Under the pieces are notes generated by a model that made no database searches, had not been told where the DNA came from, and worked only from the letters and a program-made list of their open reading frames with translations. Shown piece after piece: positions 1 to 64,000 of a stretch of 64,000 bases of DNA. A program made the translations under genes and the position numbers. Origin of the DNA: Haladaptatus sp. ZSTT2. Its GTDB lineage: Archaea; Halobacteriota; Halobacteria; Halobacteriales; Halococcaceae. Positions within the stretch are counted from its first letter, which is position 1. Every line of letters begins with the position of its first letter. Where the stretch lies: assembly GCF_037081775.1 (NCBI RefSeq), contig NZ_JBAMHQ010000001.1, positions 1,860,001-1,924,000 on the forward strand, in the 5' to 3' direction.

Positions 1-342
1 CTCCCCGAACTCGTCCCCTTCATGACCGACACCTACTCGCCACAAGCGGTCAACCAAGCGCGTTCGAGTTTCGAGAGTAAGGTGCGAAAAGCGGGTGCGA
101 CCTTCCTCTACGGCGCGATGTGTGACTTCTTCACCGCAGAGGAACTCGACGACGTGATGTACGAGGCGACGGAAATCGCCAAGTTCCTCCTCGAAGTCGA
201 GGGCGTCGATTTGACCGTGGACGAAGAACTCGCCGCAGAAGAGCGGATCTCGACGGTGATGCGCGAGGTGCGACAGGCGAGTCAGGAGTTACGGTATGAA
301 GAAGTCGAGTGCCCCGAGTGCGGGTGCATTCACGAACCCTGA
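1..342 (+). CDS. DUF5806 family protein, C-terminal part (cut by window edge)
   Basis: The reading frame is open from base 1 (it reads LPELVPF before the first internal Met at 22), so the true start lies outside the window. The visible ~113 residues resemble, from memory of the family, the haloarchaeal DUF5806 proteins. It is helical and acidic, with the segment KVRKAGATFLYGAMCDFF and a C-terminal CPECGC pair of cysteines that could bind metal. Function is unknown. It ends one base before the stop codon of the convergent broken gene on the minus strand. Confidence 0.7.
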   Translation, partial: LPELVPFMTDTYSPQAVNQARSSFESKVRKAGATFLYGAMCDFFTAEELDDVMYEATEIAKFLLEVEGVDLTVDEELAAEERISTVMREVRQASQELRYEEVECPECGCIHEP

Positions 343-343
343 G

Positions 344-608
344 TCAGTTCTCGTCTCGCTGTGGCAACAGCATCGCCGCCTGCTCGTGGGTGAAGGTGAT
401 GATGCGGTCGGTCGAGAGGCGGCGGACGTGGGTGTAGACAACGCCCTCCTCGCGGGCGCGCGAAATCATTTACTTCTCCGGTTCGCACGTCGTAGTCCGA
501 CGGGATGCAGATGGCGCGTTTTTCGGCTTCGTCGCGAATCACTAACAGGAGGTAGATGATGTCGTCGTTGCCCGCGCGAAACACCTCGTAGGACTCGAAC
601 GCGGCGGC
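344..608 (-). pseudogene. Conserved hypothetical, truncated and frameshifted
   Basis: Reading leftward, AAAFESYEVFRAGNDD and then IIYLLLVIRDEAEKRAIC up to about position 462 are in one frame. The protein continues in another frame as REEGVVYTHVRRLSTDRII and ends in LPQRDEN with a stop at 344-346. One extra base around 455-465 explains the shift. The beginning of the protein is missing: its coding sense stops near 608, where the sequence turns into the transmembrane part of an ABC permease on the other strand. The product is not recognised. The frameshift may be a sequencing error; the missing N-terminus looks like a real or assembly junction. Confidence 0.5.
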
Positions 609-641
609 CTCTCGACGATTTCGGGCATCACGCTTGGCATC

Positions 642-1196
642 ATGGCCGCTTACTACTCGGACATGACCGACAACGTCATCATGCGGACGATGGACGTGCT
701 GCTCGCGTTCCCATCACTCCTGCTCGCGGTCGCGCTTGTCGCCATCTTCGGTGCAGGCCTCTGGAAGGTCGTCATCGCGCTCACGCTCGTCTATACGCCC
801 CGGTTCGCCCGCGTCGTCCGTGGGGCGGCGCTCAAGGTGCTCGAAGACGAGTACGTGGATGCCATCGTCGCGCTTGGGGCGCGCGACCCACGCGTGCTGT
901 TCCGCCACATCCTGCCGAACACGCTCGCGCCCATCACCGTCCAGAGTACGCTGAACTTCGGCCTCGCCATCATCGACATCGCGGCGCTATCGTTCCTCGG
1001 CTTCGGGGCCGCGCCCGGGACGCCGTCGTGGGGGCTGATGCTCTCGAACGGGGTCACCAACGGCCTCCTTTCAGGTATTTGGTGGTGGTCGTTCTTCCCC
1101 GGGCTGTTCCTCGCCATCACCGTCCTCGGGTTCAACCTCCTCGGTGACGGGATGCGCGACGCACTTGACCCACGGATGCGCGACGCCATCGACTAA
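642..1196 (+). CDS. ABC dipeptide/oligopeptide-type permease, 5'-truncated (DppC-like)
   Basis: The 184 residues match the second half of DppC/OppC-type inner-membrane permeases: several hydrophobic helices, the binding-protein-dependent EAA-type loop (DAIVALGARDPRVLFRHILPN) and the family ending FNLLGDGMRDALDPR. DppC proteins are usually about 290-340 residues, so about the first 100 residues are absent. In-frame transmembrane-like sequence (STISGITLGIMAAYY) continues upstream to about 609 and then stops abruptly. No DppA, DppB, DppD or DppF gene is present to the left. The product would lack its first helices and is probably inactive. The stop overlaps the next start (TAATG). Confidence 0.75.
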   Translation: MAAYYSDMTDNVIMRTMDVLLAFPSLLLAVALVAIFGAGLWKVVIALTLVYTPRFARVVRGAALKVLEDEYVDAIVALGARDPRVLFRHILPNTLAPITVQSTLNFGLAIIDIAALSFLGFGAAPGTPSWGLMLSNGVTNGLLSGIWWWSFFPGLFLAITVLGFNLLGDGMRDALDPRMRDAID

Positions 1197-1527
1197 TGGA
1201 CGTTGGCGCGTGGCTCCGCCCACGCATTCGACTCCTCGCCGGCGCGGGCCTCGTCGGCATCGTCGCCACCGTCGCCTACGCGCTCTATCAGGGTGACGCC
1301 ACCTTTGCGACGAGTCAGGTGTTCGCCCTCGGCGCGCTCGCGCTTGGCTTTGCGACGCTCGGCTGGACTGGCTCGGTGTTCATGGGGCAAGCCATCGAGA
1401 CGATGCAGTCGTACCTCTCTGAGGGGGGCGACTGGACAGAACAAACTCCCGGCGCGCGATGGCGCGCATCGCCGGGTTCGGCGCGGGCATGATGGTGGGT
1501 TCGGTGCTCGCCTCGTTCGCGCTCTAA
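1196..1527 (+). CDS. Small two-helix membrane protein, frameshifted near its end
   Basis: Starting at the TAATG overlap with the permease, the protein has hydrophobic helices at about residues 12-32 and 40-60. The frame reads to DWTEQ at about 1440. The natural continuation is one base out of phase: NSRRAMARIAGFGAGMM, followed by a third helix and a stop at 1525-1527. One missing A in the run at 1440-1445 would restore a single ~110-residue protein. Haloarchaea carry small DUF proteins of this kind (possibly DUF7268; named from memory and unverified). Function is unknown. Confidence 0.55.
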
Positions 1528-1943
1528 CGGCGCTGGCGCGTCGGCGAGGCGCGACCCACCACGGCGTCGGGGCGAATCTTCAGCACCGTCCGCGACGCAT
1601 CTGCCGCGCCTTCGCGCGGCGACTTTTTCTTGCCCGTGTAGCGCTCTGCGAGTCGGTTGAGCTGTTCTTGCCCAACGTCTTCGGTCATCTCGACCACCTC
1701 GCCGCGGATGTGGAGGTACCGATACGGATTCTCTGGGTCACTGATGGCGAGCGAGACGTGTGGGTCGCGTTCGACGTTGCGGTGCTTTCGGTTACCTGTC
1801 ACCGTATTCACGTAAAGAAAACCGTCGTCGTATTCGACCCACATAGGGACGACGTGGGGGCTGCCGTCGGGGAGGACTGAGGCAAACTGCGCGAAGGCAC
1901 GGCCCTCGAACAGGTCGTGGAACTCTGGGGGAATCTCGGCCAT
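1524..1943 (-). CDS. Pyridoxamine 5'-phosphate oxidase-fold F420/FMN-binding protein
   Basis: A 139-residue split-barrel flavin/F420-binding protein of the PPOX class. The typical start FASVLPDGSPHVVPMWVEYD is followed by the GNRKHRNVERDPHVSLAI strand pair and by YRYLHIRGEVVEM. Family members use F420 or FMN to reduce small molecules, or bind heme or biliverdin; the substrate here cannot be told. The Met at 1943 is preferred because an upstream in-frame extension to 1970 carries residues the family lacks. It lies 36 bases downstream of the dihydroorotase gene on the same strand and may be co-transcribed. CofE at 62 kb shows that the organism makes F420. Confidence 0.8.
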   Translation of the reverse strand: MAEIPPEFHDLFEGRAFAQFASVLPDGSPHVVPMWVEYDDGFLYVNTVTGNRKHRNVERDPHVSLAISDPENPYRYLHIRGEVVEMTEDVGQEQLNRLAERYTGKKKSPREGAADASRTVLKIRPDAVVGRASPTRQRR

Positions 1944-1979
1944 TCCCCTAGCTACGAGCCGGGAAACCAAAACTTTCGC

Positions 1980-3236
1980 TCAGCGAACGTTCTGCCCGAC
2001 TGCCTCACCGAATTCGCCGTCTTCGTACACCAGCTCACCGCGAACCATCGTCCACTCGGGGAACACGCCGCGCATGCCTTCGAACGGCGTCCAGCCGCAC
2101 TTCGAGTGCAGGTCAGCACCGCGAATCTCGCGGCTGTTGTCTGGGTCTACGAGCACGAGGTCTGCGTCCATGCCAACGGCAACGCGACCTTTTTTCGGCA
2201 GGTCGAACACGGCGGCGGGGTTCGACGCCGTAAGCTGGCGGACGCGCTCGTAGGTCAGGTTGCCTTTGCGCGCCTCTTCGAGCAGCAGCGGGAGGGCCGT
2301 TTCGACGCCGGGGACGCCGCTCGGGGCGTCCCAGATGCTCGCGTCTTTCTCTTCGCGCGTGTGTGGAGCGTGGTCGGTCGCAATCATGTCCACTGTCCCG
2401 TCGGCAACGCGCTTGTAGACGGCCGCACGGCGCTGTTCGCTGCGCAGTGGCGGGTTCATCCGCCCGAACGTGCCGAGTTCTTCTGAGTCGGCCCGCGAGA
2501 GCAGGAGGTGGTGGGGCGACACCTCGCAGGTCATGCCGTAGTCTGCAGCGATGTCGATGCCCTCGGGCGTGCTCGTGTGGGCGATGTGGAGCTGTGCGCC
2601 CACTTCCTCGCCCACCCGACAGGCGAGTTCGACGGCTTCCGCTTCGGCCTCTGCGGTGCGGAAGGCGCTCCACGCGTCGGCGTCGTCGCGGTCTTTCGCG
2701 GACTCGTCGAACAGCGTTGCGTCCTCTGCGTGGACGGTGACGGCGACGCCCTTCTTCGTGGCGGCTTTTACGGCGTCCTCGAACAATCCGGGGGCGATGC
2801 CCATGTTCCCGGTCGAGTCTGCGAGGAACACCTCACCGAGCGCGAACAGTGGCCGCGACAGCAGGCTCTTTCGACTCCAGTTCTCGGTCACGCCGCCGTT
2901 GATTCCCCAGTCTACGTACGACTGTTCTGCGAAGGCGACCTTCTCGTCGAACGCTTCACCGGAAACGGTCGGTGGCGAAGTGTTCGGCTGGTCGACGACG
3001 GTGGTTACCCCGCCCGCCGCCGCCGACTGGCTTCCCGTCTCCCACGTCTCCTTGTGGTCGTACCCCGGCTGGCGAAAGTGGACGTGGGCGTCGATCATCC
3101 CCGGTAACAGAAGTTTGCCGCTCGCGTCTACGTCTGCGTCGCCCGCGAGGGTGCGGCCGATCTCGGTGATGGTCCCGTCCGCGATGCGCACGTCGCGGCG
3201 GCGGCCGTCCGCGAGCGTCGCGTTAGTAATGAGCAT
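1980..3236 (-). CDS. pyrC: Dihydroorotase
   Basis: A 418-residue amidohydrolase-superfamily enzyme that closes N-carbamoyl-L-aspartate to dihydroorotate in pyrimidine synthesis. The metal motif DAHVHFR has His51 and His53. Further ligand candidates are His169 (TVHAED), His217/His220 (LHIAHTSTPEG) and Asp288 (IATDHAPH). The sequence RQPGYDHKETWETG is characteristic of the dihydroorotase/allantoinase group. I could not place the usual carboxylated lysine with certainty. Allantoinase is the alternative, but no purine-degradation genes are nearby. The open frame runs further upstream into the lipoate-ligase gene; that extension is low-complexity and non-homologous, so the Met at 3236 is chosen. 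Confidence 0.88.
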   Translation of the reverse strand: MLITNATLADGRRRDVRIADGTITEIGRTLAGDADVDASGKLLLPGMIDAHVHFRQPGYDHKETWETGSQSAAAGGVTTVVDQPNTSPPTVSGEAFDEKVAFAEQSYVDWGINGGVTENWSRKSLLSRPLFALGEVFLADSTGNMGIAPGLFEDAVKAATKKGVAVTVHAEDATLFDESAKDRDDADAWSAFRTAEAEAEAVELACRVGEEVGAQLHIAHTSTPEGIDIAADYGMTCEVSPHHLLLSRADSEELGTFGRMNPPLRSEQRRAAVYKRVADGTVDMIATDHAPHTREEKDASIWDAPSGVPGVETALPLLLEEARKGNLTYERVRQLTASNPAAVFDLPKKGRVAVGMDADLVLVDPDNSREIRGADLHSKCGWTPFEGMRGVFPEWTMVRGELVYEDGEFGEAVGQNVR

Positions 3237-3261
3237 GGAAGCATCTGCGCCACGGAGTACC

Positions 3262-3945
3262 CTAAACGTCCCGAACCGAGACGACTTCGTGGTCGCCCGG
3301 CCCGGCGAGCGAGGCTTCGAGCGCGTCGATGACTTTCTCGGGGTCCGCCGGGCCGCCCGCCTTCTCGACGCTTCCCACCGAATGTGGGTCAAAGGGCACG
3401 CCGAGGGCGTCGTAAACGGGGTCAAGGACGGCCGCAATCTCCGCGTGGTCTGCGACGATGCAGATGCCCGCGACGAGTGCCGCGCCGCGCCGGACGCGTT
3501 GGGCGATGCCGACGAGTTTCCCGTCGGCTTGCAGCGAGTGTGCGCCCGGACAGAATGAGTTCGGTGGTTCGCCAGTTGTGGCATGGACCGAGAGGCGCGC
3601 GAGCGCCGTCTGTACGTCCGCCGTGAGGCTGTCGTAGCGGTCGCTGAGGCCGCTTCGCATGTCGGAAATCGGCACGGCCCGCCCGAAGGAGACTGTCGTC
3701 CCGGTGTAGGCGACCGCGCGGCCGCCGACGTTGCGTTCGATTGGCGGGAAGCCGTGGGCGTTCGCCGCTTGTTTCGCTTGCTCGTAACCCGGCGACCCCG
3801 CATCGCGTCGCCCGAAGGCGACCTGTCGGTGGGGCGTCCAGACGCGGACGGCTGGCTCTCCGGTGTCGGCTACCCAGTCGAGCAGCCGGCGACTGGCCTC
3901 CCGGTCTGTGGCCACGGTGGCTGCCCGGCCACGAATCACGCGCAT
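3262..3945 (-). CDS. Biotin/lipoate A/B protein ligase family protein
   Basis: 227 residues with the LplA/LipB/BirA fold markers: VRVWTPHRQVAFGRRD near the N-terminus, then the binding-loop sequence ERNVGGRAVAYTGTTVSFG, and GAHSLQADGKLVGIAQRVRRGAA with the conserved G-K-(L/I)-x-G-x-(A/S) lysine. Lipoate ligases attach lipoyl groups to carrier domains of 2-oxoacid dehydrogenases or GcvH. A free lipoyl domain is encoded at 22,350 in this window and is a plausible client, though this is only inference. It is 25 bases upstream of dihydroorotase on the same strand. Confidence 0.8.
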   Translation of the reverse strand: MRVIRGRAATVATDREASRRLLDWVADTGEPAVRVWTPHRQVAFGRRDAGSPGYEQAKQAANAHGFPPIERNVGGRAVAYTGTTVSFGRAVPISDMRSGLSDRYDSLTADVQTALARLSVHATTGEPPNSFCPGAHSLQADGKLVGIAQRVRRGAALVAGICIVADHAEIAAVLDPVYDALGVPFDPHSVGSVEKAGGPADPEKVIDALEASLAGPGDHEVVSVRDV

Positions 3946-3999
3946 GTAAAAATAGAGTTCCCGACGGGACTAAACACCCTCCCTTGCTACTGGCAGGCG

Positions 4000-4818
4000 A
4001 TGGTCACGCTCGACTCGTCGGTACTCGCTCGATACCCACGCTTTTCGCTCTACAACTCGCCGTACACGGCCCACGACCACGGCTGTGCCATCGACCTCTA
4101 CCCCGAGACGAACGACGCGCCCTCACCGGTCGCAGGCGAAGTGCTCGACACCCGTGCGGTGCGCGCCCCACCAAAGCCCTACGCGCCGGAACACGACTAC
4201 CTCATCCTCGTGGACACGGGCGAGTACGTCGCCCGACTGTTGCACGTCGAACCCGCCGTCGAAGCGGGAGACGTGGTCGAAGTCGGTGACTCCTTGGGCG
4301 AAATGGTGCGCGCCGGATTCTTCGCGCCGTGGGTGTCGAACCACATCCACCTCGGCTTTCGCCCACACGAGGCGAATCACTACCGGGCGGCGGGCTCTGT
4401 CGCACTCGACCTCGACTGCGAGGTGCGCCCGCTCGCGTGGGACGGAACGGGAACGGTGGTCGAAACCGGCGAGACGTGGGTTCGCCTCGATGAACCGGCA
4501 CACCCGGCTCCGGGCGAATGGTTCGCGGGCATCGAGGGCGCACCGGGTGTCGTGCTCGATGGCGGCCTTCCCCATTACGACGGCGGGGGCGCACTCGGCA
4601 ATCGCGGCGAGCAAGGAGTCACACTTGCGGGCGAACGCGTCGGCGTCGCCACCGACCGCGACGTGACGTGGGACGACATTGAACTCCGCGCAAACAGCGT
4701 TTCTCTCACGGGGCTATCGCTGTACTGTTCACAGGACACGTTCGGCGCAAAACTCGTCTTACCGGGTCACGACTTTTCGATTGGCGACGACGTGGCGCTC
4801 ACGATTCGTCGGGCTTGA
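4000..4818 (+). CDS. M23/LytM-fold protein, probably cytoplasmic
   Basis: 272 residues with no signal peptide or membrane helix. The N-terminal half has the layout of M23 (LytM) metalloendopeptidases: HDHGCAID with His27 and Asp32, a strand run YLILVDTGEYVARLLHVEP, paired glycine turns (VEAGDVVEVGDSLGEMV), and the H-x-H motif NHIHLGF with His115 and His117. Archaea have no murein, so the substrate is unknown and the fold may serve another role. The C-terminal 150 residues form a beta-rich region of unknown family. Start choice: the frame is open upstream, but that part is antisense to the lipoate-ligase gene. Confidence 0.65.
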   Translation: MVTLDSSVLARYPRFSLYNSPYTAHDHGCAIDLYPETNDAPSPVAGEVLDTRAVRAPPKPYAPEHDYLILVDTGEYVARLLHVEPAVEAGDVVEVGDSLGEMVRAGFFAPWVSNHIHLGFRPHEANHYRAAGSVALDLDCEVRPLAWDGTGTVVETGETWVRLDEPAHPAPGEWFAGIEGAPGVVLDGGLPHYDGGGALGNRGEQGVTLAGERVGVATDRDVTWDDIELRANSVSLTGLSLYCSQDTFGAKLVLPGHDFSIGDDVALTIRRA

Positions 4819-5212
4819 CCGGCGTTTCGAGTGTGAGCACGACCACGCCCTGACTGGTATTTACGTAGTAGCCGTCGCGCTCTCCTTCGTCTTCGCCTTC
4901 GGTGTAGGGCAACAGCGAAAAGACGTGGCGGACCTCGTTGATTGTCGCCTGTTTCGTGAGCACGAGCTTCGGCGTTTGCTTCGAGAGGAACGCCTCTTTG
5001 AGGATGTACTGAATTGGGTGACAGTCCGTTATCGGGTCTGTCCACGATTTGGTCACGATGGCGTCTGGCGGGACGCGCTTTACGACGTGGGCGACGAGGT
5101 GTGGACCCGCTGGCACGCGATTCTCAGTGGATTCGGTCTCGTCATCATCGTCCCAGAAGTGCACGATGTCTGCCACCGAGCGAATGGCGTCCTCGAACAC
5201 CGCCAACGCCAT
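4799..5212 (-). CDS. Hypothetical acidic protein
   Basis: 137 residues from the Met at 5212. An alternative Met at 5275 adds a hydrophobic stretch, but the acidic body begins at MALAVFEDAIRSVADIVHFW. No family was recognised. Visible features are an acidic low-complexity run (DDDDETESTE), a central HLVAHVVKRVPPDAIVTKSW segment and a beta-strand-rich tail. It overlaps the end of the convergent M23-like gene by 20 bases. Confidence 0.55.
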   Translation of the reverse strand: MALAVFEDAIRSVADIVHFWDDDDETESTENRVPAGPHLVAHVVKRVPPDAIVTKSWTDPITDCHPIQYILKEAFLSKQTPKLVLTKQATINEVRHVFSLLPYTEGEDEGERDGYYVNTSQGVVVLTLETPVKPDES

Positions 5213-5327
5213 GACTAGCAGTGTCCCAATAGTTGCTCCGTGTACCCTCCACTCGAATATTCCTATCAACCCCAATCCCCCACACTGGCCCCAGCAGTGT
5301 ATCTACAAACACCTTCGCGAGCTGAGC

Positions 5328-5337
5328 ATATAAATAT
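5328..5337 (+). promoter_or_regulatory. TATA box candidate for the thioesterase gene
   Basis: ATATAAATAT lies in an otherwise G+C-rich spacer. A start about 25 bases downstream would give a leader of roughly 55 bases before the thioesterase ATG at 5415. The rest of the 5213-5414 spacer holds no other recognisable feature. Confidence 0.45.
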
Positions 5338-5414
5338 TCAAGATAGTTCGAAATTACTGATTGTCAGCACGACAAGCCAGTGCATAGAAGGCCGTTGCCC
5401 GTTAGCACCTGCAT

Positions 5415-5864
5415 ATGAGCGACCAGCAAATCCCCGATGGGACGGCCAAGACGATTCAACACGTCATCGACGAACAACACGGCTACCTCGCGTGGCTCGG
5501 CATGCGCGTCGACGCCGTCTCCTACGGGGAGATTTCGCTCACCATCCCCTTCGACGACAAGTTCACGAACCCAACGGAGCCACCCACAATTCACGGCGGC
5601 GTCGCGGCCTCGCTCATCGACACCGCGGGCGGCCTCGCCCTGCGAACGACGCTCGCAAATCCGCTCGAAGACACGCTTGCGACGGTCAACCTGAACGTGA
5701 ATTATCTCCGTCGCGCCTCCGCCGACCTCACCGCGCACGCGGAAGTCGTCCGCACTGGCTCCTCGGTTGGCTGGGCGGACATCACGGTCGAAAGCGAGAC
5801 GCCCGAGGGAGAGACCAAAGAAGTGGCGACCGGGCAGGCGGCGTTCCGGCTGTTTCAGTCCTGA
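5415..5864 (+). CDS. PaaI-type hotdog-fold thioesterase
   Basis: 149 residues of the hotdog-fold 4HBT/PaaI group, which hydrolyse acyl- or aryl-CoA thioesters. The signature HGGVAASLIDTAGGLAL runs from His60 with acidic Asp69 in the catalytic helix, followed by TVNLNVNYLRRA and the closing strand GQAAFRLF. Length fits the family. It ends inside the last bases of the convergent isochorismatase-like gene (10-base overlap). Substrate is unknown; no phenylacetate genes are present. Confidence 0.85.
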   Translation: MSDQQIPDGTAKTIQHVIDEQHGYLAWLGMRVDAVSYGEISLTIPFDDKFTNPTEPPTIHGGVAASLIDTAGGLALRTTLANPLEDTLATVNLNVNYLRRASADLTAHAEVVRTGSSVGWADITVESETPEGETKEVATGQAAFRLFQS

Positions 5865-6442
5865 GCGAAGGCCACGTCGGCCCGTGAAAGGACGTCGCCG
5901 AACAGCCACGCCGCGTGGTCGAGGGCGTACTGTTTGTGCCCTTCCTCGATTGCGCCCACCGCCTCACGGATGATGATCGGGCGGAAATCACGCAGTGCCG
6001 CGCTTGACGCGGTGTGAAGGACGCACACGTTCGCAAGCGTCCCACAGATGAGCAGGTCGGTGATGCCATGGGCCGAGAGAAAGCCCTCCAACTCCGTCTG
6101 GTAGAAGGCGTCGTAAGTGTTTTTTTCGACGATGTGGTCCTCTTCGCGCACGTCGAGGCTATCGACGAATTCCGTCTCCCACGTTCCCTCAACGACGTGT
6201 TCGCCCCACCGCTCGAACTCGTCGTAGTAGTGCGCGTTCTCGAACTGTGCTGGCGGATGGACGTCCCGTGTGTAGACGATGGTCGCACCCGCTGTCCGCG
6301 CCCGTGCGACGAGGGCGGTCACGTCGTCTACGACGGCCTTGCTGCCGGGCGAATAAAGGCTCCCATCGGGATGGCAGAAGCCATTTTGCATGTCTACGAC
6401 GACGACTGCCGTGGTTGCTGGGTTGAGTTCCATGCTAGACAT
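5855..6442 (-). CDS. Isochorismatase/nicotinamidase-family cysteine hydrolase
   Basis: 195 residues (or 192 from the Met at 6433). The catalytic triad is visible: Asp17 in VVVVDMQNGF, Lys107 in VEKNTYDAF and Cys140 in GTLANVCVLHTA. The family includes nicotinamidases, isochorismatases and N-carbamoyl amidases. The metal-binding D-x-H of true nicotinamidases could correspond to TRDVHPPAQFEN (Asp60, His62). Because a nicotinate phosphoribosyltransferase gene lies 3 kb away, nicotinamidase is an attractive reading, making nicotinate for NAD salvage, but sequence alone does not prove it. Confidence 0.8.
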   Translation of the reverse strand: MSSMELNPATTAVVVVDMQNGFCHPDGSLYSPGSKAVVDDVTALVARARTAGATIVYTRDVHPPAQFENAHYYDEFERWGEHVVEGTWETEFVDSLDVREEDHIVEKNTYDAFYQTELEGFLSAHGITDLLICGTLANVCVLHTASSAALRDFRPIIIREAVGAIEEGHKQYALDHAAWLFGDVLSRADVAFAQD

Positions 6443-6522
6443 CTCCCGCCGCCGGGCAAAAATCCTGCTCGCAGCGTGAACTCGCCGGGTGCTTTTTCAC
6501 TGCCACCCGCTATTGTAGAGGT

Positions 6523-8034
6523 ATGCGAGCACTCGCCACCGTCCTGGTCGCACTCCTCCTCGTCCTCTCTGGGTGTAGCGGTGTGCTCTCAGGAGAGACC
6601 ACCGATGCGACGACAACGACGCCAGCGGACACGCAAACTGCGTCGCCGAGTCCGACGACAACGACGCAGGCAGCGACACAGACGCCGACCACGACGCCCC
6701 GCCCCGACCCCGAGAGTGACGTACTCGGCTGGGAGAACGGCTACTGGCACGACGACGTGCTCTCGGTGACGACCGACGACGGCCTGAACGAGACGGAACT
6801 CGACGCCATCGTCGCCCGCGCGATGGCGCGGGTCGAAAACGTGCGCAAACTCGAATTCAACGAGACCGTCCCAGTCGAAATTATCACGCGCGCCGAGTAC
6901 CAGAACCAGAGCCAAGAGGAGTACTCAGACGACTTTCGCGCCTTCGACAACTCGAAGTTCGAAGCGATGTTCTTCGTCGGCGAAGACAGAGACGCCTTAG
7001 ACGTCCAGAACACGAATCGCGGCTCGAACGTCCTCGGCTACTACAGCCCGAAAGAGGACGCCATCGTCATCGTCGCCAACTCCGATACGCCGTCGCTCGA
7101 CGCAGAAGGAACACTCTCACACGAACTCGTCCACGCCCTCCAAGACCAACACTACAACATCTCCTCTATCTCGCGGCCAACCCGCGAACTCTACAACGCG
7201 CGAAACGGCCTCATCGAAGGGGAAGCAAACTACGTCCAGCGGCTCTATCTCGAACGCTGTGGCGGCGAGTGGGAGTGTCTCGAAGCGCCCGAATCGAGCG
7301 GCGGTGGCGGCGTCCCTGACGACTTCCACTGGGGTATCTACTTCCTCAACTTCTTCCCGTACAGCGACGGTCCCGGCTTCGTCGGCCAGATGCACCGCAC
7401 GCAGGGGTGGGACGGCGTGAACGACCTCTACGCGAACCTGCCCAACAGCGCAGAACAGGTCATCTACCCGCAGAAATACGGCGAAGACGAGCCGACCGAT
7501 GTAACCCTCGAAGACACGAACGCCGGTGACTGGGAGCGCGTCATCCCCGAGTCGCCAAACCCAGACCAAGAGCGCCCGGCCTACGCGAGCCTCGGGCAGT
7601 CCGCACTCTCTTCGATGTTCGCCTACACGTTCACCGATTCGTACAATCAGTCGCGCGTGGTGCAGCCCCAGGAATTCATCAACTACGAGGACAACGGGCA
7701 GGTCAACAGCTCTGACCCGTTCAACTACGACCTGCGCTACACCCGCGGCTGGGACGGCGACCGGATGCACGTGTACAAAAACGGTGACGGCGAGACGGCC
7801 TACGTCTGGAAACTCGTCTGGGACTCCCCTGAAGACGCAGCGCAGTTCGTCACGGGCTACGAGCGTCTCCTCCAACACTGGGGTGCACACCGCGTGAGCG
7901 AAAACGTCTGGGTCATCCCCGAGGGAGAACCGTTCGCAGACGCCTTCTACGTCTCCTTCGAGGGCGACACGGTCACCATCGTGAACGCGCCGACGACCGA
8001 CGACCTCCCCGACGTGTCTGAGACCGCCGCCTGA
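6523..8034 (+). CDS. Hvo_1808-family surface lipoprotein, zinc-metalloprotease-like (copy 1)
   Basis: 503 residues. The signal peptide has lipobox LLLVLSGC (Cys18), then a Thr/Pro-rich tether to about residue 62, then the conserved GWENGYWHDD opening of the Hvo_1808 family. HELVH at 200-204 is an HExxH zinc motif, and IEGEANYVQ at 231-239 supplies a Glu (about 232) in the place expected for a gluzincin third ligand. The product is probably a lipid-anchored cell-surface protein. Protease activity is inferred from motifs, not shown. The stop overlaps the start of a paralogue (TGATG), so the two are translated together. Confidence 0.82.
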   Translation: MRALATVLVALLLVLSGCSGVLSGETTDATTTTPADTQTASPSPTTTTQAATQTPTTTPRPDPESDVLGWENGYWHDDVLSVTTDDGLNETELDAIVARAMARVENVRKLEFNETVPVEIITRAEYQNQSQEEYSDDFRAFDNSKFEAMFFVGEDRDALDVQNTNRGSNVLGYYSPKEDAIVIVANSDTPSLDAEGTLSHELVHALQDQHYNISSISRPTRELYNARNGLIEGEANYVQRLYLERCGGEWECLEAPESSGGGGVPDDFHWGIYFLNFFPYSDGPGFVGQMHRTQGWDGVNDLYANLPNSAEQVIYPQKYGEDEPTDVTLEDTNAGDWERVIPESPNPDQERPAYASLGQSALSSMFAYTFTDSYNQSRVVQPQEFINYEDNGQVNSSDPFNYDLRYTRGWDGDRMHVYKNGDGETAYVWKLVWDSPEDAAQFVTGYERLLQHWGAHRVSENVWVIPEGEPFADAFYVSFEGDTVTIVNAPTTDDLPDVSETAA

Positions 8035-9338
8035 TGGCGCGTACTCGCTCGCTCGTTGCCCTCGCCTTTCTCGTCGTGCTTTCCGGCTGTGTCGGCGGCC
8101 TTCTCGGCCCGCAAGACGACCCCGACGACGACACGCTTGGCTGGGAAAACGGCTATTGGCACGACGACCCGCTTTCTATCGATGAGAGCGACGGCCTGAA
8201 CGAAACCGAGCGCAAGGCCGTCATCGCCCGGACGATGGCCCGCGTCGAGGTTATCCGCGGGCTGGAGTTCAAAGAGTCGGTCTCGGTGACGCTCATCAGC
8301 CGCGAGGAGTACCGCGCTCGGCGCGGGAACGACGACGGCGAACCGACCGACTACGACCGGTGGAACGAACAGGTCTGGGAGGGGCTGTTTCTCGTCTCCG
8401 AAGACGACACCGTTTCGGACGCCTTTGGCGGCGTCTACGGCAGTGCGGTACAGGGCTACTACAGCGGGGGCGGCGAAATCACGCTTGTGAGCGACTCTGC
8501 GACGCCGATGGTCGACCGGACGACGCTGTCACACGAACTCGTCCACGCCCTCCAAGACCAGCACTTTGGCTTTCCCGGCGGGCGGACCACCCAAGACGGC
8601 GAACTCGCCGCAGACGGCCTCACCGAAGGTGACGCGAACTACGTCGAACAGCTCTACGAATCGCGCTGTCAGGCCGAGTGGGACTGCATAGCCCGCCCCG
8701 ACCGGGGCACGAGCAGTGCGCCAGACGACTTCAATCGCGGCGTCTTCTCGGTTATCTACCAGCCGTATGCAGAAGGGCCGACGTTCGTCGAGTCACTGCG
8801 CGACCGAGGCGGCTGGGAGGCCGTCAACGCCGCCTACGACGACGTTCCCGAGAGCACAGAACAGGTCATCCACCCCGAAGACTACCCGGACGACCGCCCG
8901 GTCGAACTCGACGTGCCAGACCGGTCGTCGGGCGGCTGGGAGCGGTTTTCCCTCGACACCAACGCGGACACGGTTGGCGAAGCGTCCATCTACGCCATGC
9001 TCTGGGCGAACGGCGTGGTCACCGACCAGTCGCCGTACGCCTATGCCTTCCCGGCCTCGACCGGGTGGGCCGGTGACAGCCTCGTTCCGTACCACAACGG
9101 CGACGCGTACGGCTACGTCTGGGTGACCGAGTGGGAGTCCGAGGAAGACGCCCGCGAGTTCCACGATGCCTACCGGCAGGTGCTCGAACGAAACGGCGCG
9201 GACCCTCGTGGCGATGGCGTTTATCGCATCCCCGAAGGCGAACCGTTCGCAGACGCCTTCCGGGTGACCCGGTCGGGGACGCGCGTCAAAATCGTGAACG
9301 CGCCCACCGTCCGCGAACTCGCCAACATAGACGGGTAG
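8034..9338 (+). CDS. Hvo_1808-family surface lipoprotein, zinc-metalloprotease-like (copy 2)
   Basis: 434 residues, clearly a tandem duplicate of the preceding protein: LGWENGYWHDD, HELVHALQDQHF at 167-178, TEGDANYVEQLY around 197-208, and the same ending FADAFRV with KIVNAPTVREL. Lipobox VVLSGC places the anchor at Cys19. It differs from copy 1 in lacking the Thr-rich tether and in a shorter central section. Both zinc-motif residues and the downstream Glu are kept, so both copies could be active. It is translationally coupled to copy 1. Confidence 0.82.
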   Translation: MARTRSLVALAFLVVLSGCVGGLLGPQDDPDDDTLGWENGYWHDDPLSIDESDGLNETERKAVIARTMARVEVIRGLEFKESVSVTLISREEYRARRGNDDGEPTDYDRWNEQVWEGLFLVSEDDTVSDAFGGVYGSAVQGYYSGGGEITLVSDSATPMVDRTTLSHELVHALQDQHFGFPGGRTTQDGELAADGLTEGDANYVEQLYESRCQAEWDCIARPDRGTSSAPDDFNRGVFSVIYQPYAEGPTFVESLRDRGGWEAVNAAYDDVPESTEQVIHPEDYPDDRPVELDVPDRSSGGWERFSLDTNADTVGEASIYAMLWANGVVTDQSPYAYAFPASTGWAGDSLVPYHNGDAYGYVWVTEWESEEDAREFHDAYRQVLERNGADPRGDGVYRIPEGEPFADAFRVTRSGTRVKIVNAPTVRELANIDG

Positions 9339-9369
9339 CTTTTTCGCGCTTGGCCGGGAAACGCCGACT

Positions 9370-10515
9370 ATGTCCGATGCGTTCGATATCGTGTCCACCG
9401 AAGCCATCCGTGCCGGGCGCGCCACGGATGTCTACTTCGAGCGGACCGAAACCACTCTCGACCACGCGGGGAAGAACCCGACGGTCGTCGCGGAAGTAAC
9501 GGCCAATCAATTTCCCACGGGCGAGTTCAAGCTCTTTGCCGGCGTCAAAGACGCCGCCCACCTCTTAGAAGGCCTTCCCGTCGATGTCGATGCCCTCTCT
9601 GAGGGCAACCTGTTCGATGCGGGGCCCGTCCTCCAGATCACGGGCAAGTACCGCGACTTCGCGCGCTACGAGACGGCGTTGCTCGGCTTTCTCTCACACG
9701 CGACCGGGATTGCGACGAAGGCGCTCTCCGCCCGCCACGCCGCCCCCGACACGACCATGCTCAGCTTCGGCGCGCGCCACGTCCACCCCTCGATGGCTGC
9801 GGTCGTCGAACGCTCTGCGCTCCTCGCGGGCTTCGACGGCTTCTCGCACGCTGCCGCAGGCGACCTGCTCGGGCGTGAAGCGGGCGGCACGATGCCCCAC
9901 GCCCTGCTCATCTGCTACGGCCGGGGCGAACAGGAAGCCGCGTGGCGCGCCTTCTACGAGGCGACTGGACAGGGCGTCGCGCTCTGTGACACCTACGGCG
10001 ACGAGGTCGAGGAGGCGCTTCGCGCCGCCGCGGAACTCGGAGAGGACTTAGAGAGCATCCGCATCGACACGACGCGCTCGCGGCGCGGCGACTTCGCACA
10101 CATCATCAAAGAGGTGCGCTGGGAACTCGACGTGCGCGGCTACGACCACGTCGATATCTTCGTCTCCGGTGGCCTCCAGCCCGCAGACCTCTACGACCTG
10201 AAAGACCTCGTCGATGGCTTCGGCGTCGGCGGCTACGTCTCGAACGCAGACCCGCTCGACTTCGCGCTCGACATTGTCGAAGTCGAAGGCGAACCCGCCT
10301 CAAAACGCGGGAAGCTCTCGGGGAAAAAACAGGTGTACCGCACCCGCGACGGTGGCCACGACGTCGGCCTTGCGAGTCGCCCCGGCCCCACCGACGGGAG
10401 ACCGTTGCTCGAACCGCTCATCCGCGAGGGTGAACTCGTCCGTGAGTTTGACCTCACGGACGCAGCAAAACGCGCCGCGACGGACGCGATGAAGGTCGGC
10501 TTCGGCGAGAATTAG
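9370..10515 (+). CDS. pncB: Nicotinate phosphoribosyltransferase
   Basis: 381 residues of the NAPRTase/QPRTase-fold family, which makes nicotinate mononucleotide from nicotinate, PRPP and ATP in NAD salvage. Visible hallmarks are DVYFERTETTL near the N-terminus, the region RYETALLGFLSHATGIATKA, SFGARHVHPSMAA, and the phosphate-binding strand FVSGGLQPADLYDL followed by GFGVGGYVSNADP. The length suits the shorter archaeal form. It starts 31 bases after the lipoprotein pair and ends overlapping the convergent AMMECR1 gene by four bases. Confidence 0.9.
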   Translation: MSDAFDIVSTEAIRAGRATDVYFERTETTLDHAGKNPTVVAEVTANQFPTGEFKLFAGVKDAAHLLEGLPVDVDALSEGNLFDAGPVLQITGKYRDFARYETALLGFLSHATGIATKALSARHAAPDTTMLSFGARHVHPSMAAVVERSALLAGFDGFSHAAAGDLLGREAGGTMPHALLICYGRGEQEAAWRAFYEATGQGVALCDTYGDEVEEALRAAAELGEDLESIRIDTTRSRRGDFAHIIKEVRWELDVRGYDHVDIFVSGGLQPADLYDLKDLVDGFGVGGYVSNADPLDFALDIVEVEGEPASKRGKLSGKKQVYRTRDGGHDVGLASRPGPTDGRPLLEPLIREGELVREFDLTDAAKRAATDAMKVGFGEN

Positions 10516-11120
10516 AAGGTCAGTTCTTTTATCGACCCGTTCGGGGTTCGCTCTTCGAACACCTGACTGCGAAACAGCAACACGTCCACGTCGTCTTTTT
10601 CCCACGCCGTTGGCGAGAGCCCGGCTTTTCGGCACGTCCGGTCTAAGTACTCGAACTCGCTCCAGCCGTTTTCAACCGGGACGGTCGGGTAGAGCCAGCC
10701 CGATTGGCGGCCCTTTTGGACGGCGAGGCCGTGGGTGCCGACTTCTAAGTCTGTGGCAGGGTCGTCGGTCGGAATCACGTCGGTGACGATGCAGACCGAA
10801 AATGCGGTGCTCGAAAGCTCTGCGGCTTCGAGTTCGGAGCCACACGAGTCGGTGCTCGCCGCCTGAATGGCGGCTTCGATGATGGTGTGGCCCACGCGCT
10901 CTGTACTCTGGACGGTTCCAGCACAGCCTCTGAGTCGCCCCCGTCCCTGCGTCGCTTGCAGGCGGATGAACACACCGGCTCGGTTGTAGAAGGCATCGCG
11001 CATACTCCCGGGCTGTTTTCGCTGGCCGTTGTTGACGAACAGGTCTACCGCCTCGCGTGCGAGGTCGACAGCCCCGCGGCCGTCGTCGTATGAAAAGAGC
11101 GCAGTTTGAGCCTCGGACAT
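10512..11120 (-). CDS. AMMECR1-domain protein (TIGR00296 family)
   Basis: 202 residues from the Met at 11120; the upstream extension to 11159 is not family-like. The AMMECR1 core is clear: GVFIRLQ, then the GRLRGCAGT motif close to the family consensus LRGCxG, an EAAIQAAS helix, HGLAVQKGRQSGWLYP, and a terminal segment YLDRTCRKAGLSPTAW. The protein is universal in archaea and eukaryotes and its biochemical role is unknown. It is convergent with pncB and divergent from the RNase P RNA gene. Confidence 0.88.
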   Translation of the reverse strand: MSEAQTALFSYDDGRGAVDLAREAVDLFVNNGQRKQPGSMRDAFYNRAGVFIRLQATQGRGRLRGCAGTVQSTERVGHTIIEAAIQAASTDSCGSELEAAELSSTAFSVCIVTDVIPTDDPATDLEVGTHGLAVQKGRQSGWLYPTVPVENGWSEFEYLDRTCRKAGLSPTAWEKDDVDVLLFRSQVFEERTPNGSIKELTF

Positions 11121-11215
11121 ACCACCTGTAACGAGAACAATAGTAATCAACGCTTTCATTCAGACAATTTGGAACCCGAACTATCCCATCGCCTCCTGTC
11201 TCCCCGCCAATCGAA

Positions 11216-11227
11216 CGCCTTAATTGT
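11216..11227 (+). promoter_or_regulatory. TATA-like element ahead of RNase P RNA
   Basis: The A/T stretch around CGCCTTAATTGT sits about 25-30 bases before the first bases expected for the RNA. It is the only such element in the 130-base spacer between the AMMECR1 start and the RNA gene. Confidence 0.4.
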
Positions 11228-11249
11228 GGTACGCGGCCTACCATCTGCC

Positions 11250-11565
11250 GGCAGAGGGAGCCCGGTTCCCGTGGCGCAAGCCAACGAGGAAAGTCCCCCC
11301 ACTGTCTGGGCAGGTGACCAGGCGCAAGTCTGGAGCGGGAGACCGCTGGCTCTGGAACAGAAACGAGACCCCTCCACCGGACCGATGAGGTGCGCGACCC
11401 CAACCGCAAGGACGGGAAGCTAACCCACCGAGGGTCGATGGTGGAGAACGGATGGAACGGCGAAACCTCACCGGTGCAAGTCCCATCGGCTAAGGTAGCC
11501 CGGACGACGATGCGGACGCTCAGCCGAATACCGGGTTGAACAGAAGGGGGCTTACTCCCCTCAGC
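11250..11565 (+). ncRNA. rnpB: RNase P RNA (archaeal type A)
   Basis: The universally conserved parts are present in order: GAGGAAAGTCC (about 11289-11299) shortly after the 5' stem, an AGAAACGAGACCCC segment, GGCGAAACCTCACC, CGGCTAAGGTAGCCCG, and the closing ACAGAAGGGGGCTTAC. The helix at the ends can form between GAGGGAG (near 11253) and CTCCCCTC (near 11555), which sets the approximate borders. At about 315 bases it is at the short end for haloarchaeal RNase P RNA. It is the ribozyme subunit that removes tRNA 5' leaders. Confidence 0.9.
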
Positions 11566-11634
11566 CACTTTCATCGCAGAGAGCGACTGCTCCCACCACA
11601 AGCATGATAGGTGGGGCGAGCCGATATGTGCGTA

Positions 11635-12711
11635 ATGAACGGGCGCGTCCTCCTGCTTTCGTTCCTCATCGTCCTCGCGGGCTGTGCGGCCCCCATAGAC
11701 CCGGGTTTTGCTGACACCGCCACTCCGACCACGCAGTCTACCGGCCAGACCACCGCCGCACCGGCCACCCAAACCCAGACACCGACGCCGCAAGCCACGC
11801 CGACGGCCGTTGTCGCACAGGACAATCCGTGGCAAGAACAGACGTTGACCGTTGCCCTTTCGATTCCCGAAGGCGACTCGCGCGACTACGAACCGCTCGT
11901 CGAAGCGGCGCTTGCCTACTGGGAGGTAAACAGCGAGCGCTACGCGGGCTATCCACTCTCGTTCGACTTCGAACCGAACGCCGAAAACCCGGACATCATC
12001 ATCGAGTTCGTCCCGCACGTAGAAACCTGCGGCGACAAACGCGAGGTCGCGGGCTGTGCACCGTACATCACCGACGCCCGGCAGGTGCGCCGCCCCGAAA
12101 CGATTCAGGTGCTCTCTGGGCTCTCTGACAAATCCACAACCCACGTCCTCAAACACGAGTTCGGCCACGCGATGGGCCTCGACCACTCAGACGAACCCCG
12201 GTCGATTATGGACGGGCAGGCGAGTCTGACGACGCTGCCACAGACGAACGCCACCGAACGCCCGCTCCCGTGGGACCACGCAGAACTCTCGGTGTACGTT
12301 GACTACGGCGTGGTTCCGGAGGGCGAACGCGCCGAAGCCCGCGCTCAGGTTCAACACGCCCTCGATTACTACGCAGGCGGCGCGGACAACTACGTCCCCG
12401 AGAACGTCTCCTTTGCCACGGTGGATTCGGCGTCCGAAGCCGACATCGTGATTCGCTTTACTGACCGTTCGCCGTGTGGTGTTGACCCCGGTTCGTGTGG
12501 CGCAGTCCGTGGCCAAGACCCGGACGGTGACGGCGCGCTCGAAACCTACACGCACCTCGAAATCACGCTCACGCACATCGACCGCGACGCCACCGGCTGG
12601 CACGTCGGCTGGTGGCTCGGCTACGGCTTCGGGTTCGAAGAAGAATCTGAGTACCCAGACCCCTTCCGCGAGGCGTCGTATTCAGACCGTCGTGGCGAGT
12701 GGTGGAACTGA
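11635..12711 (+). CDS. Matrixin-like zinc-metalloprotease lipoprotein
   Basis: 358 residues from the Met at 11635 (other in-frame Mets lie at 11611 and 11626). Lipobox VLAGC gives an anchor at Cys17, followed by a Thr/Gln/Pro tether to about residue 60. The zinc motif HEFGHAMGLDH at 174-184 has the full metzincin form HExxHxxGxxH, and SIMDG at 190-194 is a good Met-turn candidate. Such proteins are predicted to be surface-attached peptidases. A second, similar-looking ~115-residue unit follows (AELSVYVDYG, IVIRFTDRSPCG), suggesting an internal repeat of the non-catalytic fold. It begins about 70 bases after the RNase P RNA. Confidence 0.83.
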   Translation: MNGRVLLLSFLIVLAGCAAPIDPGFADTATPTTQSTGQTTAAPATQTQTPTPQATPTAVVAQDNPWQEQTLTVALSIPEGDSRDYEPLVEAALAYWEVNSERYAGYPLSFDFEPNAENPDIIIEFVPHVETCGDKREVAGCAPYITDARQVRRPETIQVLSGLSDKSTTHVLKHEFGHAMGLDHSDEPRSIMDGQASLTTLPQTNATERPLPWDHAELSVYVDYGVVPEGERAEARAQVQHALDYYAGGADNYVPENVSFATVDSASEADIVIRFTDRSPCGVDPGSCGAVRGQDPDGDGALETYTHLEITLTHIDRDATGWHVGWWLGYGFGFEEESEYPDPFREASYSDRRGEWWN

Positions 12712-12741
12712 TTTTATCCGCCTGACAGAAACTAGTCTATC

Positions 12742-13581
12742 GTGACTGCGTCTCCACGCATCGAGTGGTCGGTCTCCGGCGACACCTCGCGCGTCGTCCG
12801 CGCCCTCAGCATCCTTTCAGTCTCCGCTTTCACGGCGATTATCCTCCTCTTTGTCGCCTTTCTCGCACTCATTGTTCCCCTCGTTCTCGCCTCCGCACGC
12901 CCGGCGGTCATTGCGCTGTTCGTTCTCCTCCTTCTCGTCGGCGGCCCGGGGTCGATTCTCTACCTCTGGCCGATGCTGACCGACAAATCTCAGCGCCCTG
13001 CGTTCGCTCCGTTCGAATTTCCGGGCGTCGATGGCTGGCGACAGATCGTGCCTCCTGCCGTGCTACTCGCCGTCGTGTTTGGCCTCGCCTTTCTCGCAGA
13101 CGGCCGCGCATTCTACGGCATCTTCGCGTTCACGTTTCTCCTGCTCGTCGTCACCGCCGCCCTCTCTGGGGAGGGGTGGCTCGACCCGGAGCGGGGTGAA
13201 CTGCACGTCGGAACCACCATCTCGTTGGCTTTGCTCGACGGGATTCAACCCGTCCACGTCGGTGACGTGACGCTTTGTTACCTCTCCTACGCGTCGGGAG
13301 CGTCTCGGCTGACCTCGCCGCGGCTGCTTGCCGTGCCGACCGAGCGGTTCGACGACCTCCGCCCGCACCTCGAATCGGGGCATCGTAAAACCAGCCCCAG
13401 AACGCGAGCGACCAGACCGACTTGTCCAAGGTATCCTGCTCGCGTTTGCCGTGTTTTTCTACGCGACCGGCGCGTTCTTCTGGTTCGTAACCGAGTTCAG
13501 ACGAGCACGCGCCTCTACATCGTCGCTGCGGTGGCGTTGCTTGGAAGTCTGTTCGTGCTGGTGGCCGTGTTTGAGGCGTAA
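12742..13581 (+). CDS. Hypothetical membrane protein with two compensating frameshifts
   Basis: A GTG start gives helices at roughly residues 22-52, 54-78, 98-115 and 120-140, then a soluble region (ERFDDLRPHLES). From about 13376 the frame degenerates, while a neighbouring frame reads GIVKPAPERERPDRLVQ and a strong helix (ILLAFAVFFYATGAFFWF). At about 13497 the original frame resumes with TSTRLYIVAAVALLGSLFV. One extra G near 13378-13381 and one missing base near 13497 would restore a single protein. No family was recognised. The defects are either assembly errors or a recent pseudogene. Confidence 0.5.
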   Translation: MTASPRIEWSVSGDTSRVVRALSILSVSAFTAIILLFVAFLALIVPLVLASARPAVIALFVLLLLVGGPGSILYLWPMLTDKSQRPAFAPFEFPGVDGWRQIVPPAVLLAVVFGLAFLADGRAFYGIFAFTFLLLVVTAALSGEGWLDPERGELHVGTTISLALLDGIQPVHVGDVTLCYLSYASGASRLTSPRLLAVPTERFDDLRPHLESGHRKTSPRTRATRPTCPRYPARVCRVFLRDRRVLLVRNRVQTSTRLYIVAAVALLGSLFVLVAVFEA

Positions 13582-13612
13582 TTCGCGGTGCTAGCCGAAA
13601 CAGACAACAATT

Positions 13613-13620
13613 TTTTATAT
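13613..13620 (+). promoter_or_regulatory. TATA box of the DoxX gene
   Basis: TTTTATAT is centred 29 bases before the ATG at 13646, the spacing of a (nearly) leaderless haloarchaeal transcript. This also supports 13646 over the upstream in-frame Met at 13622. Confidence 0.6.
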
Positions 13621-13645
13621 CTTGTTTACATTTTCGCAGACGTAT

Positions 13646-14203
13646 ATGTCTGAAACTAATACAATGGATGCTGAGCTGTTCGGACGCAGTGTCAGTTTTG
13701 ACTACTCAGACCACTGGGTTGGCTACTCCCTCGTCATCCTCCGTGTTGTCATGGGATGGGTACTGTTCCAGGGTGGGATTACGAAGATTCTCGACCCGAC
13801 CTGGTCTGCTCGCGGCTTCCTCCTCAACGCGATTCCCGAAGGCAACCCGCTTGGGGGGTTGTGGATGACGCTCGGCACCGACTATATCGGACTCATCGAT
13901 CCACTCAACGCGTGGGGGTTGACGCTCGCCGGCCTCGCGCTCATGCTTGGGGCTTTCGTCCGCTGGAGCGCGTTCTGGGGTGCGATAATGATGTTGTTCT
14001 ACTGGGCCGCGGCCTTACAGGGTGGCATCCTCGCTGGGCTGCCAATCGCACACGGATGGGTCGTTGACGACCACATCGTGTACGCAGCCTTGCTGTTCGG
14101 TCTCGGTGCGTTCGGTGCGGGCCGCATTCTCGGCGTGGATGCCTATCTCGAAAAGACGACCTTCGTCCAGAATAACGGGTGGGTCAAAAGCCTGCTCGGG
14201 TAA
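13646..14203 (+). CDS. DoxX-family membrane protein
   Basis: 185 residues with four membrane helices, including LVILRVVMGWVLFQGGITKI, the GLALMLGAFVRWSAFWGAIM hairpin and VYAALLFGLGAFGAGRILG. The pattern R-x-x-x-G-x-x-x-x-x-x-G-x-x-K in the first helix and GLYLRWSA-like loop (FVRWSAFWG) are DoxX hallmarks. DoxX relates to the small subunit of a thiosulfate:quinone oxidoreductase, but most members act in unknown redox roles, and no DoxD/DoxA partner is present. It is expressed alone from its own promoter. Confidence 0.8.
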   Translation: MSETNTMDAELFGRSVSFDYSDHWVGYSLVILRVVMGWVLFQGGITKILDPTWSARGFLLNAIPEGNPLGGLWMTLGTDYIGLIDPLNAWGLTLAGLALMLGAFVRWSAFWGAIMMLFYWAAALQGGILAGLPIAHGWVVDDHIVYAALLFGLGAFGAGRILGVDAYLEKTTFVQNNGWVKSLLG

Positions 14204-14224
14204 CGCCTTCGAACGAACGCTGCA

Positions 14225-15322
14225 TTACTTTTCGAACCCGTCTTCCCACCTGAACACGCCGTTTCGCTGGACGACTTCCCCATCGACTTCAATGCGCGAG
14301 TCCTCGCTCATGTCCGTAATCATGTCCACGTGGACGGCGCTTTTGTTGCCTTCTTCGCCCTCTGGGATATTCGAGTCATAAGCCCGGCCGACGGCGAGGT
14401 GGACGGTGTCGCCCATCTTCTCGTCGAACAGAATCGAGTCGGTGAAGCGGTCGATGCCGCGGTTCATGCCGACACCTAGCTCTCCGAGGCGGCGTGCACC
14501 CTCGTCCGTATTCAGAATTTCTTCTAAGACTTCTTCGTTCTGTCCGGCGCTGAACTCCACCACTTCGCCGTCCTCGAAGGTGAGGTGCACGTCGCGGACG
14601 CGCTTGCCGTTGAGTGTCATCGGCACGTCGAAGTAGACGGTTCCTTCGGTGTCGTACGGTGCGGTGAACACCTCGCCGGAGGGCAGATTGTGTGAGTCGT
14701 AGGCCACGGAAGCCCCGGAGTTCACTGCGATGCGGCCTTCGATAAACATGGTGAGGTCGGTGTCCGCTTTGACGAGTCGGACTTCGCTTCCCGCATCGAG
14801 GATGTCTTTCATCTGCGCCATCTCGTCTGCGAGCGATTCCCAGTCGCGGAGCACCGCGTTGTAGACGAAATCTTGGTACTCTGCGTAGGACATCCCGGCT
14901 TGCTGGGCGAGCGACCGGGTCGGGTGCACGGTCGAGACCCAGTCGGTGTCCATCCGGGCTTCGCGGGCGGTGTTTGTCGCGCGGTTGTACGCCTGTCGCA
15001 CGTCGCTGTCTACGTCCGCGAGTTCGGTGGTGTTGAATCCGCCGCCGAGAAAGAGGACACTGTCTGCGTTCTCGTAGGCGGCGAGTTCCGGTCCACGCAC
15101 CTCCTCGAAGTCGCCGTCATGGTTTTTGAGGTAGCCACGGAGCATCTCGCCAGAACCGTAGGTGACGAACATGGTCGCGCCGACGTTCCCCAACTCCTCT
15201 GCGACGGCGACGCCGAGGTCATGGGCGTCTTCGCCGACGTTGACAACGACGGTGTCGCCGCGTTCGATTCGTGCACTCCAGTTTACGAGGGTTCGGGCGT
15301 GTTCGCGCACTCGCTCGTCCAT
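14225..15322 (-). CDS. M29-family (AmpS/aminopeptidase T) metallo-aminopeptidase
   Basis: 365 residues matching the thermophilic-aminopeptidase family M29, which uses two metal ions to remove N-terminal residues. Ligand regions are visible towards the C-terminus: Glu in ILFDEKMGDT, His in TVHLAVGRAYDSN, and His-x-Asp in SAVHVDMITDM. The family's N-terminal segment VVVNVGEDAHDLGVAVAEE and the central HPTRSLAQQAGMSYAEYQDF are also present. Haloarchaeal members normally act in the cytoplasm, and no signal is seen. It is convergent with doxX (22-base gap). Confidence 0.87.
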   Translation of the reverse strand: MDERVREHARTLVNWSARIERGDTVVVNVGEDAHDLGVAVAEELGNVGATMFVTYGSGEMLRGYLKNHDGDFEEVRGPELAAYENADSVLFLGGGFNTTELADVDSDVRQAYNRATNTAREARMDTDWVSTVHPTRSLAQQAGMSYAEYQDFVYNAVLRDWESLADEMAQMKDILDAGSEVRLVKADTDLTMFIEGRIAVNSGASVAYDSHNLPSGEVFTAPYDTEGTVYFDVPMTLNGKRVRDVHLTFEDGEVVEFSAGQNEEVLEEILNTDEGARRLGELGVGMNRGIDRFTDSILFDEKMGDTVHLAVGRAYDSNIPEGEEGNKSAVHVDMITDMSEDSRIEVDGEVVQRNGVFRWEDGFEK

Positions 15323-15389
15323 GGAGTCGCTACACGAGGTGTGGCAAAAACAGGTGCGGTTGGGTTCGGTTTTTCGACGGCGAGGACTG

Positions 15390-15905
15390 CTATGCGACGT
15401 ACTCCTGAAATTCGATGTGGTCGGATTCGATGGTGACAGTTAATCCGCGACTGTCACCGCCGTCCCCCCTCCAGCTATACGCGCCAGACGGGCCATCCTC
15501 GACCGAGAGGGAGACGCGAACCGCGTTATCAAACGCAGGGAGATTCTCGTAGGTTCGTCCGCCGTTACGCTCCATTTCGAACGTGTCGGTGAACACCGGT
15601 TCTTCATCCGGTCCCGGGGTTCTCGTTTCCGTGAGCGTCTCGTAGGGGTCTTCTTTTTCCACAAATGGGCGTTCCCACAGCTCGATTGTCACCGTAACAG
15701 GCGACCCCGTCTGATTTGAAATTTGAAGATCTGTCACGTCCCACGCGCCTGTTGTCGTTTGTTCTAGGGATGGGTTCGTCGTGGATGCCATCGTTGGCGT
15801 CTGCGTGCTATCGTCGGTATTCGTGGGACTCGACGTGCTACAACCCGCGAACCCAACCAGTGAGACGGAGAGCAAATGAAGAACCTGTCTGCGAGAAAGA
15901 GCCAT
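15390..15905 (-). CDS. Tat-type lipoprotein of unknown function
   Basis: 171 residues. The signal SRRQVLHLLSVSLVGFAGC combines a twin-arginine motif with a lipobox cysteine (Cys22), so the product should be exported folded and lipid-anchored. A Thr/Ser tether leads to one beta-sandwich-like domain (VTDLQISNQTGSPVTVTIEL to GLTVTIESDHIEF). It resembles small haloarchaeal domains that follow such signals, but I know no function. It stands alone, between the aminopeptidase gene and valS. Confidence 0.75.
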   Translation of the reverse strand: MALSRRQVLHLLSVSLVGFAGCSTSSPTNTDDSTQTPTMASTTNPSLEQTTTGAWDVTDLQISNQTGSPVTVTIELWERPFVEKEDPYETLTETRTPGPDEEPVFTDTFEMERNGGRTYENLPAFDNAVRVSLSVEDGPSGAYSWRGDGGDSRGLTVTIESDHIEFQEYVA

Positions 15906-16015
15906 ACTGTTGTCGTTTCAGGCGTGTGTGATGAGTTTTCTGGTGAGGGTGGGAACAAACGGGATGAAATCGTTCGACAGCTTCTGCGACTGGCTCGAAA
16001 AAAGTTGAGAATCAG

Positions 16016-18634
16016 TTAGGGGAACAGCAAGAGCGTCGCGCCCCCAATCTCCAGCACTTCGACCTCTTCGCCCGTCGCGGCCTGCTGTTCTTCTTTGATG
16101 TCGAAGGCGTCTGCGTCGAGGGTGATGGTCTCGCCATCGACCTCTAACTCGACTTCGCCCGTGCGCTTTTCTTTCTTCAACGCGGCGGGGTCTGCGGCTT
16201 CGAGGGCAGCGATGACCGCGCCTGCCTTGCCGCGGAACTTCGGCCCGATGACGCTGTGGTCTGGGTCGACGCCGACCGGGACGAGGTCGACGTTCGGCAC
16301 GCCTTGTTCGATGTAGACCGGCGCGTTGACGGTACCGGAAAGGTCGTAGGTGTCAATCGAGAGGTCGTCCTCGGGGTAGAGTTCGATGCGGTCGAGTTCG
16401 GCGTTGAGCGCCATGCCCTCCTCGGATTTCCACGCGCGGATGGTGGAGGCGGCGTTGGCGACGAGGTCGCCGCGCGCCTCTGCCTCCTCGTCTTCGAACG
16501 AGAGGACGGGCCACGCGGCTTTGTGAACCGTGTCCTCGCCACCGGGGAGGTGGCTGTAGGCCTCTGCGGCGAAGAACGGAGCGAACGGTGCGAGCATCAC
16601 GAGCGAGGCACTGAGCGCCGTATAGAGGGCGTGGCGGGCGGCGTTTCGCTCGCCGGGACGACCCTCGTAGAGGCGGCCCTTGATGAGTTCCAGATAGTCG
16701 TCTGCGAGGTCGTGCCAGATGAACTCGCGCACTTTGCGGAGCGCGGCGTCGAAGCGGTAGGCGTCCATGTCTTCGCCCACTTCTGTGGCCGTGCGCGCGA
16801 GTTTCGAGAGAATCCATTTGTCCGCGTCGCGGTAGGCCGGGTCTTGAATCTCGGGCGTCTCCTCGTCCAAGTGCTGGAGTGCAAAGCGCGTGATGTTCCA
16901 CACCTTCGTCTGGAAGCGTGTCGCGCTCGTGACTTCCTTCCACTGGAACTGGATGTCAGAGCCGGGTTGGCCGCCGAGGGCGATGGCTTGGCGGAAGGCG
17001 TCCGCGGAGTGTTCTTCCACAACCTCCTCTGGCTGGACGAAGTTGTTGCGCGACTTCGACATTTTGTGACCATCTTCACCGAACACCATGCCGTTGATGA
17101 GCGCTTCTTCCCACGGAATCTCGTCGGTGAGCGCCGCAGTGCGGAGGATGGTGTAGAACGCCCACGTCCGGATGATGTCGTGGCCCTGCTCGCGCAGTTG
17201 GACAGGCGAGAACTCATTCTCTGGCCAGCCTGCGACGTGCATCGCGGAGATGGATGAGTCCATCCACGTGTCCATCACGTCGGTCTCGCCGCGCCAGTTG
17301 TCGCTGCCACACTCTGGACAGTCCCCGATAGACGGACCGGAGTCGGTCGGGTCAACCGGCAGGTCGTCGGTGGTTGCGACGTGGACGTGGTCGCATTCGT
17401 CACAGAACCAGACCGGAATCGGCGTTGCGAACACGCGCTGGCGGGAGATAACCCAGTCCCACTCCATGCCCTCCGCCCAGTCTTCGAGGCGGGTGTACAT
17501 GTGCTCTGGAATCCACTCGATTTCCTGGGCTTTTTCCATGATTTCGTCCGTGTCGACGCGGATGAACCACTGCTCTTTGCTCAGGATTTCGATTGGCGTA
17601 TCACAGCGCCAGCACGCGCCGACCGACTGCTCGGTCGGCTGGGTGTCGTTGAGGTACCCCTCCTCGTCCAATTTCTCGGCGACGGCTTCTTTCGCCTCCG
17701 CAATCGTGAGGCCTGCGAACTCGCCTGCGAGGTCGTTCAGGTGGCCGTCTTCGGTGAACACCGCACGCAGGTCTAAGCCGTGTTCTGCCCACCAGCGAAC
17801 GTCCTGTTTGTCCCCGAACGTACAGATCATGACCGCGCCGGTTCCGAAGTCGCCGTCCACGTCGTCGTCTGCGAGGAGTTCGACTTCCTGGCCGAACAGC
17901 GGCACCTCGAAGGTGTCGCCGATGCGGTCTGCGTAGCGTTCGTCGTCAGGATTCACGGCCATGCCGACACACGCCGCGAGCAGTTCAGGGCGCGTGGTGG
18001 CGATTTCGATGTCGGCGTTTTCGACGCCGGGGAAGGTGATGTAGTAGAGATTCCCTTGGCGGTCGATGTTCTCGACTTCGGCGTCTGCGATGGCCGTCTC
18101 ACAGCGCGGACACCAGTTGACGGGGTGTTCGTCGCGGTAGACGAGGTCTTTTTCGGCCATCTCGACGAACGAGCGCTGGGTCTTCCCCCAGTAGGAGGGG
18201 TCCATGGTGCGGAACTCGTGGTCCCAGTCCTGGCTGAATCCGAGGGTCTGCATCGTCTCGTACATCGCGTCGATTTGCGCCTCGGTGTGTTCGATACACA
18301 TCTGGCGGAACTCGTCGCGGGGCACGTCCGTTCGGTGGATGTTGTTGTTCTCCTCAACTTTGACTTCCGTCGGGAGACCATGGCAGTCCCAGCCCTGTGG
18401 GAACAGCACGTCGTCGCCTTTGAGGCGGTGGTACCGGGCGGCGAAGTCCATGTAACACCAGCCGAGGGCGTTGCCGATGTGGAAGTCACCGGTCGGGTAC
18501 GGTGGGGGCGTGTCGATGATGTAGTCGGGGCGCTCTTCGTCGCCCTCGTAGGCGTACACGTCGGAGCCTTCCCACGCGTCGCGCCATTTTCGCTCTATCG
18601 TGTCGGGGTCGTAGGTCTCTTGCATATCTGTCAT
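16016..18634 (-). CDS. valS: Valyl-tRNA synthetase
   Basis: 872 residues, the archaeal ValS length. The class I motifs are HIGN at 52-55 ([17 protein letters not shown]) and KMSKS at about 524-528 ([10 protein letters not shown]). An editing (CP1) domain lies between, with NLYYITFPG and the [21 protein letters not shown] stretch, and four-cysteine zinc sites ([21 protein letters not shown]) are recognisable. A short C-terminal coiled region replaces the longer bacterial one. It charges tRNA-Val. Met1 at 18634 is followed by another at codon 4. It is divergent from gnd across a 211-base spacer. Confidence 0.95.
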
Positions 18635-18845
18635 GGTTTGAAAGCAGCGAGTCTGAGCAGGGGCAAACCCGATACTGACGGGTCGCCGTCGGCTAAGGAA
18701 TCGTGCGCGAGCATTCGCGCTAGTAGCGTACTACCGACGACATCACGCTCATACCCCGAGAGATTGCCCGTATTTTGATAAAGGTTCCCGTATCTCCCCC
18801 ACGGCGAACCACAACCCCTTACTTTGCGTCCACGGAGGGTGCAAT

Positions 18846-19745
18846 ATGCAACTCGGCGTCATCGGACTCGGCAGAATGGGGCAAATCGTCGTCTCTCGCG
18901 TGCTCGCAGCGGGCCACGACGTGGTCGCCTTCGACCTTGACGAAGAGGCCGTCGCCACGGCCGCGGAAGCCGGCGCACAGCCTGCGGCCACGCTCGACAA
19001 CTTCCTCACACAACTCGGCGACCAAAAGCGCATCTGGCTCATGGTGCCCGCGGGCGACGCGGTGGACGCCACGCTCGCAGAACTCAACCCGTCGCTCACC
19101 GACGACGACATCGTCGTAGACGGCGGGAACTCCTTTTTCAAGGAATCGACGCGCCGCGCCGAGGAGTGTCCTGCTGCGTACCTCGACTGTGGCACCTCCG
19201 GTGGCCCCGCGGGCGCAGAACTCGGCTTCTCGCTCATGATTGGCGGCCTCGAGTGGGCCTACGACGAACTGACGCCGGTGTTTGACGCCGTCGCAACCGG
19301 CCCCGCAGGCCACGACCGTATGGGGCCTGCAGGCTCCGGCCACTACGTGAAGATGGTGCACAACGGCGTCGAGTACGTGCTCATGCAGGCCTACGGCGAG
19401 GGCTTCGACCTGCTCGCAAACGGCCGCTACGACCTCGATTTAGAGGCTGTCGCCCGGACGTGGAACAACGGCGCGGTCATCCGGTCGTGGCTCCTTGAAC
19501 TCTGTGAGGAAGCCTTCGCAGAGGAGGGCAACGACTTGGGCGACGTCGCAGACTACGTCGCGGGTGGTTCGACGGGGACGTGGACGGTACAGGAAGCCTT
19601 AGAACAGGAAGTGCCCGTCCCGCTCATCTACCAGTCGCTCGCAGAGCGCTTCGAGAGCCGCACCGAGGAGCGTTTCGCGCGGCGGCTGGCCAACCGGCTT
19701 CGCTACGGCTTTGGTCGTCACGAGGTCGCGCGCAAGAACGACTAA
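18846..19745 (+). CDS. gnd: 6-phosphogluconate dehydrogenase (decarboxylating), short type
   Basis: 299 residues with an N-terminal Rossmann motif GLGRMG (7-12) and the domain-2 signatures DCGTSGGPAGAELGFSLMIGG and GSGHYVKMVHNGVEY, which carry the catalytic Lys. The enzyme oxidises 6-phosphogluconate to ribulose 5-phosphate and CO2. At ~300 residues it belongs to the short Gnd type found in haloarchaea and some bacteria rather than the ~470-residue form. The ATG at 18846 directly follows GTGCAAT; in-frame sequence upstream is not Rossmann-like. NAD versus NADP use cannot be read with confidence (Asp after strand 2: AFDLDEE suggests NAD). Confidence 0.9.
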   Translation: MQLGVIGLGRMGQIVVSRVLAAGHDVVAFDLDEEAVATAAEAGAQPAATLDNFLTQLGDQKRIWLMVPAGDAVDATLAELNPSLTDDDIVVDGGNSFFKESTRRAEECPAAYLDCGTSGGPAGAELGFSLMIGGLEWAYDELTPVFDAVATGPAGHDRMGPAGSGHYVKMVHNGVEYVLMQAYGEGFDLLANGRYDLDLEAVARTWNNGAVIRSWLLELCEEAFAEEGNDLGDVADYVAGGSTGTWTVQEALEQEVPVPLIYQSLAERFESRTEERFARRLANRLRYGFGRHEVARKND

Positions 19746-19968
19746 ATTCGGCGACTTTCGTGACAGGTTCTAGAGTAAAATCTGGAAAAATGCCCACAAA
19801 TTCTCTCGCGATTTTCTGAACGTCCGCATTGCTAGCGTTTCGATTTTCGATCAACGCGACGTGTTTCATGACATGGGTAGACATACCATCAATATCTGGG
19901 AATATAATCATTTTTTGCGTTATTCGCCGGTTTCGCTACGTTAAGTACCCCCTACTCCTGAACAGCAA

Positions 19969-20157
19969 ATGATGCAGGCCAACCAAGACGGGATCCCCCG
20001 TGCGGTGGACCTGGAGTACGAGAACAGCACGCTAGACGTCGCATACCGCGGCGAGTACGTTGAACTGACCGTAGACAAACTCCGGGTGCTCGGAAACACA
20101 GAGTGGATTCGAATCGACCGCGACCACTTCGTAGAAGACCTCCGGTCTATGTGCTAA
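19969..20157 (+). CDS. Small acidic hypothetical protein (62 aa)
   Basis: 62 residues, strongly acidic, reading as a small beta-alpha protein (VDLEYENSTLDVAYRGEYVELTV then LRVLGNTEWIRIDRD). The A/T-rich bases ACGTTAAGTAC about 25 bases upstream could be its TATA box and would make the transcript short-leadered. It is not recognised. It lies alone between gnd and the E1 operon; the 223-base spacer on its left is unusually A/T-rich and contains no other supported gene. Confidence 0.5.
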   Translation: MMQANQDGIPRAVDLEYENSTLDVAYRGEYVELTVDKLRVLGNTEWIRIDRDHFVEDLRSMC

Positions 20158-20299
20158 TCCCCACGTACACACGCAACTCCCCTACCCCAATCCCCCCGTA
20201 TCCCCAATTTTCTGGACGTTCACACCCCTGAGTCAGTACTGTCTACAGACGTGAACGTTTAATTTCCCTCTCGGCAAATGTTGTATGTGAGGGGAACTC

Positions 20300-21340
20300 A
20301 TGCCAAGCGTTACCGAATTACAGCAAATGTACGACAACATGGTAACTGCGCGTTACTATGAAGAGCGCCTTCAGGAGGAGTATCTGGAGGGGAAACAACC
20401 GGCGTTCGACATCTCCGCCGGGCCGATTCCGGGGGAGTTGCATCTCGCGGCCGGTCACGAGGCCTCGGGTGCGGGGGTCTGTCAACACCTGCGCGATGAC
20501 GACACGGTAACCGGCCCACACCGGCCCCACCACATCGCCATCGCCAAAGGCGTCGACTTAAAGAAGATGACAGCGGAGATTTTTGGCCGCGAAACGGGCC
20601 TCTGTCGGGGTAAAGGCGGGCACATGCACCTGTTCGACCCGAGCGTCAACTTCGCCTGCAGTGGCATTATTGCGCAAGGCTGTCCGACCGCCGTCGGTGC
20701 GGCGATGGCCGCGAAAAAGCGCGGACTCGATTCCGTGGCCGTCGCGTTCCTCGGTGAGGGAGCCATCGACCAAGGCGGCTTCTTCGAATCGCTGAATCTC
20801 GCGCAGGTCCAGCAGCTCCCGGTCGTCTTCGTCATTGAGGACAACGACTGGGCCATCAGCATGCCCAAAGACCGCGTTACGGACGTCAAAGACGGTTCGA
20901 TGCGCGCGAAGGGCCACGGCATGCCCGGCGAGCGCGTTGACTCGAACGACGCGATTGCGGTGTACGAAGCCGCGAAAAAGGCCGTCAGCCGCGCCCGCAA
21001 CGGAAACGGCCCAACCTTGCTTGAGGTGCAGGTACACCGCCACATGGGTCACTTCATGGGCGACGCCGAAGCCTACCGGCCTGACGATGAACTGGAGCGC
21101 ATCAAGAAACTCGACCCGATTCCGCGCCTCGAACAAGACCTGTTGAACGAGGGCGTCGACCAATCGGAACTCGACGAGATTCGCACGAAGGCCCACGAGC
21201 GCGTCGACGAGGCAATCGCGTGGGCGAAAGAACAACCGGAACCGGAGCCACACGAGGCGCTCGAAGACGTGTTCCACAACCCACCGGAGGAGTGGGTCGA
21301 GGCGGCGAACATGGCCGCCGCACAGGAGGGTGATGACTAA
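20300..21340 (+). CDS. Thiamine-diphosphate-dependent 2-oxoacid/acetoin dehydrogenase E1, alpha subunit
   Basis: 346 residues. The ThDP motif starts LGEGAIDQGGFFESLN (GEG at 152-154) and ends in Asp181-Asn182 (VIEDNDW), the 30-residue GDG...N pattern. The phosphorylation-loop-like region GHMHLFDPSVNFACSG and HRPHHIAIAKG with paired histidines fit E1 alpha of acetoin/pyruvate-type complexes. In haloarchaea these complexes act on branched-chain or other substrates, since pyruvate itself is handled by a ferredoxin oxidoreductase; the substrate here is open. A ribosome-binding GAGGGG lies five bases before the ATG. It forms an operon with the next two genes. Confidence 0.88.
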   Translation: MPSVTELQQMYDNMVTARYYEERLQEEYLEGKQPAFDISAGPIPGELHLAAGHEASGAGVCQHLRDDDTVTGPHRPHHIAIAKGVDLKKMTAEIFGRETGLCRGKGGHMHLFDPSVNFACSGIIAQGCPTAVGAAMAAKKRGLDSVAVAFLGEGAIDQGGFFESLNLAQVQQLPVVFVIEDNDWAISMPKDRVTDVKDGSMRAKGHGMPGERVDSNDAIAVYEAAKKAVSRARNGNGPTLLEVQVHRHMGHFMGDAEAYRPDDELERIKKLDPIPRLEQDLLNEGVDQSELDEIRTKAHERVDEAIAWAKEQPEPEPHEALEDVFHNPPEEWVEAANMAAAQEGDD

Positions 21341-22353
21341 TGACCCAACAAGTCGCAGAACGCGAACTGACGATGAGTCGCGCGATGGTCGAGGCCATCA
21401 AACAGGAGATGGAGGCCAACGAAGAAGTGTTCGTCATGGGCGAAGACATCGCCGACTACGGCGGCATCTTCAGCTCCACGACGGGCCTGCTCGATGAGTT
21501 CGGCCGTGACCGCGTGATGGACGTACCCATCAGCGAAACGGCGTTCATCGGCGCGGCCGTCGGCGCGGCCCAAGCCGGGATGCGCCCGATTGCCGAACTC
21601 ATGTTCGTCGACTTCTTCGGCGTCGCGATGGACCAAATATACAACCAGATGGCGAAGAACACGTACATGAGCGGCGGGGCGGTGAGCGTCCCGATGGTGC
21701 TCATGACTGCCGTTGGCGGGACGTACTCTGACGCTGGCCAGCACTCTCAGACGCTGTACGGCACCTTCGCCCACCTGCCGGGCATGAAGGTCGTCGTGCC
21801 CTCGAATGCGTACGACGCGAAGGGGCTGATGCACAGCGCGATTCGGGACGACGACCCGGTCGTATTCATGTTTCACAAGCGGCTCATGGGCCTCGGCTGG
21901 ATGCCGTCGCCCGAGGGGCCGAAGAACACCGTCCCAGAAGAGCCGTACACGATTCCGTTCGGGCAAGCCGACATCAAGCGCGAAGGGGCAGACGCGACCG
22001 TCGTCACCCTCGGACTCCACGTCCACCGTGCCTGTGAGGCCGCCCGCGAACTCGCAGACGAGGGTATCGAGACGGAGATTATTGACCTCCGGACGCTCGT
22101 GCCGTTCGACACCAAGACGGTGGTGGACTCGGTGCGCAAGACGGGACGGCTCATCGTCGTGGACGAAGATTACCGCTCCTTTGGCCTCACCGGCGAGGTC
22201 GTCGCACGGGTCGCAGAACACGCCTTAGACGACTTAGAGGAGGTTCGCAGACTCGCCATCCCGGACGTGCCAATTCCGTACGCCCGGCCGCTCGAAACCG
22301 CTCTCAACCCGAGCGCGAAGCAAATCGCAGACGCCATCCGCGACACCCAATGA
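21340..22353 (+). CDS. 2-oxoacid/acetoin dehydrogenase E1, beta subunit
   Basis: 337 residues of the transketolase-type E1 beta family: ERELTMSRAMVEAIKQEM at the N-terminus, VFVMGEDIADYGGIFSST with the conserved Glu for cofactor activation, DVPISETAFIGAAVGAAQAG, and the C-terminal transketolase domain (LIDLRTLVPFD-like segment EIIDLRTLVPFDTKTV). It pairs with E1 alpha to decarboxylate the 2-oxoacid or acetoin and reductively acylate a lipoyl group. The start overlaps the alpha stop (TAATG) and its stop overlaps the lipoyl gene (ATGA). Confidence 0.9.
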   Translation: MTQQVAERELTMSRAMVEAIKQEMEANEEVFVMGEDIADYGGIFSSTTGLLDEFGRDRVMDVPISETAFIGAAVGAAQAGMRPIAELMFVDFFGVAMDQIYNQMAKNTYMSGGAVSVPMVLMTAVGGTYSDAGQHSQTLYGTFAHLPGMKVVVPSNAYDAKGLMHSAIRDDDPVVFMFHKRLMGLGWMPSPEGPKNTVPEEPYTIPFGQADIKREGADATVVTLGLHVHRACEAARELADEGIETEIIDLRTLVPFDTKTVVDSVRKTGRLIVVDEDYRSFGLTGEVVARVAEHALDDLEEVRRLAIPDVPIPYARPLETALNPSAKQIADAIRDTQ

Positions 22354-22607
22354 GCGACGCTGCGGTCCTCGTCGATTCGGCGGCGGTGTGGCCAGCGGAC
22401 GCGATGGACGTAGACGAAGGCGTCGTCTCGAACTGGTTCGTCCGTGAGGGCGCGACCGTCGAAGCGGGTGACACCATCTGCGAGATTCAAATCGAGAAGG
22501 TGAGCGTCGACGTACCTGCGCCCCAGTCGGGAACCCTCGCAGAGCGCCTCGTCGGTGAGAACGAGGAGTTCCGCCGGGGGGATTCGCTCGCGCGCATCGA
22601 ACCGTAA
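22350..22607 (+). CDS. Free-standing lipoyl-domain protein
   Basis: 85 residues consisting only of a biotinyl/lipoyl hammerhead: DEGVVSNWFVREGATVEAGDTICE, then the hairpin with Lys50 in IQIEKVSVDVPAP as the lipoylation candidate, and the mirrored half GTLAERLVGENEEFRRGD. E2 enzymes are normally 400 or more residues, with a peripheral-subunit-binding and a catalytic domain; both are absent here, not frameshifted away, because the downstream sequence is the spacer before the ferredoxin gene. The role is probably as the swinging-arm carrier for the E1 pair, with its acyltransferase and E3 encoded elsewhere or replaced. Confidence 0.82.
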   Translation: MSDAAVLVDSAAVWPADAMDVDEGVVSNWFVREGATVEAGDTICEIQIEKVSVDVPAPQSGTLAERLVGENEEFRRGDSLARIEP

Positions 22608-22690
22608 TCGACCTCCGAATTCCAATTTTTGCCCCCGAACCGTCCGCCCTAATCAAAATGCTGTTAAACTAGGCTTCCGTACCGCCGACC

Positions 22691-23272
22691 ATGGTTGAAG
22701 TACTGGGTGTCGCGCTCGGGGTGCTGTTAACGCTCGTCGCGGTTGCCTTGCACTATTCGACGGGAACGGCCAAGTCGCTTCCAGAGGACATCACCGACCA
22801 AGTCCTCGAACGGCGCGCCGCGTCCGTCGCAGAAACGGATTTCCCCGAACCGATGAACCGCTCGATTGGTGGCGGCGGCGCCGTCGGCGCAGTCGCTGGG
22901 GGCGAAGCTGGCGGCGAACTCGAAGAAGGCGGCGAATCCGCTGGGTCTTCGAGCCCGGCCGACATCCCTGAAGACGAAGTCGAGTACTTCGAAATCGAGT
23001 TCGCAAAAGAAGGGAAAACGATTGAAGTCGCAAACAACGAGACAATCCTCGACGCGGGCGAAGACGAAGGCTGGGACCTCCCCTACGCCTGCCGTCAGGG
23101 CCAGTGTATCTCCTGTGCGGGGAAGGTCGCCTCCGGCGAGAACGCAGAGGACTTCGTCGTCCACGACAACCAGCAGATGCTGGGCGAAGAGGAACTCGGC
23201 AAGGGCTACATGCTGACCTGTGTTGCCTACCCGAAGAAGCCGTTCACGCTCGAAACCGGCGAGACGCCATAG
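22691..23272 (+). CDS. Membrane-anchored plant-type [2Fe-2S] ferredoxin
   Basis: 193 residues. An N-terminal hydrophobic helix (about 3-21) is followed by an Ala/Gly/Glu-rich linker (60-95) and a plant-type ferredoxin domain. The four cluster ligands are Cys134, Cys139, Cys142 (YACRQGQCISCAGKV) and Cys177 (MLTCVAYP). Soluble halobacterial ferredoxins are ~129 residues, so this form is extended by the anchor. It probably delivers electrons at the cytoplasmic face of the membrane; the partner is unknown. It lies 83 bases after the lipoyl gene, likely with its own promoter. Confidence 0.85.
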   Translation: MVEVLGVALGVLLTLVAVALHYSTGTAKSLPEDITDQVLERRAASVAETDFPEPMNRSIGGGGAVGAVAGGEAGGELEEGGESAGSSSPADIPEDEVEYFEIEFAKEGKTIEVANNETILDAGEDEGWDLPYACRQGQCISCAGKVASGENAEDFVVHDNQQMLGEEELGKGYMLTCVAYPKKPFTLETGETP

Positions 23273-23319
23273 CGGCCGAACCAGAGCGCTGATATCTTTC
23301 CTTCAATTGGATAACAATA

Positions 23320-24741
23320 GTGAGTAGTGGCCAAACCCAGAGTTCGATAACTGAGGGGGGACTGGCCCGGCCGATGTTCCGTTTGGCGTTGCCAATCGTC
23401 ATCACGCAGCTCCTCCAGGTCGCCTACAACATCGCCGACACCATCTGGCTCGGCCGCCTTTCGGCCGCCGCCGTCGGCGCGATGAGCCTCGCGTTTCCGC
23501 TCATTTTCCTCCTGCTTTCGGTCGGTGGCGGGTTCACCGTCGCCGGGAGCACGCTCGTTGCCCAGTACACCGGCGCAAAGAGCGAAGGCTCTGCAGGGAA
23601 AGTCGCGGGCCAGACGATGTCGTTCGTCACGCTGCTCGCCATCGTCCTTGGCGCGCTCGGCTTTTTCGCCACCAAGCCGATGCTTGGCCTCCTCCCGAGC
23701 GACCCTGAGACGGCTCTCGAAGTCGTCCCGCTCGCCGCAGCCTACATGCGCGTGTTCTTCCTCGGAACGCCGTTTCTGTTCGGCTTTTTTGTCTTCTCCG
23801 CGCTGATGCGCGGCTACGGCAACACCCGCACGCCGATGCGCATCATGGCCATCAGCGTCGCGCTCAACGTCGTGTTAGACCCCATCTTCATCTTCGGCTG
23901 GATTGGCTTCCCCGCCCTCGGCATCGAAGGCGCGGCCCTCGCCACGCTCGTCTCCAGAGCCATCGCCACCGGCCTCGGCTTCTACGTGCTGTTCATGACG
24001 ACTTCGGGCCCGGACGTGCGCCTCTCGGATCTGAACCCTGAACTCGACATCATCCGCAAAATCGTCTCCATCGGCGTCCCGAGCGCGCTCGAACAGTCCG
24101 CGAGCGCACTGGCGATGATTACGCTCACCGCTATGGTCGTGACGTTCGCCCCGCCCGTCGTCGCCGCCTACGGCCTCGGCAACCGCCTCATCTCGCTCGT
24201 GTTCCTCCCCGCAATGGGCCTCGGACGGGCGACCAACACGATGGTCGGCCAGAACCTCGGCGCAAAGCAAACCGCCCGCGCAGAGCGCGCCGTCAAACTC
24301 GCCGCCGTCGTCGGCGCAGGCGTCATGCTCGGCGTTGCCGTCATCGCCGCCCTGTTCCCCGAACCCATCGTCGGCGTGTTCCTCGACACCGGCACGGCCG
24401 ACGCCGCAGCAACCATCCGTCTCGGCAGCGAGTACCTCCGGATTCGCTCGGTGGAGTTCGCCTTCATCGGCGTCCTCCAAGTCCTCCTCGGAGCCTACCG
24501 CGGCGCGGGCAACACGAAGACGGCACTCGTCTTCTCCATGCTCGCCCTCTGGATTGGCCGCGTCCCGACGGTGTACTACCTCGCCTTCGTCGAAGGCATG
24601 GGCCCAACCGGCATCTGGTGGGGGATGGCCCTCGGCAACATCGTCGGCGCAATCACCGCCGCCGCATGGTTCACCCGCGGGACGTGGAAACAGTCGGTCA
24701 TCGACCAGCCCGGCCCGGCCATGGCCGACGGCGAAGACTGA
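23320..24741 (+). CDS. MATE-family multidrug/toxin exporter
   Basis: 473 residues from a GTG start, with about twelve membrane helices. N- and C-terminal halves show the MATE repeat: LARPMFRLALPIVITQLLQV with AYNIADTIWLGRLSA, and later IVSIGVPSALEQSASALA. The loop VFSALMRGYGNTRTPMRIM and its second-half counterpart VLLGAYRGAGNTKTAL are typical. These exporters use Na+ or H+ gradients to expel cationic compounds. It lies between the ferredoxin gene and tRNA-Arg, and no regulator is adjacent. Confidence 0.88.
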   Translation: MSSGQTQSSITEGGLARPMFRLALPIVITQLLQVAYNIADTIWLGRLSAAAVGAMSLAFPLIFLLLSVGGGFTVAGSTLVAQYTGAKSEGSAGKVAGQTMSFVTLLAIVLGALGFFATKPMLGLLPSDPETALEVVPLAAAYMRVFFLGTPFLFGFFVFSALMRGYGNTRTPMRIMAISVALNVVLDPIFIFGWIGFPALGIEGAALATLVSRAIATGLGFYVLFMTTSGPDVRLSDLNPELDIIRKIVSIGVPSALEQSASALAMITLTAMVVTFAPPVVAAYGLGNRLISLVFLPAMGLGRATNTMVGQNLGAKQTARAERAVKLAAVVGAGVMLGVAVIAALFPEPIVGVFLDTGTADAAATIRLGSEYLRIRSVEFAFIGVLQVLLGAYRGAGNTKTALVFSMLALWIGRVPTVYYLAFVEGMGPTGIWWGMALGNIVGAITAAAWFTRGTWKQSVIDQPGPAMADGED

Positions 24742-24782
24742 CTCACAACGGTTTTACCTTCTTGTCCGGAACTCAATTGTGA

Positions 24783-24855
24783 GGGCCCGTAGCTCAGTGG
24801 ACAGAGTCCTTGGTTCCGGACCAAGATGTCGCGGGTTCAAATCCCGTCGGGTCCG
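24783..24855 (+). tRNA. tRNA-Arg (anticodon CCG)
   Basis: 73 bases fold as a full cloverleaf. Acceptor GGGCCCG pairs with CGGGTCC, the D arm starts TAGCTCAGTGG, and the anticodon stem CTTGG/CCAAG encloses loop TTCCGGA, so the anticodon is CCG reading CGG (Arg). The T arm is GCGGG-TTCAAAT-CCCGT. The discriminator base is G; CCA is not encoded and there is no intron. A TATA-like GGTTTTACC lies about 30 bases upstream. Confidence 0.95.
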
Positions 24856-24937
24856 TTTGATTTTGCTGCGCAAAATCTCACTCCCCTGACGACCGTCGCA
24901 AAACCTTCGGTTTTGCTCGGTCCCGTCGGATCCGTTT
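24842..24937 (+). repeat. Direct repeat of the tRNA-Arg 3' end (att-like)
   Basis: Bases 24842-24858 (TCCCGTCGGGTCCGTTT, the 3' end of tRNA-Arg and three bases beyond) recur at 24921-24937 with one mismatch (A for G). The 79-base period between copies contains only two hairpins. Partial copies of a tRNA 3' end are what integrase-mediated insertion and later loss of an element can leave; no integrase gene is present, so this is at most a remnant. Confidence 0.55.
24859..24916. repeat. Two perfect hairpins after tRNA-Arg
   Basis: GATTTTGC-TGC-GCAAAATC (24859-24877) and GCAAAACC-TTC-GGTTTTGC (24898-24916) are perfect 8-base stems with 3-base loops sharing the core TTTTGC/GCAAAA. They lie between the two tRNA-end repeats and could end or process the tRNA transcript. 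Function is inferred from position only. Confidence 0.5.
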
Positions 24938-25075
24938 TTGAATCTTATACAACGAGCGGAGTGCGGCGGCTGAATCCAAACCCGTCAAAAAGAGAGCTGC
25001 ATTCTGCGACCGCATGTGCAGACGATTGCGTTCGTGTGGCACAACTACTAAGCCCCATCACGAGGTCGTGTTAGT

Positions 25076-25477
25076 ATGTACCATGTGGTAATTGGTGTCG
25101 ATGACGATGCCGCACACGCGCTCGCATGTGTCGAAGAAGTCGGGAAGTTGCCAGGCAAGGCTGCAGAGAAGGAAGTCACCCTTGTCCACAGTTTCGTTGA
25201 CAACCCGAGCGGAGCGTCAGCGACGCAGTTGCATTCGATTCGAGAGGCGGGAGAGTGGCTCGAAGCGCAGGATATCGAATACACTGTCAACGAAGCGTCG
25301 GGCGACCCGGCCACCGTTATCATCGAGTTCGCAAACGACGAGGACGCAGACCTCATCGTCATCGGCGGGCGCAAACGCTCTCCGGCGGGGAAGGCGCTGT
25401 TCGGGAGCGTCACGCAGTCGGTCATTTTGAATGCTGGACGACCGGTCATGGTGACGGGTGTTCCGAAAAACGAGTAA
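25076..25477 (+). CDS. Universal stress protein (UspA family)
   Basis: 133 residues with the Usp fold. The N-terminal strand [13 protein letters not shown] carries the conserved Asp, [28 protein letters not shown] carries the nucleotide-binding pattern G-x2-G-x9-G-(S/T), and the closing strand is RPVMVTGVP. It probably binds ATP. Haloarchaea hold many paralogues, and individual roles are mostly unknown. The gene has its own transcript and is convergent with the thioredoxin-like gene two bases beyond. Confidence 0.88.
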
Positions 25478-25479
25478 CG

Positions 25480-26154
25480 CTAGTAGATGCGGTCGAGAAG
25501 GTGTCCGATTTCGGCGGCCGACTGTCGTCCAGACGTGTTTTCGACCAGTTCCCCAGCAGCGAAACAGAGCACTGTCGGTGCCGAATCGACAGCAAACGTC
25601 CGACAGAAACTGTCGGTGGCCTCGCCGTCAACACCCGCGACGGCGACGCCATCGGGAATTCGCTTGAGGATATCGTCTAGGTCTGCTTTCATCGCATCAC
25701 ACGGGTCACAGAACCGTCGCCAGACAGTAATCACCGCGTCGGGGTTTGTTTCGAGGAACGACTCATACGAGCCATCATCGAGTTCGGTGAGTTCGTCTGG
25801 AACCGGCGATGACGGCGTGATTTCGACGAGTAGCTCGGCCATGACCGCGAGCAGTTGCTGGCCGACCGGCACCTCAAGAAACGACTGGGCAGCGAGGTAG
25901 GCGACCACGTCGGCGCGGGTGATGTCGAGGTCGTCGATTCGTTGCTCAACGACGTTCTCGTCGATACCGAACAGCTCTGCTACGGTGGTGTGGAACTCCT
26001 CGGTGGAAACCGCTCCGTACACGTCGTGGTACAGCGCCAACACCTTCTCGAACGGTTCGGTCGTGGTTAGCGTGCCGTCCGACGCTTCGTCCACTGCACC
26101 GGCAGCGATGAGCGTGTCGAGCGCCGTTTCGAGGTCCGGCTGGGTTGCCGCCAT
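25480..26154 (-). CDS. Thioredoxin-fold protein with extra N-terminal helical domain
   Basis: 224 residues. The C-terminal ~100 form a thioredoxin-like domain with active-site Cys149-Asp-Pro-Cys152 (RRFCDPCDAMK) and the cis-Pro loop SAPTVLCFAAGEL. The N-terminal ~120 residues are helical and acidic, with no recognised domain. Being the last gene of the liv operon (three bases after livF) suggests a link to substrate handling or oxidative state, but the connection may be only transcriptional. Thiol-disulfide exchange is the likely chemistry. Confidence 0.75.
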   Translation of the reverse strand: MAATQPDLETALDTLIAAGAVDEASDGTLTTTEPFEKVLALYHDVYGAVSTEEFHTTVAELFGIDENVVEQRIDDLDITRADVVAYLAAQSFLEVPVGQQLLAVMAELLVEITPSSPVPDELTELDDGSYESFLETNPDAVITVWRRFCDPCDAMKADLDDILKRIPDGVAVAGVDGEATDSFCRTFAVDSAPTVLCFAAGELVENTSGRQSAAEIGHLLDRIY

Positions 26155-26157
26155 CGG

Positions 26158-26901
26158 TCACACCCCGAGGTAGCGTTCGCGTGTTTCGGTGTCGTCGCGC
26201 AGTTCGTCGGCCGTGCCGTCGAACACGATGCCTCCCTGGTCGATAACGTAGGCGCGGTCTGCCAGCTTGATGGCCGCGGCAGCGTTCTGCTCGACGAGGA
26301 GGATGGTCGTCCCCTCGTCACTGATGCGTTTGACCGCGTTCTCTACGTCCTCGATAATCTTCGGCGCGAGCCCCTCGTAGGGTTCGTCGAGGAGCATCAA
26401 ATCGGTGTTCTGTTTCAGAGCACGAGCAATCGCGAGCATCTGCTGTTCGCCGCCCGAGAGCGTTCCAGCCCGCTGGCTTTTGCGTTCGTCCAATCGGGGG
26501 AACTGGGCGTACACCTCCTCTGTGCTCATCCCCGTATGACCGAACGACAGCGACCGGCCGAAGGTGTTCGACCTGTTGTTGACGACCTCTGCAAGGTGAA
26601 GATTCTCCGCTACCGTGAGGTTCGGGAAGATGCGGCGCTCTTCGGGGACGAGCGAGATACCTTGCACCGAGACGTCTTCTGTGGCAGTGCCGGTGATGTC
26701 GTTTCCTTTGAATCGGATATGGCCCGCACGGACCGCAGGCGGTGTCGCTCCAGCGATACACCGAAGCGTCGTCGTTTTTCCAGCACCGTTGCGACCGAGC
26801 AGGGTACAGATTTCGCCTTCCTCTACGTTCATCGAGAGGTCACGGATGATGTGGCTCTCTCCGTAGTACGCGTTTATCGACTCGATTTCTAAGAGACTCA
26901 T
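26158..26901 (-). CDS. livF: Branched-chain amino acid-type ABC transporter, ATP-binding protein LivF
   Basis: 247 residues with Walker A GRNGAGKTT (36-44), signature LSGGEQQMLAIARAL, and Walker B LMLLDEPYEGLAP. The LivF subgroup is indicated by the IINAYYG-like N-terminal (SINAYYGESHIIRDLS) and by pairing with a distinct LivG. It energises uptake together with LivG. The start overlaps the livG stop by four bases. Confidence 0.9.
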   Translation of the reverse strand: MSLLEIESINAYYGESHIIRDLSMNVEEGEICTLLGRNGAGKTTTLRCIAGATPPAVRAGHIRFKGNDITGTATEDVSVQGISLVPEERRIFPNLTVAENLHLAEVVNNRSNTFGRSLSFGHTGMSTEEVYAQFPRLDERKSQRAGTLSGGEQQMLAIARALKQNTDLMLLDEPYEGLAPKIIEDVENAVKRISDEGTTILLVEQNAAAAIKLADRAYVIDQGGIVFDGTADELRDDTETRERYLGV

Positions 26902-27656
26902 AGCTCGACTCCTCCGAGGTAGGCTTCTTGGACGTCTTCGTTGCCCCGAATCTCGTCGGGTGTTCCTTCTGCGATGATCCCCCCGCGACTGAGCACGATG
27001 ATGCGGTCTGAGATACTAAAGACGATCTCCATGTCGTGTTCGACGAGGACGAACGTGAGGCCGTGGTCGCGTTTGACCTGTTCGATGAGTTCGACCGTCG
27101 CTTTCGTCTCCTCGGGGGACATCCCCGCGGTGGGTTCGTCCATCAAGAGCAGGTCTGGCCCACTCGCGAGTGCGATACCAATCTCCAGTCGCCGTTTGTC
27201 ACCGTACGGCAGGTCGGCTGCAATGGTCTGTGAGCGCTCCCGTAAGCCGACCGATTCGAGGGTGTCGTGGGCGAGGTCGCGGACGTCGGTGAGGCTGTCG
27301 CGGTGGGTCAGGAATCCGAAGCCAAACGCGCCGCGTTCTGCGGCCAGTGCCGCAATCTCCGCGTTCTCTTGGACCGTGAGGTCGGGGAAGATAGCGGCGG
27401 TCTGGAACGACTTCGAGACGCCCCGCTGGACCACCTCGTGGGGCTTGAGGCCGAGGATAGACTCTCCTTTGAAACGGATGTCGCCACTCGTCGGCTCAAG
27501 ACGTCGCGTGATGAGATTGATGAGCGTCGACTTCCCGGCCCCGTTTGGGCCGATGATGGAGACGCGCTCGTCTTGTTCGACGGTCAGGTTCACGTCGTCG
27601 GTGGCGACGAGTCCGCCGAACTCTTTGACGAGGTTCTCGGTCTCTAACAGCGCCAT
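26898..27656 (-). CDS. livG: Branched-chain amino acid-type ABC transporter, ATP-binding protein LivG
   Basis: 252 residues with Walker A GPNGAGKST (36-44). The shortened signature region LPYGDKRRLEIGIALAS and LLLMDEPTAGMSPEE are characteristic of LivG, as is the late VLVEHDMEIVFSISDRI. It is the partner of LivF. Its start abuts the livM stop at 27656 within the operon livK-H-M-G-F. Confidence 0.9.
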   Translation of the reverse strand: MALLETENLVKEFGGLVATDDVNLTVEQDERVSIIGPNGAGKSTLINLITRRLEPTSGDIRFKGESILGLKPHEVVQRGVSKSFQTAAIFPDLTVQENAEIAALAAERGAFGFGFLTHRDSLTDVRDLAHDTLESVGLRERSQTIAADLPYGDKRRLEIGIALASGPDLLLMDEPTAGMSPEETKATVELIEQVKRDHGLTFVLVEHDMEIVFSISDRIIVLSRGGIIAEGTPDEIRGNEDVQEAYLGGVEL

Positions 27657-28837
27657 CAGTTCGCACCTCCGAGCCGCTCGGTGACGAACACGACGAGCCG
27701 TCTCAGTTGCTGGGCGATGAATCGACGGATAGACCCGAGGATTCCCCAGAGACCGTCAGGGGCGAGCCAGACGACCACGACGAACACGGTTCCGAGCAAG
27801 AGGTGCCAGTAGAATCCGAAATCCTCGATGAGCACGATGCTCGTTCCCGGAAGCGTCAGTGCCTGGAGCGTGCTGACGATGTTCTCGATGTAGAGATATA
27901 CACCGACACCAAGAATAGGGCCGAACATCGACCCTGCACCGCCAAGGACGGTCATGATGACGATTTCACCCGACTGCGTCCAGAACAGCGACTCGAGCGG
28001 GACGTACGCCCCGTGAATCGCGAACAGACTCCCCGCGACGCCAGCGAACGCTCCAGAGATGATGAACGCCATCAGTTTGTATCGCCAGACGTTGAGGCCA
28101 ACGAACTCGGCGCGCGATTCGTTCTCACGAATCGCCCGAAACACCATCCCGTATGGCGAGTTCAGGATGCGGAATGCGATGGCGACGGCGGCGACGAAGA
28201 ACACGCCAACGAAGGCGTAGAATCCCGTTCCCAAGAGCGTTCCCGCGATGGATGGTAGGTCGGCTTCGAGATTGACCACTCCGAGGAGGCTGTCGACGTG
28301 AACGCCGGTCAGTCCGTTCTCACCGTTGGTCAGGAATGCCAGCGGGGAGGCGGCCATGTAGTAGAACATCTGTGCGAACGCGAGCGTCAGAATCGAGAAG
28401 TAAATTCCACCGCGCCGAAGCGAGAGGAAGCCAAGCACCCACGCGAGGACCACCGCGAAGGCAGTCCCGGTGAGCACCATCACGAGTGGATCTGCGATGA
28501 CGTTCTTGGCGATGATGCCAGCGGCGTACGCTGACCCACCCCAGAAGGCCGCGTGGCCAAACGAGAGCAGGCCGGTGTAGCCAAGCAGGAGGTCAAAGCC
28601 GATGGCGAAGATGCCCCAGATGAGGATGAGTGTCGCGAGGTCCTGATAGCCTTGCAGGAAGTCTGCGACGACCGGTGCACGGGCGAACAGCCACGGGAAT
28701 AAGGCCACGAAGATGGCAGTCAGTGCGACTACGGTTCCCTCCTGTCCGCGAAGGTGTTCCCAGCGGGCGATAACGCTACTTCCGAAGACGGTTCCGCCGT
28801 CACTGCTTGCGCTCCGGTTTGTTTCTTTTTGGCTCAC
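27656..28837 (-). CDS. livM: Branched-chain amino acid-type ABC permease LivM
   Basis: 393 residues with roughly ten membrane helices and the family loop GYTGLLSFGHAAFWGGSAYA, plus FRAIRENESRAEFVGLNVWRY, the cytoplasmic coupling loop. N- and C-terminal tails are cytoplasmic and basic. It forms the translocation pore with LivH. It starts four bases inside the livH stop (ATGA overlap). Confidence 0.9.
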   Translation of the reverse strand: MSQKETNRSASSDGGTVFGSSVIARWEHLRGQEGTVVALTAIFVALFPWLFARAPVVADFLQGYQDLATLILIWGIFAIGFDLLLGYTGLLSFGHAAFWGGSAYAAGIIAKNVIADPLVMVLTGTAFAVVLAWVLGFLSLRRGGIYFSILTLAFAQMFYYMAASPLAFLTNGENGLTGVHVDSLLGVVNLEADLPSIAGTLLGTGFYAFVGVFFVAAVAIAFRILNSPYGMVFRAIRENESRAEFVGLNVWRYKLMAFIISGAFAGVAGSLFAIHGAYVPLESLFWTQSGEIVIMTVLGGAGSMFGPILGVGVYLYIENIVSTLQALTLPGTSIVLIEDFGFYWHLLLGTVFVVVVWLAPDGLWGILGSIRRFIAQQLRRLVVFVTERLGGAN

Positions 28838-29802
28838 GGAGCCACCTCCTCGTCACCGAGGATTCCCTGTGGGCGAACGAGCAGGACGATGGCCGCGATT
28901 GCATACAGCCCGACCTGCGACCACGCCGGTGCCAGCGACACCAGTGCGGCCGTGGTGAGGCCGAAGACGATGCCACCAACTACGGCACCGGCGATGCTCC
29001 CAACGCCGCCGATGACGACGGTGAGAAACGCCGGCACCAAAATGTTCGTCCCGATGGTTGGGTTGACGACGTTCAGGGGACCACCAACGACACCCGCGAC
29101 GCCGGCGAGTGCGGCACCGATGCCGAACACGACGATGTAGGGTCGCGTAATCTTGATGCCGAGGAGTCGGACCATCTCCGCGTCGCGCGTCCCGGCGCGG
29201 ACGACGAGGCCGAAGTCAGTGTACTCGACCATGAGGTAGACAAGCGCCACGAGAATGGCGGTGATTCCGATGACCCACAGCCGCCACTGTGGGAAGTTAC
29301 CCACGATAGGCAGGGCGACTGGGCCAGAGACGGGAATCCCGGCGAAGGATCCGAACTCGAGGATTCGCTCTGGTTGGGTAAACGGGAGGCTGTTACTTCC
29401 AAAGAGGGTTCGGAACAGTTCTTGGACGACGATTGCGAGCCCAAATGTGACGAGAATCTGGTCCGTGTCAGGGCGGTCGTAAAACGACCGCGCGAGGTAG
29501 CGCTCCATCGCCAACCCGACGACGAAGACGACGAGTGGGACCAGTAACAGCGCGGCTAAGAATCCCCAACCCAGTCCAAACGTAGAAAATCCCCACTCCT
29601 GTAGTTTGCCGCTCGAAAGGGGGACACTGAGGGCGACAAAGAGACCTGCGTACGTCCCGACGAGATAGAGGGCACCGTGGGCGAAGTTGACAAACTTGAG
29701 CGTCCCTAGGATGATGGAAAGACCAACGGCGAGAAGGACGTAGATGGCTCCCTGCTGAAGCCCGTTGAGGAGGATGACGATGATGTCTGACAGGACACTC
29801 AT
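28834..29802 (-). CDS. livH: Branched-chain amino acid-type ABC permease LivH
   Basis: 322 residues, about eight helices, with the family stretch LNGLQQGAIYVLLAVGLSII at the N-terminus, FVNFAHGALYLVGTYAGL, and the coupling loop VRAGTRDAEMVRLLGIKI. The Met at 29802 is used because the frame open to 29871 adds a polar, unrelated extension. It is separated from livK by 128 bases, so the binding protein can be made in excess. Confidence 0.88.
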   Translation of the reverse strand: MSVLSDIIVILLNGLQQGAIYVLLAVGLSIILGTLKFVNFAHGALYLVGTYAGLFVALSVPLSSGKLQEWGFSTFGLGWGFLAALLLVPLVVFVVGLAMERYLARSFYDRPDTDQILVTFGLAIVVQELFRTLFGSNSLPFTQPERILEFGSFAGIPVSGPVALPIVGNFPQWRLWVIGITAILVALVYLMVEYTDFGLVVRAGTRDAEMVRLLGIKITRPYIVVFGIGAALAGVAGVVGGPLNVVNPTIGTNILVPAFLTVVIGGVGSIAGAVVGGIVFGLTTAALVSLAPAWSQVGLYAIAAIVLLVRPQGILGDEEVAP

Positions 29803-29930
29803 ACCCTCGGACTCCGATTTCTGTTGTTCGAATCGAATTCTTTCATGTGTGTGGTAAATGTACTCATGCACTCGGCGGTGGACATCTGGAATTTTACTTT
29901 CATTAAGATAACGGTAGTTGCAGGACGGCC

Positions 29931-31337
29931 TTATTCGTACGAACCGAGCTCACACTCGGCGGCCGGACCTGCATCACAGGCATACCCGAGATCGTCACGA
30001 CTCGTGATGTTGACAATTTCGAAGTATTTGCCTGACTGCTGGTCTGCGGCTGGAAGCCCTTTCACGACTGGGACGTCACGCTGGGACTGGTGGTCGCACC
30101 CACGCATGGTCTCTGCTCCCATCCCGATGTTGTCGTATTCGTAATCCTCCAATTGCTTGATGACCTCTGGCGGGTAGAAGGTGCCTGCCCGCTCGACGGC
30201 CGCAGCGTACTGGAGCGTCTGGGCGTACGCAAGCTGTGCGGGCCCGGACGGCGTCCGGTCGTACTCTGCGTTGAACGCTTCGGTGAACTCCTTCGATGGG
30301 GTATTGTCGATTTGTGAGTCCCACGCGACTGTTCCGTAGACGCCTTCGATTGCGCCACCTGCTGCCTCGGCCATCGGGCGGTTGTACAGCGGAACGAGAA
30401 TCTCCATATTCTCGTCAATACCCGCGTCGATAGCCTGCTGGACGGAGTTTGCGCCATCAAGCCCGTAGTGGTTGAGGATGAGGACGTCCGCACCGGAGTT
30501 CTGTGCTTCTGAGAGGTACGTCGAGTAGTCTGTGGTACCCAGTGGCGTCGCAACCGATTCGGTCTGTTCCCAGCCTGCGATTTCGGTCATGAACTTGTTC
30601 ATCGAGGCTTGCTGGGTCTGCCCCCAACTATAGTCGGCGTATAGCTGATAGAAGGAGAGGTCGCTTCCGTATGCCTCCTTTACCACTGGTGCCAGTGCCT
30701 GCCCGGTCATGTACGCGTTGAACATCTCACGGAATGAGTAGCGCACACAATCTTTTCCGGTGGTGTCGTTCGAGTGGGTCAGACACGCCATGAACATGAC
30801 CTTCTCGTTCTGACATAGCCCTTGGACGGCGATTGCCACCGCGGAGGACGACCCGCCCGAGATCATGACTGCGTTGTCACGCTGAATCATCCCGGACGCG
30901 GACTGTCGTGCTTGGTCTGCGTCGGTAGCCGTATCACCGTCTACGTGGTCGATGGTGTACCCGAGAACGCCGTCGCCCGAGAGGTCGTCGAACTGGGAAT
31001 CGACCCATCCACCTCCCTCGTTCAGGTGCTTTACCGCGAGTTTGTACGCTCGCAGTTCGTCTTCACCCTCAGAGGCGTACGGCCCGGACTGTGGGACGTT
31101 GAACCCGAAAATTGCCGTGTCTCCTTCGATGGGGAAGTTCCCGAGTGGGGGGTAGTCTCCGCCATCACCGCCACTGCCGCCGTCTCCGCCACTGCCGCCA
31201 TCGCCGCCATCACCGCCGTCTCCACCATCATTGCCGCCGCCCGTACAACCAGCGAGTCCAACTAATCCCGCAGTGCCAACTGCACCGGTCGCCTTCAACA
31301 AATCTCGTCGATTGAGTGGTGTGTTATCTCGTGCCAT
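29931..31337 (-). CDS. livK: Branched-chain amino acid-type ABC substrate-binding lipoprotein
   Basis: 468 residues. A Tat motif (LNRRDLLKATG) precedes a lipobox with Cys31 (GLAGC), then a Gly/Asp-rich tether of about 30 residues and a type I periplasmic-binding fold (FGFNVPQSGPYASEGEDELR, ISGGSSSAVAIAVQG). The ligand class is most likely a branched-chain amino acid, amide or urea-like compound; family members vary widely. It is the first gene of the operon. C-terminal cysteines (RGCDHQ, YACDAGPAAEC) may form disulfides. Confidence 0.85.
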   Translation of the reverse strand: MARDNTPLNRRDLLKATGAVGTAGLVGLAGCTGGGNDGGDGGDGGDGGSGGDGGSGGDGGDYPPLGNFPIEGDTAIFGFNVPQSGPYASEGEDELRAYKLAVKHLNEGGGWVDSQFDDLSGDGVLGYTIDHVDGDTATDADQARQSASGMIQRDNAVMISGGSSSAVAIAVQGLCQNEKVMFMACLTHSNDTTGKDCVRYSFREMFNAYMTGQALAPVVKEAYGSDLSFYQLYADYSWGQTQQASMNKFMTEIAGWEQTESVATPLGTTDYSTYLSEAQNSGADVLILNHYGLDGANSVQQAIDAGIDENMEILVPLYNRPMAEAAGGAIEGVYGTVAWDSQIDNTPSKEFTEAFNAEYDRTPSGPAQLAYAQTLQYAAAVERAGTFYPPEVIKQLEDYEYDNIGMGAETMRGCDHQSQRDVPVVKGLPAADQQSGKYFEIVNITSRDDLGYACDAGPAAECELGSYE

Positions 31338-31357
31338 ATTGTACCCGTGGAGACATC

Positions 31358-31367
31358 ATTAATAATC
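31358..31367 (-). promoter_or_regulatory. TATA box of the liv operon
   Basis: The minus-strand element GATTATTAAT is centred 25 bases before the livK ATG, indicating a leaderless transcript. The 255-base spacer up to 31592 is very A/T-rich for this genome and shows no other gene. Confidence 0.55.
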
Positions 31368-31592
31368 GTTTTGTATCTCTCATCTTATTTGATGTTAACA
31401 CCTATAATATGTGTGCGGTATCCTTAATATGATAATATTTACCAATAGTTATATTCTATTGGAATATAATGGTATAATATCATTCTGGGGTGTGTCGCGA
31501 CAAAATATGGCGTTTCTCTCCCACCCGACTGAACGTTGCTATCCTTTGTCATCTGCCACCGACCTCCAGTGACACGACGGATTTTTTCGCGA

Positions 31593-32204
31593 CTAGACCC
31601 CTGTCCCAGTCGGCGCATCGGGCAACTCGTGCGCCGTCGCGTCCATCCCCAACTCCTCTAACGCTGCCTTCATGTGCTTATCCTCGGCGAAATCTGACCC
31701 ATCAGCCTCCCGAAGCGCTTGCACCTTCGCGAGTACCTCGCCCCGGCGGTCGTCGGGGATGTCGTACTTGTCGGTCGAGAGCTCGATGACGAGGCCGTTG
31801 TTGTCGTGGGTGTACAGCGAGAAGAAGATGCCGCGGTCGAAGATGTTGTAGCTCCGGCCGTCGTCATCGATGGCCTCGATCATCTCCTCGAAGCGGTCGG
31901 GCGCGATGCGGAAACAGAGGTGGTGCACCGAGCCAACGGCCCCGCGCTGGCCGTACGGGTTCGACTCCCGGTCGTCGCTCACGAAGAACGTGATGATGCG
32001 GCCGTCGCCCGTGTCGAAAAACAGGTGTGTTTGGGAGGGGTCGTCAAGATTCGGCTGGCGGAGCACGAGTGGCATGCCAAGCAGGTCGCGGTAGAACGCG
32101 ACCGTATCCTCCTCGTTGCTCCCCCAGATGGTCATGTGGTCGGTACCGGTGGTGTGAATTGGGCTGTCTGGCAGGTCGTCGGTGACGGGTATCTCGTTGC
32201 TCAT
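31593..32204 (-). CDS. VOC-family (glyoxalase/extradiol dioxygenase-like) protein
   Basis: 203 residues with two beta-alpha-beta-beta-beta modules. The first is TTGTDHMTIWGSNEEDTVAFY with LGMPLVLRQPN, and the second opens at SVHHLCFRIAPDRFEEM. Metal-ligand candidates are His in DHMTIW, His in SVHHLCF and Glu in GLVIELSTDKY, the 2-His-1-Glu set of the superfamily. The substrate is not evident. The Met at 32204 is chosen; the longer frame reads through a pirin-antisense region. It lies 23 bases after pirin on the same strand, a likely operon. Confidence 0.85.
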   Translation of the reverse strand: MSNEIPVTDDLPDSPIHTTGTDHMTIWGSNEEDTVAFYRDLLGMPLVLRQPNLDDPSQTHLFFDTGDGRIITFFVSDDRESNPYGQRGAVGSVHHLCFRIAPDRFEEMIEAIDDDGRSYNIFDRGIFFSLYTHDNNGLVIELSTDKYDIPDDRRGEVLAKVQALREADGSDFAEDKHMKAALEELGMDATAHELPDAPTGTGV

Positions 32205-32227
32205 GGTGTTGGTTGTATCGGGTACTC

Positions 32228-32971
32228 TCAATCGACGAACGGGCCGCGTTGGCGGATGGATTCGCCGTGTGGCTTTCCTGAAATGGCCGCGACGCGGAGG
32301 TCGCCGTCGCTCGAAAGCGTCGTCGTGCCACCGTCTCGACGCACGTACTCGCCCGCGGCGAAGTCGTGGCCGTCTACGCGTCCGGCTCCGGCGATGGCGT
32401 AGCACACGCCGCACCAGCCGTCGGGGACGCGCCAATTCCACTCCGCTGAAATCGTCACGTCGCGGTACTCGACGTCGGCTTCGAGGGTAATCGGTGACCC
32501 CGCGCCGACGACGGTCGTGACGGTTGCGCCCTCCACTTCCTCAACTGGCAACTCGGCGGCCGTCGCGTCCTGATACGACGGGTCGAGTCCCTTCTTCTCG
32601 CGCGGGAGGTTCACCCAGAGTTGCAGGCCGTTGCACGCCGCACCGTCTGCGGGCAGCTCCGAGTGCTGGATGCCACTCCCGGTCGTAATTCGCATCGCGT
32701 CGCCTTCGCGGGCGGTATGTGACTCGCCAAGGGAATCGTCGTGACGCATCCCGCCCGCGAGCATGTAAGAGACGATTTCGAACCCGCGGTGTGGGTGGGT
32801 CGAAAATCCCTGCGTTGGCTCGATGTAAAATCGCTCGAACACGACGAACGGGTCTGCGTGCTGGAGCCGGGCCGTTGGCATGACGCGGTTGCCGCGCATG
32901 CCGCCCGGATGCGTAATGTCCGTCGCCGAGTGGGGCGTCTCCTGCGGCGCGAGTGGGTCGTTCGAGGTCAT
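32228..32971 (-). CDS. Pirin family protein
   Basis: 247 residues, double cupin. The pirin signature FSTHPHRGFEIVSYMLAGGMRH contains three of the metal-binding histidines, and GSGIQHSELP supplies a fourth with a nearby Glu. Pirins bind Fe and are linked to quercetin oxidation or redox regulation; no substrate can be assigned. The pairing with a VOC dioxygenase-like gene fits a role in aromatic or reactive-carbonyl chemistry, by inference. Confidence 0.88.
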   Translation of the reverse strand: MTSNDPLAPQETPHSATDITHPGGMRGNRVMPTARLQHADPFVVFERFYIEPTQGFSTHPHRGFEIVSYMLAGGMRHDDSLGESHTAREGDAMRITTGSGIQHSELPADGAACNGLQLWVNLPREKKGLDPSYQDATAAELPVEEVEGATVTTVVGAGSPITLEADVEYRDVTISAEWNWRVPDGWCGVCYAIAGAGRVDGHDFAAGEYVRRDGGTTTLSSDGDLRVAAISGKPHGESIRQRGPFVD

Positions 32972-33051
32972 GGCCTATCCTCGTGTCGTGATGACACGAT
33001 TTGCCTATTCCTACACGAGACAGGCTCTTAAGGCCGGTAGTAACACCGAAG

Positions 33052-33387
33052 TCAGTAGGTGTCGTCGCCGTCAGCCCCGACGCAAATGGGGTCGTCACCT
33101 GCGTGTTCGAGGACGACGTCGTGGCGCGTGTGGCGGACGTGCGTCTCTGCCCATCGACGCGCCGGACTTTCAGACAAGAAGTGCTCGCCGTCGGGACACT
33201 GCTGGCAATCGGCTATCCACGGCGTCACTTCGTCGGGGAAGTGGCCGGTGTGGCGCATGTGGTCTAAGGCGAACTGCTCGAACGACTGGTTGCCCACCCC
33301 GAGGTCGTCGAGTTCGTAGGAAAGGCTCCACTCGCGGTCACACCGCGAGCAGGTAATCGTCGGCGTGTCGTCTACGTGCTCGGTCAC
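33052..33387 (-). CDS. Zinc-finger-containing hypothetical protein
   Basis: 111 residues with two clusters that may bind zinc: CSRCDREW near residue 13 with HMRHTGH, and CQQCPDGEHF with a second HVRHTRH. The two C-x2-C...H-x(3,4)-H units suggest an internal duplication. A small cytoplasmic protein with no known function. It is immediately upstream of the gas-vesicle operon, on the same strand but downstream in gene order, 40 bases past gvpM. Confidence 0.65.
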   Translation of the reverse strand: MTEHVDDTPTITCSRCDREWSLSYELDDLGVGNQSFEQFALDHMRHTGHFPDEVTPWIADCQQCPDGEHFLSESPARRWAETHVRHTRHDVVLEHAGDDPICVGADGDDTY

Positions 33388-33427
33388 GACGCGAGATACG
33401 GGGCGCGACCACTTCTAAGTGAACTTC

Positions 33428-33670
33428 TCACTCAATGGCGCGTTCTGTATCGTCCGTCTCCCCACCAACGCGAATCCGCTCGTCCCAGTCCTCGAACATG
33501 CCGTAGTCGGTCATCGCTTTCATCCCCGCGAGCGCCGCAGAGAGTTTGATGCCGACGAGCGGCACGTCAGCCACCGAGAGTACGACATCTGCCTGCACGA
33601 CGGCTCCTTCGCGGAGAATCACGTCGACAAAATCCACGAACGCGTCTTCCTCACCTTTGCTTGGCTTCAT
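33428..33670 (-). CDS. gvpM: Gas vesicle protein GvpM
   Basis: 80 residues with the GvpA-like core FVDFVDVILREGAVVQADVV and LVGIKLSAALAGMKAM, matching haloarchaeal GvpM. It is a minor, essential assembly protein thought to nucleate or cap the vesicle with GvpJ. The Met at 33670 is chosen; the frame open upstream lies within gvpL. The start overlaps the gvpL stop (ATGA). Confidence 0.9.
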   Translation of the reverse strand: MKPSKGEEDAFVDFVDVILREGAVVQADVVLSVADVPLVGIKLSAALAGMKAMTDYGMFEDWDERIRVGGETDDTERAIE

Positions 33671-34446
33671 TCGAGAACGCCCTCTGCGACGTGGGTGTAC
33701 GGCGGCCACGGCCCGGTGTATCTGACTTCAACGCCCTCCTCTGTGGCCACCTCGTCCAGTTTGTCGCCTATCGCTTCGGCACCCGCCTCGGTGGCGAGCG
33801 CGGAGATTCGCGCGACGACTTCGCCGTCCTCTCTCCCTCCGCCCAGTTTCACCGACTGCTCACCGAGCGCTTTGACGGCTTTCGCGTGTGGCTCCACCCG
33901 CGATTCGAGCGCGTCCTGCTCTGCGGCCTTCCGCTCGCGGGCGAGTTCGGACACGCGTTGTTCGTACTGCTTTTCGACGAGAAATCGCTTTCCGGGTGGG
34001 GCATCTTCGAGGATTGCTTCGAGTTCGTTGAGGCGGTAGTCGGTCTCATTTTTGGCCGGGCGGTCGTCGGCCCAGACGACTTCGACCCGATACTCCCAGT
34101 GACCATTGAGGCGGTCGAGTTGGGTCGCAAGTTCGTCGCGCGACTCACGAAGCCACGCCCGCACTGCGTCGTCACCACCCTCGAACACGGTGTTGAAGCG
34201 AAACGGCAGCGGCGTCCCGAACGCCTCGCCAATCTCGTCTACGATGGCGAGGTGGTCGACGAGCAACCGCTGAACATCAGTCTTCTCGGTCGACTCGAAC
34301 GCCGTGTCTTGTGGCTGGACGAGCGCGCCGAGGTCACCGTCACAGACGAGGTACGCGTCGGTTCCATCGAGGCCGACCGTCCGGTAGCTCACGGGGCCGT
34401 CTGCGAGCGAGACCACACAGAACACGTAGCGGCGCTCGTCACTCAT
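33667..34446 (-). CDS. gvpL: Gas vesicle protein GvpL (GvpL/F family)
   Basis: 259 residues. The N-terminal domain YVFCVVSLADGPVSYRTV, the central PLPFRFNTVFEG and the closing VRYTGPWPPYTHV are family hallmarks shared with GvpF. GvpL is an accessory protein that interacts with the other Gvp proteins during assembly and is required for vesicle formation. It overlaps gvpK by four bases. Confidence 0.9.
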   Translation of the reverse strand: MSDERRYVFCVVSLADGPVSYRTVGLDGTDAYLVCDGDLGALVQPQDTAFESTEKTDVQRLLVDHLAIVDEIGEAFGTPLPFRFNTVFEGGDDAVRAWLRESRDELATQLDRLNGHWEYRVEVVWADDRPAKNETDYRLNELEAILEDAPPGKRFLVEKQYEQRVSELARERKAAEQDALESRVEPHAKAVKALGEQSVKLGGGREDGEVVARISALATEAGAEAIGDKLDEVATEEGVEVRYTGPWPPYTHVAEGVLE

Positions 34447-34748
34447 CTCGTTCCCCCCAGTCCGACGGCGTCGTCAGGCAGTTCGAGGGCGTGCTCGATG
34501 AGGCCGTTCAGGTCGCCGCGCAACCGGGTCACGTCGTCCTCGATTCCCTCGTCGCGTTTGAACCGCTCCAACTCGGCTTCGAGCGTGGCAAGCCGTCTCC
34601 CGAGGCGTTCGATTTCCTCATCTGAGAGCGTTTCAGACTCCATTCGGCGGATTGCTTCGCGCTCCATCACTTCGAGCAACACGTCCGCGACGGCGGCGAC
34701 GAGCGTGACGAGGCCGTTGTCCGCGCCGTCCACCTCAATCGTCGTCAT
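34443..34748 (-). CDS. gvpK: Gas vesicle protein GvpK
   Basis: 101 residues of the GvpK family: GLVTLVAAVADVLLEVMEREAIRRME followed by a coiled region (EIERLGRRLATLEAELERFK). An accessory protein essential for assembly in the haloarchaeal minimal set. The start lies 14 bases within the gvpJ end, a tight translational overlap. Confidence 0.92.
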   Translation of the reverse strand: MTTIEVDGADNGLVTLVAAVADVLLEVMEREAIRRMESETLSDEEIERLGRRLATLEAELERFKRDEGIEDDVTRLRGDLNGLIEHALELPDDAVGLGGTR

Positions 34749-35040
34749 CGGCGTCTCCTTCGGCGGTCATTGCCGTCGCGTCGATGGTGTCTGTGTCGAG
34801 TGGGGCTCGCCCGGAGGCTTCCGCCACCCGTTCCATGTCCGTGCCGCTCGGGAATTCGAGGCCGTACTGGGCGGCCGTTTCGAAGGAGGCGATGGCCGCG
34901 CGGATACGGATGTCGAGCAGTTCCGTGTCGCCGACCGACACCGCGATGTCGGCGTTGATGACGACGCCCTTGTCGAGCAGCAGCTCGACCATGTCCGCGA
35001 GGTCGCCTTGCTGGCGGGAGGGCCGGGCGCTATCCATCAT
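34735..35040 (-). CDS. gvpJ: Gas vesicle protein GvpJ
   Basis: 101 residues, GvpA-like core LADMVELLLDKGVVINADIAVSVGDTELLDIRIRAAIASFETA, with an acidic tail ending DADDDD. A minor structural component. A second in-frame Met one codon inside (35037) is an equal start candidate. Its start lies within the last bases of the upstream I-like gene. Confidence 0.92.
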   Translation of the reverse strand: MMDSARPSRQQGDLADMVELLLDKGVVINADIAVSVGDTELLDIRIRAAIASFETAAQYGLEFPSGTDMERVAEASGRAPLDTDTIDATAMTAEGDADDDD

Positions 35041-35773
35041 CTTCCTCCTCGAAGCGACTCCCGTAGATGCGCGGACGGTTCGGCGCGGTGGAGTACTTCG
35101 TTTCTTCGGGAACCGTCGAGCCGCGAAGCCCCGGCACCGTCCCGGAGTTCCGAGACGGCACCGTCGATACGGCAGTTGGACTCCGCGATGACGGCTGGCG
35201 CGAATCCGGCGTCGTCCGCTCTTTGTTCGTGTCGTGAAGTTCTTTCAGCCGCGCTCTCGCCTTCAATAACTCGTCGCGGAACTCGTCGACGGCCTCGCTC
35301 GCCTTCTTCTGGACCGCAAGTTGGCTGAACTGGTCTAAATCTTCGGGCTCGTCTACGGCTTCGTCGCTCACATCGGGCGTCTCCACGTCCCGCTCGTCGT
35401 CGCCTTTGAGCGCCGCGACCATTCGGCGGGCGTGTCGCCACGCACCGCGCACGTCCATCGCGTTTTTCGCCGCCTCGGCATCGACGGCCTCCGGCACGTC
35501 GTCTATGTCGAGCACGTCCGCCACGTCGCGTTCGGTAATCACGTCGTTCAGGTCGGCATCGTCGAGGGCGTCAGGTACCTCGGAGATGGTGATGGCCTGT
35601 GCCAATTGGGTCACGTTGATTTCATCGACCATCGAGGTTGCTTCGTCTCCTGCTTCTTGGAGGCGTTCTACCTCCTCGGGTGCGTGGTCTGAAGCCGTGT
35701 CTGTGACCGTCTCTGCGACGTCTTCTGCGGTCTCTTTTGCCGTGTCGAGTGTGTCACCAAGGTCAGTGTCCAT
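35030..35773 (-). CDS. Gas vesicle cluster protein, GvpI-like C-terminus with acidic N-terminal domain
   Basis: 247 residues in the position normally held by gvpH and gvpI. The N-terminal ~125 residues are acidic and helical (INVTQLAQAITISEVPDALDD, repeated D-D/I-x-D units) with no Hsp20 signature as in GvpH. The last ~60 residues are basic, Ser/Pro/Thr-rich, with TVPSRNSGTVPGLRGS and NRPRIYGSRF, which I associate with GvpI. It may be a fusion or a lineage-specific replacement of GvpH/GvpI. Overlaps with gvpG and gvpJ put it in the operon. Confidence 0.6.
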   Translation of the reverse strand: MDTDLGDTLDTAKETAEDVAETVTDTASDHAPEEVERLQEAGDEATSMVDEINVTQLAQAITISEVPDALDDADLNDVITERDVADVLDIDDVPEAVDAEAAKNAMDVRGAWRHARRMVAALKGDDERDVETPDVSDEAVDEPEDLDQFSQLAVQKKASEAVDEFRDELLKARARLKELHDTNKERTTPDSRQPSSRSPTAVSTVPSRNSGTVPGLRGSTVPEETKYSTAPNRPRIYGSRFEEEDDG

Positions 35774-36024
35774 TATTGTTTCACCTCCACGCGCCCGCCG
35801 AGGCGTTCGTGGGCGCGTTTTGCCCGCTCCAGTTCGGCTTCGAGTTCTGCTTTTCTCGCTTCGTACGCCGCATGCGAGAGGTCGCCGAGTTCGTAGAGCA
35901 ACCGCGCTTCTTTGAGCTGGTCGCGGATGGCGTCGGTGTCGTACAGCTCGGTGAGCGCGACGGTGTGGATGGCGTTGAGGATGGAGACCAGCGGACGAAC
36001 CAGGAGGTCATCGACCAGTAACAT
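35773..36024 (-). CDS. gvpG: Gas vesicle protein GvpG
   Basis: 83 residues with the GvpG start VDDLLVRPLVSILNAIHTVAL, then a helical, charged region (LYDTDAIRDQLKEARLLYELG) and a basic Lys/Arg-rich end. An assembly accessory protein. It overlaps gvpF by 17 bases; the next gene starts on its stop codon. Confidence 0.88.
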   Translation of the reverse strand: MLLVDDLLVRPLVSILNAIHTVALTELYDTDAIRDQLKEARLLYELGDLSHAAYEARKAELEAELERAKRAHERLGGRVEVKQ

Positions 36025-36652
36025 TGCTCCGTTCCCCGCTGATTTCGATGTCTACGAAGTTGTACGGTGCCCACGGCCCCGTGTACTGCACCCGCAGGTC
36101 GGGGTACTCGGCTTCGAGTTCCTCAACCACGGCGTCGAAGGCGTCGCGGTTCTCGCGGGCGACGAGATATGACTTGTTCAACACGAGGAGGTCGCTGAAG
36201 TGGTCGCCGTCTGCGGCCTGTTCTGCCACGGGGGCAAGCCGCGGGGTCACGTCATCGTGGACGGCCTCGGTGTCCACGTCTGCGTCCTGTTTTGCCACGA
36301 GTTTCACTCCGAGTTCCACCTTCCCCTCGGTGTCACGCAGCGCCTTGGTGAAGGCTCTGCGCCCGCCACGTAGGATGTTCTTCACCCCGCGTGCGGAGTC
36401 GAACACCATTCCAAACCGCATCGGAACGACCGTCGTGCCGCCGTCTAGCTGCATTACGGCCTGCAACACGTCGTCGTGTGCCCGAGCGTTCTCGTCGGTT
36501 TCTTCCGGCTCTTCGGTGTCGATGTCGGAGACGATCGCTGAGAACGGTGGATAGTCGACCGTGTAGATATCGGTCGCCCCCTCTACCCCGGCAACGGCAA
36601 CGTCTACCGTCGTCTTTCCGACGACGCCGTAGACGTAGTAATTGCTCGTCAT
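36008..36652 (-). CDS. gvpF: Gas vesicle protein GvpF (GvpL/F family)
   Basis: 214 residues from the Met at 36652 (NYYVYGVVG is the usual GvpF N-terminus; an in-frame Met at 36712 adds 20 unrelated residues). PFSAIVSDIDTEE and the C-terminal VQYTGPWAPYNFVDI complete the two-domain family structure. GvpF contacts GvpA during assembly and is required. It is the first gene of the leftward operon; gvpA lies divergently 150 bases away. Confidence 0.9.
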   Translation of the reverse strand: MTSNYYVYGVVGKTTVDVAVAGVEGATDIYTVDYPPFSAIVSDIDTEEPEETDENARAHDDVLQAVMQLDGGTTVVPMRFGMVFDSARGVKNILRGGRRAFTKALRDTEGKVELGVKLVAKQDADVDTEAVHDDVTPRLAPVAEQAADGDHFSDLLVLNKSYLVARENRDAFDAVVEELEAEYPDLRVQYTGPWAPYNFVDIEISGERSNVTGR

Positions 36653-36745
36653 CGTCTCTGTGCCCGCCGCTGGTCGGTATGACGGTTCATTGTTCTCATA
36701 GCCATTTGCCACACCGCCTTCTAATTGTGACGGCCAAACAGTCTG

Positions 36746-36755
36746 GAAATTTTAC
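36746..36755 (+). promoter_or_regulatory. Candidate gvpA promoter (TATA-like)
   Basis: GAAATTTTAC is the most A/T-rich element of the gvpF-gvpA intergenic region. It sits about 50 bases before the gvpA ATG, which would give a 20-30 base leader as known for halobacterial gvpA. No gvpD or gvpE regulator is in the window, so control must come from elsewhere. Confidence 0.4.
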
Positions 36756-36803
36756 CCGTCGGCCTCAACGAATAAAGGGGTCCACGAGAGACGGACACAG
36801 GCA

Positions 36804-37058
36804 ATGGCAGGTTCCCAACCAGACACCTCCAGTCTCGCAGACGTACTCGACCGCATCCTCGACAAGGGCGTCGTCATCGACGTGTTCGCCCGCCTCTCGG
36901 TCGTCGGGATCGAACTGCTCACCGTCGAAGCACGCGTCGTCGCCGCCTCCGTGGACACGTTCCTCAAGTACGCAGCCGAGATGAGCAGGCTAGAGCAAGT
37001 AACCCAATCCGGTGACCTGGAGGACATCCAGGAGTTCGAACTCACGGCAACGAACTAA
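36804..37058 (+). CDS. gvpA: Major gas vesicle structural protein GvpA
   Basis: 84 residues closely following the highly conserved GvpA pattern: [20 protein letters not shown], then [20 protein letters not shown] and [10 protein letters not shown]. GvpA forms the ribs of the gas vesicle wall. The usual halobacterial protein is ~76 residues; the extra residues are in the C-terminal tail ([11 protein letters not shown]). It is followed directly by gvpO. Confidence 0.95.
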
Positions 37059-37472
37059 ATGAGCACCGACGTAGACCAATGTCGCGCGCTCACCGAAGAC
37101 GGCGCGCGTTGTGACCGGGAGGCGACCGACGGGTCGTTTTGCTACCAGCACGACGAAGACGACCCGACCATCGACGAGGACGCAGCAGACGACCCGTCGC
37201 TCGATGGCGACCTGTCCATCCTCGACGTTCGCACGCGCGTCGCGGAGACGGCAACCGACCTCATCGGTCACGACTTAGACGGCGTCTCTGAGGTCATGGC
37301 CACTGGCGACGACGGGTGGCGAGCGGTCGTCGAAGTCGTCGAACGCCACTCGGTTCCGGACACCCAGGACATCCTCGGCCAGTACGAGGTGCTCCTCAGC
37401 GAGCGCGGCGAGATAGAAGGCTACAGCCGTCTCGGGCGGTTCCGGCGGTCTGATACTGCCGTCCAGAGCTGA
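37059..37472 (+). CDS. gvpO: Gas vesicle protein GvpO with N-terminal Cys/His motif
   Basis: 137 residues. The C-terminal ~85 match GvpO: EVMATGDDGWRAVVEVVERHSVPDTQDILGQYEV and GYSRLGRFRR. The N-terminal 30 residues hold a compact zinc-site-like set, Cys-x5-G-x2-Cys...Cys-x2-His (CRALTEDGARC, FCYQHDE), not part of the GvpO core as I remember it. GvpO is needed for vesicle formation and stabilises gvp mRNA in halobacteria. It begins right after the gvpA stop; no gvpN or gvpC lies between. Confidence 0.88.
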   Translation: MSTDVDQCRALTEDGARCDREATDGSFCYQHDEDDPTIDEDAADDPSLDGDLSILDVRTRVAETATDLIGHDLDGVSEVMATGDDGWRAVVEVVERHSVPDTQDILGQYEVLLSERGEIEGYSRLGRFRRSDTAVQS

Positions 37473-37493
37473 AACGCCCTCGCCGGATTTCGC

Positions 37494-38747
37494 TCACACC
37501 GGCGTTCTGAGCGCCCAGCTGTCAGTTTCCGGGTCGAGGCGGTTCGGTTCTTTCCCCCGTTCTGCGAGCAGGCCAACGTGATAGAGCATCGCCTTCAACT
37601 GGAACACGGTTGGCGAGTGATACACGTTGCCGTCCATGAGTGCCTCCCTCACTAACTCACCGTCCTCGCTGAGCACGGCAGACCGAACCGAAGCCGTTCC
37701 CCGAATGAACAACTCAACCGTGAACGTTGGGTGTTGTTCGTAGAGCGTCGTCACGAGGTCGATGAGCGTTGGCTCGGGCGTGTTCCATTCGTGGAGCTGC
37801 TGGAGTTCCGTCACAAGCAGTTGGGTCGCCGGGTAGGCAAACACGACGCGCCGGGCGAGTTGCCCCCAGCGCGGGGCGTCGGTGTAAAAGCGCGACTGGG
37901 TTCCTTTCCAGTGTTCGAACCGTTCGAGGGCCGCTTCCACGCTGCCACAGGTCTCCTGTGCAAATCGCACCACTTCGTGACCGAGTGGTGTCAGGGTCTC
38001 TCGACCGAGGTCGTCGTCTACAAGGCCAAGAAATAGGGCTCCCCGTCGGGCACTGTTCGTCTCACGGACGACGTACCGCGAGAGCGTTTGCTCGACCTCG
38101 TGTTGGTTCTCCCCGAGCGCAAAAGCAAGCGCATAGCCGAGGTAGTTTTTCGGGTGATTCAACCCGAAGGACTTGTCGGCGACGCCCTGTGCGCTTGCCT
38201 GAAATCGGATTGCGTCCGTCGCTTCAGAGCCACGGTGACCAACGAGCCGTGGGACGACAGTCGGTTCGACTGCGCCGTCCGGGGAGACGCTCAAAATCCC
38301 CACGTTCAACTCGCGTGCGAGCGTCGCATCGGTTTGCGTGATGGCGTCTGCCGGTGCGGCCAGATACGCCGCGTTCGCCTCCCCGAGGCGGTTGTACGCC
38401 TGCACGATGCCGCGCTCTGTGTCCACTAGTCCGTTGCTTGTGTGGCCTTTTGCCTCGATGGCGACGAGCGGCGGGTCGTCACCGAAGCGCTCGACAGCGA
38501 GCAGTTCGGGTTCGAGCGTTCTGACGCCGACTAAGTCCGGATAGCCACTACCAATCTTGACGTGGTTGAACGGCGCGAGTTCTTCGACGATGTCTGCTCG
38601 AATGCGCTCGTCTGCGAGCCACGTTCCCGTCGAAAACTGTGTGTCAGTGACAGCATACACTTGCGAATCTTCAGACTTTGGAAACAGCCGTCGCTTCGTG
38701 TGTGCGAGCACGTAGGGTTCAGAGAGCGACCCCGAAGCGCTAGCCAT
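37494..38747 (-). CDS. PD-(D/E)XK nuclease-like hypothetical protein
   Basis: 417 residues, not assigned to a named family. Near the N-terminus, Tyr69-Pro-Asp71 (GSGYPDLVGV) followed by Glu98-Ala-Lys100 (LVAIEAKG) fits the PD-(D/E)XK restriction-endonuclease-like core, with a helical remainder (EEVEQTLSRYVV-type). The C-terminal half is helical and without motifs. It may be a nuclease in a defence or repair role, or a catalytically dead relative. It lies convergent with gvpO (21 bases) and has no obvious partner methylase. Confidence 0.55.
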   Translation of the reverse strand: MASASGSLSEPYVLAHTKRRLFPKSEDSQVYAVTDTQFSTGTWLADERIRADIVEELAPFNHVKIGSGYPDLVGVRTLEPELLAVERFGDDPPLVAIEAKGHTSNGLVDTERGIVQAYNRLGEANAAYLAAPADAITQTDATLARELNVGILSVSPDGAVEPTVVPRLVGHRGSEATDAIRFQASAQGVADKSFGLNHPKNYLGYALAFALGENQHEVEQTLSRYVVRETNSARRGALFLGLVDDDLGRETLTPLGHEVVRFAQETCGSVEAALERFEHWKGTQSRFYTDAPRWGQLARRVVFAYPATQLLVTELQQLHEWNTPEPTLIDLVTTLYEQHPTFTVELFIRGTASVRSAVLSEDGELVREALMDGNVYHSPTVFQLKAMLYHVGLLAERGKEPNRLDPETDSWALRTPV

Positions 38748-38824
38748 ACCCTCGTTTCACCGACCACTGATAAGAACCTTGAGCTGGCAGAACGTTCAAC
38801 CCGATACCACCCCAACCCCCGCCA

Positions 38825-39142
38825 ATGCCCGAGGTTCGAGGCGTCGGCGTCGACTCAGAGACGCGCTGTGCCCACTACGACACAGCCCGCGACGTGGTCG
38901 CGCTCAAATTCGCCTGCTGTGAGACCTACTACCCGTGTTTCCAGTGTCACGAAGCCGTCGCTGACCACGACGCCGTCGTCTGGCCGCGCGCCCGATTCGA
39001 CGAGCCTGCGGTGCTGTGTGGCGTCTGTGACACAGAACTCTCGGTCACGGCGTATCTCGGCGCCGACGACGCGTGTCCGGCGTGCGGGGCGGCGTTTAAT
39101 CCGGGGTGTCGGGAACACTACAACCGCTACTTCGAGCGGTGA
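38825..39142 (+). CDS. CHY zinc-finger protein
   Basis: 105 residues. The pattern RCAHYDTARDVVALKFACCETYYPCFQCH is the CHY zinc finger (Cys-His-Tyr opening, then clustered Cys/His), followed by CGVCDTEL and CPACGAAF with GCREHY. In eukaryotes CHY fingers occur in ubiquitin ligases; prokaryotic single-domain members have unknown function. It has a separate transcript, divergent from the PD-(D/E)XK gene. Confidence 0.82.
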   Translation: MPEVRGVGVDSETRCAHYDTARDVVALKFACCETYYPCFQCHEAVADHDAVVWPRARFDEPAVLCGVCDTELSVTAYLGADDACPACGAAFNPGCREHYNRYFER

Positions 39143-39346
39143 GCGAGCCCACTCTGGATAGGTGGCAGATGTGATAGTAATGTGTCTACTTACGGTGCTG
39201 GTGGGTACGATTTCCCGAATCCGTGTCGATAATCACAAATCATTCGGTGGTAGTAATGGGTCGTTTCCAGACCATCCGTAGTAATAATCTGTAGAAAAAC
39301 ACACGCAATTAATACATTCAATACTGTCAAACATTCTTACGATAAG

Positions 39347-39360
39347 TATATACTAATAAA
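39347..39360 (+). promoter_or_regulatory. TATA-rich promoter of the DUF7289 gene
   Basis: TATATACTAATAAA lies in a 274-base A/T-rich spacer (39143-39416) that holds no other gene. A start about 25 bases downstream would leave a leader of about 35 bases before the ATG at 39417. Confidence 0.5.
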
Positions 39361-39416
39361 CGTACACTTTTCACCTAAGATAGCCTGTGGGGACGGGCTA
39401 ACTGGGGGGTTAGACA

Positions 39417-41180
39417 ATGGGACACTGGGGGGACAGTGGACAGCCGAGAGGCTCACCACACAACAACTGGGGGACAGCCACGCGAGCACAGGCCGAGACG
39501 ATTGGGGTCGTCCTGTTGCTCTTTTTCGTCATGACGACTGTCGCACTCACCGCGTCGGTGGGTTCGGCCGGCCTCGAAATGGCATCGAACACCGCAGAGA
39601 CGAGCAAAGCAGAGGTCACACTCATGCAACTCGACAACCGCATGGAACAGGTTGCACTTGGCGACACGAAACTCCAGACGATGGCGCTCGGACTCGACGG
39701 CAAAGAGGGAACGATGCACGTCCGCGAGGGTGCCGGGTCAATCCGCGTCGAGGTTTTCCCGTACGAATCGAACGAGGTCGAGACGGTGCTCGTAAACGAG
39801 CCGCTTGGCGACGTCGTGTATCGCAATGGTAACGTCACGCTCGCCGCACAAGGCGGTGGGCTCTGGCGCGTCGATGGGGACGGGCAAGCGCGGATGATCT
39901 CTGCACCACGATTCCACTACAAAGACGACACGTTGACGCTTCCTATCATCGTCACCAGCGGACAGACGACCCTCGACACTGAAGCCGTCATCACCGAGCA
40001 GTCGGTGCACTCTCAATCGGTGTATCACTCACAAGATGAGGGTGCTATCCTGAAACCCGGCTCTCGTGTCCGAGTGACCATCCAGAGCGACTACTACGTC
40101 GCGTGGGGCGCGTATTTCGAACGCGAGTTCAACGGAACGGTCACGTACGACTCGGCGGCCGAGACTGCCTCGATCGAGTTCGCTGCGCCACTCCAGAACC
40201 CGGGGGTGCTAGGTGGATTGTTTTCGACCTCACCGGACGACGTCATTATTAAGGCCAGCTCTGGGACGGACTTCACCGACAGCTACGATTCGCGGGTTGG
40301 CCCCTACGATGCCGCGACGGCTGGGTCGAATGGGCACGTCATCGGGGCAGGAGACGTAGAAATCACCACAGGACAGGTCAACATCAACGGAGACCTCATC
40401 GCAGGGGGTTCGCTAAACGCCAACTCGAACAGCATGTACATCTCTGGGAACGTGACCTACAGCTCGCTGGTCACGCAAAAAGGGACGATTGCTGGCTGGA
40501 TGAAACAACAGCCAGTCTACTTCGAGGACGTTGCTGCGATCGACCGTGTTATCGATGCAAAAGTGCGTGCCATCGCGCCGACCAACGATAATGCAAATGT
40601 CTCAGCACTCTCGGGTACCAACGTAGACGCCAGTGGCGGCCCCGTCACTCTCTCGGCTGGCGACTACATCGTCGATGACCTCACCTTAGACGGCTCCGAC
40701 GAGGTGCTCGTCCTCGACCTGAGCCAGGGTGACGTCAACCTCGTCGTGAACAACAGCTTGACGGTCAGCAACGGCGCGGAACTCCGTGTTATCAACTCTG
40801 AAAACGGGACGGCTCGCGTCTGGTTCAACGGGACTGCACTTACTTTCAACTACGCGACCGTTACCGTAGCGGGTGACAGGGCGAACTCGCTGTGGATTTA
40901 CGCCCCTGCTGACGCCGATATGCTTCTCTACGACGGCCAGTTCACGGGCGTCATCTACGCGCCAAACGGCGGTAACGCCGGTGTTGGCTCCGTGACGATA
41001 GAACACTTCGCGGACATCAAGGGCGCAATCGTCGCCGGTCAGACGGAGTTTCTCACCGGATCGTCTATCCACTTCGATGAAGCGTTGCTCCCGACCGACC
41101 CGATTCCACCGACGGGCCACTCACCAATCCGGTACATCCACCTCTCGGTGAACGAAATCGAACTCACCGAATCCGACTGA
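39417..41180 (+). CDS. DUF7289-type surface protein with archaeal pilin-like N-terminus
   Basis: 587 residues. RAQAETIGVVLLLFFVMTTVALTAS around residues 23-47 is the class III (type IV pilin) signal plus hydrophobic helix recognised by archaeal prepilin peptidase, preceded by a polar, non-homologous 20-residue tail. A long extracellular beta-rich body follows. From about residue 300 to 345 it turns into a bactofilin/right-handed beta-helix-like ladder (GDVEITTGQVNINGDLIAGG). The product is probably an exported, pilus- or envelope-associated protein. Function is unknown. Confidence 0.72.
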   Translation: MGHWGDSGQPRGSPHNNWGTATRAQAETIGVVLLLFFVMTTVALTASVGSAGLEMASNTAETSKAEVTLMQLDNRMEQVALGDTKLQTMALGLDGKEGTMHVREGAGSIRVEVFPYESNEVETVLVNEPLGDVVYRNGNVTLAAQGGGLWRVDGDGQARMISAPRFHYKDDTLTLPIIVTSGQTTLDTEAVITEQSVHSQSVYHSQDEGAILKPGSRVRVTIQSDYYVAWGAYFEREFNGTVTYDSAAETASIEFAAPLQNPGVLGGLFSTSPDDVIIKASSGTDFTDSYDSRVGPYDAATAGSNGHVIGAGDVEITTGQVNINGDLIAGGSLNANSNSMYISGNVTYSSLVTQKGTIAGWMKQQPVYFEDVAAIDRVIDAKVRAIAPTNDNANVSALSGTNVDASGGPVTLSAGDYIVDDLTLDGSDEVLVLDLSQGDVNLVVNNSLTVSNGAELRVINSENGTARVWFNGTALTFNYATVTVAGDRANSLWIYAPADADMLLYDGQFTGVIYAPNGGNAGVGSVTIEHFADIKGAIVAGQTEFLTGSSIHFDEALLPTDPIPPTGHSPIRYIHLSVNEIELTESD

Positions 41181-41242
41181 CTGTCGCGAGATGCGCTTCC
41201 CCGAAGGCTAGCTACTTAGTCACACACCCACCACTTCGAGGT

Positions 41243-42211
41243 ATGCACCTTGGGAGTATGCTGCCAACCCACTGTACCGGCGAGTATCGCGTCCCGGCGG
41301 AGACGATTCGCTGGTGGGCGCGCGAAGCGACCGACGCGGGCTTTCACGGGCTCTGGGTACTCGACCACGTCGTCAAACCAGATACCTACCACACGAGCCT
41401 GCTCGACCCACTGATTGCGCTGTCACACGCCGCCGCAGTCGCGCCATCTGCGAATCTAGGCACGTCCATTCTCATCGCGCCGCTTCGGCACACCGCGAAC
41501 ATCGCCTCACAAGCCCTCTCGATTCAGCACCTCACGGAGGGGCAGGTCACGCTCGGGCTTGGAGCCGGATACGTGCCAAAGGAGTTCGAAGTGACGGGGG
41601 TTCCGCGCACCGAACGCGGCCCGCGTGTGAGCGAAGCCGTGTCCGTGTTGAACCGGCTGTTCGAGGGCGAAGCCTCCTTCTCCGGGCGCTTTCACGAGTT
41701 CGAGAATGTGCGCATCGACCCCGTGCTCGACACCCCACCAAAGCTCCTCGCTGGTGGCTCGTCGATTGTTGACGAAGACGGTAACCGTCGCATTCCACGC
41801 CCCATTCTCGACCGGATTCTCGACTGTGGGGGCTGGCTTGCCCGGCCAACGCAGCCTGAGAAACTCGAAGCCGAGTGGGAGATCATTTCCGAGTACGCCC
41901 GCGAACAGGGTGTCGACCCCGACTCCCTGCGCCGGGTGATGCTCCAGTACATCCACGTCGTGGACACCGACGACCGCGAAGAAGCCCACCGCGAACAGAA
42001 ACCCGCGTTCGAGGACTATCTCGCGGGCGACCGGGATTTCGACTACGCAAAACGCTACTGCCTGACCGGCACGCCTGCGGACATCCACGCCGACCTCGAT
42101 GCGGTCGAAGCCATGGGCTTTGACGAAGTCATTCTCGGGCAGGTCGTCCACACGCCAGCCGACCTCGAACAGCAGTTCGACTTACTGGTCGAGACCTTCC
42201 TCGACGCCTGA
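41243..42211 (+). CDS. F420-dependent LLM-class (luciferase-like) oxidoreductase
   Basis: 322 residues with the LLM TIM-barrel pattern: HLGSMLPTHCTGEY, EATDAGFHGLWVLDHV, then LGTSILIAPLRHTANIASQALSIQHLTEGQVTLGLGAG, and the binding loop LLAGGSS. These enzymes use F420 or FMN; F420 is favoured because the organism encodes CofE. The substrate is unknown. The 3' end overlaps the convergent membrane-regulator gene by 30 bases. Confidence 0.85.
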   Translation: MHLGSMLPTHCTGEYRVPAETIRWWAREATDAGFHGLWVLDHVVKPDTYHTSLLDPLIALSHAAAVAPSANLGTSILIAPLRHTANIASQALSIQHLTEGQVTLGLGAGYVPKEFEVTGVPRTERGPRVSEAVSVLNRLFEGEASFSGRFHEFENVRIDPVLDTPPKLLAGGSSIVDEDGNRRIPRPILDRILDCGGWLARPTQPEKLEAEWEIISEYAREQGVDPDSLRRVMLQYIHVVDTDDREEAHREQKPAFEDYLAGDRDFDYAKRYCLTGTPADIHADLDAVEAMGFDEVILGQVVHTPADLEQQFDLLVETFLDA

Positions 42212-43837
42212 GCCGTCGGCCATGATGCGCGCGGAGGGTGCTGGCTCTGGTTCGGGGCGCAGGGCGGCGTTCGCCTCGGGCGAGAGCCGGGTGACGACCG
42301 CTCGGCCCTCGCGTTCGCGCACCACGATGTCGTCGGCTTCGAGCCGTTGGAGGTGGTGGGTCACCGTACTCGGGTCGCGTCCAAGGTCGGCGGCGAGTGC
42401 AGACACCGAGGACGGGCCGAGCCGCGAGAGCGCGTCTAAGACGGCCGCCGTCGCCTCGTCGTTGAGCGCCGCGGCGAGTTCGTGACCCTCCGTGTGGGCA
42501 GCATAGAACCGGCGCTTGCCCCGTATTTTCGCGCCCGAAATCAGCTGCTCGTCTTCGAGCACCCGGAGGTGGTGGCGGGCCGTCGAAAGCGGCACGTCGG
42601 CGCGGTCGGCCACCGCAGAGAGGTAGATGCCGGGCGACTCGCTGATGGCCGAATAGACGGCGTCGCGCCCCTCGTGTTCGAGCGGGTCTGAGTCGTCAAA
42701 GCGGCTGTAGCGAAACGGCGCAATGATGCGCGTCACGCGCTCTACGCCCGCATGCAGCCTGCTGGTGATGGCAGAGTGTGACGCCTGCGTTGCAACGTGG
42801 CTGAAACTCGACCAGTCGATGGCAGGCCCATAGCGCACCGCGCCCGCGGTGACGAGCGCGCCCACGCCGAGCGCGATGCCGGGTTCCTCAGGTACGGGTT
42901 CCGGCAACGAACCCGTCGAAAACGGCGGGAGGAGTGCTGTGGCGTTGTCGGCTGCTGCGGTTGTCTCCGCCGACTCCGCCACGTTCCGTTCTTCGCTGGA
43001 TGCGGAACTTGCCACCGCCACAACGTCGGCGGATTCGCTCGAACTCGCCTCCACAGACGCCGTGGTGTCGTTCGTTTGCGTGGGTGATTCGTCCTCGGTC
43101 GTGTCCTCCGTCACACCGTCCGTCTCCTCGACAACCGCCTCGGTCGTCGTGGTCGTATCGGTGGCGAGGGTTTCGGTGACCGTTTTCGTCGGGTTGCTTG
43201 CGACGGTGTCAGTCGTGACCGCCGTTTCCGTGACCGTCGTCTCAGTGGTCGCGGTCAGGTCGGTGGTCGATGCCGTTTCCACCGAGACGGTTGCGGTGGT
43301 GGTCGACTCAACGGTTTCCACAACCGTGTCGGCTGGGTCAGTCGAACCGTCGGTGAGGGTGTCTGTGGTCGCGGTTAACTCGCTCGTCGCGTCTCCCGTG
43401 TCAACGCTCTCGGTGGTCGTTCCGTCGCTCACGTCTTCGACGACATTGGTCGCCGTGTCCTCGACGGTCGATTCGACGCCATCGACGGTTTCGGTCGGCG
43501 TGGGCGTCGGAGCCGACACCTCGTCGGTTAGCGTGTCCGTCGAAGTGGTCGCGGAAGTCGTCGTCTCGGTGGTCGAATCAGTCGAATCGAGCGTCGTCGA
43601 AAGCGTTGCTGTCGAGGTCAGCGTTTCCGTGTTTGCTTCAAGCGTCGTGGTCGGTGTGTCAGTCAGCGTCTCCGTGCTCGCCTCAAGCGTCGTATTCGTG
43701 GTGTCAGTCGTGTTCGTTGTCCCGGAAAGTGGGTCGTCGGGGAGCGCGGTGACGGCCATCGGTGAGAGAACGAGCGCGACCGCTACCAAAATCGTTCCAA
43801 GTACCCACACGCGGACACGGTCGTCAGTCGCTTTCAT
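42182..43837 (-). CDS. Membrane-spanning regulator: Thr-rich ectodomain plus two winged-helix domains
   Basis: 551 residues from the Met at 43837. Order: a short basic N-terminus, a hydrophobic helix (11-31), a ~270-residue Thr/Ser/Glu-rich stretch with repeated units (EASTETLTDT, TETLTSTATL), a second helix (EPGIALGVGALVTAGAVRYG, about 318-337), and a basic stretch. Two ArsR/MarR-like winged helices follow: DAVYSAISESPGIYLSAVADRA with STARHHLRVLEDEQLI, and AAVLDALSRLGPSSVSALAAD with STVTHHLQRLEADDIV. The DNA-binding part would be cytoplasmic and the Thr-rich part outside. A one-component membrane transcription factor is inferred. Confidence 0.75.
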   Translation of the reverse strand: MKATDDRVRVWVLGTILVAVALVLSPMAVTALPDDPLSGTTNTTDTTNTTLEASTETLTDTPTTTLEANTETLTSTATLSTTLDSTDSTTETTTSATTSTDTLTDEVSAPTPTPTETVDGVESTVEDTATNVVEDVSDGTTTESVDTGDATSELTATTDTLTDGSTDPADTVVETVESTTTATVSVETASTTDLTATTETTVTETAVTTDTVASNPTKTVTETLATDTTTTTEAVVEETDGVTEDTTEDESPTQTNDTTASVEASSSESADVVAVASSASSEERNVAESAETTAAADNATALLPPFSTGSLPEPVPEEPGIALGVGALVTAGAVRYGPAIDWSSFSHVATQASHSAITSRLHAGVERVTRIIAPFRYSRFDDSDPLEHEGRDAVYSAISESPGIYLSAVADRADVPLSTARHHLRVLEDEQLISGAKIRGKRRFYAAHTEGHELAAALNDEATAAVLDALSRLGPSSVSALAADLGRDPSTVTHHLQRLEADDIVVREREGRAVVTRLSPEANAALRPEPEPAPSARIMADGSGVEEGLDQ

Positions 43838-43943
43838 GCTAGGGCATACCTTCACAACCTGTCGATAGTCTCGATATTAGGCACATTCGCATATACGTTA
43901 TGGCCCGGCCAGCACGGCTCGCTGCGCGAAAAAGGAGAACTGC

Positions 43944-46163
43944 TCAGTTCGTATCGACACCGCCGACGGTGTTGCTGTCCGTGCCGGTCAGCGTCACCGT
44001 GCGCACCTCGTCGAACGTCGCGGTGGCCGCTGCGGGGCCGAACTCGTAGCTGCCCGTCGAGTCGGGGGCTTCGAGGAAGTACGTCCGAGTGACTGGGTCA
44101 TCGCCGTCTTCGACCGCGCCGACGGGTTCGGTGAACTCAACGTAGCGCGTGCCGTTTTCGGTGTACACCTCGGCGTCGTCGCCACCGACGAGCGTCCAGT
44201 CGAACGGAATCGTATCGCGGACGAACGCAGATCCGGTCGAGCTCTCGACGGTTATCGTCACCTGATTCGTCTGCCCGGCGGTGAACACGGAGCCGTCGTC
44301 GGCCCGCGAGCCAGTTGCCTCAAACACCGTGTCGGTGGCCGTCTCGTCGAGGCTCGTGAGGTCTACGTCGTTGAACTTCGCCGGGTGTGGCTTGTTCTCC
44401 TCTGCGAGCGTGACCGCGCCGACGGCATCCACGAACCCGGCACCGATGTTCGCCGGGTTGTAGCCGCCGCGTACGTCCTTCGCACTCGCCTCCATGATGA
44501 GCAACACGTCGAGGGGGTCTGGGTACTCACCGTGGGTCTGGTTGTAGGCGTCCACGACGAGCGTGGCGACCCCGGCGGTGACGGGACAGGACATACTCGT
44601 TCCCGAGATTTTGCCGTACCAGATTTCTGCGTCCTGTTCGTTCGGGTCGCTCGTGCTCGCGTAGGCTTGGAGTGGGTCGTCCGGCGACAGCGTGCTCATG
44701 ACGAGGTTGCCGTTCGCGCCGACGCCGTTGCGGTAGATGCCGAACGGGCCTTCCGGCTGCTGGCCCGCAGGCGGGGCTTCGCGCGCGGTGAGGTCGATTG
44801 TCCACGAGGCGGTGAGATTCGCGTACGGGACGATTTCGAAGTAGTACGTCTCGCCGCCGGTCACGGCTCCCGCGACGTGTTCGGGGTTGTCGAGGCTCGC
44901 GCCGCTTGCAACGACGGGGCCGTCTTTTGCGCCTTGATGGAGGTAGATGTCTAAATCTTGGCCCGGCGGCGTCCACGACACGTCGGCTTCGACGTAGCCC
45001 GCCTTCTCGGGGGCCGTCCACTCCTGATACGCCGAGTCACCGACGCCCGCGTCGCTCGAACCGGGGCCGACGGTTCCGGTAAAGGAGGTTTCAGAGAGCA
45101 CCGGCTGGTCTGCGAGGTTCGCGTCGAAGTAGTCGGTCAGATTCGACAGCGCGAGTTCGCGGTCGTACTGTGCGCCCTCGCCGCCGCCGTCGTAGTCGGC
45201 GAATCGGCCACGAGAGGAGAAATCGGTGACCGTCTTGTCGTCGAACGTTGCGGCGACGCCGAGGACGTGCGGGGCTTTCGCGTAGTTGTTGAGCGTGTTC
45301 TCGCCGGGGCCGTCGTTGCCCGCAGAGAAAATGGGGAGGATACCGCGCTGGAACGCCTCCCACGTGGCGACGTTGAGCGCGTCGCTCGGCACGAAGTCGT
45401 CGGGGCTTGAACTGCCATACGAGTTCGAGACGATTTGCACGTCAGTTTTCCCTTGTTCCACCCGCGAGAGCAGGTGGTCGTAGGCTCCTACGGCTTGGAC
45501 GATGAGGAGGGTCACCCCCGCCGAGTAGACGGTGAGTTTCGCGTCGGGGGCCATCCCGCGGTACTTGCCGTCGCTCGCGGTGCCGTCCCCAGCCACCGAG
45601 CCACTGGTGTGGGTGCCGTGGCCGTTGTCGTCGGTGTCTGCGGGACCGGCATCGACCCACATCGTGCCCGCATCGAGTGGGTCGGTGTAGCGCCAGTTGT
45701 GCTGGAGGTTCGTTTGGTGGTCGGGGTGGTCGCCGTCGATGCCCGAGTCGATGACCACCGAATGGGCGGTTTCGCCCGTGTAAAACAGGTTCTCTTGGAC
45801 GATGTCCGCGCCCGTCGCCTCCCGCGAATCGTCGTTGTGGTAGTCGAGTTGTGTGTTCGCTTGGACGTATTTCACGGCGGGAATCTCCGCGAGCGTCGCA
45901 ATCTGGTCGCCCGTGAGCTTCGTATAGGCAATCGGCAACACTTCGAAGGCGTAGTGGCCCGCCGGGAGGTCGAACTGGGTGATGAGGTCGACGTTCGCGG
46001 AGTCGTCGAACACGACCAGCACTTCCTGTAATTCGGTGCTGTCGGTGTCGAGACTGGTGTCGATGGTTGGAGTCTGTGCAAAGCCGCTCCCCGTGAACGG
46101 GACGAGAGTGGCTGCGCCCGCCGCGCCTGTTGCTTTTAGGAGTGTGCGTCTGCTGAAGCGCAT
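43944..46163 (-). CDS. Tat-exported subtilase (S8, halolysin-like) with internal domain insertion
   Basis: 739 residues. Tat signal SRRTLLKATG (start at 46163, not the upstream 46253), a propeptide of the inhibitor-I9 type (ELQEVLVVFDDSANVDLI...), then the S8 catalytic set: Asp139 (VVIDSGIDG), His182 (DNGHGTHTSG), Asn283 (FSAGNDGPG) and Ser523 (GTSMSCPVTAG). About 360-465 is a beta-sandwich insert with DLDIYLHQGA that resembles a PPC (pre-peptidase C-terminal) domain, absent from the neighbouring paralogue. A C-terminal ~130-residue beta domain follows. Confidence 0.88.
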   Translation of the reverse strand: MRFSRRTLLKATGAAGAATLVPFTGSGFAQTPTIDTSLDTDSTELQEVLVVFDDSANVDLITQFDLPAGHYAFEVLPIAYTKLTGDQIATLAEIPAVKYVQANTQLDYHNDDSREATGADIVQENLFYTGETAHSVVIDSGIDGDHPDHQTNLQHNWRYTDPLDAGTMWVDAGPADTDDNGHGTHTSGSVAGDGTASDGKYRGMAPDAKLTVYSAGVTLLIVQAVGAYDHLLSRVEQGKTDVQIVSNSYGSSSPDDFVPSDALNVATWEAFQRGILPIFSAGNDGPGENTLNNYAKAPHVLGVAATFDDKTVTDFSSRGRFADYDGGGEGAQYDRELALSNLTDYFDANLADQPVLSETSFTGTVGPGSSDAGVGDSAYQEWTAPEKAGYVEADVSWTPPGQDLDIYLHQGAKDGPVVASGASLDNPEHVAGAVTGGETYYFEIVPYANLTASWTIDLTAREAPPAGQQPEGPFGIYRNGVGANGNLVMSTLSPDDPLQAYASTSDPNEQDAEIWYGKISGTSMSCPVTAGVATLVVDAYNQTHGEYPDPLDVLLIMEASAKDVRGGYNPANIGAGFVDAVGAVTLAEENKPHPAKFNDVDLTSLDETATDTVFEATGSRADDGSVFTAGQTNQVTITVESSTGSAFVRDTIPFDWTLVGGDDAEVYTENGTRYVEFTEPVGAVEDGDDPVTRTYFLEAPDSTGSYEFGPAAATATFDEVRTVTLTGTDSNTVGGVDTN

Positions 46164-46183
46164 GGCACTAGGCAACAATTGTC

Positions 46184-46192
46184 TATAAAATA
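46184..46192 (-). promoter_or_regulatory. TATA box of the first subtilase
   Basis: The minus-strand TATTTTATA is centred 25 bases from the ATG at 46163, giving a leaderless transcript and supporting that start. Confidence 0.65.
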
Positions 46193-46216
46193 CTCTTCTG
46201 GCCAAATCGTCCAAAC

Positions 46217-46239
46217 GTCTGAACTTCGGGCGTTCAGAC
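46217..46239. promoter_or_regulatory. Inverted repeat upstream of subtilase (operator candidate)
   Basis: GTCTGAAC-TTCGGGC-GTTCAGAC, perfect 8-base arms separated by 7 bases, lies 25-50 bases upstream of the TATA box of the minus-strand subtilase and 54 bases before the small DUF1059-like gene. A regulator site or a hairpin in the small gene's leader are both possible. Confidence 0.55.
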
Positions 46240-46292
46240 CTGTTTGCTAACAATTAACACACTGCTTTCTCCTCAGCGCGCGTATCTCTCGC

Positions 46293-46451
46293 ATGGCCTA
46301 CGAGTACAGTTGCCCGGAGCCAGACTGTGGCTTCCGCGTCCGGGCGGGAAGCGAGTACGAGACGTTCGAACACGCAGAACTGCACGCAGAGGAAAAGCAC
46401 CTCGTGTGGCACTCCGGAGGCGTCCTCCGAGAGACCACGAAACTCATCTAA
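46293..46451 (+). CDS. DUF1059-like small protein (52 aa)
   Basis: A 52-residue protein starting MAYEYSCPEPDCGFRVRAGS, with cysteines Cys7 and Cys12 and a later E-x-x-H-A-E-x-x-H pattern (EHAELHAEEKHL) that together look like the C-x4-C...H-x(3-4)-H of the DUF1059 family. Such small proteins may bind zinc; function is unknown. Its stop is directly before the stop of the convergent second subtilase and it is divergent from the first. Confidence 0.65.
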   Translation: MAYEYSCPEPDCGFRVRAGSEYETFEHAELHAEEKHLVWHSGGVLRETTKLI

Positions 46452-47885
46452 TTATTCGCTCACGATGCTGACCTCGCTGAAGGCAGCGAAGTCGCCGTTT
46501 GCCGCCCGCGAGACGGCCGCTTCCGCATCAACGAAGCCTGCGCCGATGTTCGCCGGAGTGTACGTTTCTCGGGCTTCCGTGGCGGTTGCCTCAATGGTGT
46601 TCAACACGTCGAGTGGTTCCGGGTACGACCCCGTCGCGTCGTAGTAGGCGTCTACCATGAGCGTGGCAATCCCGGCGGTGACGGGACACGACATACTCGT
46701 CCCGCTGAGCGGGCCGTAGTAGAGGTCGTTTCCGTCACCCGTCGCGTTGAGTGGGTCGAGCGGCGAGAGCGTGCTCACGACGGCGTTGCCGGGTGCGCCG
46801 ACGCCGTTGCGATAGAGGCCGACCGGGCCGCTCACGGACTCGCCTGCGTGATACGCACTCAAGTTCTCGAAGGCGGTCTGGCGGTCGTAGTTCGTCTCGC
46901 CCGAGTACGAGGAGGCGCGACCGCGCGAGGAGAAGTCGGTGACCGCCTTCTGGTCGTCGGTGGCGGCCACGCTGAGGACGTGCGGGGCTTTCGCGTAGTC
47001 GTTGAGCGTGTTGGTCGCCGGGCCGGAGTTCCCCGCTGAAAAGACGGGGAGAATCCCGGCTTGGAACGCTTCCCACGTCGCCACGTTGAGCGCGGCATCG
47101 GGTTCGTAGTCGTCTGCGCTCGCGCTCCCATACGAATTCGAGACGATGTGGGCGTCGGTGTTTCCGGCGAGGCGCTCAGCGATGAGGTGGTCCATCGCAG
47201 AAACAGCGTGAATGATGAGGAGCGTGAGTCCCGCAGAGTAAACGGTGAGGTCGGCGTTCGGGGCCATCCCCCGGTTCTCGGCGGTGTTCGTCCCGTCGCC
47301 CGCAATCGACCCGCTGGTGTGGGTGCCGTGGCCGTTGTCGTCGGTGTCGATGTTGCCAACGTCCGTCCAGAAGGTGGTCTCGCTCGTCCCGAGCGGGTTG
47401 AGGTAGCGATAGTTGTGCTGGAGGTTCACTTGGTGGTCAGGATGCAGCCCCGAAATTCCCGAGTCGATGACGGCGGTGTGGACGTTTTCGCCGGTGTAGC
47501 CGAGGTCTGACTGAACGGTCGAAACGCCGGTCACCTCGCGGGCGTCTGCGTTGTGGTAATTGAGTTCTTTGTTGGCTTCGACGCGCCGGACGGCGTCCCA
47601 CGACGCGACTTCCTCGATTTGCGACCCGGTCAGGCGGGTGTAGCCGATTGGGAGGACGTTCAGGCCCACGAAGCCGTCTACGAGGCTGAGTCCTGAGAGC
47701 AACGAGATGTCGTCGGTGGAGTCGAAGACAACGAGCACTTCCTGTGGGTCTTCGCTTGTGAGATTGAGAACGTCGTCAACGAGTGGCAACGACGCACCCG
47801 CGCTCCCGGTTGCGAGCGCCGTGCCGACGCTTGCCGCGCCGATGCCTTTGAGAAACGTCCGTCGTGGCGTGTTCTGACGTGCCAT
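46452..47885 (-). CDS. Tat-exported subtilase (S8, halolysin-like), paralogue
   Basis: 477 residues. Tat signal PRRTFLKGIGAASVG, I9-type propeptide (PQEVLVVFDSTDDISLL), catalytic Asp141 (AVIDSGISG), His186 (DNGHGTHTSGS), Asn286 (FSAGNSGPA) and Ser397 (GTSMSCPVTAG). The catalytic domains align closely with those of the other subtilase, but this one lacks the internal insert and the C-terminal beta domain, so it is close to the minimal halolysin length. Start at 47885 is set by the leaderless promoter. Confidence 0.9.
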   Translation of the reverse strand: MARQNTPRRTFLKGIGAASVGTALATGSAGASLPLVDDVLNLTSEDPQEVLVVFDSTDDISLLSGLSLVDGFVGLNVLPIGYTRLTGSQIEEVASWDAVRRVEANKELNYHNADAREVTGVSTVQSDLGYTGENVHTAVIDSGISGLHPDHQVNLQHNYRYLNPLGTSETTFWTDVGNIDTDDNGHGTHTSGSIAGDGTNTAENRGMAPNADLTVYSAGLTLLIIHAVSAMDHLIAERLAGNTDAHIVSNSYGSASADDYEPDAALNVATWEAFQAGILPVFSAGNSGPATNTLNDYAKAPHVLSVAATDDQKAVTDFSSRGRASSYSGETNYDRQTAFENLSAYHAGESVSGPVGLYRNGVGAPGNAVVSTLSPLDPLNATGDGNDLYYGPLSGTSMSCPVTAGIATLMVDAYYDATGSYPEPLDVLNTIEATATEARETYTPANIGAGFVDAEAAVSRAANGDFAAFSEVSIVSE

Positions 47886-47908
47886 AGCAACTGCACGAGA
47901 ATACCACA

Positions 47909-47915
47909 TTAATAT
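47909..47915 (-). promoter_or_regulatory. TATA box of the second subtilase
   Basis: ATATTAA on the minus strand is centred 27 bases from the ATG at 47885, giving a leaderless transcript; the frame open to 47909 is thereby excluded as start. Confidence 0.6.
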
Positions 47916-47965
47916 CTATCGCTGATTGCATTAAATTATCAAAATATCGAGTGACAATACCTCTC

Positions 47966-48466
47966 TTAGTCGAGGTTTTCGCCCTGATACGACCCCTCGT
48001 AAACGCCCTCGTGGTCGGCTTCTGCGAGCACCAGCTGGGCGATGCGCGCGCCGTGTTCGATTTCGATGTCGTGGTGGACTTGGAGCAGGCCTTCGCCTTT
48101 GCCTTCGTAGCCCGCGTCCCAGACCGCGGTGTTCAGCATACATGAGTTGCGAAGCAGCGACGAGCGCGGGTAGATGAACCCGACGTGTTCTTCGGGGATG
48201 GAGACGATTTCGGCATAGCGGACGATGTAGCCGCCGGGTGGCAGGTAGTACGCCCCGTTCGGGTCGGGCTCTTCAGGTGGCACTTCGACCACTTGTTCGC
48301 CCGCCATGCGCTGGCGGTCGCCAACTTCCTTGCCGTCCGTGCCGATTCGGCCGGGTTCGCGCTGTTCGAACACGGCTTCGAGGGTGAGGTCGATGCCGTT
48401 CGGTTGGATTTGTTCGTCGGTGACCGGGGTAACGTTGTCTGCAACGAACTGCCCGCTTCGGAACAT
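47966..48466 (-). CDS. dut: dUTPase/dCTP deaminase-family nucleotidohydrolase
   Basis: 166 residues from the Met at 48466 (FRSGQFVADN is the family N-terminus). DCD/Dut trimer fold: PNGIDLTLEAVFE, YIVRYAEIVSIPEEHVGFIYPRSSLLRNS with the substrate-binding Arg-Ser-Ser, and AVWDAGYEGKGEGLLQV with the conserved Asp/Gly turn. In haloarchaea this size is annotated as dUTPase of the dCTP deaminase family; either activity yields dUMP for thymidylate synthesis. Confidence 0.83.
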   Translation of the reverse strand: MFRSGQFVADNVTPVTDEQIQPNGIDLTLEAVFEQREPGRIGTDGKEVGDRQRMAGEQVVEVPPEEPDPNGAYYLPPGGYIVRYAEIVSIPEEHVGFIYPRSSLLRNSCMLNTAVWDAGYEGKGEGLLQVHHDIEIEHGARIAQLVLAEADHEGVYEGSYQGENLD

Positions 48467-48575
48467 ACCTATGGGAGTTTGGCCCGAGAGCAAAGGTCTG
48501 CCGAAGCACGAACCTCCCATACAGCCATCATTTTACCGATATGCTTATCGCCTCGAACCCCATCCCAGTATTTGA

Positions 48576-48587
48576 TTGAACGTTCAA
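48576..48587. promoter_or_regulatory. Perfect palindrome, TetR-operator candidate
   Basis: TTGAACGTTCAA, a perfect 12-base palindrome, lies immediately after a TATA-like AGTATTTGA and 34 bases before the SDR ATG, so it overlaps the expected transcription start. The form TTGAAC-GTTCAA is typical of TetR sites, and a TetR gene follows the SDR gene. Confidence 0.65.
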
Positions 48588-48621
48588 ACAACTCTGTTGG
48601 GCGCTCACTTGGAAACACACA

Positions 48622-49563
48622 ATGGCATCTACAAACTGGACGGCGGCAGACATCCCCGACTCCACCGGCAAGACGGTCATCGTGACCGGCGCGAACAGCG
48701 GCATTGGCTACGCGTCGACGAAACAACTCGCGGAAAAGGGCGCACACGTCGTGATGGCGTGTCGGAGCGCAGACCGTGCCGACGCCGCCCGACGCAAACT
48801 CGAATCCGAGGTGGAGAACGCCTCGCTCGACACGATGGAACTTGACCTCGCAAGCCTCGACTCGGTCGCACAGTTCGCCGCCGCGTTCACCGACCGCTAC
48901 AGCGACCTCGACGTGCTCGTGAACAACGCAGGCGTGATGATTCCGCCGTTCTCGAAGACCGAGGAAGGCTTCGAACTCCAGTTCGGCGTGAACTTCATCG
49001 GCCACTTCGCGCTCACCGGGCAGTTGCTCCCGATGCTCCTCTCTACACCCGATTCGCGGGTCGTGACGCTGTCGAGCCTCGCCCACCGCCGAGCCAGCAT
49101 CGACTTCGACAACTTCCGCGGCGAGAAGTCCTACAGCCAGTGGCGCGAATACGGTCAAAGCAAGCTTGCAGACCTCATGTTCGCCCTCGAACTCCAGCGC
49201 CAACTCGACGCCCACGACGCGGGCACTCGCTCGCTCGCCGCCCACCCCGGCTTTACGCGAACGAACCTCCAGCGCCACAGCTCGCTCACGGACTTCGGCA
49301 TCGGCTTTTTCAGCATGGACCAAGACCAAGGCGCGCTGCCGACCCTCTACGCGGCGACCGCGCCCGATGCACAGGCGGGCGGCTACTACGGCCCCGACGG
49401 CTGGTTCGAAATCCGTGGCTACCCGGAACCCGCGAAAATCTCCACGTCCGCCCGTGACGAACAGGTCGCAATACGGCTCTGGGAATACGCAGCGGAGGCG
49501 ACTGGCGTCACGTTCTTCGAGGAAGGTGACAGCGAACACGACGAAGAAACCGTCGAGGCCTGA
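48622..49563 (+). CDS. Short-chain dehydrogenase/reductase
   Basis: 313 residues, retinol-dehydrogenase-like SDR. NADP(H) motif TGANSGIGYASTKQL with Arg next to the second strand (ACRSADR) favours NADPH. NNAGVM follows strand 4. Catalytic Ser in LSSLAHR and the Tyr-x3-Lys in REYGQSKLADLMFALELQ are present. The substrate is unknown, likely a lipophilic ketone or aldehyde as in related proteins. It is controlled, by position, by the palindrome at 48576 and the TetR protein encoded next. Confidence 0.86.
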   Translation: MASTNWTAADIPDSTGKTVIVTGANSGIGYASTKQLAEKGAHVVMACRSADRADAARRKLESEVENASLDTMELDLASLDSVAQFAAAFTDRYSDLDVLVNNAGVMIPPFSKTEEGFELQFGVNFIGHFALTGQLLPMLLSTPDSRVVTLSSLAHRRASIDFDNFRGEKSYSQWREYGQSKLADLMFALELQRQLDAHDAGTRSLAAHPGFTRTNLQRHSSLTDFGIGFFSMDQDQGALPTLYAATAPDAQAGGYYGPDGWFEIRGYPEPAKISTSARDEQVAIRLWEYAAEATGVTFFEEGDSEHDEETVEA

Positions 49564-49616
49564 CCCATTCTCGAAGTATTGAGGGTCACGCGCGTCGAAG
49601 TTCCGGTGAGAACTCT

Positions 49617-50237
49617 ATGACCCATCCCGGCGTGCGAGCGGACTCAGGCTCCACGAAACACCGAATCATCGCGGCGGCGTTCGACGCGCTCGCCACCCAC
49701 GGCTACGCCGACCTCTCGATAAAGGCCATTGGCGACGAACTCGGCCAGAGCCCCTCGCTCATCTACTACCACTTCGACGACAAAGACGACCTCCTGTTGG
49801 CGTTGCTCGACTTCCACCTCGCTCAGTTCACCGCAGAGTACTTAGACGGTGCTGGCGCAGACCCCGAGACGAACCTGCGTGCGTTCGTTGATAAACTCCT
49901 CCCGGAGACGGTCTCAGCGGACAAACGAACCTTCCTGCGCGTGTACGCAGAGCTTCGCGCACAGGCGGCTCAAAGCGAGGCCTACCGCGAGAAGTTCACG
50001 AAACTCGACTCGCTGCTCGTCACAACGGTTTCAGACTTCATCGAGGCCGGTATCGAGGCGGGCCAGTTCGCAGACGTAGACGTGCCCGTCGCCGCAGAAC
50101 ACCTCGTGGGCCTGTTGCTCTATGCGATGCAGACGCGCGCGACGACCACGCGCACGGCGTCTATCTCCTCGATTCGTGTCGCGCTCGATTCGGTTCTCGA
50201 CGACCTCCGCGGCGAGGCTGTGCGACCGTCTAGTTGA
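49617..50237 (+). CDS. TetR family transcriptional regulator
   Basis: 206 residues. HTH of the TetR type in the first 55 residues: TKHRIIAAAFDALATHGYADLSIKAIGDELGQSPSLIYYHF, with the recognition helix at SPSLIYYHF. A helical effector-binding domain follows (FIEAGIEAGQFADVDVPVAAEHLVG). It is probably a local repressor of the SDR gene 53 bases upstream in the same orientation, which carries the palindromic site. The ligand is unknown. Confidence 0.86.
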   Translation: MTHPGVRADSGSTKHRIIAAAFDALATHGYADLSIKAIGDELGQSPSLIYYHFDDKDDLLLALLDFHLAQFTAEYLDGAGADPETNLRAFVDKLLPETVSADKRTFLRVYAELRAQAAQSEAYREKFTKLDSLLVTTVSDFIEAGIEAGQFADVDVPVAAEHLVGLLLYAMQTRATTTRTASISSIRVALDSVLDDLRGEAVRPSS

Positions 50238-50343
50238 TATGTCACCAAGTGTCTATCAGTTCGCGTGAAAATGGCAATTCTTTCGAGAAAATTGCCGGCG
50301 GAAGCGGTGTTTATGATGGTTTTCCATGGCTAATTTCACGGGA

Positions 50344-50350
50344 TTTATAA
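50344..50350 (+). promoter_or_regulatory. TATA box of aconitase
   Basis: TTTATAA centred 30 bases from the aconitase ATG at 50377, indicating a transcript starting a few bases before or at the start codon. Confidence 0.6.
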
Positions 50351-50376
50351 CACTGTAGCCTGCATTTTTAGCTGAT

Positions 50377-52344
50377 ATGGGACAGACGCTTACGGAAAAA
50401 ATTCTTGCTGACCACCTTGTCGAAGGGGAACTTGAGACAGGTGAAGAGATTGGTATCGAAATCGACCAAGTGCTCACACAGGACACGACGGGGACGCTCG
50501 TCTGGCTCCAGTTCGAAGCGCTCGAAATCGACGAAGTCCAGACGGAACTCGCCGCCCAGTACTGTGACCACCAGACCTACCAGTTCGACTTTAAGAACTC
50601 TGACGACCACCGCTTCCTCCGGTCTGCAGCAGGCACGTTCGGGGCCTACTTCTCCCGTCCCGGCAACGGCATCTGCCACAACGTCCACAAGGAGAACTTC
50701 GCCGCACCCGGCAAGACGCTCCTCGGATCTGACTCCCACACGCCAACGCCCGGTGGCCTCGGCCAGCTCGCCATCGGTGCCGGTGGCCTCGACATCGCCG
50801 TCGCCATGGGTGGCGGCCCCTACTACGTCGAGATGCCGGAAGTCGTGAACGTTCGTCTCGAAGGCGAACTCCCAGAATGGTCGACCGCAAAAGACGTCAT
50901 CCTCGAGATGCTCCGTCGGCTCTCCGTCAAAGGCGGCGTCGGCAAAATCTTCGAGTACACCGGCCCCGGTGTCGAGACGCTCACCGTCCCCGAGCGCACG
51001 ACCATCACCAACATGGGTACGGAACTCGGCGCGACGTCCTCCATCTTCCCAACCGACGAGGCGACGAAGGACTTCCTCTCTCGGGTCGGCCGCGAAGACG
51101 ACTACGTTGACCTCCAGCCCGACGAGGACGCGGAGTACGACGACGAAATCGTCATCGACCTCTCCGACCTCGAACCGCTCATCGCGTGCCCATCCATGCC
51201 GGACAAGGTCGTTCCCGTCCGCGAAGTCGCAGGCACGCAGGTCGACCAGGTCATGGTTGGCTCCTGTACAAACGGTGGCTACACGGACATCCTCCCGGCC
51301 GCGAAGATGGTCGAAGGCCGCGAAGTCAACAAGAAAACGGAGTTCATCGTCGCACCCGGCTCCAAGCAGTCTGCAGAACTCCTCGCCCGTGAGGGCTGGG
51401 TCGCAGAGATGATGGCCGCCGGTGTCAACTTCTCCGAGGCAACTTGTGGTGCGTGTATCGGTATCGGTCACGTCCCAGCCTCCAACTCCGTCTCCCTGCG
51501 GACGTTCAACCGCAACTTCGAGGGTCGCTCCGGTATCGAAGACGACAACGTCTACCTCTGCTCGCCAGAGGTTGCCGCCGCCGCCGGTATCAAAGGCGAA
51601 ATCGTCGACCCACGCGACCTCGCAGAGGAACTTGGCGACTTAGCCGCACCGGGTGCCGTGATGCCCGACAAATACAACGGCTCGAAAGCGGACATCATCA
51701 CGCCGGACGAACCCGTCGACGACAGCCTCATCAAGGGGCCAAACATCGGCGACGTGCCGCTGAAAGACCCACTCGACGCCCATCTCGAAGGCTCCGCGCT
51801 CCTCAAGATGGAGGACAACATCACGACCGACCACATCATCCCAGCGACGCAGGACATCCTGATGTACCGGTCGAACATCCCAAAGCTCTCTGAGTTCACG
51901 CTCTCGCGCGTCGACCAGAGCTTCGCCCAGCGCTCGCTCGACTCCGACGGCGGCTTCCTCGTCGCCGGCGAGAACTACGGGCAGGGCTCCTCCCGCGAAC
52001 ACGCCGCGCTGTGTCCGATGTTCCTCGGCATCCAGGGCGTTTTCGCCCAGTCGTTCGCCCGCATCCACAAAGCGAACCTGTTCAACTTCGGTCTCATCCC
52101 ACTCGTCATCGACGAGGAGACCTACGACAAGCTCGAACAGGGCGACGACATGGAAATCGTCGACGACGTCGCAGAAGGCGTCCGCAACGGCAAGGAGACG
52201 TTCACGGTTCGCGTCAACGACGACTGGGAGTTCACCGCAGAACTCGAAGCGTCCGAGCGCGAGCGTGAAATCCTCGCAGACGGTGGCAAACTGCCACACA
52301 CGAAGATGCAGACCGAAGGCGGCGCAGCACCCGCAGACGACTAA
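50377..52344 (+). CDS. acn: Aconitate hydratase
   Basis: 655 residues of the mitochondrial-type aconitase family, which interconverts citrate and isocitrate in the citric acid cycle. [4Fe-4S] ligands are Cys297 (GSCTNGGY), Cys357 and Cys360 (TCGACIGIGH). Other fixed parts are GSDSHTPTPGGLGQLAIGAGG in domain 1 and, in the swivelling C-terminal domain, NYGQGSSREHAAL and FARIHKANLFNFGL. The two are joined by ITTDHIIPATQDILMYRS. A single gene, expressed from its own promoter. Confidence 0.95.
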   Translation: MGQTLTEKILADHLVEGELETGEEIGIEIDQVLTQDTTGTLVWLQFEALEIDEVQTELAAQYCDHQTYQFDFKNSDDHRFLRSAAGTFGAYFSRPGNGICHNVHKENFAAPGKTLLGSDSHTPTPGGLGQLAIGAGGLDIAVAMGGGPYYVEMPEVVNVRLEGELPEWSTAKDVILEMLRRLSVKGGVGKIFEYTGPGVETLTVPERTTITNMGTELGATSSIFPTDEATKDFLSRVGREDDYVDLQPDEDAEYDDEIVIDLSDLEPLIACPSMPDKVVPVREVAGTQVDQVMVGSCTNGGYTDILPAAKMVEGREVNKKTEFIVAPGSKQSAELLAREGWVAEMMAAGVNFSEATCGACIGIGHVPASNSVSLRTFNRNFEGRSGIEDDNVYLCSPEVAAAAGIKGEIVDPRDLAEELGDLAAPGAVMPDKYNGSKADIITPDEPVDDSLIKGPNIGDVPLKDPLDAHLEGSALLKMEDNITTDHIIPATQDILMYRSNIPKLSEFTLSRVDQSFAQRSLDSDGGFLVAGENYGQGSSREHAALCPMFLGIQGVFAQSFARIHKANLFNFGLIPLVIDEETYDKLEQGDDMEIVDDVAEGVRNGKETFTVRVNDDWEFTAELEASEREREILADGGKLPHTKMQTEGGAAPADD

Positions 52345-52456
52345 TCTCTCTTCCCTTCTCTTTCGTTTTCACCGGCCCCGAGCGACGACTCTCGGTCACT
52401 GACTCGCCCCACGCCAGCGGGAGGGACCCACCGGCAGAAAATGTTCGCCCAAATGT

Positions 52457-52464
52457 GATATATA
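52457..52464 (+). promoter_or_regulatory. TATA box of rimI
   Basis: GATATATA is centred 27 bases from a GTG at 52488. This spacing identifies the GTG as the start of a leaderless message and places the upstream in-frame codons (from 52455) inside the promoter. Confidence 0.7.
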
Positions 52465-52487
52465 GCGTTCCGTGCGTATTTCTCTCT

Positions 52488-52958
52488 GTGACAACGACGG
52501 CCGACGATGTCGGGCAGGCAGTCGAAATTCGGGAAGCAACGCGCACAGATTTGCTCTCAATTTTCCGCATCGAACGCCAGTCGTTCCCCCAGCCGTGGCC
52601 GTATCAGGCGTTCGAGTTTTTCGTTGGCGAACCGGGCTTTCTCGTCGCCGAAACCGACGACATCGTGGGCTACGTCGTGGCCGACGCGGTGGCGAACCAT
52701 GGGCGGCCGATTGGCCACATCAAGGACTTTGCCGTCTCGCCCGCCCACCGAGGTGAGGGGATTGGCAGTTTATTGCTCGAACGCGCGCTGTTCGTCCTCG
52801 CCACCCACGGCGTGCGCTCGGTGAAACTCGAAGTCAGGGACTCGAACGCGGGCGCACAGGCGCTCTACAAACGCTTTGGCTTCGCCCCACACCACCGCGT
52901 TCCCGGCTACTACGAAGACGGCGAGGATGCGCTCATCTTCCTCAAAACAGACGAGTGA
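52488..52958 (+). CDS. rimI: RimI-type N-terminal protein acetyltransferase
   Basis: 156 residues from the GTG at 52488 (see the promoter entry). GNAT fold with RIERQSFPQPWPYQAFEFFV, acetyl-CoA loop VSPAHRGEGIGSLLLERAL (Q/R-x2-G-x-G/A), and VRDSNAGAQALYKRFGF in the last strand region. The family acetylates N-terminal residues, classically of ribosomal protein S18 in bacteria; archaeal RimI/ArdI-type enzymes have broad N-terminal specificity. Confidence 0.87.
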   Translation: MTTTADDVGQAVEIREATRTDLLSIFRIERQSFPQPWPYQAFEFFVGEPGFLVAETDDIVGYVVADAVANHGRPIGHIKDFAVSPAHRGEGIGSLLLERALFVLATHGVRSVKLEVRDSNAGAQALYKRFGFAPHHRVPGYYEDGEDALIFLKTDE

Positions 52959-52997
52959 GGCGATTGCCTTTTTTCGACGGCTCACATTCCACCCATC

Positions 52998-53420
52998 ATG
53001 GGATATGTCTGCCCGGTCTGTGAGGCACCGCAGATGGACGGCAAGCATCTTGCGAACCACCTCGCCTTCACCGCCATCCTCGGCAACGCCGAGCACGAAG
53101 CGTGGTTGGACGAACACGCCCCCGGCTGGTCTGCGGAGGGACAGAAAGAACTCGCCGCGCGCGTCACCGAGTTCGCAGAAGAACGCGAGTACCCGCAGGT
53201 GTTCGAGGATACGACGGGTCACAACCACGAACACGACCACGAACACGACCACGACGACGTGCGCCCGGGCGACCTCTTCGATGACGAGCCAAACCATGCA
53301 CACCACACGGAAGCGCCCGACCAGTCGCCCGAGTTAGACGCGAAAACGCAGGCGGCGATGGAGGAGGCAAAGCGGATGGCGGAAGAACATCGCGCGAAAG
53401 ACGAAGACGAAAACGCGTAA
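52998..53420 (+). CDS. DUF5810 domain protein
   Basis: 140 residues. An N-terminal C-x2-C pair (Cys5, Cys8 in YVCPVCEAP) with HLANHLAF suggests a small zinc-finger fold, followed by a His/Asp-rich stretch (HNHEHDHEHDHDD) and a charged C-terminal helix. It belongs to a haloarchaeal-only family named DUF5810 from memory; function is unknown. It forms a conserved pair with the following DUF5809-type gene and may bind metal through the His-rich part. Confidence 0.78.
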   Translation: MGYVCPVCEAPQMDGKHLANHLAFTAILGNAEHEAWLDEHAPGWSAEGQKELAARVTEFAEEREYPQVFEDTTGHNHEHDHEHDHDDVRPGDLFDDEPNHAHHTEAPDQSPELDAKTQAAMEEAKRMAEEHRAKDEDENA

Positions 53421-53445
53421 CTGCGTCCCGCCACATACACAGACC

Positions 53446-53862
53446 ATGCACAAAGACGGCCTTTTCTCGCCCGAGACTATAGAGGACGCCCGCGAGCAGT
53501 TCGAACAGGTCGGCCCCGCCGCCCAACTCACGGTCAAAGAGACGGCGAAAGCGATGGCGTTCGACCGCGAGGAGTACCACGAACGTGTCACCGACGACGT
53601 GGTCACGACCGCACGAAACGCGCTGTTCTCCTCACTGCTCAAAGTCACCGTCGGCACCCGCGAAGAGTTCGACGAGTGGTGTGCCGCCCACGACGAGTAC
53701 GACGTCGTCGAAGCCGGAAGCGACAGCGTAGACCACGTCGTCTGGCACGTCGCCCCGTTTGCGAACACAGTCGTGGCCGCCACCTTCCAGAACGAGGAGG
53801 CGGCCGCTGTGGCAACCCTGCGTCGCCAAGCGTTCGGCCGCATCTACCGCGAGACGCTCTAA
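53446..53862 (+). CDS. DUF5809 family protein
   Basis: 138 residues, an acidic single-domain protein, HKDGLFSPETIEDAREQFEQ at the N-terminus, with a ~40-residue helix-strand centre (VVTTARNALFSSLLKVTVG) and a C-terminal EAAAVATLRRQAFGRIYRE helix. Family named from memory. Function is unknown; usually found next to DUF5810 in haloarchaea, as here (25-base gap). Confidence 0.75.
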   Translation: MHKDGLFSPETIEDAREQFEQVGPAAQLTVKETAKAMAFDREEYHERVTDDVVTTARNALFSSLLKVTVGTREEFDEWCAAHDEYDVVEAGSDSVDHVVWHVAPFANTVVAATFQNEEAAAVATLRRQAFGRIYRETL

Positions 53863-53904
53863 CTCTAGCGAGGCGCTTTTTCCCGTTCGCTCCCAACCCT
53901 CGGT

Positions 53905-54285
53905 ATGCGCCCGGTCACCCGCAACGCGCTCCTCGCCATCGGTGTGTTTCTCGTCCTCTTGCTCGCGCTCGGTGCGGTGCCGAGTCTGCTCAATAGCGGC
54001 GACCCCTACTACCTGACCGCGACGCCCACAGACGGCGACCACGAGGTGGTAAACGGGTCGTTCCTGCCGAGTAATCGCTATCCCTACACCAGTGTGGCGC
54101 TCGCATCCGGGCAGTCTGAACCCTACTGGAAGGGGCCGATTGGCCTGAAAGAGGCGTTTACCCACTCACCTTTTGACGAACGGTCGGCGCTTGGCCAGCG
54201 CAACCCCGCCGCCGTGGACGGTGACGCAGTGTACGTCTCTCACAACGGCACACTTTATCGGATAACGGTTGTACAGGACGTATGA
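53905..54285 (+). CDS. Hypothetical membrane-anchored exported protein
   Basis: 126 residues. Helix LLAIGVFLVLLLALGAVPSLL near the N-terminus acts as signal anchor, then a ~95-residue exterior domain (YYLTATPTDGDHEVVNGSFL, DAVYVSHNGTLYRITVVQ). No domain known to me. The stop overlaps the NUDIX start (ATGA), indicating translational coupling. Confidence 0.65.
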   Translation: MRPVTRNALLAIGVFLVLLLALGAVPSLLNSGDPYYLTATPTDGDHEVVNGSFLPSNRYPYTSVALASGQSEPYWKGPIGLKEAFTHSPFDERSALGQRNPAAVDGDAVYVSHNGTLYRITVVQDV

Positions 54286-54824
54286 CCGAGTCGCGCGACC
54301 ACGACTGGCCCGTTCTCGAATCGAAAGCCGAGTACGAAACCGGCTGGTACACCGGCGGCTACGACCTCGTCACCCAACCGGACGGCTCCGAGAAGAAGTA
54401 CTACTGGGCGGAACTACCCGACGCCGTCGTCGTGGTGGCTGTCGCAGACGACGAGATTATTCTCGTAGACCAGTACCGGCCCGCCATTGGCGAGCAGTGT
54501 CTCGAACTCCCCGCAGGCATCGTCGAGCAAGGCGAATCCTACACCCAAGCCGGGGCGCGCGAACTGCAAGAAGAAACGGGCTTCGCCGCAGACAGCCTCG
54601 CCCTCATAGAAGAGTTTTGGTGCTCAACTGGCGTGTTGCGCCACCGCCGCGGAATCGTGTTCGCAGAGGGCCTCCGCCCCGTCGAGCGCAAACTCGACGG
54701 CAATGAGTTCATCACCGTCACGTCGGTTCCCGTTGATGAGGCGTTGGAACTTGCTCGAAAAGAACCCGCAAACGACGCCACGATTGAAGGCATTCTACTG
54801 GCGAAAGAAGAAGGCCTCATCTAG
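54282..54824 (+). CDS. NUDIX hydrolase, ADP-ribose pyrophosphatase-like
   Basis: 180 residues. The Nudix box is GIVEQGESYTQAGARELQ followed by EETG (Gly79 to Gly100, consensus GX5EX7REUXEEXGU), and the ADPRase-type FYQYRPA-like strand appears as LVDQYRPAIGEQCLELPAG before it. The family cleaves nucleoside diphosphate sugars such as ADP-ribose to AMP and ribose 5-phosphate. The substrate is inferred from this subfamily pattern. Confidence 0.85.
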   Translation: MTESRDHDWPVLESKAEYETGWYTGGYDLVTQPDGSEKKYYWAELPDAVVVVAVADDEIILVDQYRPAIGEQCLELPAGIVEQGESYTQAGARELQEETGFAADSLALIEEFWCSTGVLRHRRGIVFAEGLRPVERKLDGNEFITVTSVPVDEALELARKEPANDATIEGILLAKEEGLI

Positions 54825-55136
54825 CTCCTCTCCTCAATCTCTACAACCCAGTCAGCTCACCAACCGCCACGGGTGGGACTGAAAGGGGCCGCGTTTTCGG
54901 CGAGCGAACCGACGTAAGCACTGCAGCCGAACGGAGTGAGGCGAAGCGCGTGGTTCAAAGCGGCAAAGCCGCTTTGGCATCTCAGAAACCTCCGATTTCT
55001 GGCGACAGCGAGGTGCAGCCGTTGAAAACGCAGGGGCTTTCGAGGTGGTTGATTCCTCTCTGTCTCAACAACCCCGTTTTCTTCTTTTTCATCTCAACCC
55101 AGATGCTTATCCTCACCCACCGAATAAACCACGTAT
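54825..55136. other. Gene-free spacer with two hairpins
   Basis: A 312-base stretch without a credible gene. It holds a perfect 9-base hairpin CAAAGCGGC-AAA-GCCGCTTTG (54956-54976) and CAGAAA-CCTCCGA-TTTCTG (54983-55001). Before them is GTGGGACTGAAAGGGG (54874-54889), a motif I have seen in other haloarchaeal spacers, possibly part of a dispersed repeat. No open frame here has the acidic composition of haloarchaeal proteins. The short T-run TTTTCTTCTTTTTC at about 55077-55090 may be a terminator of the NUDIX transcript. Confidence 0.5.
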
Positions 55137-55511
55137 ATGACCGACCGCAGGGACGACGAAATCGCGCCGGACGAGGTCAAAGCGCTGCTCGATGAGGGCG
55201 CAGACGTGCGTATCATCGACATTCGTTCGCCCGGAGCGTTCGCCCGGGGACACATCCCCGGCAGCGAGAACATCCCGTTTCACAGCCTCGTAACCAAGAT
55301 CCCGACGCTCACAGATGCAGACCACATCGTGACCGTCTGCCCGCACGGCGTCTCCAGTTTACAGGCAGTGCGGCTCATCTCGTCGTACGAAGGCACGTCT
55401 CACGCCCGCGTCGAGAGCCTCGCTGGCGGGCTGGATGCGTGGGAGTACGACTTTGCAACCGGCGGGCTCGAAGCAGAGCAGTCCAACGAAGGCCCCGGCG
55501 CGCCGTTTTAG
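55137..55511 (+). CDS. Rhodanese-domain protein
   Basis: 124 residues, a single rhodanese domain. IIDIRSPGAFARGHIPGSENIPFH opens the fold, and the active-site loop is VTVCPHGVSS with Cys68. Such proteins move sulfane sulfur or act on thiosulfate; in archaea many act in tRNA thiolation. The partner is not given by the neighbourhood. A short A/T element (GAATAAAC) lies about 20 bases upstream. Confidence 0.85.
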   Translation: MTDRRDDEIAPDEVKALLDEGADVRIIDIRSPGAFARGHIPGSENIPFHSLVTKIPTLTDADHIVTVCPHGVSSLQAVRLISSYEGTSHARVESLAGGLDAWEYDFATGGLEAEQSNEGPGAPF

Positions 55512-55584
55512 CACCGCTGGCGCTCTGTTTTCGTAGAAAGTGAAGGTGTGGCCCGAAGGCCGAAGGTGACGATTCAGTTGAAGG

Positions 55585-55902
<318 letters not shown>

Positions 55903-55948
55903 CTACTAAACGCTGTCGGGTGTTGTGTTTTTAGAAATTCGTGAGACG

Positions 55949-58171
55949 CTACCGACCCAGCCGCCGCACCAACGGGGTTGCGTCCCGGACTTTATCGGTC
56001 ACGAGCGAGAGCGCTTCGTCTGCCTCCTCGCGGCTCACGCGACCAGCGTACGTCGCTCGCTCGTATATTGCGCCGACTCGCCGCGCATCGCCGTCTGCGT
56101 CCACTCTCGTCAGATACTGCCGGGGCGTCTCGCCCGGTCGACGCGGTCCGTGATGACGCGAGAGCAGGTATTCGAGGCGGGCGAACGCGCGTGCGGCATC
56201 CTCTTTTGGCGTGCCAGACTGTGGCCAGCGCAGCCAGAGGGCGCGATAGGCGCGCTTCGACGCTCCCGTGCGGTGGGCACCCGCGGCCATCCCGACGAGC
56301 GCGACCAGCCCAACGGCGGTCTGTTCGCGGCTCGGAATCGGGATGCCACCACCCCCATCTTCAGGCGCGGCTCCATCGGGACCGGGTGGTGGCGTACTCG
56401 TGTTCGAGGTGCCCTGTGAGCCGGGGTCGCCGCCGAGAATCTCGGAGAGGCGGTCGTCGTCGGGGCCGGAGACGGTGTTGTTCGAACTGGTGTTCGTGTT
56501 CGTATCCGGCGTCTCGGTGGTCGTCGTCGCGCCGGTTTCGTTCGTATCGACGTTCTCCTCACCGGCCGCTCGCGCTTGGGTTAGGCGTTGGGTTTCTGCG
56601 TTTTCGCGCGGGCCTGCGGGCGTCGGGTCGAACTGCACCCAGCCGGTCTCGGGGAAGTACACTTCCACCCACGCGTGGGCGTCTAAGCCGCGGACGACCC
56701 ACTTATCGTCTGCGACCTGTTCGCCGGGCGTGTAACCAACCGCGAGGCGCGCCGGGATGCCTTGGGTGCGGAGCATCGTCACCATCGTCGTCGCGTAGTA
56801 GGTGCAGTAGCCGCGGTCCATCTCGAAGAGGAACGAGTCTGCGATGTCGCCGTCCGGCCGTTCAACGTCTAAGGAGTACGCTTTGTTCGATTCGAGATAT
56901 ACCTCGATGACGCGCGCGGTGTCGTAGGGGTTCTCGGCGTTGGCCGTGATTTGCGAGGTGAACTCACCCACGCGGTCGGGCGTCGATTCGGGGAGTTGGA
57001 GATACCGGTCTTCGATGTATTCTGGGTAGTCCGTCCCTGCCGAACGCAGTTGGTCGGGGTGGGTCTGGGGCACCCGGCTCAACACTGTGTAGCGGTCGCC
57101 TTCGCGGAGTGAGCCAAGCGGCTGGATACCCTCGTGTTGGGTCACCCGCGTCCGGTCTGATTGCGTCCCGCGGACGCTCACTGGCTTCCACGCCGAGGGC
57201 ATCGTGTCCATCCGACTGGTCTCTATCTCGAACGTCTGGACGAGTCGCCGCGAATCACCCTCCGGCGCGGCGAGCGAACTCGTATAGAGCGTGCTTTCGC
57301 CGGTTCGCACCCAGCCGCCACCGGTGTAGCGGTCGTAGCTGCCAACTTTCCAGTACTGTGGGCGGTCTGCGGTCACGCTAAAGCGCACCTCCGGTGAGAG
57401 GCTGATGCTCCCGAGGACGGCGACCTCCTCGTCTGCGGTGAGCAGGTTCGATTCGATGGTGTCGCCGCCTGAGTGGCCCGGGAACAGCGGGTTCGACGCG
57501 CCGCCGGGCACGACGCTGATGGTAAGCGAGAGCACGACCATCGTCGCGAGCACGACGGTCAACAGGTCTGCCTGTCCGAGCCTCGCGCCAAAGCGTTCGA
57601 GTTCGCCAAACCCGACGAGTGCGGCGGCGGCGGTCACGCCCATCGCGGTGAGCAGCATGTCAGCGTCTCCCGTGAGGACGAACAAGCCGAGGGGAATCGC
57701 GCCGACGAGCGCACCGAGGGCGTAGCGTCGCTGCATGACGAAATACCACGAGAGGAACACTGGCCCGGGCGCAATTGCCATCGCCCAGACGCTGGCTTTC
57801 GTCACCCGAAGAATCGACAGGCCGGTCATGAGCGCGGTCACGTCGCTCAGGACGCGCTCGGTCTGGAGGAGCAGGGCAAAGCCGTCGGGAATCGACTGGA
57901 GGTAGACCCACATGCCGCCGCCGAGCATGATGGCGGCGAGCAGGAGGGCAACCCACGAGGAGAGATAGCGCGCGAGTAGCGTGCTCACGAGGAGCGTCCC
58001 GGCGACGAGTACGAGGAGGTCGGTAGAGCCACCGACGATGGTCGTCACCTCGTACAGCACGTTCACGTAGGAGATGGTCAGGATGGCGGCAGCGACGAGC
58101 GAGAGGACGCGAAGCGGGTCGCGCAGGCCGAAGTCGGTGCGGTCGACAAAGGAGGGGGTTTCAGTACTCAT
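55949..58171 (-). CDS. TgpA-type transglutaminase-like membrane protein (DUF3488)
   Basis: 740 residues. About seven membrane helices in the first ~230 residues form the DUF3488 part, then a long extracellular domain with the transglutaminase triad: Cys456 (DRGYCTYYATT), His499 (LDAHAWVEVY) and Asp515 (VQFDPTP), then a Thr-rich linker (about 540-640), one more helix and a cytoplasmic DUF4129 tail. The exterior protease/transglutaminase-like function is unproven. It is the last gene of the MoxR-DUF58-TgpA operon, overlapping DUF58 by four bases. Confidence 0.85.
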   Translation of the reverse strand: MSTETPSFVDRTDFGLRDPLRVLSLVAAAILTISYVNVLYEVTTIVGGSTDLLVLVAGTLLVSTLLARYLSSWVALLLAAIMLGGGMWVYLQSIPDGFALLLQTERVLSDVTALMTGLSILRVTKASVWAMAIAPGPVFLSWYFVMQRRYALGALVGAIPLGLFVLTGDADMLLTAMGVTAAAALVGFGELERFGARLGQADLLTVVLATMVVLSLTISVVPGGASNPLFPGHSGGDTIESNLLTADEEVAVLGSISLSPEVRFSVTADRPQYWKVGSYDRYTGGGWVRTGESTLYTSSLAAPEGDSRRLVQTFEIETSRMDTMPSAWKPVSVRGTQSDRTRVTQHEGIQPLGSLREGDRYTVLSRVPQTHPDQLRSAGTDYPEYIEDRYLQLPESTPDRVGEFTSQITANAENPYDTARVIEVYLESNKAYSLDVERPDGDIADSFLFEMDRGYCTYYATTMVTMLRTQGIPARLAVGYTPGEQVADDKWVVRGLDAHAWVEVYFPETGWVQFDPTPAGPRENAETQRLTQARAAGEENVDTNETGATTTTETPDTNTNTSSNNTVSGPDDDRLSEILGGDPGSQGTSNTSTPPPGPDGAAPEDGGGGIPIPSREQTAVGLVALVGMAAGAHRTGASKRAYRALWLRWPQSGTPKEDAARAFARLEYLLSRHHGPRRPGETPRQYLTRVDADGDARRVGAIYERATYAGRVSREEADEALSLVTDKVRDATPLVRRLGR

Positions 58172-59175
58172 GGCTCAGGGATCCCGCCGTCTGCGGCCAC
58201 CGCAGCCCGGCGAGTCAGGTCGCTAAAGGTCAGTTCACGGTCGCGCAGCGAGAGGGTCGTCGGGCCGTCGCCCGTCGCAGAAACGAGCACATCAGCAGCC
58301 TCACGGCGGGCGGTTGCGACCCCGCCGGCGGGCGTCTGGGCGAACAGCGTGAGGACACGGTTTCGTTGGCTATCACCGCGGGCGCGGGTGACGTGGCCAC
58401 CGGGGGCGGTCACGTCGCAGGAAAGTCCCGAATCGAGGACGTAGGCCGCGACGCTCGCGGCGGCACAGGCCATCTCGTCTGCGCGCCCGGCGTCGCCCTC
58501 TGCGACGATGGAGAGGCCGTCTTCTTCTGCCTCACCGATGAACTCCGCGACGAGCAGGTCGCCATCGCGTTTCGCGCTCGTCTTCCAGTGGATGTCGCGC
58601 AGCGGGTCGCCGGGGACGTACTCGCGCAGGCTGTCGAACTCTTGGCGCGAGATGACGGCAGCTTCGTCAAAGAGGAGATTCAGCGTGTGGCGTGCGTCGT
58701 CTGAGAGGTCTTCGAGTCGCGGATAGACGAGCGTCCGCGTGATGAGCGGGTACGAGAAGGTGCGCTCGAACAGGCCGAACATATCTCGAACCGAAACGGT
58801 GACCGGGCCGAGTTCGTGTTCGCCCCGCCGGTCGTACTCGATGTCGTAGGTGATGGTGCCGGGGACGGATGCCTCGAAGTGCGTCTTCGTCGAAGACAGC
58901 CCGTCGCCAACGGCGTCGGTGATGCTCGCGCTCGCGGTGTTCGTGCCTTCGACGATGAGCGAGACGGTTCGCGTCTCTCCCGGGAAGCCGGGCGCTGGCT
59001 GGCTTCGTTTCACGTCCGGCTTCGAGAGGCGCGTGCTCTGGATGGCTCCCGCGACGAGCGCGATGGCAGCGGGAACGACGATGGCGTTCAGCGCTCGCCC
59101 GCCGAACTGATAGGACATGGCGAGTGCGAGTGCGATGGCGACCACCACCACGATGCCCCGGCGGGTGATGCTCAT
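58168..59175 (-). CDS. DUF58 domain membrane protein
   Basis: 335 residues. Two N-terminal helices (GIVVVVAIALALAMSYQFG, LNAIVVPAAIALVAGAI), then a beta-rich domain and the DUF58 signature EYVPGDPLRDIHWKTSAKRDGDLLVAEF, which precedes a von Willebrand-A-like fold. In the moxR operon it is thought to be the MoxR partner that senses or assembles exported complexes. Gene order and overlaps (ATGA on both sides) are those of the common operon. Confidence 0.87.
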   Translation of the reverse strand: MSITRRGIVVVVAIALALAMSYQFGGRALNAIVVPAAIALVAGAIQSTRLSKPDVKRSQPAPGFPGETRTVSLIVEGTNTASASITDAVGDGLSSTKTHFEASVPGTITYDIEYDRRGEHELGPVTVSVRDMFGLFERTFSYPLITRTLVYPRLEDLSDDARHTLNLLFDEAAVISRQEFDSLREYVPGDPLRDIHWKTSAKRDGDLLVAEFIGEAEEDGLSIVAEGDAGRADEMACAAASVAAYVLDSGLSCDVTAPGGHVTRARGDSQRNRVLTLFAQTPAGGVATARREAADVLVSATGDGPTTLSLRDRELTFSDLTRRAAVAADGGIPEP

Positions 59176-60149
59176 GGAACCGAAACGGCTTCGAGTGCGT
59201 CCTCGATGAGTTCGCGCTTGGTCACGCCAGCCGTGTCCGCGCCGAGTTGGATGCGGTGGGCGAGCACCGACACGGCCTCCTGTTGGACGTCGTCGGGGAT
59301 GACGTAGTCGCGGCCGTCGATGACCGCACGGGCTTGGGCGGCGCGCAGCAGTGAGATGGAGCCGCGCGGACTCACGCCGAGGACGGCGTTTTCGCGGGTG
59401 TGGCCCGCAATCTGGGTGACGTAGCGGCGAATCGGCTCCTCGATGGACACCTGCGAGACGGTTTCGCGGGCCGATTGGAGGGCTGCTGCGCTCGCAACCG
59501 GCTGGAGTTCCTCGATTGGGTGATGGCCAACGACGCGCAGGAGCATCTCGCTCTCTGCGTCCTCGTCGGGGTAGCCGAGGTGGAGTTTCTTCATGAAGCG
59601 GTCGACTTCGGCCATCGGGAGTTCGTAGGTGCGATTTCGCTCGACGGAGTTCTGGGTCGCGATGATGGTGAAGGGCAGCGGGACGCGGTGGGTGTCGCCA
59701 TCGACCGTCACCTGTTCTTCTTCCATCGCCTCTAACAGCGAACTCTGGGTTTTCGGCGGTGCGCGGTTGATTTCGTCGCCGAGGACGAAGTTTGCGAAAA
59801 TTGGGCCGGGGCGGAACTCGAACTCTCGGGTTTGCTGGTTGAAGACGTTGACGCCGGTCACGTCAGAGGGGAGCAAATCGGGAGTGAACTGGACGCGTTT
59901 AAACGAGCAATCGACCGACCGAGCAACGGCGCGCGAGAGCATCGTCTTCCCGACGCCGGGAACGTCCTCTAAGAGGATGTGCCCGCGTGCTAAGATGGCG
60001 GTGACGATTTGCTCGACGGTGCCGTGATTTCCGACGATTACCTGTTCTACGTTCTCGATTATGTCCTCTGCGAGTGCGCCCGCGTCGTCGATGGACAACG
60101 CAGTAGTTGCCGCACTCGGTTCGGCGCTAGTGATGTCGGCGTCTGTCAT
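59172..60149 (-). CDS. MoxR-family AAA+ ATPase
   Basis: 325 residues. Walker A VPGVGKTML (63-71), Walker B FVLGDEINRAPPKTQSSLLEAMEE with the MoxR insertion helix, sensor TIIATQNSVE, and the C-terminal lid with RYVTQIAGHTR and VSPRGSISLLRAAQARAVI. MoxR proteins are chaperone-like ATPases that activate metal- or cell-envelope-related clients. It is the first gene of a three-gene operon; the ATG at 60149 follows the only credible upstream spacer. Confidence 0.92.
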   Translation of the reverse strand: MTDADITSAEPSAATTALSIDDAGALAEDIIENVEQVIVGNHGTVEQIVTAILARGHILLEDVPGVGKTMLSRAVARSVDCSFKRVQFTPDLLPSDVTGVNVFNQQTREFEFRPGPIFANFVLGDEINRAPPKTQSSLLEAMEEEQVTVDGDTHRVPLPFTIIATQNSVERNRTYELPMAEVDRFMKKLHLGYPDEDAESEMLLRVVGHHPIEELQPVASAAALQSARETVSQVSIEEPIRRYVTQIAGHTRENAVLGVSPRGSISLLRAAQARAVIDGRDYVIPDDVQQEAVSVLAHRIQLGADTAGVTKRELIEDALEAVSVP

Positions 60150-60301
60150 GGGAGGGGTAGTTACGCTCTACAATGAGGTTGTCTGACACTCCGGAGGCTG
60201 GTTACAAATGCTTTCTGTCATATACCCAACGAGAGTGTGCACCTCTTCGCCCGTTATAGTGCCCCAGAATATCTAACGTTACTGGGCACTCAACCCGTCA
60301 A

Positions 60302-60520
60302 CTACCAGGATTTACACGATTCACAGACTAACTCGTCCCCATCGCGCCACCGGCGCTCGACGACTTCTCCGCACGCCTCGCAGGCGGCACCCTCGGGTGA
60401 CCACGCGTAGGTCGAAGTGGCGGGCGCAATCTCATTCGCACTCGGTTCCGGGGCCGCGTCTGCCTCTTCTTCTGCCGCCTCGCCCCCGGCGAACGCATCG
60501 AGCGTCGAATCCTCGCTCAT
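60302..60520 (-). CDS. Small zinc-ribbon protein
   Basis: 72 residues. An acidic, disordered N-terminal ~40 residues (AEEEADAAPEPSANE) and a C-terminal zinc ribbon with CEACGEVVERRW and LVCESCKSW (two C-x2-C knuckles). A single ribbon of this type is common in haloarchaea and may bind DNA, RNA or a partner protein. Family name uncertain (DUF7573 possible). The function is unknown. Confidence 0.7.
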   Translation of the reverse strand: MSEDSTLDAFAGGEAAEEEADAAPEPSANEIAPATSTYAWSPEGAACEACGEVVERRWRDGDELVCESCKSW

Positions 60521-60604
60521 ACCTACTCTCTCGGCGCGACGGACTTATACCGTCTGCCGTGTCGGACAGTAGCAATCAAATACCCGCAGTACAATCCCAC
60601 GACT

Positions 60605-60823
60605 ATGGCAAACATCGCTTTGGAACTCCTGAACAACGCCGTCGAACTCACGATGCGCTTTACTGACGTCGCCCTGAGCGACCCACTCTCTGCGCTCTTG
60701 CTCACGATGGGCGCGCTCCTTACGGGCGTCTCGATGCTCGCTCTGCTCTACCTCGGCCTCGGTGCGGTGGGCGACGCGATGGTCGGTGACGTCACGCAAG
60801 GACCGCCCCAGCAAGGGCAATAG
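60605..60823 (+). CDS. Small membrane protein
   Basis: 72 residues with one clear helix (LSALLLTMGALLTGVSMLALLYLGLGAVG), perhaps folding as a hairpin, and a short amphipathic N-terminus (ALELLNNAVELTMRFTDVAL). Acidic, with no family recognised. It overlaps the 3' end of the convergent LLM gene by 32 bases. Confidence 0.55.
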   Translation: MANIALELLNNAVELTMRFTDVALSDPLSALLLTMGALLTGVSMLALLYLGLGAVGDAMVGDVTQGPPQQGQ

Positions 60824-61757
60824 CCGTCTCGATATCTGGGCCAAGCGGCGACCCCATCACGATGCTATCGACGTGCGCGAGGACGCCGTCCACCTTTTCC
60901 GCCACTTCGTCGGGCGTCCCCGCGATACAGAAGGCGTCTATCATGTCGTCGGTGACCGCACCGAACGCCGCGGTGAATTTACCGGCGCCAATCTGTTCAC
61001 CAATCTGTGCCGCCGCATCGGGGTCGATGCCGTGGCGTTCCAACACTGGCGGTGCGGCCCCGCCCGCGATGAACGCGACCGGCGGCCGGGCAGCCTCGCG
61101 CGCCGCCTCCCCGTCTTCTGCGATGCTCACGCTCGCGTAGGCCGCAGCATCGAACGCGCCACGGTCGTCGGGACGCATCGCTAACCCCTCAGAAATCTGG
61201 CCCGCCGCCCACTCGACATCGGCCGGGTGTGAGGCGTTTATCAGCACACCGTCTGCGTGTTTCGCGCTCATTTTGAGCATGTGTGGCCCCTGTGCGCCAA
61301 TGTAAACGGGAATCTCGCCCGCGTCGTAGTTGAGGCCCGCATCGGTCGCCGTAAACGTCCCATCGTGGGTGACGCGCTCGCCCGCCCACAGCCGTTGGGC
61401 GACTTTCATCGTTTCGAGCACCCGCCGCAGGGGCCGGTCGCGGTCGTAGCCCAAATTCGTGAGCGTCGAGCGGTCGCCCGCGCCCAGCCCGAACACCGCG
61501 CGGCCGTCCGTCGATTCGTCGAGCGTCGCCATCCGCGAAGCGAGCGCCACGGGGTGGGTTTCGTAGGGATTGACGACGCCAGGGCCGACGCGCAGGTCGG
61601 TCGTCGCCTGTCCGATGCGGTCGAGTGCGATGAACGGGTCGCGGTTGTTGTAGTGGGCGGAGACGAATCCGGTGTCGAACCCAGCCGCTTCCGCCAACGT
61701 TCCGTACTCCGCAAGCTCCGAAACGGGGTGTTCCGGGGTTAGCTCAATTCCGTTCAT
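60792..61757 (-). CDS. F420-dependent LLM-class oxidoreductase (Mer-like)
   Basis: 321 residues from the Met at 61757 (the frame open to 61835 falls inside cofE). The TIM barrel shows NGIELTPEHPVSELAEYGTL, GFDTGFVSAHYNNRDPFIAL, GPGVVNPYETHPVALASRMATLDE and FGLGAGDRSTL, close in pattern to methylenetetrahydromethanopterin reductase (Mer). The organism class lacks methanogenesis, so another F420-linked reduction is likely. It overlaps cofE by 14 bases in an operon. Confidence 0.85.
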   Translation of the reverse strand: MNGIELTPEHPVSELAEYGTLAEAAGFDTGFVSAHYNNRDPFIALDRIGQATTDLRVGPGVVNPYETHPVALASRMATLDESTDGRAVFGLGAGDRSTLTNLGYDRDRPLRRVLETMKVAQRLWAGERVTHDGTFTATDAGLNYDAGEIPVYIGAQGPHMLKMSAKHADGVLINASHPADVEWAAGQISEGLAMRPDDRGAFDAAAYASVSIAEDGEAAREAARPPVAFIAGGAAPPVLERHGIDPDAAAQIGEQIGAGKFTAAFGAVTDDMIDAFCIAGTPDEVAEKVDGVLAHVDSIVMGSPLGPDIETAIALAGAVLA

Positions 61758-62499
61758 ACGACCACCCTCTGAGTGCTTGGCGGACGAAATCTGTCTCGAC
61801 AGACCGATACAGGTTCTCGCTGCCGCCGTGGTCACCGAACTCCCAGTCGCGGACGATGGTCACGGGTGTCCCACCGTCGCCTTCGCCCGAGACGAGGTTC
61901 GCCGCGCCCGCCAGTTCGTCGACGACACACTGGACGGTGACGCCGAGTTCGCGGCCGTCTCTGTCGCGCTCGCCGCGCCAGTCGCGGCTCGCCGGCATGC
62001 CCGCCCACCCAATCGCCACCGCGCGCTGGCCGTGACGAAACGGTCGGCCGCAGGTGTCGGTCACGACGACGGGGACGCCGAGTTCGTCGTGAATCCGCGC
62101 GGCGCTTTCACTCGGGCGTTTCGGCAGGAGAAGCAGGTCTGCATCGGGGACGTTCGAGCGGTCGATGCCCGCGTTCACGCCGACGTGGCCAAAGCGGGTT
62201 TCCGTAAGTAAGAAGGGCGCGTCCATCACGATGTCCGTCGATTCTTCGAGCACGGCTTGGGCGAAGCGTGGGTCTTTTTCCTCGCCGGTAATCGCTTCGA
62301 GAGTCGCCGCGATTTCGCGGGCACGGGGGCCGGCCGGGAACTCAGCAAGATTGGCCTGTCTGCCCTCCGCCTTCGAGATGATGGTGCTCGCAATCACCAC
62401 GACGTCGTCGGGGTCGAGCGAGACGCGTTCTGCGATGAGCGCGGCGATGTCGTCGCCCGGACGCACCTCGGGGAGGTCGGGCACCGAGAACAGTTCCAT
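61744..62499 (-). CDS. cofE: Coenzyme F420-0:L-glutamate ligase
   Basis: 251 residues of the CofE family, which adds L-glutamate residues to F420-0 using GTP. Hallmarks are the N-terminal strand VVIASTIISKAEGR, the residues PRFAQAVLEESTDIVMDAP, TETRFGHVGVNAGIDRSNVPDAD, and the loop VTDTCGRPFRHGQRAVAIGWAGM. It shares an overlap with the following LLM gene, consistent with cofactor supply next to a consumer enzyme. Confidence 0.93.
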   Translation of the reverse strand: MELFSVPDLPEVRPGDDIAALIAERVSLDPDDVVVIASTIISKAEGRQANLAEFPAGPRAREIAATLEAITGEEKDPRFAQAVLEESTDIVMDAPFLLTETRFGHVGVNAGIDRSNVPDADLLLLPKRPSESAARIHDELGVPVVVTDTCGRPFRHGQRAVAIGWAGMPASRDWRGERDRDGRELGVTVQCVVDELAGAANLVSGEGDGGTPVTIVRDWEFGDHGGSENLYRSVETDFVRQALRGWSYERN

Positions 62500-62547
62500 A
62501 GGTGTTGGTCGCTGTCGTCACCTAAAAAGCGACCCGATAGGTGCAAG

Positions 62548-63045
62548 CTACCCGTCGATGCGCGAGACGGAGATGGCGTCGCCGTCGACATCCACAACGA
62601 GCATGGTCGTCGTGAGCGCGGGGGCTGCGCCAGTTGCACTGCCCGGATTCAACAGACGTACGCCGTCTACCACTTCGTCGAGCACCTGATGGGTGTGCCC
62701 GGAGACGCCGATGGTCGTCCCTGCCGCGTGGTCAGCGACAATACCAGCCACTCGCTCTTTGTAGGTGTCGAGATCGCCGGTGCCGTGGGTGACGACGAAG
62801 CGAACCTCGCCCACGTCGAGGGTGGCAACCTCTGGCAAGTCGAGGTCGTCTGCATCCATGTTTCCGAGACACGCCGTGAACGATTCACCGGCAATCTCTT
62901 TGACGCGCTCGAAGGCGTCAACCGAGTCGAAATCGCCCGCGTGAATGGTGTACTCGGCTGATTCGATTTGGGCTACCACCCATTCGGGGATGGTCTCTTT
63001 TCGGGAGGGAATGTGCGTGTCTGCGATGAGTGCCACGCGTGGCAT
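62548..63045 (-). CDS. YfcE-type metallophosphoesterase
   Basis: 165 residues. Calcineurin-like phosphoesterase fold with IADTHIPSRK (D-x-H), HAGDFDSVDAF (G-D), CLGNMDADD (G-N-x-D), THGTG and GHTHQV (G-H-T-H) in order, giving a two-metal site. Substrate unknown; YfcE-type enzymes cleave phosphodiesters in vitro. The Met at 63045 is chosen because the upstream frame is antisense to the eIF2B-like gene. It is divergent from that gene. Confidence 0.88.
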   Translation of the reverse strand: MPRVALIADTHIPSRKETIPEWVVAQIESAEYTIHAGDFDSVDAFERVKEIAGESFTACLGNMDADDLDLPEVATLDVGEVRFVVTHGTGDLDTYKERVAGIVADHAAGTTIGVSGHTHQVLDEVVDGVRLLNPGSATGAAPALTTTMLVVDVDGDAISVSRIDG

Positions 63046-63098
63046 ACGCGGAGATTCACCGCCCGCCCTTCTAAATGTTCGCCGGACGAAGGAGGTGT

Positions 63099-63941
63099 AT
63101 GGCCCGAGACCTGTCGGTCGAAACCATCCGCGACGACCGCGACCACGGCTCGGCACAGCTCTCGTTGTGGGCACTCGACGTCCTCCACGAAGGCGCGAAA
63201 GCGGCCGACGATTGGGAGGACGTCGCCGCCCTCGCCCGCGACCTCGTCGCCGCCCGCCCGAGCATGGTGGTCATCGAAAACCGCATCAATCGCGTGCTGC
63301 ACGCCGCCGCCCACACGCCAGAGGCGGTGGCCGCCGAGGCTCGCGCCGTTCGAACGCGCGCAGAACACGCAGACAACGCGGCAGCAACCGAACTTGACTG
63401 CCTTTCTGGGAAAACCGTGTTCACGCTATCGCGCTCCGGGACGGTGCTCACCGCCCTCAACCACGCGACGCCTGCCCACGTCATCGTCGCCGTCTCGAAC
63501 CCCGGCGGCGAAGGCGTCCGCGTCGCAGAGAGGCTTGCCTCGACGACGAAAACGACGCTCGTCTCGGATGCGGGTATCGCCCAAGCGCTCGCGGACTTCG
63601 ACGTGGCGTGTGTCGTCGCCGGCGCGGACACGATTCTCGCAGACGGCAGCGTCGTGAACAAGGTCGGAACGCGCGTCGCGGCGAGCGCCGCCAACACGCT
63701 CGGAATCCCCTTCTACGCCGTCTGCTCGCTCGACAAGGTGAATCCGCGAGACGGCTACGACCCCGAGCCACGAGACGCGGCGGAACTGTACGACGGCGAC
63801 GCAACCCTCGGCGTGTCGAATCCTACCTTCGACCGCACGCCACCCGACCTCGTGACGGGGATTGCGACCGAGGCGGGACTGTTCGACACGGGTGACGTGG
63901 CGACCGTGTCTACGGAACTGCGCGGACTCGCTGATTGGTAA
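63099..63941 (+). CDS. eIF2B alpha/ribose-1,5-bisphosphate isomerase-like protein
   Basis: 280 residues of the initiation-factor-2B/RuBP-isomerase-like family. FTLSRSGTVLTALNHATPAHV, VAVSNPGGEGVRVAERLAS, SDAGIAQALADFDVACVVAGADTILADGSVVNKVGTRVAA and PFYAVCSLDKVNPRDGYD are family segments. Archaeal members include R15P isomerase of the AMP pathway (usually ~310-330 residues) and regulatory eIF2B-like proteins. The Met at 63099 is used, because the preceding in-frame extension is arginine-rich. Which role it has cannot be decided. Confidence 0.78.
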   Translation: MARDLSVETIRDDRDHGSAQLSLWALDVLHEGAKAADDWEDVAALARDLVAARPSMVVIENRINRVLHAAAHTPEAVAAEARAVRTRAEHADNAAATELDCLSGKTVFTLSRSGTVLTALNHATPAHVIVAVSNPGGEGVRVAERLASTTKTTLVSDAGIAQALADFDVACVVAGADTILADGSVVNKVGTRVAASAANTLGIPFYAVCSLDKVNPRDGYDPEPRDAAELYDGDATLGVSNPTFDRTPPDLVTGIATEAGLFDTGDVATVSTELRGLADW

Positions 63942-64000
63942 GCGTCAAATCCCTCCATCCGATACGTCTCACTGGGCGGCGGTGACGACAGTTACCCCCT

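Follow-up and report, generated by a model that had tools for sequence, protein, structure and literature searches.

Regulators of the ToxR/CadC kind are type II membrane proteins whose DNA-binding domain is N-terminal and cytoplasmic. Transmembrane transcription regulators (TTRs) of this type were surveyed by Demey et al. (2023; PMC10269533), who found them to be common in archaea. ArnR and ArnR1 from Sulfolobus acidocaldarius are membrane-bound HTH regulators of surface structures, in which an N-terminal HTH is followed by a HAMP-like and sensing domain and by two C-terminal membrane helices (PMC6396743). In haloarchaea, HVO_0163 has been labelled ArsR (PMC10294847), the regulatory proteins for halolysin expression have been reported as undetermined (PMC6085418), and most other gas-vesicle clusters lack gvpDE, the control of their expression being unclear (PMC4390858).

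Results

The putative regulator gene and its reading frame

The gene lies at 42182–43837 on the minus strand of the window, i.e. the stretch of 64,000 nucleotides from Haladaptatus sp. ZSTT2 that was analysed, and is predicted to encode a membrane-tethered regulator with tandem winged-helix domains. It is a single frame of 551 residues, running from an ATG at 43837 to a stop at 42182; an alternative GTG upstream, at 43855, would yield 557 aa. Its 3′ end overlaps by 30 bases the convergent gene for a luciferase-like (PF00296) oxidoreductase (41243–42211). A plus-strand ORF across the linker (42849–43868) was discarded as a low-complexity antisense reading.

Full-length orthologues are present in two congeners, G017 and G016, with 89% and 71% identity, respectively, over the part that begins with the membrane segment and ends with the second winged helix; the linker has diverged in sequence between congeners and has kept its composition. 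The whole domain order stands in one frame in both orthologues and in about 79 long homologues, distant members included. This rules out a frame artefact as well as the fusion of two separate genes that the first-pass annotation had named as a caveat.

Two winged-helix domains

The first winged-helix domain (residues 385–446; 42500–42685, minus strand) is of the HTH_HVO_0163_N type according to Pfam and the AlphaFold2 (AF2) model. PF24266 matches residues 389–453 with 41 bits against a gathering cut-off of 31, and all 35 aligned family members match it at E≤0.001. The second (residues 452–526; 42260–42484, minus strand) is ArsR/MarR-like as judged by Pfam, AF2 and fold matches: the HTH_20, HTH_5 and MarR models match residues 460–510 above the Pfam cut-offs, and NF033788 scores 70.1 bits against a cut-off of 55, as for the ArsR-type winged-helix fold. 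Both domains were modelled at pLDDT above 90. The two winged-helix domains of the first-pass annotation are confirmed. Superimposed singly, they fit CzrA/SmtB at 1.3–1.8 Å (about 70 residues for the second). No cysteine occurs among the 551 residues, so that the cysteine-based metal site of an ArsR/SmtB metalloregulator is missing. The recognition-helix residues are conserved among family members. From the fold, which is established by homology, we infer that the winged-helix pair binds DNA.

N-terminal helix, linker and putative membrane segment

The N-terminal helix (residues 1–31; 43745–43837, minus strand; Kyte-Doolittle value of the core 2.31) resembles a Sec signal peptide. It ends in AVTA|LPDD, with cleavage predicted after AVTA. 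An [AV]xA motif at the end of the h-region is found in 72 of the 79 long members as compared with 23% of control 16-mers, and for this reason we read the first helix as a Sec signal peptide that is probably cleaved off, rather than as a membrane span. If so, one span instead of two probably remains in the mature protein.

The linker that follows (residues 32–319; 42881–43744, minus strand), which would be extracytoplasmic, is a low-complexity stretch rich in Thr, Ser, Asp and Glu. Over about 284–288 residues it contains 32% Thr, 11% Ser, 11% Glu and 9.5% Asp (~20% acidic), is nearly devoid of aromatics and carries four N-x-S/T sequons. Linkers of the same kind occur family-wide, with the composition being retained and the residue-by-residue sequence not conserved. 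The first-pass annotation had seen two transmembrane helices bracketing ~270 Thr/Ser/Glu-rich residues; the linker stands, and the first of the helices is better given up.

The remaining membrane segment, GIALGVGALVTAGAVRYGP (residues 320–338; 42824–42880, minus strand), is Gly/Ala-rich and weakly hydrophobic in the window protein, its best 19-residue Kyte-Doolittle mean being 1.26. It is not helical in the AF2 model; in a Natrialbaceae homologue it is modelled as a helix at low confidence. The case for it comes from its consistent placement across the family: in 70 of 79 members, the most hydrophobic stretch of the linker lies 45–120 aa ahead of the RYSRYDDSDPLE motif, where uniform placement would give 20.5. 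On the outer (preceding) side of the segment the long members have a mean net charge of −2.9. Beyond it, the family alignment reveals a conserved juxtamembrane motif, IIAPFRYSRFDDSDPLEH (residues 371–388; 42674–42727, minus strand). The protein is thus likely to have a type I topology with a single span, the tail being outside and the DNA-binding domains inside.

Family spread and architecture

Family members were collected with a profile of the C-terminal part (E≤1e-12), which matched 151 of 394 haloarchaeal genomes; neighbourhoods and architectures were counted in 120 retrieved loci with 121 members. About 79 of these, found across Halobacteria, are long forms with the full domain order, so that the architecture which the first-pass annotation had proposed to survey proves to be conserved. 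Measured so as to take in the membrane segment and the juxtamembrane stretch, their linker has a median of 304 and a maximum of 1,328 residues.

Two other groups lack the membrane segment. About 15 short forms (239–317 aa by longest frame), among them L122, L123, L128, L129, L131, L133, L103, L125, L126, L136, L138, L150 and L155, have kept the signal peptide; by topology rules their DNA-binding part would be exported, and type I topology does not explain them. The second group consists of a few soluble paralogues, namely P0004 in G016 and L143, L144, L146 and L152 in genus g43. P0004 (L047:5872–6432) is an additional protein of 186 aa encoded between two subtilase genes, some 3.5 kb upstream of the gene for the long form. 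Homologues without membrane helices, which the first-pass annotation had held to be damaging to its reading, hence do exist, alongside long members which keep the segment in its place.

Outside the haloarchaea, the methanogen versions, including those of Methanosarcina, have 250–300 aa and combine a short loop with a membrane span. At many of the methanogen loci L279–L298, the gene immediately upstream of that for the tandem winged-helix membrane protein encodes a small secreted protein (about 140–230 aa). A Thermoplasmatota protein (L241:4168–6498) combines a signal peptide, a beta-helix and Ig ectodomain, a membrane segment and tandem winged helices, and a Hydrothermarchaeota relative carries several spans. 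That relatives in Methanosarcina and Thermoplasmatota share the order, with ectodomains of other kinds, speaks for a membrane-anchored regulator. Given the simpler relatives in methanogens and Thermoplasmatota, the window protein belongs, by sequence comparison, to a broad class of archaeal one-component membrane regulators, in which it stands for the haloarchaeal branch with long tails, and is not a new kind. The widespread haloarchaeal family is apparently undescribed so far; no description was met in a few queries of the open-access literature, which is weak evidence for absence.

Subtilase genes upstream of the regulator

Two genes for subtilases (Peptidase_S8) with Tat-type N-termini lie upstream of the regulator on the same strand. 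Subtilase 1 (43944–46253, minus strand) adjoins it directly and belongs to a subfamily that is regulator-linked in other genomes as well; subtilase 2 (46452–47909, minus strand) follows. A subtilase gene is found ≤600 bp upstream of the family gene at 15 of 120 loci, representing 7 genera and 5 families, and within 600 bp downstream at none of the 120. By chance, about 0.29 upstream subtilases are expected from 9.3 subtilases per genome, the mean of 30 sampled genomes in which subtilase-linked genomes are over-represented and by which the expectation is raised. This recurrence strongly supports the subtilases as partners, as the first-pass annotation had supposed. In a scan of the whole order, homologues of subtilase 1 (E≤1e-80) were detected in 69 genomes, 14 of which have one at no more than about 12 kb from a family gene; this, too, speaks for the link. 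Against it, most family loci, the other 105, have no subtilase directly upstream.

The soluble paralogues P0004, L146 and L152 also adjoin subtilases, so linkage goes with the DNA-binding part. This suggests that the subtilase is a regulated gene rather than just an input that cleaves the stalk. Inspection by eye of aligned upstream regions revealed no convincing conserved operator. At a relative from Methanosarcina KYL-1, the neighbouring gene encodes 396 aa with motifs that, judged by eye, resemble those of serine proteases; its product has no Pfam match and was rejected as a protease link; none similar was evident at the other methanogen loci among those listed.

Gas-vesicle genes and other neighbours

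A gas-vesicle cluster occupies 33428–37472, with gvpM, L, K, J, H-like and F on the minus and gvpA and O on the plus strand. A family gene near gvpD-less gas-vesicle clusters in the window genus and in Natrialbaceae is a new observation, and the cluster is possibly a second target there. That the control of gvp clusters without gvpD/gvpE is in fact the chief role, the subtilase link being secondary, is conceivable and rather doubtful. Such clusters occur near the family gene at 30 of 120 loci, and the 13 genera concerned are the window genus and members of Natrialbaceae (the latter assignment being inferred), with a frequent gene order, HTH – CHY zinc finger – gvpO – gvpA – gvpF, that is similar in the two families; among 64 genomes listed for both, 34 have cluster and family gene within 12 kb. 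GvpD (PF07088) was found neither in the window genome nor, one weak distant match excepted, in the gvp-linked genomes; in four genomes that have no linked regulator it is encoded next to gvpO. Against this, the linkage is confined to one genus and Natrialbaceae and may be inherited synteny, the gvp genes are usually 2–7 kb from the regulator and not divergent from it, and two other genera of the window family (g2, g3) possess gvpO and no match to the regulator family. PF07088 is also not among the regulator's own Pfam matches, i.e. the protein has no GvpD P-loop domain.

Adjoining gvpO, at 37494–38747, is the gene for a 417-aa protein without a Pfam match at 1e-5, which holds the same place in both congeners. 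A DUF7289/DUF7305 surface protein is encoded at 39417–41180, past the oxidoreductase gene. This pilin-like protein, put forward in the first-pass annotation as a target or effector, was dismissed as a partner since it is at the same place in neither congener. Elsewhere, the usual neighbours are dCTP deaminase (families f4 and f6) or mutS (family f7), an adjacency that may be plain synteny.

Discussion

In our view the window protein is probably a type I membrane-tethered one-component regulator of the adjacent subtilase. The Sec signal peptide would export the N-terminus, leaving the Thr/Ser/acid-rich tail outside the membrane as a disordered stalk, which by its composition is probably glycosylated. 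The single weak helix would serve as the anchor, and the tandem winged-helix domains, presumably cytoplasmic, would bind DNA. The recurrent upstream adjacency points to the promoter region of the secreted subtilase gene, which is often divergent and common to both genes, as the most likely target and makes autoregulation probable; the nearby gvpD-less gas-vesicle cluster would be the second candidate target in the window genus and Natrialbaceae. What is least certain is the input, supposedly the condition of the tail or of the envelope, which might alter how the DNA-binding part dimerises or is tethered. The membrane one-component regulator with a Thr-rich, envelope-facing tail of the first-pass annotation is thereby retained in outline on the strength of the conserved family architecture, with the first helix reassigned as a probable signal peptide and with soluble paralogues beside it.

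A release gated by proteolysis appears unlikely. Here a protease, possibly the neighbouring subtilase, would trim the stalk, upon which an intramembrane protease would free a soluble winged-helix part. The long protease-accessible tail, the weak Gly/Ala-rich segment and the recurrent subtilase neighbours are all consistent with this, as are the soluble paralogues, which show that the DNA-binding part can stand alone. However, neither a cleavage site nor an intramembrane protease was found linked, and the same paralogues (P0004, L146, L152) adjoin subtilases without possessing a stalk, so the link needs no cleavage. More improbable still is a shed-to-signal receptor, in which the subtilase or other surface proteases would cut the glycosylated stalk and thereby free or re-tether the winged helices to control subtilase and gas-vesicle genes; if true, it would be an archaeal parallel to the eukaryotic membrane-bound transcription factors that are activated by proteolysis. 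Least probable is an exported DNA-binding protein with a non-spanning segment and the winged helices outside, e.g. on extracellular DNA, which would suit those short paralogues that have a signal peptide and lack the segment, as well as the weakness of the segment in the window protein and its non-helical AF2 model, but not the segment position and negative outer flank retained by the long forms, the spans seen clearly in the relatives from methanogens and Thermoplasmatota or the recognition-helix residues, which remain conserved.

Read as a membrane-tethered regulator, the protein is a named candidate for two questions, i.e. the regulators of halolysin and the control of gas-vesicle clusters without gvpDE. 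With one conserved regulator linked to both, both can be tested in a genetically tractable Natrinema strain.

Among known systems, GvpE/GvpD may share a target class with the window regulator; the proteins are unrelated and the linked clusters lack gvpD. HVO_0163-type proteins (PF24266) share the first winged helix, which is above the cut-off; the Pfam model is limited to an HTH and includes neither a membrane nor a stalk part. The ArsR/SmtB metalloregulators resemble the protein in the fold of the second winged helix, whereas the window protein is free of cysteine, has two fused domains and is predicted to be membrane-anchored. As in the one-component TTRs, DNA-binding domains (two winged-helix domains above Pfam cut-offs) stand in one polypeptide with what is here a putative anchor; unlike that of ToxR/CadC, they form a C-terminal tandem, preceded by a signal peptide and a long, disordered tail. 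Among the characterised archaeal regulators in the literature compared, ArnR/ArnR1 come closest. They too are HTH proteins, membrane-bound as the window protein is predicted to be, but they have no stalk and the domain order is opposite: their HTH is N-terminal and their two membrane helices lie at the C-terminus. The window protein, with this order reversed, would add to the archaeal membrane regulators a design in which the tail points outward and the DNA-binding domains come last.
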